IMG/VR virus record: IMGVR_UViG_3300044815_000079
Location: 1-22,501 of that record
Origin: a virus
Reading direction: 5' to 3' (one strand)
DNA: 22,501 nt
In this document: piece by piece, positions 1 to 22,501 of the stretch
Numbering within the stretch: position 1 is the stretch's first letter
Layout of the letters: every line of letters starts with the position of its first letter
Program-made: the position numbers and the translations under genes
Notes under the pieces: model-generated
The model's input: the letters and a program-made list of their open reading frames with translations, nothing else
The model's database searches: none
Told to the model about the DNA's origin: nothing

Positions 1-68
1 CCGATCGCGCCGAAGACGATGAAGTACAGCAAGAAGAGGATGAGGTTGTCCACGGCCGAGCCCAGGTT
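1..68 (-). CDS. Possible partial membrane-protein reading frame at the window edge
   Basis: On the minus strand an open frame runs off the left edge of the window and encodes a strongly hydrophobic stretch (core residues NLILFLLYFIVFGAIG) that would be one transmembrane helix. An in-frame TAG at 71-69 closes the frame upstream. The only conventional start is GTG at 53-51, and no ribosome binding site is visible before it. All codons of this frame end in G or C, which supports coding, but the plus-strand frame ending in TAA at 70-72 shares the same third positions and gives a basic peptide typical of antisense to a membrane helix. It could be a separate phage gene downstream of the tail operon, or a host gene interrupted by a prophage end. 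I cannot name the family. Confidence 0.25.
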
Positions 69-144
69 CTAAAGGTCTCGTAGCCTAGAAGATCGGCGCC
101 AAAAAGGAAAGACCCACGGCTAGGGGCTGCTGGCATCGATCATC

Positions 145-173
145 GAAAACTGAGGTGAAAAACACACACCTCA
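145..173 (-). terminator. Hairpin terminator ending the tail operon
   Basis: A perfect 7-bp inverted repeat (TGAGGTG at 151-157 paired with CACCTCA at 167-173) encloses a 9-nt loop. In the minus-strand direction the stem is followed by GTTTTC, a short U-run. It lies 63 bases past the stop codon of the last tail gene. On the plus strand the stem is followed by A-rich sequence, so termination is expected for leftward transcription only. The stem is short and the U-run modest, so efficiency may be limited. Confidence 0.55.
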
Positions 174-236
174 AAAGAATTTCATTTCGCGGATTCTTCT
201 CGCAACAGAACACGCATTTGCGCAGCAGCGAAACTG
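174..236. other. Non-coding gap after the last tail gene
   Basis: This stretch between the stop codon of the last tail gene and the terminator hairpin holds no convincing gene. It contains TTTCGC at 185-190 and GCGAAA at 228-233, a 6-bp inverted repeat with a long loop, which could fold but is not strong evidence of function. The sequence from 54 to 150 on the far side of the terminator also shows no gene. I see no tRNA and no recognisable attachment core. Confidence 0.4.
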
Positions 237-461
237 TCACACGTCGATCAGCTCGATCGAAAGGGTTGGTGCATCACCTTCGATCGCACCGTCACGGAAG
301 AACACCCGTGCGCCAACGGTGGTTTCGCCTCGGGCCTGCATCACACCGCCACCAGGCAGCTCGATGGTTGCCACTCCGTCGATCACCGCCGTCACGTCAC
401 CCACGAGCAGCGGCGGGTTCGGCAGTAGCGCGAGCAGCTTCTTAAACGGGTTCAGGTTCAT
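237..461 (-). CDS. Small tail-module protein, 74 aa
   Basis: This is the last gene of the operon. I chose ATG at 461-459 because GGAGTGG lies eight bases upstream; the open frame extends further upstream, but only through sequence inside the preceding gene. It overlaps that gene's end by 20 bases, which fits translational coupling. The protein begins with a short amphipathic stretch rich in Leu and Pro (MNLNPFKKLLALLPNPPLL). The rest is predicted beta-strand with the alternating pattern VTAVIDGVATIELPGGG and VGARVFFRDGAIEG, like a small OB- or SH3-like barrel. Similar proteins sit at the end of comparable tail-tip modules in proteobacterial phages as far as I recall. No activity is known to me, and a structural or assembly role at the tail tip is inferred from position. 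Confidence 0.75.
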   Translation of the reverse strand: MNLNPFKKLLALLPNPPLLVGDVTAVIDGVATIELPGGGVMQARGETTVGARVFFRDGAIEGDAPTLSIELIDV

Positions 462-2349
462 GGGTTTCCACTCCGATTGATTGCCACACCTCGGGCATGC
501 CGATGTCCACAGACACGCTCCGCACGATCCCCAACCGCGTCGTTGCGCCGTCAACGTACCGCACGAACTTGCCCGGCTCGATGATCCCGGTCTCGACCAG
601 CACCGGCAGCTTCAGCGTCACGTTCGCTTGCCGGCCCGAATCCGACAACACGGCAGTGCCTCGCTGCCGAGCCGCTTCAACGGCGGTCAGCAGTTGATCC
701 GTCACCATCGGCGCGAGGATGTCGCCGGCCGTGCCGGTGCGGGTCACTTGGCCCAGCACCCCGGCGTTGACGCCCGAGACGAAGACGCGGTTGTAGCGAA
801 TCTTGTTGATCCACTCGATCGCCTCCTGCGTCGTCACGGCAGACGGCAGCTCGAAGTCCGGTGTCACGTCCGTTGCCCAGTCCCACGGTGCCACGGGGTA
901 GCGAGCCTTAATGAACAGAGACTGCAGCACGGGATCGGGCTGCACATAGCCCCCTGCGGCTGCAGCAATCTGATTTATAGCTTGGATATAGGTGCCTTGC
1001 ATGCTCCACAGGTTCGCCGGCACAAGCCAGTCTGTAAGCTCGAAATTCACATCCCAGCCAATCGGCGAACCGTTGAACGTGAGCACGTCGTTGATCAGTT
1101 GCTGTGCTAGTCGATCCTCCGTGTTGCCGAAGTTCAGCACAGGGGCGTAGGGTGCGTCGAGCGTAGCCGACTTCCCGCGGCCACGAACCGTGAGCGCGTC
1201 TTGGTTGAACGCTCGACTGCGGCTAAGACTTTCGGCGTAGACGCGATAGAACAAGCCGTTGACCATGATCTGCAGCTCGACCGGCTCGCCGGCATCGTTC
1301 GGCTGCAGATCGGCCAAGGCACGGCCAGGCACGTTTGCTGTGAAGCTCCACGTCCACGAGTCCACATCGAGCGACATGGACATCGAGAACGTTGGGATCG
1401 GCACGTCACCATCGACGCGTGTGAGTGAGGCGGTGTTGAGCATGAAGTAGACCCTCTTGACGGGAACGACAACCTGCGCAGGCACACCGGGGTTTGCGTG
1501 GTTCTCGCAAAAGAAGACGAGATCGGTTCCGGTGCCATGCGAGTGATCAAAGAGAAAGTGAACGAGCGAACCCAGCGGCGGCGTATAGCAGAGGTCTGGA
1601 TTGACGGGCGGAACGACAACGTGCATCGAGATGCCAGCCGGCGGACGGATCGCTTCACGCTCTCTGCTGGCCCAGCCCCGCAGCATTGGACTGGCGACTT
1701 GCCACGGTGCTTTGAACTCGATCTCGCGGAACGTACCCTCTTGCCATTTCGCATCGAGCTTCGGGCGGCGATCGCGCAGCATGTCTTGCCATCGGGCACT
1801 CGACACGTTGCTACGCTTGTCGCCGGTTTGGAACTGTGAGCTCCGGTTGAGTCTCAAGCCGTGAACCATGTCGGCCCACAGATCGCGGTTCACGATCCCG
1901 ACGAGTTGCTGAGCATCTTGGAAACTGAAAGTGCTGCCGGCACGCGTTTTGATGAACGTGTGCGGCAAGAAGATGTCGATCGCGGCGTTGCAATGATCTG
2001 CAAACGACCAGGGCATCTCCGGTCCCTCGTACAAATGTGAGCCGTCTTGCGTCGCACACTGCGCACCTGTCTCGATCTTCGAAGCAACCTGCCAATCGCT
2101 GTCGACCTTGCCAACCAGGGGGCGGGCGGTGTTGCTGACGTAGCTCGCGGTAGCGGCAAACGTCATCGCCGGCAGCACAGCAACCAGCACCGCCTTGTTG
2201 GCCGTGTCGACGATCGCCGACAGCGTCAGGCCAGGCAGCGTCGCAACGATCGCCGCCTGGCCGCTGATCAGTTCTAGCTCGGTCTGTCCAAAGACAAGAT
2301 CAACCGGCGAGTTGCCAAGTGGCCCACCACGGAAGACAAGATCAACCAT
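442..2349 (-). CDS. Large tail-tip / hub-like structural protein, 635 aa
   Basis: This 635-residue protein has no signal peptide or membrane segment and fits a virion tail component. The N-terminus carries two copies of VDLVF (residues 2-6 and 16-20), embedded in a glycine/proline-rich linker and encoded by a 15-nt direct DNA repeat. The middle (about 90-330) has many aromatic and charged residues. The C-terminal third (about 400-620) holds stretches such as GWDVNFELTDWLVP and AINQIAAAAGGYVQPDP that resemble baseplate-hub or late-control (gpD/gp27-like) proteins. That resemblance is from memory, not a search. It starts six bases after the stop of the previous gene and overlaps the 74-aa gene at its 3' end. 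By position it may take the place of the lambda J-type hub; receptor binding is not demonstrated. Confidence 0.7.
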   Translation of the reverse strand: MVDLVFRGGPLGNSPVDLVFGQTELELISGQAAIVATLPGLTLSAIVDTANKAVLVAVLPAMTFAATASYVSNTARPLVGKVDSDWQVASKIETGAQCATQDGSHLYEGPEMPWSFADHCNAAIDIFLPHTFIKTRAGSTFSFQDAQQLVGIVNRDLWADMVHGLRLNRSSQFQTGDKRSNVSSARWQDMLRDRRPKLDAKWQEGTFREIEFKAPWQVASPMLRGWASREREAIRPPAGISMHVVVPPVNPDLCYTPPLGSLVHFLFDHSHGTGTDLVFFCENHANPGVPAQVVVPVKRVYFMLNTASLTRVDGDVPIPTFSMSMSLDVDSWTWSFTANVPGRALADLQPNDAGEPVELQIMVNGLFYRVYAESLSRSRAFNQDALTVRGRGKSATLDAPYAPVLNFGNTEDRLAQQLINDVLTFNGSPIGWDVNFELTDWLVPANLWSMQGTYIQAINQIAAAAGGYVQPDPVLQSLFIKARYPVAPWDWATDVTPDFELPSAVTTQEAIEWINKIRYNRVFVSGVNAGVLGQVTRTGTAGDILAPMVTDQLLTAVEAARQRGTAVLSDSGRQANVTLKLPVLVETGIIEPGKFVRYVDGATTRLGIVRSVSVDIGMPEVWQSIGVETHEPEPV

Positions 2350-2355
2350 GACAGG

Positions 2356-2745
2356 TCAACCGATGACGCCAGACACCAAGCGCAACGTGCCCCCAAGATA
2401 AACGATCAAGCTCGACACGATGACATCGCCACCGTCTCCGGCAAGCGTCACGTCGGCATCCATGACGAAATTGTCCGAACCATTGCGAAACCGGCACCAC
2501 GAAACGGTGCCGGTCACTGCAACCATCCCGTCTTGCGGGCACACGAACACGAGCGAATGGCTGACCAACGCTGCGCACGGCGACGGTAGATCGATCGTCC
2601 CGAGCAAAGTGCCCGATGGAATAGCTCCGTTGGCCGGCCGCGGTGTCGTGTAGAAGTCCACGGCCGGCGTGCCACCCGTGTTCAGGTAGTCAAGCACCGC
2701 CTGCAGACGCAGGTCGTTCATCACTGGTGAGATCGTGACCGTCAT
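2356..2745 (-). CDS. Tail-module protein, 129 aa
   Basis: A 129-residue protein whose ATG overlaps the TGA stop of the upstream gene as ATGA (2745-2742), a classic coupling arrangement. The N-terminal part (MTVTISPVMNDLRLQAVLDYLNTGG) is helical. The rest is predicted beta sandwich with hydrophobic alternation (ALVSHSLVFVCP, VIVSSLIVYLGGTLRLVSG). There is no signal peptide, and the final hydrophobic strand pattern is not a convincing membrane helix. It lies between the 334-aa lectin-like protein and the large hub-like protein, so a structural role in the tail tip or fibre attachment is inferred. I recognise the type from proteobacterial phage tail clusters but know no function. Confidence 0.7.
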   Translation of the reverse strand: MTVTISPVMNDLRLQAVLDYLNTGGTPAVDFYTTPRPANGAIPSGTLLGTIDLPSPCAALVSHSLVFVCPQDGMVAVTGTVSWCRFRNGSDNFVMDADVTLAGDGGDVIVSSLIVYLGGTLRLVSGVIG

Positions 2746-3746
2746 GGCATGACATCCGGTGTGACGTTGTCGTCAATCACTGCGCGAAATGAATGGGCGT
2801 TGTCGTAGGCCACAACGGTGAACTGCCGGCTGCGATCAAGATATAGGAACTCGTAGTAGCCCGTGGTCAGGTTGCTCGTGGTCTCGGCAATGAATACACC
2901 GGTCAGGTCCTGGTAGAGCCTGACCTTGCTTGCGTAGGGTGCGTTTGGCGCCGGCAAGATGCCAAGGGTCTTTGTCGTGCCGCTGATGATTCCGTTGCCA
3001 CCGACGGGCTTCAACCCATTGCGGTTCAAGTACTTCGCCCAGCGGCTCTTTACTGAATAGTTTGGCGGCGCTTGATCAATCTTGCGTGCGACTTGATCGA
3101 GTAAGCCATGAAACGTCGTGACCACCGGGCCAACGCTCTCGACATTCGTCGGTGTGTCAGTGACGATGACGCGATGAAGGCGCAGTGTGCAGTTGCGAAA
3201 CAGCACAGCCAACTGCATGTTCGCTGTAAGGGCGTTCTTGAACGTCGAAATCAAGATACCGTCTCGATAAACAACGAAGCGTCGAAACGCACCTACGACA
3301 TAGGTATCGTAGGTGAATGTCGCTCGCTCTGATGGATGTAAACCAGTGCCTTCGACGGCCCAAGAAGCATCAAAGGTGGTCGCAGCCCAAGCCGTCGTCA
3401 ACGTGCGAAAAAATAGGAACGATGATGTGTCGCCTCCAACCCCATTACACGAGTTCAGCAGAACTGATCCGTTCAGACCGTTAGCAAGGCTCGGTACAAA
3501 AAAAGCACCGAGATAGGCTTGCCCTAAAACGGACACCAGTTCGAGATCAAACGTGACCGACAAAGACGCTTGTGCGGCCACACCGTCGATTGAATAGCCG
3601 CCATTACTAGTGTCACCCTTGATCAGATCAACTGCCGACTGCCCCGAGTTATATGTGGCAGTCGGTGTCGTTCCACCTTGGGTTCGAACAGTGCCGAAGC
3701 CTCCGGGGATGCTTGTCGCAAAGGTCTCGTCGACCAGTGTGGTCAT
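2742..3746 (-). CDS. Tail-fibre-like protein with possible lectin-type fold, 334 aa
   Basis: The start ATG at 3746 follows a GGAGG Shine-Dalgarno sequence that overlaps the stop codon of the preceding gene. The first about 200 residues read like a concanavalin/LamG-type jelly-roll: alternating beta strands such as ASLSVTFDLELVSV, VGAFRRFVVYRDGILIS and CTLRLHRVIVTDTP. A helical linker follows (TTFHGLLDQVARKIDQ, about 210-225). The C-terminal about 90 residues form a small beta domain (KVRLYQDLTGVFIAETTS, GYYEFLYLDRSRQFTVVAYD) resembling carboxypeptidase-regulatory-like modules found at the ends of phage tail proteins. The domain calls come from pattern reading, not a search. Carbohydrate or receptor binding is the likely role given the position, but is not shown. 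Base composition is lower in GC than in the flanking structural genes. Confidence 0.7.
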   Translation of the reverse strand: MTTLVDETFATSIPGGFGTVRTQGGTTPTATYNSGQSAVDLIKGDTSNGGYSIDGVAAQASLSVTFDLELVSVLGQAYLGAFFVPSLANGLNGSVLLNSCNGVGGDTSSFLFFRTLTTAWAATTFDASWAVEGTGLHPSERATFTYDTYVVGAFRRFVVYRDGILISTFKNALTANMQLAVLFRNCTLRLHRVIVTDTPTNVESVGPVVTTFHGLLDQVARKIDQAPPNYSVKSRWAKYLNRNGLKPVGGNGIISGTTKTLGILPAPNAPYASKVRLYQDLTGVFIAETTSNLTTGYYEFLYLDRSRQFTVVAYDNAHSFRAVIDDNVTPDVMP

Positions 3747-3749
3747 GAC

Positions 3750-5060
3750 TTACCTCCACGGTCCGGTGAGGTCCAGCGCCAGACGACAGCCGTTGTTGAC
3801 GCCGGAATCGTTGTAGACAATCGTCGATGGGAAAAGTTGTTGTGCCAAAAACGTCCGACCCGACAAATTGGTCACGTTGCTGATAAACGATTGATCCGCG
3901 AGGTTGGTGCCGACGTTGTTGTGAATGGCGTAGAGACCGGGAAACAACCCCCGCACATGACCACCGTTTTCAAAGCAATAAGATGGATGCAAAATTAGAC
4001 TAAAGTCAGGCCCGTTCGGCCAGGTAATTCCCGTGTTCGACCCCGTCTCGACGCCGGTCCCTGCATTGGTGGTTGTCGCGAGTGAAAACTTACCATGCGA
4101 TGTCGCGCCGCCTACACCGATGTAGCTCTTCATCAAAAGTTGGCCGTTGGAGATGAGGCCACCGTAATTTGAATTGCGCGGACCTACGTTGGCATTAAGG
4201 CCCCATTCATACAATGTGCCTGGCGCATTGGAAAGGTTGTAGGCCTCGTGTGCCCACAAAAATGCGCTGTATTGATCTCCGACTTTATAACTTTCCAGAT
4301 CGCCAAATGCATAGCAAATCGTTCCGCTATTGCCCGCTAGCTGTTGCACAAAGAAATAGAAGCATCGATCGTCGCCGACGATCGTCCACTTGGCAGCAGT
4401 CGCCCCCGCGTTAGATTGATTTGCAAAAGTTGCCGAAAACCCCACGCCGCTATACGACTGACGCCACACGTACCAACCCCAGTCTGGAAAGCTCGTCAGA
4501 TCGCTTCGGTAAGGCATGTAGTCAACACCGACGTAAGTGTCAACATCGGTCATCGCCACCCCAGCCGAAATCTTTGCGCAAACGATCTTCCCCGTCGTCC
4601 AACCAGCCGGCTGCGTGTTGTCCACCCGAAGATAAGGCTTCGGGCTGCTCGAATTCAAACTGCGATACACCCGCTTGTTGGTGGCCGTGTAGGCGATCTG
4701 CCAATCCAACGGCGCGGCTTTGATCGTCCCGGTGCTCGCGGTGGTTGCCGGTGAAGCTGGGGTGCCACTGACGGTGAACTGAAGGTTGTTCGAATCGGCA
4801 AAGGTCACAACGAAGTCGCCGTTGTATTCGCTTTGATTCCATGCAGCGCTGCGTACGACTTGGTTGACCTGGAATTGATGTCCGCCACTGATGTAGACGT
4901 TCGCAACAGAGCCCGTGCGAGTCAGCGTTGTGACGTTCTTCAGGTTGAAGCCCGTGTTCAAGCATGCATCGAGCACGGCAACCATGTCACCGAACGCATT
5001 TGCCATAGCCGGCGCGCCCTGCATCAAGCTATTGAACCAGCGAATTGTGGGAGCAGTCAT
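3750..5060 (-). CDS. Tail protein of unknown role, 436 aa
   Basis: A 436-residue protein starting at ATG 5060 with AGGA upstream. Its N-terminus (MTAPTIRWFNSLMQGAPAM followed by FGDMVAVLDACLNTGFN) and later segments such as WYVWRQSYSG and CFYFFVQQ are familiar to me from tail modules of proteobacterial siphophages and Mu-like phages, annotated there only as phage tail or hypothetical protein. Residues about 40-115 form a beta-rich unit with SGGHQFQVNQVV, probably a small immunoglobulin-like fold. The rest is aromatic- and Gly/Asn-rich, as in fibre or adhesin proteins. The only apparent untranslated gap in the group is the 19 bases before it. Hand counts of two stretches inside this gene give about 45-47% GC against about 63% in a tape-measure stretch, suggesting independent ancestry of this part of the tail. 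Confidence 0.7.
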   Translation of the reverse strand: MTAPTIRWFNSLMQGAPAMANAFGDMVAVLDACLNTGFNLKNVTTLTRTGSVANVYISGGHQFQVNQVVRSAAWNQSEYNGDFVVTFADSNNLQFTVSGTPASPATTASTGTIKAAPLDWQIAYTATNKRVYRSLNSSSPKPYLRVDNTQPAGWTTGKIVCAKISAGVAMTDVDTYVGVDYMPYRSDLTSFPDWGWYVWRQSYSGVGFSATFANQSNAGATAAKWTIVGDDRCFYFFVQQLAGNSGTICYAFGDLESYKVGDQYSAFLWAHEAYNLSNAPGTLYEWGLNANVGPRNSNYGGLISNGQLLMKSYIGVGGATSHGKFSLATTTNAGTGVETGSNTGITWPNGPDFSLILHPSYCFENGGHVRGLFPGLYAIHNNVGTNLADQSFISNVTNLSGRTFLAQQLFPSTIVYNDSGVNNGCRLALDLTGPWR

Positions 5061-5079
5061 GTTCTAGTTCCTCAGTGAA

Positions 5080-8000
5080 TCAAGGGTGATCGACATCGCC
5101 ACGAACCAGCATCGTGAACGAGTCATCGGTTTCAGTCTCAGGGCCTTGCTTGATCGTGCGAACAACCCATATCGGCGCCAACGCGCCAACGGTGTTCAAC
5201 CGCAGGACATTGCCCGCTGCCCAGCCTGAGCCCCAGCCAAGCGCCAAGATCGTGAAGTAGGGATCGCCAGTCGCCGGATTGATCGGCGACTGATTGACAG
5301 CGGTGCTTCCGCTCGCAATGATCCCGACGTGCTCACCGACGATGTTGAATGCCGTGGTGCCTGTGAACACCAGTGCCCATCGCTCGGTCGATGCGCCTTT
5401 GTTGGTCACGACCACAGGCGCCAGCACATCGTTGTATGTCGCCGCTGCCGAGCTGCCAATCAGCGAATCGCTCCAAACGTTCGACCAGGTCTGTTGATCG
5501 AATAGGGTGCTCACGCGAGCATGCATGTCGCCAAACACCAAAGCACTGCTTACGTACGAGCCAACCGGGTAGTCATGCGTCACGGCGCGCGTGAAGCTCA
5601 GTTGACCGCTGATCTGCGCGTCCGAGACCAGCATCATGTCTTCGATGCGGTGCTCGACTTCAACCGGCTGGCTGTAGCCGGAGACCGAGGTGAATGTCAC
5701 CATGCCGGCTTCAAGATCGACGGTATAGCCCGTGTTGATCACGACCCCGTTCGCACCGATCACTCGAACTCGGCTCAGCCGCACCCGACCAACGTCGACC
5801 ACGTCGCCGTTCGCGACCGTCTGCGGGTCTTCGGTGATCGTGTTCCCGATGACAACGAAGCTGCCCGGCCGAAAAATTGGCACTCGGCCGTCGCTCGGCA
5901 GGCGCACAGGATCGATGCCAAGAATGTCGGCATCGAGCGGCAGGTAGACGTAGGCCGAAGCGTTGTAGCGCAAGACATCGGCGCGCGCACCTTCAACAAG
6001 CACGTACTGAACGCCTGTGATGTCTAGATCGGACATGTCGACAACGCCGGCCGCGCCGGCATTCGCCGCATCGACGCGACTGCCAAAGCGAATTTTGCAG
6101 ACGCCCGTCTCGTAGTTGAGGCGCCCGAAGACACCGCGACTACCTTTGTTGGACATCAACGGCCCCGTGGAGGCGGTGCCTGATTTGATGATCCCATCCG
6201 AGTCCGCAGTTGCGGAGAACGTCGTTCCGTCGCTCCAAGCTCCGACCACGCTGAAGCTGCCGTTACGCAGCGGTGAGACCGCAGTGCGGAAGGTCGCACC
6301 GTCAACCAACGTCAAGCTGGTGGATGAGGCCGCAACGCCTGAAGCATTCGTCACGGTGCTCGATACGCCCGCAGTCCACAAGGTCAAGGTCGCATAGCCC
6401 CAGCCATAGTCATAGGAGAGATCATTCAAGTAGAGGCCGTGCGACATCGTGCCGGCAGCATCGCCGACACCCGTGCTCGGATTGATGTTGCGTTGAATCT
6501 GGTTCAGGCCGTTGGTGTCGTAGCGATCGGACCCCAAACCGAAGTGCGCCCATCCGCGAGTAGCGAACAGAGTAGACAAAGCAAAGCCTTGCGAATAGGA
6601 CGAACCGTCGCTCGATGCGTAGCGAGCCTTGGCACCGCTGCCGATTGCCCCCGTCCACCAAGCCCATGCCGGAAGAATCAAGAGTGCGCCGGTGGCACTG
6701 ATGATCGTCAACGTCACAGTGCGTGTCTCGTTACCCACCAACACCACACGCGTCGGATCGGTCACAGGCGCGCCGAATGGGGTCGTGTCGTCCCACACAC
6801 TCTGTACCTCTTGAAAGCCGCCAACGGTCTTCTGAATTGCGCAGGCACCCGTGCCGTAGTTGATGGTCCCAACCGTCAGATTGCCGGCGAGTGAGGTCAG
6901 CTTCAAGTTGCCGGCGCCGTCGTCGAAGAAGCGCATCAGTGACGATGTCGAGATGTCGACACCGGGGAACTGACGAACGGGGCGATACGCGACAACTCCA
7001 AGTTCAACAGAGCCCGCGCGAATGGTGCCTGGCAGCGTGAACGTCCACGTCGTGCCGGCGTCGAAGAAGACACTCGCATCGATCACAGCGGTGTCCGAGT
7101 TCGTCAAAGTGACCGAGAACACGGTGCCCGCGGTCGGCAGCGCGTTCGGACTGATGCGGATCACACCCGATCCATAGATCACATCCCCCACGGCAGCGCT
7201 GCCTGTGAGCGAGCCGTTGAGATCGCCGGCTGTGCGCGCAGTGCCGTCATTCCATGCAATCGCCAAGGTTCCCGGCTTGATCGCTTGCCCCACCTCGATC
7301 TGCATGTAGAAGCGGCTGCTCGACAGCGTCTCGACAGGCACCGGTAACGCGATCAGCGAAGGGGCAGCAGCTTGCGGTGAGTACGCGCCGATCACCTCCG
7401 ATCCAACATCAGGCAAGGCGCCAAGCGTCAGGCTGAGCGTGCCTGTCGTGAAGTTGATGGTCCCCACACCGGCACTCGAATCGCCACCCCGCAGCGCGCC
7501 CGAGCCATCGTCCTGCAGCACATACCAACGCCCGCCCGCTCGATAGCTGACGTTCAAGCTGCCGCGAACGGGAACAGCATCGAGCGTGGCGACGTAGGTC
7601 AGACGCTGGCTCGCCTGTGTGACGGCGAAGCCGAATGATTCACTGACGATCGATGGTTGTGCGGCCGGCTTGAAGCTAACCACATGACTGCCGCCCGAGG
7701 TGCCGAAGACGCTCGTGCTCAAGCTCAACACCCCATTCGCATAGTCGACAAGACCGACCTGGGTGCCGTCCGACTGAAGCAAAAGAACGCCGCCGTTGTC
7801 GACGAGGGTGATCCCGCTTCGAACCACGGACAACGAACTCGGCGAGATGCCGCCACCGACGTACAGTTGCTGCGTCGTGCTGAAGACGAGGGTGAAGCTC
7901 ATCGTCAACAAGCCACCCGACTCGACCAACGCAGCCGATTGCTGATTCATCCGCGCGTCGGCGATCGGTGTCTCGATCTGCGCGCTTGGAACCAACTGGC

Positions 8001-8766
8001 TGAAGATGCCGGATGCCTGAACCGTGAAATCGCCCGTGTCGGCCGCGACGGTCAACGGCACGACGCCGTAGTAACGAGCCGCGTCGGCGACGACCGTCTC
8101 GCTGACGCGCGTCTTGCCAGAGAAGTTGATACTCGTGTCGTAGCGAAGCGCATCGAAGCCAGGGAAATCGGCACGCAGCGAGTCGCTGATGCTCAACGAA
8201 ATCTGACTGCGCGTGAAGACACCATTGCTGTCCTCGAAATCACGACTCGACACCGAGGCATCGGTCACACGAACGAACTGGATGAACTCGCCGGCCGTGC
8301 CTTCGAGTTTGCTCAAGACCAAGGTATCACCCACAACGGGAGGGGTGACGTTGGTCCGAGCAAGCAACGTCAAAGTCTGTTGCCCTTCGATGTGATTGCC
8401 GAACAAGTAGCCTGCGTAAGTCGGACCCTGCGCAAGGTAAGACTCGATGCGGGCCTTGGCGGCATCGCGTTCATCGAACGTGTCCCCGGTCGAGAAAAGG
8501 GTGACGTTGACGTTGGGATCATTCGGTGCATCCGAGACGATCACATTGACGCCGAAGTACCCATCGACGTTGTCGCTCTGAACTGAGCCAAAGACCTTGC
8601 GCAGGTTAACTCGGCCACCGGCGCGATCGAGTTCGGAGATGTCGTTGAAGATGGAGTTGCTGACACCGTCGTTGATGATCGTGCTGGTGGGCGCGCCACC
8701 GCCTTCCGGTACGTCATCCATCACCTGTGACGCAACCAGCTTGATGTCGCCTTGAAGAATTGTCAT
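5080..8766 (-). CDS. Giant beta-rich tail-tip/fibre protein, 1228 aa
   Basis: The second-largest protein of the window. Start ATG 8766 has GGGGA eight bases upstream, overlapping the end of the preceding gene. The N-terminal about 190 residues (MTILQGDIKLVASQVMDDVPEG, then NDISELDRAGGRVNLRKVF) match from memory a conserved domain in tail-tip proteins of proteobacterial siphophages that lack a lambda-type J. Residues about 320-895 are beta-rich and carry a recurring unit with the pattern D-DG-x-L ... VGTINY-x-TG-x-x-x-L at about 320-350, 415-450, 503-540, 612-645 and 843-895. The C-terminal about 200 residues continue as beta-rich sequence. No membrane segment, no collagen repeat and no catalytic motif was recognised. 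It probably forms the shaft or central tip of the tail; whether it contacts a receptor is unknown. Confidence 0.75.
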   Translation of the reverse strand: MTILQGDIKLVASQVMDDVPEGGGAPTSTIINDGVSNSIFNDISELDRAGGRVNLRKVFGSVQSDNVDGYFGVNVIVSDAPNDPNVNVTLFSTGDTFDERDAAKARIESYLAQGPTYAGYLFGNHIEGQQTLTLLARTNVTPPVVGDTLVLSKLEGTAGEFIQFVRVTDASVSSRDFEDSNGVFTRSQISLSISDSLRADFPGFDALRYDTSINFSGKTRVSETVVADAARYYGVVPLTVAADTGDFTVQASGIFSQLVPSAQIETPIADARMNQQSAALVESGGLLTMSFTLVFSTTQQLYVGGGISPSSLSVVRSGITLVDNGGVLLLQSDGTQVGLVDYANGVLSLSTSVFGTSGGSHVVSFKPAAQPSIVSESFGFAVTQASQRLTYVATLDAVPVRGSLNVSYRAGGRWYVLQDDGSGALRGGDSSAGVGTINFTTGTLSLTLGALPDVGSEVIGAYSPQAAAPSLIALPVPVETLSSSRFYMQIEVGQAIKPGTLAIAWNDGTARTAGDLNGSLTGSAAVGDVIYGSGVIRISPNALPTAGTVFSVTLTNSDTAVIDASVFFDAGTTWTFTLPGTIRAGSVELGVVAYRPVRQFPGVDISTSSLMRFFDDGAGNLKLTSLAGNLTVGTINYGTGACAIQKTVGGFQEVQSVWDDTTPFGAPVTDPTRVVLVGNETRTVTLTIISATGALLILPAWAWWTGAIGSGAKARYASSDGSSYSQGFALSTLFATRGWAHFGLGSDRYDTNGLNQIQRNINPSTGVGDAAGTMSHGLYLNDLSYDYGWGYATLTLWTAGVSSTVTNASGVAASSTSLTLVDGATFRTAVSPLRNGSFSVVGAWSDGTTFSATADSDGIIKSGTASTGPLMSNKGSRGVFGRLNYETGVCKIRFGSRVDAANAGAAGVVDMSDLDITGVQYVLVEGARADVLRYNASAYVYLPLDADILGIDPVRLPSDGRVPIFRPGSFVVIGNTITEDPQTVANGDVVDVGRVRLSRVRVIGANGVVINTGYTVDLEAGMVTFTSVSGYSQPVEVEHRIEDMMLVSDAQISGQLSFTRAVTHDYPVGSYVSSALVFGDMHARVSTLFDQQTWSNVWSDSLIGSSAAATYNDVLAPVVVTNKGASTERWALVFTGTTAFNIVGEHVGIIASGSTAVNQSPINPATGDPYFTILALGWGSGWAAGNVLRLNTVGALAPIWVVRTIKQGPETETDDSFTMLVRGDVDHP

Positions 8767-8768
8767 TG

Positions 8769-9167
8769 TTAAATCCCCGTGAATCGAAGCGTGACCAGAT
8801 ACCAGTCGGCGTCATCGGCATCGCTGTAGTGAACAACCGGAACGGCCTCGATCGCCGCGCCATCTTCAAATCGAAGAATCACCGGGTAATCAACGCCGCG
8901 CAGTCTAAGAGTCATCTCTGTTCCTGCCTCTGCGGCAAAATTTCGCAGCGCAAGCACCGTACTTCTCGACATCCATGCAGACCCTTCATCGATCGGCTGA
9001 AGGGTGAACGGCCGGCCAGCGAGAAGAAGCGAACTGCTGACGACGATCGCGCCGGTGATAGTGGGCTGCTTCGTTTGAGCAACAGGATTCCAACTGAACT
9101 CATCCGACCAGAGCAGATCGGGATGAAGCGTGATGACTGTTGAGCCGGCGGTGAGAGTGATGGTCAT
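8769..9167 (-). CDS. Tail protein following the tape measure, 132 aa
   Basis: I chose ATG at 9167, one base after the tape-measure TGA; the open frame upstream lies inside the tape-measure gene. The 132-residue protein is mostly beta strand, with WSDEFSWNPVAQTKQPT near residue 20, RGVDYPVILRFEDGA near 90 and ending DADWYLVTLRFTGI. The gene directly after the tape measure is usually a distal-tail or tail-tip adaptor in siphophages, and the alternation here fits a small ring-forming protein. That is inference from position; sequence alone does not place it in the Dit family. A near copy (17 of 19) of the intergenic motif seen elsewhere in this window falls inside this coding region at 8927-8945. 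Confidence 0.7.
   Translation of the reverse strand: MTITLTAGSTVITLHPDLLWSDEFSWNPVAQTKQPTITGAIVVSSSLLLAGRPFTLQPIDEGSAWMSRSTVLALRNFAAEAGTEMTLRLRGVDYPVILRFEDGAAIEAVPVVHYSDADDADWYLVTLRFTGI
8927..8948 (-). promoter_or_regulatory. Degenerate copy of the 19-nt late motif inside a coding region
   Basis: Bases 8927-8945 match the motif at 14324-14342 and 18495-18513 at 17 of 19 positions; the differences are at 8936 and 8945. Here the core is flanked by the inverted repeat CTGCG (8930-8934) and CGCAG (8944-8948). It lies within the 132-aa tail gene, about 160 bases upstream of the 1228-aa gene. It could drive or regulate the tail-tip genes, or be a chance match within codons for LRNFAAEAG. Confidence 0.3.
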
Positions 9168-9168
9168 A

Positions 9169-12100
9169 TCAAGGGCTCGCCGTTTGAGCTGCAGAGTCAA
9201 GCTGCTTCAGGAGATTGGCAAGCTGCGACGCATCGTTGGCAGTTGCCGCATTGATCGTCGTGGCCTTGCCACCGATGTTGACCGTGACGGTGTGCGAGGT
9301 GCCGCCGCTCGTGCCTGAGGCTTTCGACAAAGCCTTGACGGCATCCAAAACCTGCTGCGCCTGCCGGTAGTCGGCCAGCACAGATTGATAGCCCTCGGCC
9401 GAGAACTGCGTCATGTTCTTCTGTGCAACCAGAAGATTGGCGCTCGCAGCGTTGAAGTTCGTTTGTGCCAACCCACTGTCGTCGGCCGTCAGCGTGCCGG
9501 CCTTGCGCTTGTTGGCGAGAATGACGGACGGGCTGTTCAAGTAGTCGGTTGCAGATTGGCCGAGCTGCGCAGAGTCCGACGCGGCTCGTGCCGCAGCACT
9601 GGCTTGATCCTTGTCGATCTGCGCGTTGCGATCATCGAAGGAGCCGCTGGCGCTGCCTGCGGTCTTCGATCCTTCGGCTTGCTCGCGCTGTGTCGTGATC
9701 TCGATCTCAAGCTGCTTGACCTTTTCCTTGATCGCTGCGGCCTCAGTAAGCTTCGCCTTGGCTGATGCCAGGCTCGCATCGATGCCGGCCTGAGCATCAG
9801 CGGTCAATGCGCCGCTAGCTTCAAGTTCTTCCTTCTTGGCGTTGGTCAACGCGATCGTGGTGTTGGCCTCGTTCTCCAACGCTTTGGCAGTCAGGTTGGT
9901 GGCGTCGATTTCAGCAGACTTCTGCGCGATCTTGGCTTGCGTCGCCGCCACTACGTTGCCGACAGCTTCGGCTTGGCGCTGTGCGGTCACGGCGACTTGC
10001 TGGCTCAGATTGGACTCTGCCTGTTGTTGAGTGATGCTGGCTTGTTGCACGGCGGCGCGACGCTCGATGGCTTTGACCGAATCGCCGAGAGCGTCGATGT
10101 ACAAGCGCTCGGCCACTGCCGCCTTGCGTGTGGCGTCGTCAGCCGCCGCCTGCGTGCCGATGCCATCTCGCAAGGCCGACTGAAACGCCAGCGCATTGAT
10201 CTTTGCTTGTTCGTACGCTTCTTTCAAGGCCGCAAGCGATGCCGAGTTGTCGAGGTTCGTTTGAACCGTCAAGGTCTTCGCCGCAGCTTCTTCTTTTGCG
10301 GCCTGCGTGGCTGCGATGGACGCTTCCGTTTCAGCGCGCGCTTTGTTGATCTTTTCGTCAAGGGTGATGAGTGCCAGCTTCTTGGCTTCGGTCAACTTGT
10401 CTTCACCTCCGGCAGCAGCGATCAATGCCGCTCGCTCCGAGACAAGAAGATCGAGCTGCGTTTGCTGCGCTACTTGAACTCGGGAATATGCCGACACAAG
10501 ATTCAACGCTGCTGTTGCAGCTACCGTTCGCGCTTCGGCCTCGTTGCCGCTCAGTGCCGCGATGCGCGTGGATGTTTCAGCAACCTGTGCTGCGGTTTGC
10601 GCCAACTTCTCCTGGACCAGGATGTTCTTTTCGCCAGCCGCTGTGCTGGTGGAATAGGCCTGTGCGATCTGCAGCCATTGCGGGCCGACCGACTTCGCGG
10701 CCTCGCCTGCCTTTCGTAGCGCTTCGTCCTGTGCTTTGAGCTTGGCTTCGTTGTCCTTCAACTGTTTGCCGTAGCCCGCAAGGTCCGCGATCCCCTCGCC
10801 GATCCATGTCCCGAGTTCCTTGCCAGAGACGATCGTCGCAACCAACAAGCCCGGTAAGCCACCCACAATCGCGCTGACCGCTCCGATGGCCTTGCCGGCC
10901 GCGCTGGCTGCTGTCGCGATAGCCCCTTGGCTTGCGACAGCAGCGGAGCCCGCCACTGCCGAGCGTGCCAAATTGCCTTCCATCGTTCCCCAGGCAAGTG
11001 CGCTGGACTTCACTGCCACTGCGTTGATCTCCAACGCCACCGTGTTCGAAGCTGTGGCGATCGTCGCGGCCTCTTGGGTGATCGTGGCCTTGGCCTGGAC
11101 CGCTGCCCGCTCTGTTACTGCGAGAGCGTTGCGCTCTTGTGCGATGGCATTCGACTGCAGCGCAGCCGTGATCCCCGTGAACTCGCCGACGATCTGAATA
11201 GCCTTCAGTGCAATGAACGCTTTGCCGAGTGCATACGTGGCATCGACCACCGTGTTCATGTTCTTCGCGAGGAAGTCCATCGTGCTCGCGAGAGCCTTGA
11301 ACGTCGTCGAGTCGGATGCGCGCTGTGCGACTTCGCTGAGTGCGTTCTTCAGACGATTGAACGACTGGATGAACCCTTCGACCTGAGTAGTGCCATCGCC
11401 GAAGGTCTTCTTGAATTCGGCTGCGAATTGCGGCAGGAAATCTTCGGCTAGCACCTGGCCGGTGGCAACCAGCTTTGTGAACTGGGCCACTGTGAGCCCG
11501 ACCGATCGAGCGGCGATGTTCATCGCACCAGGCAACGAGTCCCCGAGCTGCCCGCGCAGTTCTTCCATGGATACCACGCCCTTGCCGGCGATCTGTGAGA
11601 TCGCTTCGAGCGAGAGTGCGACTCGATCGCTAGACAAACCCATCTTGCCGGCTGCTGCGCTGACGCCGGTGAAGAGGTCTCGGACGACTTGACTGGATAT
11701 GCCAGCTTGCGACGCGGAAGCATTGAACCGAACGAACGAGTCTGCGATGCTGCTGACCGAGACACCCGTGCTGTTGGCGGTGTCCCGAAGAAGCTGTAGC
11801 TGTTTTGCAGCCTCTGCCGTGCTACCCGTGACGAACGTCAGGGTGCGACGCAGCGTTTCAATCTGAACGTTCGCGTCGATGAACGCTTGGCCGAGCTGGA
11901 TGCCACCGTAGATTGCAGCCAGCTGACTGAACTGCTGTTTCAGGTAGCCAAGCGAACTGCTTGTCTGATCGATCTTGGCCGGAACGCCGTTGAGTTCGTT
12001 GGTCAGTGCGGCAACGCGCTGCTGAGCTGTCGTGAACGCTCGATCGAAGTCGCTTCCGCTGACACGCGAGTTCGAGGCCAACTTGATCAGCGATTCGTTG

Positions 12101-13422
12101 ATCTGTTGAATCTCGGTTTGGATGGCCTGGGTCGAACGCACGCCCGTCTTGGAGAATGCATCGTCGAGCGCGACAGCAGCGGCGCGCGATGACTCGGCCA
12201 CCCGCTTCTGTGTTGCATCGACATCGTTCAGTGCGTCTTGCCAGAACCGAACGTAGTTGCCGGCGTCAACGAGCTTCTTGGCCTCGGCCGCGGTCTGCTC
12301 GAACACCTTCTGTGCGATCAACTCCTGTTGAACGGCAATCAGCTTGGCGGTCTCGGTGATCTGGCCTTCGACGGCGAGCTTCGATCCGACGATCGCTTCT
12401 GCGTTGGCTTGCCAGCTTGCGGCAGCGCGCTCATTGGCCGCAACGAGTTCGGCCTGAGCTGTGGCAGCGAGCGCCGTCTTGTCTGCAAGCGCCTGTTGTT
12501 CGGCCAGGTAGTCGGCCGTGACCTTCGCGACGGCGGCGATGGCCGCTTGCTGTTCGGTGTAGCTTTGCGCGGCTCGGCCGGCTGCGGCCTGCTCGCGCTC
12601 CAACGCCTGCGCGACATCGTTGGCGATGGCCTCGAATGCTTGCTGGGCGGCGCGAGCACCGCCCGTCGCCGCAGTCTGTTGTTCGATCTCCGCAGTGATG
12701 CCGGCCAGAGTCGAGCGAAGTTTGGTTTGTGCCTCGTTGAGCTTCGTCGTCTCGATGCCGTTCGCGGCCAGCGAGGCACGCGACGATTCGAGCACGCTGT
12801 TGCGGGTTGCCAGTTCGCCCGAGAGCTGCTTGGCGGTGTTCAACGAAGCGTTGAACTCGGCGGTCAAGGTCTTCTCGGCCTGCGCCGCATCTTTGGCCGC
12901 TGCCGATGCGCCAACGAACTCGGTCTTGGCCTCCGCTACGTTGGTGCGAAGCTGCGCGATCGTGGCCTTCAGTTCACCCGACTGCACCTTGTATTCATCG
13001 GTGGCGCGCGCCGCGCCGGTGTACTCGCTCTTGAGTTGGCTCAGCGCATCCCGTGCTTCGGTGAGCAGCGTGCGATTCGCATCGAGCGATGCCTTCGCTT
13101 CGTTCTGCGCCTGAACGAACGTTCGCGTGCTCGCAGCCACCTCCGGCAACACCGTGCCGAGACGATCCACGTCGACAGCAGCTTGTGTAAGACTGACACC
13201 GAGATCGACGGTCTCGCGCTTGAGCGTCGCGAAGGTGTCGATCGCGTTCTGCTGGGCCGCGAGCTTGTCGAGTTCATCACCAATGCGCGCGAAGACCGGC
13301 GCGGCCTCACCGCCGTCCTTCGCCAGCCCGGCAACCTCTCCGCGCAACGTCTTCAGACTGTCCGAACCGGACGTGCTGACGCTTACCTTGAGGCTTGATT
13401 CGCGCTGGCTGCTCGTTGCCAT
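9169..13422 (-). CDS. Tape measure protein, 1417 aa
   Basis: This sets the tail length and is threaded through the tail tube. Residues 1-480 are long Ala/Gln/Glu-rich coiled coil. About 505-700 match the conserved tape-measure domain, with AFIDANVQIETLRRTLTFV, the SVSSIADSFVRFNASASQAG stretch, GKGVVSMEELRGQLGDSLPGA and FNRLKNALSEVA. About 836-880 is a hydrophobic Gly/Ala-rich segment (AIGAVSAIVGGLPGLLVATIV), typical of tape measures that interact with membranes during DNA entry. The rest is again coiled coil to the C-terminus. At about 0.15 nm per residue the length predicts a tail near 210 nm, a rule-of-thumb estimate. Start ATG 13422 lies 12 bases after the terminator hairpin, with GGGTAAAGA directly before it as a weak ribosome binding site. 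There is no tail-chaperone gene between this and the tube gene. Confidence 0.93.
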   Translation of the reverse strand: MATSSQRESSLKVSVSTSGSDSLKTLRGEVAGLAKDGGEAAPVFARIGDELDKLAAQQNAIDTFATLKRETVDLGVSLTQAAVDVDRLGTVLPEVAASTRTFVQAQNEAKASLDANRTLLTEARDALSQLKSEYTGAARATDEYKVQSGELKATIAQLRTNVAEAKTEFVGASAAAKDAAQAEKTLTAEFNASLNTAKQLSGELATRNSVLESSRASLAANGIETTKLNEAQTKLRSTLAGITAEIEQQTAATGGARAAQQAFEAIANDVAQALEREQAAAGRAAQSYTEQQAAIAAVAKVTADYLAEQQALADKTALAATAQAELVAANERAAASWQANAEAIVGSKLAVEGQITETAKLIAVQQELIAQKVFEQTAAEAKKLVDAGNYVRFWQDALNDVDATQKRVAESSRAAAVALDDAFSKTGVRSTQAIQTEIQQINESLIKLASNSRVSGSDFDRAFTTAQQRVAALTNELNGVPAKIDQTSSSLGYLKQQFSQLAAIYGGIQLGQAFIDANVQIETLRRTLTFVTGSTAEAAKQLQLLRDTANSTGVSVSSIADSFVRFNASASQAGISSQVVRDLFTGVSAAAGKMGLSSDRVALSLEAISQIAGKGVVSMEELRGQLGDSLPGAMNIAARSVGLTVAQFTKLVATGQVLAEDFLPQFAAEFKKTFGDGTTQVEGFIQSFNRLKNALSEVAQRASDSTTFKALASTMDFLAKNMNTVVDATYALGKAFIALKAIQIVGEFTGITAALQSNAIAQERNALAVTERAAVQAKATITQEAATIATASNTVALEINAVAVKSSALAWGTMEGNLARSAVAGSAAVASQGAIATAASAAGKAIGAVSAIVGGLPGLLVATIVSGKELGTWIGEGIADLAGYGKQLKDNEAKLKAQDEALRKAGEAAKSVGPQWLQIAQAYSTSTAAGEKNILVQEKLAQTAAQVAETSTRIAALSGNEAEARTVAATAALNLVSAYSRVQVAQQTQLDLLVSERAALIAAAGGEDKLTEAKKLALITLDEKINKARAETEASIAATQAAKEEAAAKTLTVQTNLDNSASLAALKEAYEQAKINALAFQSALRDGIGTQAAADDATRKAAVAERLYIDALGDSVKAIERRAAVQQASITQQQAESNLSQQVAVTAQRQAEAVGNVVAATQAKIAQKSAEIDATNLTAKALENEANTTIALTNAKKEELEASGALTADAQAGIDASLASAKAKLTEAAAIKEKVKQLEIEITTQREQAEGSKTAGSASGSFDDRNAQIDKDQASAAARAASDSAQLGQSATDYLNSPSVILANKRKAGTLTADDSGLAQTNFNAASANLLVAQKNMTQFSAEGYQSVLADYRQAQQVLDAVKALSKASGTSGGTSHTVTVNIGGKATTINAATANDASQLANLLKQLDSAAQTASP

Positions 13423-13434
13423 TCTTTACCCATG

Positions 13435-13468
13435 AAAAAGGCGCGCAAGGCCGAGACCCTGCGCGCCT
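13435..13468 (-). terminator. Intrinsic terminator between tail tube and tape measure genes
   Basis: The arms AGGCGCGCA (13439-13447) and TGCGCGCCT (13460-13468) form a perfect 9-bp GC-rich stem. Two further G-C pairs can form inside it. In the minus direction the stem is followed by a run of T residues (positions 13438-13435). It begins about 19 bases beyond the tail tube stop codon and ends just before the tape measure start. This is the clearest intrinsic terminator in the window, and it is placed to lower transcription of the low-copy tape measure relative to the high-copy tube protein. Confidence 0.8.
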
Positions 13469-13487
13469 GGACGGAAGCCGCCGTCGA

Positions 13488-14258
13488 TCAGGACGTGGGG
13501 TACAGGTCGACCGTGAACGGCGTCGTGCCGCCGACCGGGGTCTTCATGCGACCTGCGAGGGTCAGCGAGTTGAAGTCGTCGGCTAGGAAGTCGAACGCGG
13601 AGCTGGCCGCGACCGTCACTTCGAGCGCTTCGACGATGCACTTCGAGCCGTCGACGAAGTTGACACCGTCGAGCATCATCTTGGCGCGAATCTGCGGAGA
13701 GGTGCCGCCGCTGATCCGCGTCGTGCTGGCGATCGTCGCGTAGCCGTAGCTGACGTGCATCGTCGAGGCATCGACGATGCTGCCGGTGCTCAGCGGCTTG
13801 ATCCAGCCCAGTTGCGAGTTGACGACGTAGTCGGTGCCGAGCACGTAGGTCGTCGTGTCGCCCGCGTTCTTCACGACGACACTGGACACGACCAAGTGCG
13901 CCAGCTTGCTCCAACCGTCGAGGGTCGCGACGACCGATTCCGGGGAGCCCGATGTCACCGTACCCGAAGTCTGCGTCAGCGGCGCCGTGGTGCCCAGCAG
14001 CGCGATTGCCATCGCGTCTTTGTCGATGTTCCGCATCTCGGCGGTGAAGTCGAACGGCTTGGGCAGATTGACCGATTCCAGCAAGCCGCCGTAGTTCGCG
14101 CGGGACTTGGACACCAGGTCTTTGACATCGGTGTTCGGTTTGATCTCGAACTTGCCGGCTTCGAACGGACCCTTGTAGGCGTCGAACAAGCCGGTGGAGC
14201 TGTTGAACCGCGCGGTGTACAAATCACCTGCGCCAAGAAAGCCACGAGCAGCGCTCAT
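13488..14258 (-). CDS. Major tail tube protein, 256 aa
   Basis: This is the high-copy subunit of the tail tube, occupying the lambda V position between the gpU-like terminator protein and the tape measure. The start ATG 14258 has a strong GGAGG seven bases upstream. The sequence is predominantly beta. The N-terminal half (GAGDLYTARFNSSTG, FEIKPNTDVKDLVSKSR, FDFTAEMRNIDKDAMAIALLG) and the central part (TTYVLGTDYVVNSQLGWIKP) follow the pattern of major tail proteins with a decorating middle domain. The C-terminal half (SPQIRAKMMLDGVNFVDG through LTLAGRMKTP) completes the tube fold. It has its own 84-base leader with a shared 19-nt motif and a hairpin, and an intrinsic terminator behind it, consistent with separately boosted expression. 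Confidence 0.88.
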   Translation of the reverse strand: MSAARGFLGAGDLYTARFNSSTGLFDAYKGPFEAGKFEIKPNTDVKDLVSKSRANYGGLLESVNLPKPFDFTAEMRNIDKDAMAIALLGTTAPLTQTSGTVTSGSPESVVATLDGWSKLAHLVVSSVVVKNAGDTTTYVLGTDYVVNSQLGWIKPLSTGSIVDASTMHVSYGYATIASTTRISGGTSPQIRAKMMLDGVNFVDGSKCIVEALEVTVAASSAFDFLADDFNSLTLAGRMKTPVGGTTPFTVDLYPTS

Positions 14259-14276
14259 TGAGACACCTCCAAAGAT

Positions 14277-14295
14277 TGCGAAATCTAATTTCGCA
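14277..14295 (-). promoter_or_regulatory. Perfect hairpin in the leader of the tail tube gene
   Basis: TGCGAAAT (14277-14284) and ATTTCGCA (14288-14295) form a perfect 8-bp inverted repeat with a 3-nt loop, 18 bases before the tube start codon and just upstream of its GGAGG. There is no U-run, so it is unlikely to be a terminator. It could stabilise the tube mRNA's 5' end or act as an operator. The 19-nt motif lies 28 bases further upstream and contains complementary stretches (CGCA, GAAAT) that would allow alternative pairing. Confidence 0.5.
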
Positions 14296-14323
14296 GGAAG
14301 TGTATGGGCGCTAAACGATGTGT

Positions 14324-14342
14324 CCTCTGCGGGAAAATTTCA
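14324..14342 (-). promoter_or_regulatory. 19-nt late motif, copy upstream of the tail tube gene
   Basis: On the minus strand this reads TGAAATTTTCCCGCAGAGG, identical over 19 bases to the copy at 18495-18513. It begins directly at the stop codon of the gpU-like gene and ends 65 bases before the tube start. No convincing sigma-70 -35/-10 pair is visible in the 84-base gap. A phage-type promoter or a binding site for a late regulator are the likeliest roles, both inferred from identity and placement. Confidence 0.5.
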
Positions 14343-14819
14343 TCACGGGTTCGCGAGGTCTTCGTTGTAGTCCACATCGATCTCGATGATCGCCATGACG
14401 ATCGCCACGCCGTCGGCGCGAGGGCCGATGTCTCGGCCGCGGTAGCTCACGTCTTTGACTGTGCCGCCAAGGTTGCGGCTCCCGATGCCGTTCGTTCGGA
14501 AGATCGATCGCTTGAGATCGCGGATGATCCGGTGCGCTACATCGTTAGGGTTGTCGGCATCGCACTTGGCATAGCCGATCAGCACGTAGCGTTGAACGAC
14601 TCGTTGATCAATCGTGACTGTCCGGCCAGCGGTCCCGTGCGGCGCGTCTTCACCTTCGATGAGCACCGAACATGGAATCATCTCATCGTCGATCTTGCGA
14701 CGACCCCGAAACACCGTCGTGCCGATGTCCGTCTCGGCACCAAGCGCCACGGTGATCCGCGCCATGCGCGATGCGATCTCTTGCGCAACAAGATCGGCCG
14801 ATTGAAGTAGGTTACTCAT
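14343..14819 (-). CDS. Tail terminator protein, gpU-like, 158 aa
   Basis: A 158-residue alpha/beta protein whose ATG overlaps the preceding stop codon as ATGA (14819-14816). It starts with a helix (LLQSADLVAQEIASRMARI) followed by a strand pattern including CSVLIEGEDAP and RYVLIGYAKCDADNPNDVAHRIIRDLKRSIF, then a final strand AIVMAIIEIDVDYNEDL. This order of helix, beta strands, helix and a last beta strand with an acidic end is that of tail terminators, which cap the tube and fix its final length before the head joins. Lambda gpU is somewhat shorter (131 aa). The position between the gpZ-like gene and the tube gene is the lambda position of U. The assignment rests on synteny and fold pattern. 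Confidence 0.7.
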   Translation of the reverse strand: MSNLLQSADLVAQEIASRMARITVALGAETDIGTTVFRGRRKIDDEMIPCSVLIEGEDAPHGTAGRTVTIDQRVVQRYVLIGYAKCDADNPNDVAHRIIRDLKRSIFRTNGIGSRNLGGTVKDVSYRGRDIGPRADGVAIVMAIIEIDVDYNEDLANP

Positions 14820-15436
14820 GCGAGGGCCTTTTGGATTCCGAGTTGAATGGCGTCGGTGGCCGTCAGTTCGAGGTCGTCGGCAATGTCCGTGGTGCTGACA
14901 TCGAGCGTCGCGCGAAACAACTGATAGACCGACGGCCCGTAGCGATTGGTCACGCGACCGTCGGCGCCGCGCGCGAAGACGCCAACGCCGCTTCCATTGC
15001 GCAAAGGCATCAGGAAGCCGTGCGCGATGCGCTTGGGCGCGGTACGGGAGACCTGCACCGTGATACCCGCTGCCTTCAGGCCTGGCGCAATGCCGCGAGA
15101 CGGATCGCCTTTGGCGCGGCCGGGGTGCAACACCGGCTTGAGAACGAGCCGGGGGTTGTATCGACTGAGTAGCGTGAGATCGCCCGAGGCTGTGATCGTT
15201 GCGCTGGGCACGTTGGTGGCATGCACGACCTTGAGCTTCCGGCCGATGTAGGGATCATCCAGATTGATCCCGGCGTTCATGCGCCTGCGCACCGTGTCGT
15301 AGGCGCGGTCAGTGACTTCGTTAACCGCGCGGATCACCTCGCGCTCGATCGCATCGCCGTAGATGACCTGATCGAGCTGAGCGGTGGTGCTATCGAGTTC
15401 GCGGGTGTCGAACGTGACCGCAAAGGTCTTGCCCAT
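14816..15436 (-). CDS. Tail completion protein, gpZ-like, 206 aa
   Basis: This resembles the minor tail protein Z family, which prepares the tail end for joining to the head. I chose ATG at 15436 (TGATG overlap with the previous stop); a GTG one codon earlier is less likely. Residues 30-65 are a basic helix (VIRAVNEVTDRAYDTVRRRMNAG), and near the C-terminus lies YGPSVYQLFR (166-175), the typical GPS-V motif of this family. The length of 206 residues is close to lambda gpZ (192). It is followed by the gpU-like gene with a 4-base overlap, as expected for the Z-U order in lambda-like phages. Confidence 0.75.
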   Translation of the reverse strand: MGKTFAVTFDTRELDSTTAQLDQVIYGDAIEREVIRAVNEVTDRAYDTVRRRMNAGINLDDPYIGRKLKVVHATNVPSATITASGDLTLLSRYNPRLVLKPVLHPGRAKGDPSRGIAPGLKAAGITVQVSRTAPKRIAHGFLMPLRNGSGVGVFARGADGRVTNRYGPSVYQLFRATLDVSTTDIADDLELTATDAIQLGIQKALA

Positions 15437-15723
15437 CACGCACTGCGCGGTAGCAGGACGAAGCGCTTGGTGGCACCGTTGGACTCGATCTGTTCGCCAA
15501 GCGTGTAGGTGCCGTCTGCGTGATCAAGCGCATCGCCGGGGCGCGGCAGGAACTCGACAAGGATCGTTCCGATGTCGCGCACGAAGGTCGCGTCTTCGTA
15601 CTGCCCGGTGAGTTGAACACCGTGCTCTACGTTGACTTTGCCGCACGCTACCCCACGTAGAAACGAGTCCTGACCAAGAATGTTCAGGACTCGTTTGGAG
15701 GCGCGGCTGAAAACAGCCAGCAT
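15436..15723 (-). CDS. Head-tail joining protein at the FII position, 95 aa
   Basis: A 95-residue protein directly after the major capsid gene and before the gpZ-like gene, the position of lambda FII. The N-terminal part is helical and basic (SRASKRVLNILG). The rest is beta-rich (VNVEHGVQLTGQYED, TILVEFLPRPGD, KRFVLLPRSA), like small head-completion/connector proteins. I call it on position and size; the sequence alone does not prove the family. The start ATG 15723 lacks a visible Shine-Dalgarno sequence and follows the capsid stop by six bases, suggesting translational coupling. Codons about 10-21 contain a perfect 13-bp inverted repeat that would form a strong hairpin in the mRNA and may limit expression of this and later genes. 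Confidence 0.6.
   Translation of the reverse strand: MLAVFSRASKRVLNILGQDSFLRGVACGKVNVEHGVQLTGQYEDATFVRDIGTILVEFLPRPGDALDHADGTYTLGEQIESNGATKRFVLLPRSA
15661..15696 (-). repeat. Perfect 13-bp hairpin just after the capsid gene
   Basis: AAACGAGTCCTGA (15661-15673) and TCAGGACTCGTTT (15684-15696) are exact inverted repeats around a 10-nt loop. The stem starts 33 bases beyond the major capsid stop codon and lies inside the coding region of the FII-position gene. On both strands the stem ends in TTT, so it looks like a weak bidirectional intrinsic terminator or an mRNA-protecting structure at the 3' end of the capsid message. Confidence 0.65.
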
Positions 15724-15729
15724 GGGGGA

Positions 15730-16722
15730 TCAGGTCAACGTGACCTTGACCACCGCGTTCGGACGCGCGTTGATCTGGATCGGGTTGGACTGCGCTTCGA
15801 GTTCGATGCCCTTGTCCATGCGCATCTTCTCCTGCTTGGCGTAGTACGGTAGGCCCTTGGTGTTGACCGTCTCGTTGTAGTCGGCCGGCGCGAACAACGT
15901 GCTGAACATCGCCGGCACACCTTCGGGGATCGCGTAGCCGCAGTCGGTTTCGATCAACGGCACGCCGTTCACGCTGCCGACGTATTCTTCCCAGGTGATG
16001 TCGCCGAAGCTGAAGGTGCGGTTGTCCGCACGATTCACCTCGCCTTGCAGGTAAATCTCGTACGCCTTCATCACTGCAGGGTGATTCGTCAGCGCGTCGA
16101 ACAGGCCGGGCGAACACATCACGCGAATGCGCTTGTACGGGATGCCCCCGAGCGCAGCTTCGACCTTGCGACGAAGCTGCGTGCAGAGCATGCGAACAAG
16201 CGTGGCGGTGTTGTCCAGCTCCATCGAATGCGTCTGCTGCGAGAAGCCGAAGGTGTCGAACATGTCGAGCAGCACCGTCGTGCCATCCGCATCGAGCACC
16301 TGGCCCTTGATCGCACCCATGCGCTGCCATTCCAGCGTCAGGTCGATGTTCAGCTTCATCATCCCGAGCTTGTCGTTCACGACGCCTTGTACGGTCTGCA
16401 CGTCGGTCTCGCTGCCGAAGGCGCGAACGTTCTGCACTTCGTCGGCCATCACCGCGCCGCTCTCCGGCAAGTGCACCGCGTTGATCGACACCAGCTTGCG
16501 CTTCGGACCGACCACCGGAGTGCCCGGCGAGCCGCGCGGCTTCGAATCGACCAGCTTGACGATCTGACCGACGCGCTCGATCGAGACGGAGGTGGTCGTG
16601 ATACCTCGCTCGGTGAAGTAGCCCAGTTCCCCGAGCCGCGTCGGCAACAGCGGCAGATCGTTGATCGCGAGCGTGAGTTGCGACAACGAGAATGCGTCGT
16701 TGTTGAAGATGTCGAGATGCAT
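15730..16722 (-). CDS. Major capsid protein, lambda gpE family, 330 aa
   Basis: This forms the icosahedral shell. I chose ATG at 16722 because GGAGG lies five bases upstream; the longer open frame extends back into the decoration gene. The protein has 330 residues, close to lambda gpE (341). Family-typical segments are MHLDIFNNDAFSLSQLTLAI at the N-terminus, ALGGIPYKRIRVMCSPGLFDAL near 190-211, FSFGDITWEEYVG (237-249) and APADYNETVNTKG (278-290), followed by YYAKQE. It follows the decoration gene by 43 bases, and a strong hairpin lies just beyond its stop codon. It is expected to be the most abundant virion protein together with the decoration protein. Confidence 0.93.
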   Translation of the reverse strand: MHLDIFNNDAFSLSQLTLAINDLPLLPTRLGELGYFTERGITTTSVSIERVGQIVKLVDSKPRGSPGTPVVGPKRKLVSINAVHLPESGAVMADEVQNVRAFGSETDVQTVQGVVNDKLGMMKLNIDLTLEWQRMGAIKGQVLDADGTTVLLDMFDTFGFSQQTHSMELDNTATLVRMLCTQLRRKVEAALGGIPYKRIRVMCSPGLFDALTNHPAVMKAYEIYLQGEVNRADNRTFSFGDITWEEYVGSVNGVPLIETDCGYAIPEGVPAMFSTLFAPADYNETVNTKGLPYYAKQEKMRMDKGIELEAQSNPIQINARPNAVVKVTLT

Positions 16723-16765
16723 GAAAACCTCCGAAGGAAATTCGACTTGTTCTTGGGCCTGAAGA

Positions 16766-17416
16766 TCAGGCTCGAACGATGATTCCGGCTGCGCCGAGAG
16801 CTGCCTTGGTGACGGCCTTTGCTGCAGCGTCGGCGCCATACCCGGTCAGCGCAGCGGCGATCACCTCGCAATCGCGAACGAAGCCGACCGCTTGGAAGTT
16901 GCCCGTCTGCGCCGGCAGATTGCCGTACAGGATCGCGTTGGCCGTGCCCGATCCATCGGCGGCGCCGGCAACGTAGGCCTTGTACTTTCCGGCGCCGGCC
17001 GACACGTCGATGTAGATCACGTCGTTGACGGCGAAGTCCGTCGCGCCATCGGCCAGGGTGAATGCGAGACCGCCCTGATTGAAGGCGGCAGCAACGTTGC
17101 CGTTGCCAACGAGTTCACCATCCGGGTCTTCCACCGAGAAGCCACCCGCATTCGACGCAGTCGAGAGGATGCGCAAGGTATAGCGGCCCGGCTGGGCGTT
17201 GGTCGGCGTGACCGTGCCCATCACGCCGTTGCCGGTGTTGCCGGCCTTCGCCACCGACGTGGCGGTCGTGCCGTCGTTCAGGCGACCGAGAACGGTGCCT
17301 GCGACCAGCGCAACGCCGGCCTGCACGACCGTGATCTCTTCGCGGCTGCGCATGCCGTGCGCTTCGGTGAGCAGGAACTCGCCCGTGTGCATGCCTTCGT
17401 TCAGCGTGACGCCCAT
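16766..17416 (-). CDS. Head decoration protein, lambda gpD family with extra domain, 216 aa
   Basis: Decoration proteins cement the expanded capsid at its three-fold axes. ATG 17416 is chosen for AGGAGA upstream; the reading frame upstream overlaps the protease gene. Residues about 8-45 give the family signature (GMHTGEFLLTEAHGMRSREEI followed by AGVALVAGTVLG). The C-terminal part (TGNFQAVGFVRDCEVIAAALTGYG and a final Ala-rich helix) also fits. Lambda gpD is 110 residues; here 216, because about 80 residues of Gly/Ala/Asn-rich beta sequence (GVMGTVTPTNAQPGRYTLRI to ATDFAVNDVIYIDVS) are inserted. Such insertions are known in related phages and probably form a capsid-surface loop domain. It is adjacent to the protease and capsid genes in the order protease, decoration, capsid, as in lambda. 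Confidence 0.88.
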   Translation of the reverse strand: MGVTLNEGMHTGEFLLTEAHGMRSREEITVVQAGVALVAGTVLGRLNDGTTATSVAKAGNTGNGVMGTVTPTNAQPGRYTLRILSTASNAGGFSVEDPDGELVGNGNVAAAFNQGGLAFTLADGATDFAVNDVIYIDVSAGAGKYKAYVAGAADGSGTANAILYGNLPAQTGNFQAVGFVRDCEVIAAALTGYGADAAAKAVTKAALGAAGIIVRA

Positions 17417-17438
17417 TTCAATCTCCTGTTTGAGTCGG

Positions 17439-18443
17439 TTACTTCTTGCCCGTGCGCGCCGCAGCGCGATTGGCATAGACATCGTTGACGTTCAGCTTCG
17501 GCAGACTCGCCGCTTCGGCTTCGGCCTTCAGCTTGGTGGTGGTGTCGACGTGCAGCTTCTCGTCGTCGCTGGCGATGACTTCCGCCAGCTCGGCGCGGAC
17601 CTGCGCGATCGACATGTGGTTCGTGATGTAGCGCCGCGCTTCATCGGGCTTCTTGACCAACGTGCACAACGCGCGCACGTCCTTCGCACGCGCGATGAGC
17701 TGGTTCGCCATTTCGAGCGAGGTGATCCGCGCGTCGGTGGCGAACGTTGCGCTGTACTCGGCGAGGCCGGCCTTCTCTACGGCGGCAACGATCACGTCGG
17801 TCGACGGAGCGCCTTGCTCTTCGAGCAGCTCCGGGTCGACGGTCGCGGCGAACAGTGCCTTGACGTTGGCCGGAAGACGGTCGACTTCGAACTTGGCCGT
17901 CGCCGTGATGGCATCGGTCATCGTGTCGGCGAACCCGAGCGCGACGCATTCGGCCGCGGTCAGGTAGCTTTCGGCCGCGAGCAGCGCTTCGACTTCTTCC
18001 TGCGTCTTGCCGGTGCGCTTGACGTAGGTCGCGGTCAGGCTCGCTCCGATCTTTTCGAGCACCGCCGCCATCTCGCGCATGTCTTCGGCGTTGCCGTAGA
18101 CCGCATTGATGGGGTTGTGCACGAACATGAACGTGTTCTCGGGCATCGAGATCGTGTCGCCCACCATCGCGATGTAGCTGGCGGCGCTGGCGGCGATGCC
18201 GAGCACCGTGACATTGATCGTCTTGCCCGACGCCTTCATGGCGTTGAACATCGCGAGAGCATCGAAAACGGAACCGCCCGGCGAGTTGATCGACAGGTTC
18301 ACCGACTCGGCGCTGATCGCATTGAAGCCAGCGATGAAGTCCTTGGCGGTGACGCCCCAGTAGCCGATCTCGTCGAAGATCGAGATTTCGGCGGGCTTGT
18401 TGTCTGCCCCTTCTTTGTTCTGGATCAAGTACCAGCTTTTCAT
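17439..18443 (-). CDS. ClpP-type head maturation protease with C-terminal extension, 334 aa
   Basis: This serine protease processes the prohead. Residues 1-200 are a ClpP fold (peptidase S14): SPGGS at 54-58 forms the oxyanion region, the nucleophile is Ser86 in GIAASAAS, His109 in FMFVHNP and Asp173 in GFAD complete the triad. All three are in the expected spacing. The last about 130 residues (from about 200) are helical and charged (DVIVAAVEKAGL, ITSLEMANQLIARAKDVRAL, SIAQVRAELAEVI) and probably act as an internal scaffold; no separate scaffold gene follows. The start ATG 18443 has AAAGG eight bases upstream, but that site lies in a 7-bp hairpin. The leader also contains the 19-nt motif shared with the tail tube gene. 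A portal gene, which normally precedes this protease, is absent here. Confidence 0.92.
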   Translation of the reverse strand: MKSWYLIQNKEGADNKPAEISIFDEIGYWGVTAKDFIAGFNAISAESVNLSINSPGGSVFDALAMFNAMKASGKTINVTVLGIAASAASYIAMVGDTISMPENTFMFVHNPINAVYGNAEDMREMAAVLEKIGASLTATYVKRTGKTQEEVEALLAAESYLTAAECVALGFADTMTDAITATAKFEVDRLPANVKALFAATVDPELLEEQGAPSTDVIVAAVEKAGLAEYSATFATDARITSLEMANQLIARAKDVRALCTLVKKPDEARRYITNHMSIAQVRAELAEVIASDDEKLHVDTTTKLKAEAEAASLPKLNVNDVYANRAAARTGKK

Positions 18444-18445
18444 CG

Positions 18446-18470
18446 TCGCGCCTTTTGGTTAACGGCGCGA
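18446..18470 (-). promoter_or_regulatory. Hairpin enclosing the ribosome binding site of the head protease
   Basis: TCGCGCC (18446-18452) and GGCGCGA (18464-18470) form a perfect 7-bp stem with an 11-nt loop, ending two bases before the ATG of the protease gene. On the mRNA the AAAAGG Shine-Dalgarno sequence spans the end of the loop and the start of the 3' arm. When folded, the stem would hinder ribosome access, so translation of the head module may be controlled here. Position and complementarity are seen; the regulatory role is inferred. Confidence 0.5.
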
Positions 18471-18493
18471 TTATTGATGTCGCAAATGCGAAA

Positions 18494-18523
18494 CCCTCTG
18501 CGGGAAAATTTCAGCGCAGAGGG
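18494..18523 (-). promoter_or_regulatory. 19-nt late motif within a 9-bp dyad upstream of the head module
   Basis: CCCTCTGCG (18494-18502) and CGCAGAGGG (18515-18523) are perfect inverted repeats around a 12-nt A/T-rich centre. The strand read by the operon contains TGAAATTTTCCCGCAGAGG (18513-18495), identical to the copy before the tail tube gene. It lies in the 116-base gap between the lysis cassette and the protease gene. As RNA it could form a hairpin followed by TTTCGC, a weak terminator for the lysis genes; as DNA it could be an operator or phage-specific promoter. The exact second copy without the dyad favours a DNA or promoter role for the 19-mer itself. Confidence 0.55.
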
Positions 18524-18559
18524 CCTTGGGTAGCGAGGCGGCTCGAAGGCCGCTGGGGG

Positions 18560-18775
18560 TCAGGGGGTGTCGGCGGCGGTCTGTGCTCGCGCCTTCGCAG
18601 CCTGCAGCGACGATTCAACGGTCGCACGTTGGTCGTCAGTCCATTCGGTCGCACCCGAGGCAATGCGCTCAGCGATGAGCACACCGACTTCGGCTGCGGC
18701 GCCGGCCGCATTGCCCAGCACCGATGCGAGCGTAACGATGCCGTCGATTCCTTTGATCACTTGTTCGGTGTTCAT
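18560..18775 (-). CDS. Small phage protein of unknown function, 71 aa
   Basis: A 71-residue protein starting one base after the stop codon of the lipoprotein gene, with GGGAAG closely upstream. It is predicted to be two helices: IVTLASVLGNAAGAAAEVGVLIAERIA (about 13-39), moderately hydrophobic and Ala-rich, and DDQRATVESSLQAAKARAQTAAD (about 47-69). It lacks a signal peptide. The first helix is too interrupted by small and charged residues to be a confident membrane segment. It is the last gene of the lysis cassette before the leader of the head module. Similar small proteins are common next to lysis genes in proteobacterial phages; no function is known to me. Confidence 0.6.
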   Translation of the reverse strand: MNTEQVIKGIDGIVTLASVLGNAAGAAAEVGVLIAERIASGATEWTDDQRATVESSLQAAKARAQTAADTP

Positions 18776-18776
18776 C

Positions 18777-19127
18777 TCACTTCCCTTTCTGGTTTGCTTT
18801 GAGCGTGTTGCTGATCACGATCAGCGCAGCAGTAGCGGTTTGGAACGTCGTGCTGCTGACCGTCAGACCCGAGCGCATCAACTTCTCGGCGGCGTGCACG
18901 TCGTCGTCGATCTTCGAGACCTGACTGAGCGCGCTCTTGGCCTGGGCTTGCGTGATCTGCCCGCCGTTCTTCAGATCGGCGATGGTGTTGTAGGCAGCGG
19001 TGATCTGCCCCTTGGCTTCCTGAAGATAGTCCTCGGGCGTGACCGGCTTCTGCAAAGAAGCACAGGCGCCAAGGAACATGACCACGAGGGCCACCCACAA
19101 GAAGTAGCTTCGTTGATGGAGTTTCAT
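18777..19127 (-). CDS. Phage lipoprotein of the lysis cassette, 116 aa
   Basis: The N-terminus (MKLHQRSYFLWVALVVMFLGAC) is a signal peptide with lipobox L19-G20-A21-C22, so mature Cys22 should be lipidated. The rest is mainly helical (PEDYLQEAKGQITAAYNTIADL, AQAKSALSQVSKIDDDVHAAEKLM), with a moderately hydrophobic C-terminal helix TATAALIVISNTL. It lies 32 bases after the endolysin gene, where outer-membrane spanin subunits are usually found, and has GAAAGG upstream of its ATG. It is larger than most o-spanins and less proline-rich, and no overlapping i-spanin frame was found. A spanin role is therefore only a possibility. The C-terminal helix is not hydrophobic enough to claim a one-piece u-spanin. 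Confidence 0.75.
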   Translation of the reverse strand: MKLHQRSYFLWVALVVMFLGACASLQKPVTPEDYLQEAKGQITAAYNTIADLKNGGQITQAQAKSALSQVSKIDDDVHAAEKLMRSGLTVSSTTFQTATAALIVISNTLKANQKGK

Positions 19128-19159
19128 GATGATTGCCTTTCAGGCGGTTGAGGAAACGG

Positions 19160-19708
19160 TCAACTGAGTGCGCCAATACGCTGAAGGAACCAACCGAACT
19201 CGAAGTCCTCTTGCGAGACGTTCGCTTCGGCGAGTTCGATGTAGCGCACACCTTGTTGTGAGTTCAGCATGCGAAGAAGGACGGTCTCGCCGTCGGCCCC
19301 GCGCTTTCCCAAGAATTGCTTCATGCCATACAGCGTCATCTTCCCGACGTTGCCGTCAACAATCATGTTGGGGTACGTCGTCACGCCCAGGTTCAGCACA
19401 TTCAATGCGCGCTGCAGGAACTTGCTGGCCGTGGTCGGCCCCATGTTCACGCCCGTATCAATCAACTCGTCAGCCACCGAAGGCGACAACGACGCGATTT
19501 GATCGAACTTCGGATCGGTCCAGTACTTCGACCGATAGAGAGCATCGGCAAACGACTCTGGCAGATCGCGCATGTCGCCCTCATAGCCGTTAGCGCGTGC
19601 CTCGTGCTCGGTGACACCGAAACGGGTGGGCCCGCCTTTGTCAGACGGATGATCGACAAAGTCGCCCTCCCGTTTGATGATCGCCTTGACCGTGTCATCG
19701 ATCTTCAT
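19160..19708 (-). CDS. Endolysin, GH108-type N-acetylmuramidase, 182 aa
   Basis: This degrades peptidoglycan at the end of infection. The N-terminal glycosyl hydrolase 108 motif runs from KREGDFVDHPSDKGG to PTRFGVT: catalytic Glu14, Asp23, Gly25-Gly26, Thr28 and Gly31 are in family positions. The C-terminal half (about 85-180) resembles the peptidoglycan-binding domain PG_binding_3, with DTGVNMGPTTASKFLQRALN near 84-103 and a final EFGWFLQRI. There is no signal peptide or signal-anchor, so release through a holin is needed. Its start codon overlaps the stop of the upstream holin candidate as ATGA, typical of holin-endolysin pairs. Length is normal for the family. Confidence 0.92.
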   Translation of the reverse strand: MKIDDTVKAIIKREGDFVDHPSDKGGPTRFGVTEHEARANGYEGDMRDLPESFADALYRSKYWTDPKFDQIASLSPSVADELIDTGVNMGPTTASKFLQRALNVLNLGVTTYPNMIVDGNVGKMTLYGMKQFLGKRGADGETVLLRMLNSQQGVRYIELAEANVSQEDFEFGWFLQRIGALS

Positions 19709-20034
19709 GGTTTCACATCCGTGAGCTGCGTCGGCTCAGCGCTCTTCGCGCCCGCTTCCTCCACAGTCAAGCTCTTCTGCGGATAGATGCGCGCAGCCAG
19801 GCCAATCAACGTAACGACCAAGGGAAACACGAACGCCGGGATGTGCAGGGTCGTGCTGGCCCACGCTTGCAAGTCATGCTGCGAGAAGCACGAGGCATCA
19901 GTGCCGTCGCATGTGACCGGCAACGCAAGGTATGCGGCCCACATTGCGCCGGCCAACCCCATCACCCATGCGCTTGCCATCTTGGGCAACGCGCCGATGT
20001 TCGTAGCCAGCTTGTCTTTCATCAGTTGATCCAT
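19705..20034 (-). CDS. Probable holin, two transmembrane helices, 109 aa
   Basis: A small membrane protein directly preceding and translationally coupled to the endolysin. ATG 20034 has GGAG seven bases upstream. Two transmembrane segments are visible: about 18-40 (MASAWVMGLAGAMWAAYLALP) and about 62-84 (LHIPAFVFPLVVTLIGLAAR). They are joined by a polar loop with two cysteines (C42, C49) that could form a disulfide. The tail is charged. Two-helix topology, size and position fit a holin, which makes the inner-membrane lesion that lets the endolysin reach the wall. I cannot assign it to a specific Pfam holin family with certainty; it resembles short two-helix holins of proteobacterial phages. 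Confidence 0.75.
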   Translation of the reverse strand: MDQLMKDKLATNIGALPKMASAWVMGLAGAMWAAYLALPVTCDGTDASCFSQHDLQAWASTTLHIPAFVFPLVVTLIGLAARIYPQKSLTVEEAGAKSAEPTQLTDVKP

Positions 20035-20052
20035 TTCATCGCTCCATAAAAA

Positions 20053-20442
20053 TCAACGAGGTACTTCGGGACGGCCGAGCGGCGAGTAGTCGCTTTGAAT
20101 CCACTTCGCGAAGTCAGGCCGCGTCTCGATGACAAACGCTTCCAACTGCTGAACCTTGCGCAACAGACGTTCGTGACGTTCGTTGAACACGGCTTCACGC
20201 ATCCGAAGCGCAGCAATCGTTTCGTCTTTGATGCGGTGGCTGGCGACCAGCTCCTTGATCATTGCCGCCTGCTCGGCGATCTCTTGCTCGCGGCGGATGA
20301 TCCAGTTGGATTCACCTCGGGCTTCTTGGGTACTGGTGTTGTCTCGCGCGATGCGCTTGCGCACCGCGGGGTACATCGCCGCAACCAACGCGACTGAACC
20401 GACGAACGTCCCAACACCCTTCAGGATGGGTTCAAAGTCCAC
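20053..20442 (-). CDS. Membrane-anchored coiled-coil protein of unknown role, 129 aa
   Basis: I chose GTG at 20442: AAGG lies nine bases upstream and it begins just after the previous stop codon (20458-20456). An ATG at 20481 inside the upstream gene would give a 142-residue form. The protein has one transmembrane segment near the N-terminus (GVGTFVGSVALVAAMYP, about 7-24), followed by VRKRIAR and then a coiled coil of about 60 residues (REQEIAEQAAMIKELVASH to RLLRKVQQLEAFV). One helix plus coiled coil recalls an i-spanin (Rz). But the basic residues directly after the helix predict by the positive-inside rule that the coiled coil is cytoplasmic, opposite to Rz. It may be a lysis regulator or a membrane anchor; unknown. 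Confidence 0.6.
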   Translation of the reverse strand: MDFEPILKGVGTFVGSVALVAAMYPAVRKRIARDNTSTQEARGESNWIIRREQEIAEQAAMIKELVASHRIKDETIAALRMREAVFNERHERLLRKVQQLEAFVIETRPDFAKWIQSDYSPLGRPEVPR

Positions 20443-20455
20443 TTGGAATGCCTTG

Positions 20456-20938
20456 TTAGGCCGACAGACGATCGTTGACATCACCGGTCCGATAGAGCGC
20501 CAGGAACGCCGCCAAAACCACTGCGATCTCCATCCCGCTGTCGGGCGTGTACGTGCCAAGTGCGAACATGCCCGAAGCGGTTGTCCAACCCCAAAGCGCG
20601 ATGCCGTAGCCGTTCACGACGAACCCGGCCAGGTTGTTGGGCTTGTCGGTGAACCTCCACCAGACACCTCCTGCGTGCAAGACGAAAGCAATTGCCCAGG
20701 CCCAGCCCGGCATGAAGATCATGTAGGCGTTGGCCGGCCAAGCCATCGGATCGAACGGTGGCAAGAAGCCGATGGCCTTGAAGATCGAAGCCGCGAGCAT
20801 GATGGTGCGCACCGTCGTCGTGTCACCTTGAAGAAAGGCGATACGAAAGATGCGCCGCCAGTTGTTCAACGTCTGCTCGCCCAGCTTGGGCTTGTATGAC
20901 GGATCGGCAAGGTACCGTGGCAGTTGATCTTTGGTCAT
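20456..20938 (-). CDS. Multi-pass membrane protein of unknown function, 160 aa
   Basis: I chose ATG at 20938 (MTKDQLPRYLADP); an alternative ATG three codons upstream overlaps the end of the DUF1996 gene region. After an N-terminal polar helix with NNWRRIFRIAF, three or four membrane segments follow: about 42-60 (VRTIMLAASIFKAIGFL), 68-92 (ANAYMIFMPGWAWAIAFVLHAGGVWW), 103-127 (LAGFVVNGYGIALWGWTTASGMFALG) and 133-149 (GMEIAVVLAAFLALY). It is unusually rich in tryptophan. It lies between the secreted DUF1996 protein and the coiled-coil membrane protein, upstream of the holin. It could be an extra lysis or antiholin component or a superinfection-exclusion protein; nothing in the sequence decides this. 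Confidence 0.65.
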   Translation of the reverse strand: MTKDQLPRYLADPSYKPKLGEQTLNNWRRIFRIAFLQGDTTTVRTIMLAASIFKAIGFLPPFDPMAWPANAYMIFMPGWAWAIAFVLHAGGVWWRFTDKPNNLAGFVVNGYGIALWGWTTASGMFALGTYTPDSGMEIAVVLAAFLALYRTGDVNDRLSA

Positions 20939-20948
20939 GACCAGCATC

Positions 20949-22427
20949 TCAGTAGAGCGTCCGGCCATCGCCGAGCAGGAAGTCGTGGCAGTCAAGGCTC
21001 TTGTTCAGGCACTGCGTAACCCAGGTCTGCATGACCTCCTGCTTCCAGCCGTTGAACCAGTCGCCATGACTGCAATAGCCGGCCGGGCCGTCGTACTTGT
21101 CGCACGACAATCGCCATCCCGCAGTTGTCTGGCCTTCTGCCAGCGCATAGTGGATGTTGTAGGTGATGGCTGGGAGCGCGACAGGATGGCTGGCGGGGCA
21201 CCCGTTGCTCGCATAGGCCATGTGCGACTTGTGGTCCGGCGAATCGAGGTTCACGCCGTCCCAGCACTGTGGGAACCCGACGGTCATCACCAATTGGTGC
21301 CCGGGACCGGTGCCGCAGTCGGGAATAGTCGAGGGCCAGCCGATCTCTCCACCATCGCAAGTGAATCGCGCTGGACCCCAGGGCGTCTCGGCGGTTGCCA
21401 TCGGGTCTCCGGCAATCACCCGCAGTCCAGCAGGAAAAGGCTGAACATCGGCATTCTGAACACCCAGGTAACCGGTCTTGTAGTACGCCTGATTGTCTGT
21501 GGGTGTGATCGGAAAGCCCTTGCTATCCAGCATCGCCGGGACCCAATAACCGGTGCAGTTCGCCGTGCCACCAGGGGCAGACGACGCTGTGCAACCAACG
21601 ATGTTCCCAGCGGTTGTGAACGCCGTGATGTTCGTGTTGCCGAAGAAGACGTGCAGGTGCGACTTGCCGGGCTGACCGGGATAGACGATCGGGTCGTCGT
21701 ACGCCATCGACACCGACTTCATCGAGAACCTTGCTGCGCCCACATCCGTCGCAGCGGGCACATAAGGGCCACCGTTGTACGGGATAGGTTGAATCCGTTC
21801 GCCTTCAGCGACGACCAACGGCGACATCAACGGGCCGTTGACCGGCAAACCTCCGTGAGCAGGCATGTCCGGCATCGTTGGTGGGTCTTGTGGCACCGTT
21901 GGTGCTGGGCTGGGGTCTGGGTCGACGAGGACCGCGGCCGGGCCGCTCTTGAGCTGGCAGACCTTCACGACACCGGGGGCCGGATCGGTGCCGAAGAACT
22001 CGTTCGAGCACGTGGCCGACTTGCGCACGGTGAACTGAATCCAACGCGTGTCGATGCCGTAGCGCACAAGCTGCGGCTCCTTCAGATAGATCGCATCGCC
22101 TTCGTTCACCAGTGGTAGCCACTCCGGCACGGGCGGCGGGTCGGGAACCATCGTCGTGACGATCACGATGTCTTGACGGCAGAGATAGTTGATCGGCACC
22201 GGCTTCTTGGGTGGCTTGACGGCGTTGATCGTGACTGTCGATCGCTTCGCAGCTTCGTCTTGGCAAAGCTGTTGTGTATCGAAGGTGGGCGTGAGCGGCT
22301 TGCCTTTGCCGGCTCCGCTGTAGAGCTGCCAAGGACCGGGCGTCACGACGGAATTGATCGCGGCATGCGTCGGATCGAGCAGAGCAAACAATGCGAGCAC
22401 CACAACGATGGTCTTGAAGCGAATCAT
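20949..22427 (-). CDS. Secreted DUF1996-domain protein, 492 aa
   Basis: I chose ATG at 22427, with AAAGGA six bases upstream; an in-frame TTG at 22442 would place that site inside the gene. Residues 1-22 are a signal peptide (MIRFKTIVVVLALFALLDPTHA). About 30-160 form an N-terminal domain ending in VRYGIDTRWI and CSNEFFGTDPAPGVVKVC (140-157), a motif I associate with secreted carbohydrate-active proteins. A proline-rich linker (about 165-200) follows. About 234-470 match DUF1996: DDPIVYPGQPGKSHLHVFFGN, GYWVPAML, FPQCWDGVNLDSPDHKSHMAY and CPASHPVALPAITYNIHY. The protein has 14 cysteines, consistent with periplasmic or extracellular disulfides. The domain has no established function to my knowledge. 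In a phage it may act on or bind the cell surface, or be a lysogenic-conversion gene. Confidence 0.85.
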   Translation of the reverse strand: MIRFKTIVVVLALFALLDPTHAAINSVVTPGPWQLYSGAGKGKPLTPTFDTQQLCQDEAAKRSTVTINAVKPPKKPVPINYLCRQDIVIVTTMVPDPPPVPEWLPLVNEGDAIYLKEPQLVRYGIDTRWIQFTVRKSATCSNEFFGTDPAPGVVKVCQLKSGPAAVLVDPDPSPAPTVPQDPPTMPDMPAHGGLPVNGPLMSPLVVAEGERIQPIPYNGGPYVPAATDVGAARFSMKSVSMAYDDPIVYPGQPGKSHLHVFFGNTNITAFTTAGNIVGCTASSAPGGTANCTGYWVPAMLDSKGFPITPTDNQAYYKTGYLGVQNADVQPFPAGLRVIAGDPMATAETPWGPARFTCDGGEIGWPSTIPDCGTGPGHQLVMTVGFPQCWDGVNLDSPDHKSHMAYASNGCPASHPVALPAITYNIHYALAEGQTTAGWRLSCDKYDGPAGYCSHGDWFNGWKQEVMQTWVTQCLNKSLDCHDFLLGDGRTLY

Positions 22428-22453
22428 GGTCAATCCTTTCAACTACACAATGC

Positions 22454-22501
22454 CTAAGGTAAGAAGAACATCGTCGTCATGGTCACGGTCGCGACGCAGA
22501 C
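22454..22501 (-). CDS. Possible 3' end of an upstream phage gene
   Basis: The right edge of the window likely contains the end of another minus-strand gene. One frame ends at TAG 22456-22454 and encodes ...TMTTMFFLP with mostly G/C third positions. Another frame ends at TAG 22445-22443 (...DDDVLLTLGIV) but has poorer third-position bias. The first is preferred, but 15 residues are too few for a confident call or any family assignment. The bases between it and the DUF1996 start (22428-22453) hold only the ribosome binding site. Confidence 0.3.
   Translation of the reverse strand, partial: VCVATVTMTTMFFLP

Follow-up and report, generated by a model that had tools for sequence, protein, structure and literature searches.

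A 19-nt sequence that recurs in a 22,501-nt stretch of viral DNA (IMG/VR record IMGVR_UViG_3300044815_000079, positions 1 to 22,501; hereafter the window) is very probably the activator half of a set of late promoters, at which a phage-encoded activator resembling Mor and C of phage Mu would act with host RNA polymerase carrying sigma-70. In the mechanism that we propose, a Mor/C-family activator would bind a 16-bp site, CGAAAT-N4-CCGCAG, and host RNA polymerase with sigma-70 would then engage a −10-like hexamer that begins 37 or 38 bases from the start of the site, the bound activator standing in for the −35 element as Mor does at the Mu promoter Pm. The fragment would contain three such promoters: one before the head protease gene, one before the tail tube gene and one inside a phrog_4408 gene, which would boost the distal tail genes. 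Activator binding, activation, the start sites and late timing, like the placement of this phage's activator gene outside the fragment, are what we infer from sequence. The original prediction had left a late regulator site and a promoter for a phage-encoded RNA polymerase as alternatives; the former is strongly supported by the position of the sites, their matching within genomes, the −10 spacing, their confinement to the late strand and the occurrence of a Mor/C activator in relatives, while the latter fares poorly, as described below.

Sites, hexamers and gene order in the window

The two exact copies of the 19-mer lie on the minus strand at 18513-18495 and 14342-14324, as originally located, within leaders whose lengths of 116 and 84 bases we likewise confirm. 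A third copy with two mismatches, missed at first reading, is found at 8945-8927 within the gene at 8769-9167, and all three are on the minus strand, as are the genes (Table 1). A scan of the window allowing up to three mismatches returns these 3 copies, compared with 0.03 expected from shuffles. The 19-mer is also the longest exact repeat of the window; in codon and block shuffles, the longest direct repeat reached 18 in 2 of 60 cases and 19 in none of 60. The first base of the 16-bp core is T in two of this phage's copies, while it is C in the consensus.

Table 1. Candidate promoter elements and neighbouring genes in the window
Feature	Position	Strand	Remarks
Activator site 1 (candidate), TGAAAT-TTTC-CCGCAG, 16-bp core of the 19-mer	18498..18513	-	upstream of head maturation protease gene; orthologous sites in relatives
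-10-like hexamer AATAAT, putative promoter 1	18470..18475	-	38 bases from site start
Head maturation (Clp-type) protease, first gene of head module	17439..18443	-	phrog_133, 3.8e-70
Activator site 2 (candidate), core identical to site 1	14327..14342	-	upstream of tail tube gene
-10-like hexamer TACACT, putative promoter 2	14299..14304	-	offset 38
Major tail (tube) protein with Ig-like domain	13488..14258	-	phrog_807, 8.5e-42
Activator site 3 (candidate), CGAAAT-TTTG-CCGCAG	8930..8945	-	in coding gene, codons CGA AAT TTT GCC GCA GAG
-10-like hexamer TAGACT, putative promoter 3	8902..8907	-	offset 38
phrog_4408 gene (tail-region protein), holds putative promoter 3	8769..9167	-	1e-33
Large tail-region gene directly downstream of putative promoter 3	5080..8766	-	phrog_6128

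Read along the minus strand, the lysis genes are followed by site 1, the head protease, decoration, major head protein, neck and tail terminator genes, and then site 2; from there the order is tail tube, tape measure, the phrog_4408 gene with site 3, the large tail gene and further tail genes. Elsewhere in the window, a 497-aa product encoded at 20949-22442 has a Pfam match, DUF1996 (2e-42), but none among the PHROG families; relatives have tail fibre or unknown genes at this position.

The absence of a sigma-70 promoter, as originally proposed, holds for a consensus scan of the window sites, but a −10-like hexamer lies at a fixed spacing from all three. When leaders are aligned on the site, 36 of the 38 have, beginning at offset 37 or 38 from its first base, a hexamer that carries A in second and T in final place; with the same pattern, no other offset is represented by more than 2 of 38. 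These −10 boxes are weak. The combination of a recognisable −10 box with no consensus sigma-70 promoter is that of Mor/C-type promoters. The element as a whole has two conserved blocks and, beyond an unconstrained stretch, the −10-like hexamer. If the last T of the hexamer is taken as −7, the site would cover about −50 to −35, with its centre near −42.5. With the start site placed in this way from the hexamer, an element of about 16 bp would be positioned to replace the −35 contact, again as in Mor/C-type promoters.

Among the closest known arrangements is that of Mu Pm, where Mor binds a 16-bp element that is centred at −43.5 and replaces the −35 element (PMC4390567). The likeness extends to the recognisable −10 and, in the relatives described below, to the activator family PF08765. 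The Mor site, however, pairs 5-bp inverted repeats across a 6-bp spacer, while here the 6-bp blocks CGAAAT and CCGCAG are non-inverted and separated by 4 bp; the column consensus is symmetric at positions 1/16 only (the outermost C/G) and so lacks the dyad of Mor/C-type promoters. For this reason, we class the site as working like the Mu promoters rather than as an identical copy of them. Mor also drives a single middle promoter, whereas here several promoters would lie along the late structural region. In this respect, the arrangement resembles the Mu late promoters lys, I, P and mom, where one activator, C, serves several late promoters per genome, as we propose here, from sites upstream of or overlapping the −35 region (PMC4461284). 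The site placement here is similar, although the site sequence differs from that of C. The phages also differ in kind, being HK97-like siphophages of Burkholderiales and relatives rather than transposing phages such as Mu.

Conservation and co-variation of the sites in relatives

Using the tail tube and protease proteins in searches confirmed by tblastn, we collected about 55 loci from viral contigs, phages of Curvibacter (PCA1) and Acidovorax (ACF1, ACPWH), and bacterial contigs of Burkholderiales, Rhodocyclaceae and Vreelandella. A search with the capsid protein found no relatives, and the single match to an exact 18-mer in viral_contigs was discarded, as it lies in an unrelated place (L004) and is by our estimate about what chance would give. 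The relatives' proteins are about 33-55% identical, such that unconstrained non-coding sequence should not align. Nonetheless, CGAAAT-N4-CCGCAG or a lineage-specific spelling of it occupies the same place in both leaders of nearly every relative with this head-tail module (about 20 phages), and the conservation that had been proposed as a check is observed, as a variant of the 19-mer, in the orthologous protease and tail tube leaders. The motif is absent from relatives that share the tail part only (L035, L036, L038, L039, L057 and L061).

The two leaders of a given genome resemble each other more than they resemble those of other genomes. The best 18-mer shared between protease and tail leaders matches at a mean of 15.6 of 18 positions within genomes, 12.7 between genomes, a value raised by close relatives among the 27 genomes, and 12.0 in shuffled leaders; none of 20,000 permutations reached the within-genome value. 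Examples of a sequence found twice in one genome are CGAAATTGTGCCGCAG (L034), CGAAATTGTCCGGTCG (L016), CGAAGCGCTGCCGTAA (L007) and CGAAATAACACCGCAG (L043), while L008 and L021 are exceptions in which the leaders show no clear pair. Identity in the half-sites is 96-97% within and 75-84% between genomes, and in the central four bases 70% and 30%, respectively; past position 20, the spacer shows no clear within-genome effect. Such co-variation of copies is the pattern expected if one trans-acting protein reads all sites of a genome, to which homogenisation between copies possibly adds.

Matches are also concentrated on the strand of the late genes. Over a set of 15 loci, each about 20 kb long, the consensus is matched 48 times, compared with 2 in shuffles, and nearly always on the gene strand. 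Across full records, allowing one mismatch in the 12 fixed bases, the matches of each motif-bearing phage fall on one strand, the late one, with several phages having 5-6 matches each; a reversed control pattern gives 4 matches in all. In ACF1, all six matches (31690, 39385, 44627, 48944, 49703 and 54855) are in the late region and none is in the first 29 kb. PCA1 has sites at 4727, 8629 and 13624 and additional ones near 3251 and 3616, upstream of small genes that precede its protease gene. A scan of viral_contigs with the right spacing finds at least 119 stretches, about 20 of them with multiple sites among the matches listed, compared with 86 stretches, 2 with multiple sites, for a wrong-spacing control; single matches are thus largely due to chance, and the signal lies in the multi-site contigs.

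The copy within the phrog_4408 gene follows the same lineage-specific spelling. Where phages bear the motif, their phrog_4408 orthologues retain this copy, usually spelt by the codons CGA AAT TGG GCC GCA, with 13 of 18 arginines at this place encoded by CGA. In the L037/L040 lineage, where the leaders read CGCAAT, the coding copy reads CGC AAT, a synonymous change; in PCA1, where the leaders read CCGTTG, it reads GCC GTT G; and in a Hydrogenophaga prophage with CCGCTA in its leaders, it reads GCC GCT A. This tracking exceeds that in permutations (18 of 50,000), and the −10 hexamer offset is retained at the coding copy of most orthologues. Taken together, the tracking and the offset make a promoter within the gene likely. 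The orthologues of motif-less relatives have other codons at this position, as do those of four motif-bearing phages (L043, L007, L016 and L011), which would thus lack the third promoter.

A candidate activator in relatives

The window is a 22.5-kb fragment without an early region and contains no activator gene, so that this phage's own activator would not be in view. In the relative PCA1, a gene annotated as a late transcriptional activator, with the product UZZ64568.1, matches PF08765 at 38.3 bits (curated cut-off 24.9) and phrog_836 at 9e-23, and gp12 of ACF1 matches phrog_836 at 8e-15. Further phrog_836 relatives occur in eight IMG/VR records (L008, L016, L022, L026, L028, L040, L042 and L043) and in the host genomes of L056 and L060, with Mor/C-family matches of 1e-39 in Hydrogenophaga and 6e-46 in Vreelandella, for a total of 10 relatives' records and two host genomes. 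Eight of nine activator members match PF08765 at E<0.1, several of them above the cut-off. Mor and C of Mu both match phrog_532 best and phrog_836 second, while phrog_836 rather than phrog_532 is the top match of the relatives' activators, which makes them a sister branch; C and the relatives' proteins thus fall in the same two late-activator families, although in direct alignment the relatives' activators match Mor weakly and C hardly at all. A PDB search with the activator profile returned weak helix-turn-helix matches only. Separately, L021 (record G008) has a Mor-family frame (PF08765, 6e-15), also a phrog_836 relative, interrupted by one TAG, possibly a decayed or different activator, in a genome where the leader motif pair was not found. 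L021 and L008, each with a Mor/C-like match but without a clear pair of leader sites, count against the proposed activator.

It is unlikely, though the strongest of the alternatives, that these are late promoters at which host RNA polymerase works with a different regulator, for example an activator unrelated to Mor and C or a sigma factor, either alternative or phage-encoded. In favour of this, the two blocks do not form a dyad, as noted above, and L011 (52 kb) has the motif with no Mor/C gene detected, in a record that may be incomplete; motif distances and activator distances are also not significantly correlated (Mantel test over 9 genomes, r = 0.2, p = 0.24). On the other hand, Mor/C genes accompany the motif in 10 records and no phrog_836 match is found in the four motif-less controls L035, L036, L038 and L039 (29-46 kb), none of 12 records has a sigma-70 region-4 match at the curated cut-off, and the spacing fits the layout of a Mor-type promoter.

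Much less probable are promoters for a phage-encoded single-subunit RNA polymerase of the T7 type, as half of the original interpretation would have it. Near-identical sites before high-copy structural genes resemble T7-type promoters, and the lack of a sigma-70 promoter in a consensus scan would agree with this. However, a search for PF00940, in which the T7 control scores 1e-109, finds no match in any of 12 relatives, among them PCA1 (near-complete) and ACF1 (complete), whose gene lists contain no RNA polymerase (the phage of the window is known from the fragment alone). A two-block site set apart from its −10-like hexamer by unconstrained sequence is also unlike T7-type promoters. The proposed look for an encoded regulator, which we carried out on relatives, turned up a late activator in 10 records and a single-subunit polymerase in none of 12.

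If a Mor/C-like activator acts with sigma-70 polymerase at these sites, a previously unexplained repeat becomes a readable code by which a group of siphophages of Burkholderiales and relatives controls its late genes, and one for which a candidate activator can be named; late transcription units could be mapped in metagenomic fragments by sequence alone. More tentatively, a member of the Mor/C superfamily may read an asymmetric two-block site and have co-diverged, throughout a family of phages, with a late regulon of 3-6 promoters, one of them embedded in a gene whose protein sequence and codons are bent to the lineage's spelling of the site. Lineage variation would then amount to a natural experiment in which a regulator and all of its sites change together, one of them constrained inside a gene. 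The second half-site is altered where the recognition helix carries VRR (PCA1 and Hydrogenophaga), while activators with ERR mostly go with CCGCAG, a pattern noticed post hoc from two VRR cases and with L016 as an exception. A specificity switch between CCGCAG and CCGTTG/CCGCTA is possible and, if true, would make the recognition code testable. The freely available papers examined on PCA1 and Mor-like phages describe neither the motif nor promoters of this kind in these phages.

Leader hairpins and identity between copies

The small hairpins originally noted after each copy do exist, but in relatives they are not generally stronger than in shuffles (mean z of −0.81 and −0.47). At 18525-18491, where the lysis genes give way to the head module, copy 1 supplies the 3' arm of a 12-bp hairpin (AGGCCCTCTGCG...CGCAGAGGGTTT, z about −3.3); copy 2 has no such role. 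This hairpin might double as a weak terminator, but no T-run is present and relatives do not show it. A second, short inverted repeat of the GCGCAG...CTGCGC type at 18469-18444, between the −10 hexamer and the protease start codon, has similar counterparts in L034, L052 and L013 and would straddle the inferred start site.

That the repeat itself is an RNA element, such as a terminator, hairpin or attenuator acting in the transcript leaders, is highly improbable. The fold at copy 1 (z of −3.3 to −4.4) would favour it, but segments around copies 2 and 3 fold no better than shuffles, the left arm is absent at the relatives' sites, there is no T-run downstream, stable folding is not a general property of the leaders, and the fixed offset of the −10 hexamer is left unexplained; we dropped the terminator or hairpin reading because copy 1 alone folds. 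Equally improbable is that the copies are recombination linkers or a recent duplication, in which case recombination would maintain the identity of short repeats on either side of the head module. Within-genome identity does reach the variable centre and near flanks and, in a few genomes, 22-28 identical bases between leaders. Even so, the half-sites and −10 offset persist where the two copies have different centres, as in L022; the copy in coding sequence takes on the lineage's spelling; and further copies precede other late genes. Homogenisation may nonetheless operate in addition to promoter function. In L043, L007 and L034, the identical stretch shared by the protease and tail leaders is longer than the site, which suggests copy-to-copy homogenisation of late promoters.

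Follow-up and report, generated by a model that had tools for sequence, protein, structure and literature searches.

Why would a tailed phage carry, right beside its lysis genes, a DUF1996 protein with an additional N-terminal module, and what might such a protein do? The window (the whole stretch of 22,501 nucleotides analysed here) is a tailed-phage structural region that encodes capsid E, head decoration, a ClpP-type protease, a tape measure, a major tail protein and tail proteins. As judged by the capsid and by the 1228-aa tail-region protein, the closest isolates are phages of Curvibacter, Acidovorax and Pseudomonas, and a Burkholderiales host is therefore likely. Head and tail genes follow the same order in the window, Curvibacter PCA1 and Acidovorax ACF1; in the stretches of these two close isolates that we inspected, annotated DUF1996 is absent. 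The gene and its surroundings are laid out as follows:

22434..22439, minus strand: Shine-Dalgarno-like AAAGGA, assigned by sequence, just upstream of the DUF1996 gene's ATG
20949..22427, minus strand: coding sequence of the DUF1996 protein (P0001), an open reading frame of 492 aa with ATG at 22427 and TGA at 20951-20949
22362..22427, minus strand: putative signal peptide, residues 1-22, assigned by eye, with predicted cleavage after THA
22137..22361, minus strand: low-confidence N-terminal stretch, residues 23-97, pLDDT mostly < 50
21948..22124, minus strand: SUEL/rhamnose-binding-lectin-like module, residues 102-160 (confident region 100-160), from the model and comparisons
21813..21935, minus strand: Pro-rich linker, residues 165-205, pLDDT < 50 at 170-200
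20952..21785, minus strand: DUF1996 domain as modelled alone, residues 215-492, pLDDT 94.4, pTM 0.91
21045-21695, minus strand: Pfam match to PF09362, residues 245-461, E 2.1e-42
21651..21659, minus strand: HxH (H257 and H259), candidate site, kept in 103/103 and 102/103 rows
21060..21068, minus strand: HxD (H454 and D456), candidate site, kept in 101/103 rows each, the other two being gaps
20456..20947, minus strand: 163-aa protein, hydrophobic over several stretches, its ATG following the DUF1996 stop by 1 nt; first gene of the lysis-gene block
20053..20460, minus strand: lysis-region protein (open reading frame), hydrophobic in its N-terminal part and charged in the rest
19705..20034, minus strand: small hydrophobic protein, putative holin
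19160..19708, minus strand: endolysin with GH108 and PG_binding_3 (Pfam)
18777..19127, minus strand: small protein with a lipobox (LGAC) in its sequence, possible outer spanin

Further down from the lysis genes come a small lipoprotein and then the head and tail genes. The identification of a phage-encoded DUF1996 protein, made in an earlier note from the DNA letters, holds: the gene lies in the structural region, and its product matches PF09362 over the full model (1-237) with 146 bits against a cut-off of 27. The N-terminus, MIRFK followed by TIVVVLALFALL and DPTHA, is signal-peptide-like as judged by eye, and the predicted model has a helix at residues 2-14. KSHLHVFF, DHKSHMAY, SHP, CSNEFFGTDPAPGVVK and 14 cysteines are all found in P0001, which is in line with the exported-looking, cysteine-rich protein that the note described.

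Among the 103 rows of the DUF1996 alignment, D245, H257, H259, W295, P297, Y315, H402, H454, D456 and W461 are invariant or nearly so, and this mapping bears out the suspected strong conservation of the His motifs: HxH and HxD are kept in 101-103 of the 103 rows. Most of these near-invariant residues also belong to the formula published for fungal DUF1996 proteins, D-x4-P-x5-6-HxH-x3-G ... CP ... HxDx3GW, with D-x-S-x-YW-x-P as a further element (as given in a portion of PMC4738358). P0001 follows the formula with D245, P250, H257, H259, G263, C410-P411, H454, D456 and G460-W461, and in place of the further element it reads N290-C-T292-G-Y294-W295-V-P297, with YWxP present and the D and S not. 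Since position 290 is mostly N (80 of the 103 bacterial and phage rows), D/S is a trait of the 14 fungal proteins and not of the family. The cysteines have changed as well: the conserved pair C236/C284 (C in 98/103 and 99/103 rows) is lost in P0001, where M and A stand instead, conserved H240 is missing, and cysteines 279, 291, 442 and 452 occur where relatives mostly have other residues. Read from the sequence, the loss of C236/C284 together with the gain of C279/C291 and C442/C452 suggests rewired disulfides.

Structure prediction with a fold search, which the earlier note had proposed as a check, tentatively placed the N-terminal module (SUEL family, Z 5.6) and gave no confident PDB fold for DUF1996. 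Compared alone with solved structures, the DUF1996 fold reached a best Foldseek E of 7e-3 at probability 0.06 and a best VIA Z of 2.2, and sequence searches with the single protein and with profiles found no convincing solved relative; this lack does not prove a new fold. The profile rows against solved structures fall in the N-terminal and Pro/Ala-rich part and were rejected as unconvincing. Pfam gives only PF09362 and thus no recognised catalytic domain in P0001, and no PHROG matched. Two sorts of BFVD hit were set aside, as the aligned region was unseen: A0A8S5M5W4, a 542-aa phage ‘lysozyme’ below 0.001 (TM 0.09, probability 0.92), and the giant-virus entries Q5UNV5 and A0A6N1P2N1 (probability 1.00 over 85-136 columns).

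The N-terminal module had been likened to parts of carbohydrate-active proteins, and this can now be narrowed: as modelled, it is SUEL/rhamnose-binding-lectin-like, of a kind common to phage adhesins, and is predicted to bind sugar. In the VIA search with the whole-protein model, the top five rows for the module are SUEL-family entries (Z 5.6, 5.4, 5.3, 4.8 and 4.6), with the next, unrelated row at Z 3.3; the rmsd is 2.8-3.9 over 60-67 residues, and with Z < 8 the likeness is possibly just a common arrangement. The sugar ligands of the salmon lectin CSL3 are Glu7, Tyr27, Asn74, Asp79, Gly83 and Lys86 (from a portion of PMC3269628), and the putative ligands E109, Y123, N142, D148, G152 and K155 are counterparts of all six. 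In the structural alignment of residues 102..164 with 1..95 of 2zx0, the D, G and K positions coincide exactly and those of E and N to within one residue, as counted from the alignment ends and not taken from residue pairs. Profile comparison of the module with six SUEL domains scored 22.4, the best of 200 column shuffles 16.2, over a span of only 18-19 columns (the C-terminal motif) at 39-57% probability; adding the phage adhesin copies lifts the score to 24.4, with shuffles run for the first set only. PF02140 (SUEL_Lectin) matched neither the window record nor 12 phage records at E 1, nor the module alone at E 5. The YG and DPxxGxxK motifs are found, while R after YG and C after DP are absent, as are the central portion of true SUEL domains and most of their cysteines; the pairing scheme of four conserved SUEL disulfides (PMC3269628, in part) has no equivalent in a module with only two cysteines, C140 and C157.

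How widespread is the module? An iterated profile search of the collected loci, some of which repeat the same contig, recovered 85 copies, 43 of them different, in 40 loci, single or in tandem, up to four. Both C140 and C157 are kept in 43/43 of these sequences; among the putative ligand positions, 109 holds E in 31 sequences and 123 holds Y or F in 38, and D is found at 148 in 35, G at 152 in 27, K at 155 in 37 and N at 142 in 17. Bacterial carriers without DUF1996 include proteins from the genomes of the Aquimonas and Rhizobacter loci and from two further genomes. The module is present in only 3 genomes of a 274-genome sample of the class, the SUEL family search of 299 genomes of the phylum found 2, which served solely to reach the PDB lectin sequences, and a bacterial module sequence used as query gave no phage match at E 0.1. 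Two bacterial proteins (L175 1180-2379 and L182 1279-1773) consist almost wholly of SUEL-like modules, in four and two copies. On a 322-kb phage contig (L111 8993-14391) a DUF1996 gene is followed by one for a protein with two SUEL-like modules and DUF1800 and then by one for a DUF1501 protein, i.e. a phage-borne DUF1800/DUF1501 pair adjoining DUF1996.

Used alone as query, the window module matches 18 phage records at an E limit of 1, every one from a phage of Lactococcus or Streptococcus; two of these rows stand at 0.1 and one at 0.5. It occurs twice in Ceduovirus AdpB, and also in streptococcal tail proteins, with 42-43% tblastn identity between the window module and the adhesin copies. The two copies in AdpB of phage 62402 lie at about residues 125-243 (profile E 4e-17 and 6e-12); in M6202 the match is at ~residues 180-244 of a 361-aa protein that, from gene order, we take to be the gp35 equivalent. 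According to passages of PMC5156332, C2 phages bind a carbohydrate first, and in other C2viruses it was the middle part of gp35 that determined host range; the middle region of M6202 gp35 is described there as unrelated, and host recognition may also be independent of that region. The lactococcal cell wall polysaccharide is rhamnose-rich (PMC10821137, in part). Carbohydrate-first binding and a rhamnose-rich host wall are compatible with rhamnose binding by the module, and are no proof of it; literature searches on SUEL lectins in phages and on Ceduovirus lectins showed nothing on the point among the matches listed. Taken together, the module data suggest that the SUEL lectin fold has a branch in prokaryotes and phages which Pfam misses and which occurs in virion adhesins as well as in exported proteins.

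The position next to lysis genes, likewise reported in the earlier note, is confirmed by the 1 nt that separates the DUF1996 gene from the first gene of the block and by the GH108 endolysin within it. A homologue of the 163-aa protein (40% identity) is encoded immediately upstream of DUF1996 in L099, and the holin-like protein shares 42.6% identity with a protein of L097 that has a DUF7940 match. Of ten neighbouring proteins selected for their lysis-gene appearance, seven match endolysin or tail-lysozyme PHROGs (L101, L102, L103, L104, L108, L114 and L131), one a spanin PHROG and two neither. Relatives of the window endolysin lie within ~4 kb of DUF1996 in L114, L142, L144 and L148. The two sets together give 10 loci beyond the window with such neighbours, out of 63 non-redundant viral loci, of which a subset was inspected individually and many have short contigs. 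As the endolysins beside DUF1996 come from different, unrelated families, the association is not simply that of one lineage. Endolysin, tail spike, tail fiber, holin and spanin are among the best-populated families of 111 neighbours from a subset of loci, each with no more than 3 members. By eye, DUF1996 lies near tail, head or packaging genes instead in L107, L115 and L137, and that of L121 sits amid opposite-strand genes unlike lysis genes. A scan with the window endolysin recovered 9 phage loci; inspection by eye of the ORF lists of the two best found no DUF1996-like protein near the endolysin.

Outside phages, DUF1996 keeps company with carbohydrate-related proteins. F5/8C domains are fused to it in 3/10 long bacterial or viral proteins scanned; among 102 trimmed DUF1996 proteins, F5/8C is found in two and LysM in one. 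In several Actinobacteria, genes for F5/8C proteins lie 3 to 271 nt from DUF1996. Eight Actinobacterial neighbours, picked from the commonest neighbour cluster, comprise six with a weak match to a GH2-type barrel, one GH16 and one with F5/8C only, and a ninth (L065) matched no family. Fungal DUF1996 co-occurs with CBM1, CBM6 and WSC (PMC7679414, in part). As far as domain and gene content can tell, the fusions and neighbours tie DUF1996 to polysaccharide, without proving catalysis.

What does the phage protein do? We favour, tentatively and at somewhat less than an even chance, an exported glycan-binding, possibly glycan-processing, release factor; that P0001 acts on or adheres to host-surface sugars in some manner is probable. 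The interpretation in the earlier note is supported in part: its anatomy of the protein and its carbohydrate guess for the second module hold up, and attack on surface polysaccharide, help in release or a changed lysogen surface are conjectural roles. From what was computed, namely the gene, the domain, the repetition and spread of the module, the co-location with lysis genes and the glycan-linked DUF1996 neighbours elsewhere, we infer export, sugar binding, glycan activity and a benefit for release. The late phage gene would yield a Sec-exported, disulfide-containing, two-part glycan protein, whose minimal SUEL/rhamnose-binding-lectin-type module may dock on an envelope glycan that carries deoxyhexose or galactose (LPS O-chain or exopolysaccharide), with DUF1996 then binding or processing the docked polysaccharide via the invariant HxH/HxD residues. 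Produced along with the lysis proteins, P0001 would build up in the periplasm and be set free at lysis, where it could help the progeny leave and not stick to debris. A bolder version, in which P0001 is a soluble exported counterpart of phage adhesins and DUF1996 an envelope-glycan enzyme of a new class, its fold undescribed, that strips or covers receptors at lysis, strikes us as rather unlikely.

The module type held in common with phage adhesins, the export-type start and the position by the lysis genes would also suit an exported lectin that shields or strips away the glycan which the phage itself uses as receptor, both on the infected cell and on debris, and so blocks superinfection, DUF1996 being no more than a second binding domain. 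T5 Llp is an instance of such receptor masking. Being soluble and produced only as infection ends, such a protein would act late, however, and we regard this explanation as improbable.

Could P0001 instead benefit the host? The distribution of DUF1996 bears on this. Scanning IMG/VR with alignment A1 gave 84 relatives, of which 79 distinct loci were kept, and another viral scan gave 14 loci; 558 bacterial relatives, the best 80 of them kept, came from 84,980 species genomes with one peptide pattern. With one to six peptide patterns per scan, the counts are lower bounds. The statement that DUF1996 is known mainly from fungi and some bacteria therefore needs correction: the domain is not rare in bacteria. 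In an annotated phage collection, 5/50,697 records match DUF1996: one complete phage genome (MW202423), two fragments < 2 kb and two 501-kb Salmonella records. The latter, AFYI01000007 (H3) and AGRM01000005 (H4), are Salmonella contigs within a phage collection that encode a DUF1996 relative. Among 19 papers that mention DUF1996, no title refers to a phage.

A tree of 80 domains, drawn from 51 viral and 29 bacterial rows, puts the window protein into an all-viral group of nine rows (86/91, below the starred level), and a second all-viral group has 20 rows (94/90). The viral and bacterial labels need 12 changes, as compared to 23.9 in shuffles, and the starred branches force at least 5. The viral groups and label changes indicate that DUF1996 is an old, established and recurrent phage gene with several phage-bacteria exchanges. 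Signal-peptide-like starts, by a simple counting rule, are found in 69/81 viral DUF1996 ORFs, and phages L101, L103 and L156 have two DUF1996 copies each. Both genes of L101 (5692-6897 and 9452-11350) encode SUEL-like modules, the proteins being 38-44% identical to the window protein. Cargo that serves the host, through lysogenic conversion or through nutrient or polysaccharide use, would accord with the many bacterial homologues, the repeated exchange and the secreted glycosidase-like Actinobacterial neighbours; given the tight coupling to the lysis block and the window's lack of any sign of lysogeny, we think it distinctly unlikely.

A part of the virion, such as an adhesin or an accessory tail protein that the particle brings along, is very unlikely: virion proteins do carry the module, and the gene comes after large tail-type genes in several phages, but P0001 has a signal peptide, and the module's cysteine pair, kept throughout the 43-sequence set, is found in 0/4 virion copies, as expected if only that set is exported. 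Fungal DUF1996 proteins were observed in vacuoles and have a reported link to stress tolerance (PMC4738358, in part), which speaks against the release factor that we favour. The idea that DUF1996 binds metal or serves in stress and has no glycan function receives little credence from us. In its favour are the sensitivity of fungal deletion mutants to metals, oxidants, heat and UV (PMC4738358, in part) and an HxH/HxD set that could hold a metal; against it, cell wall stress from Congo red and calcofluor affected the same mutants too (same source), and DUF1996 is recurrently fused to sugar-binding domains.

Through its phage lysis context and a sugar-binding-like module with predicted ligands, the proposed exported release factor opens the large DUF1996 family to experimental test. 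Several known systems resemble it in part. The fungal and bacterial DUF1996 (PF09362) proteins, such as Beauveria Vlp1-3, have in common with it the whole-domain match and the D-x4-P, HxH-x3-G, YWxP, CP and HxDx3GW elements; the window protein differs in being encoded by a phage, in its signal peptide, its SUEL-like module, its lost cysteine pair and its new cysteines, and in reading N-x-T where the fungal proteins have D-x-S before YW. Secreted Actinobacterial DUF1996 and F5/8C proteins likewise join DUF1996 to a sugar-binding-type module, but there F5/8C replaces the SUEL-like module, and the genes are chromosomal and adjoin glycosidase-like genes. The SUEL or L-rhamnose-binding lectins (CSL3, SUL-I) and the latrophilin Lec domains (PF02140) appear similar to the module in predicted fold, in the YG and DPxxGxxK motifs and in the putative counterparts of the six CSL3 ligands, whereas the module has ~60 rather than ~95 residues, one cysteine pair rather than four disulfides, and lies under Pfam detection. 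Finally, AdpB of Ceduovirus (gp35/l15; phages 62402 and M6202) contains two copies of the window's module type and, unlike the window protein, is a virion adhesin with neither the cysteine pair nor DUF1996.
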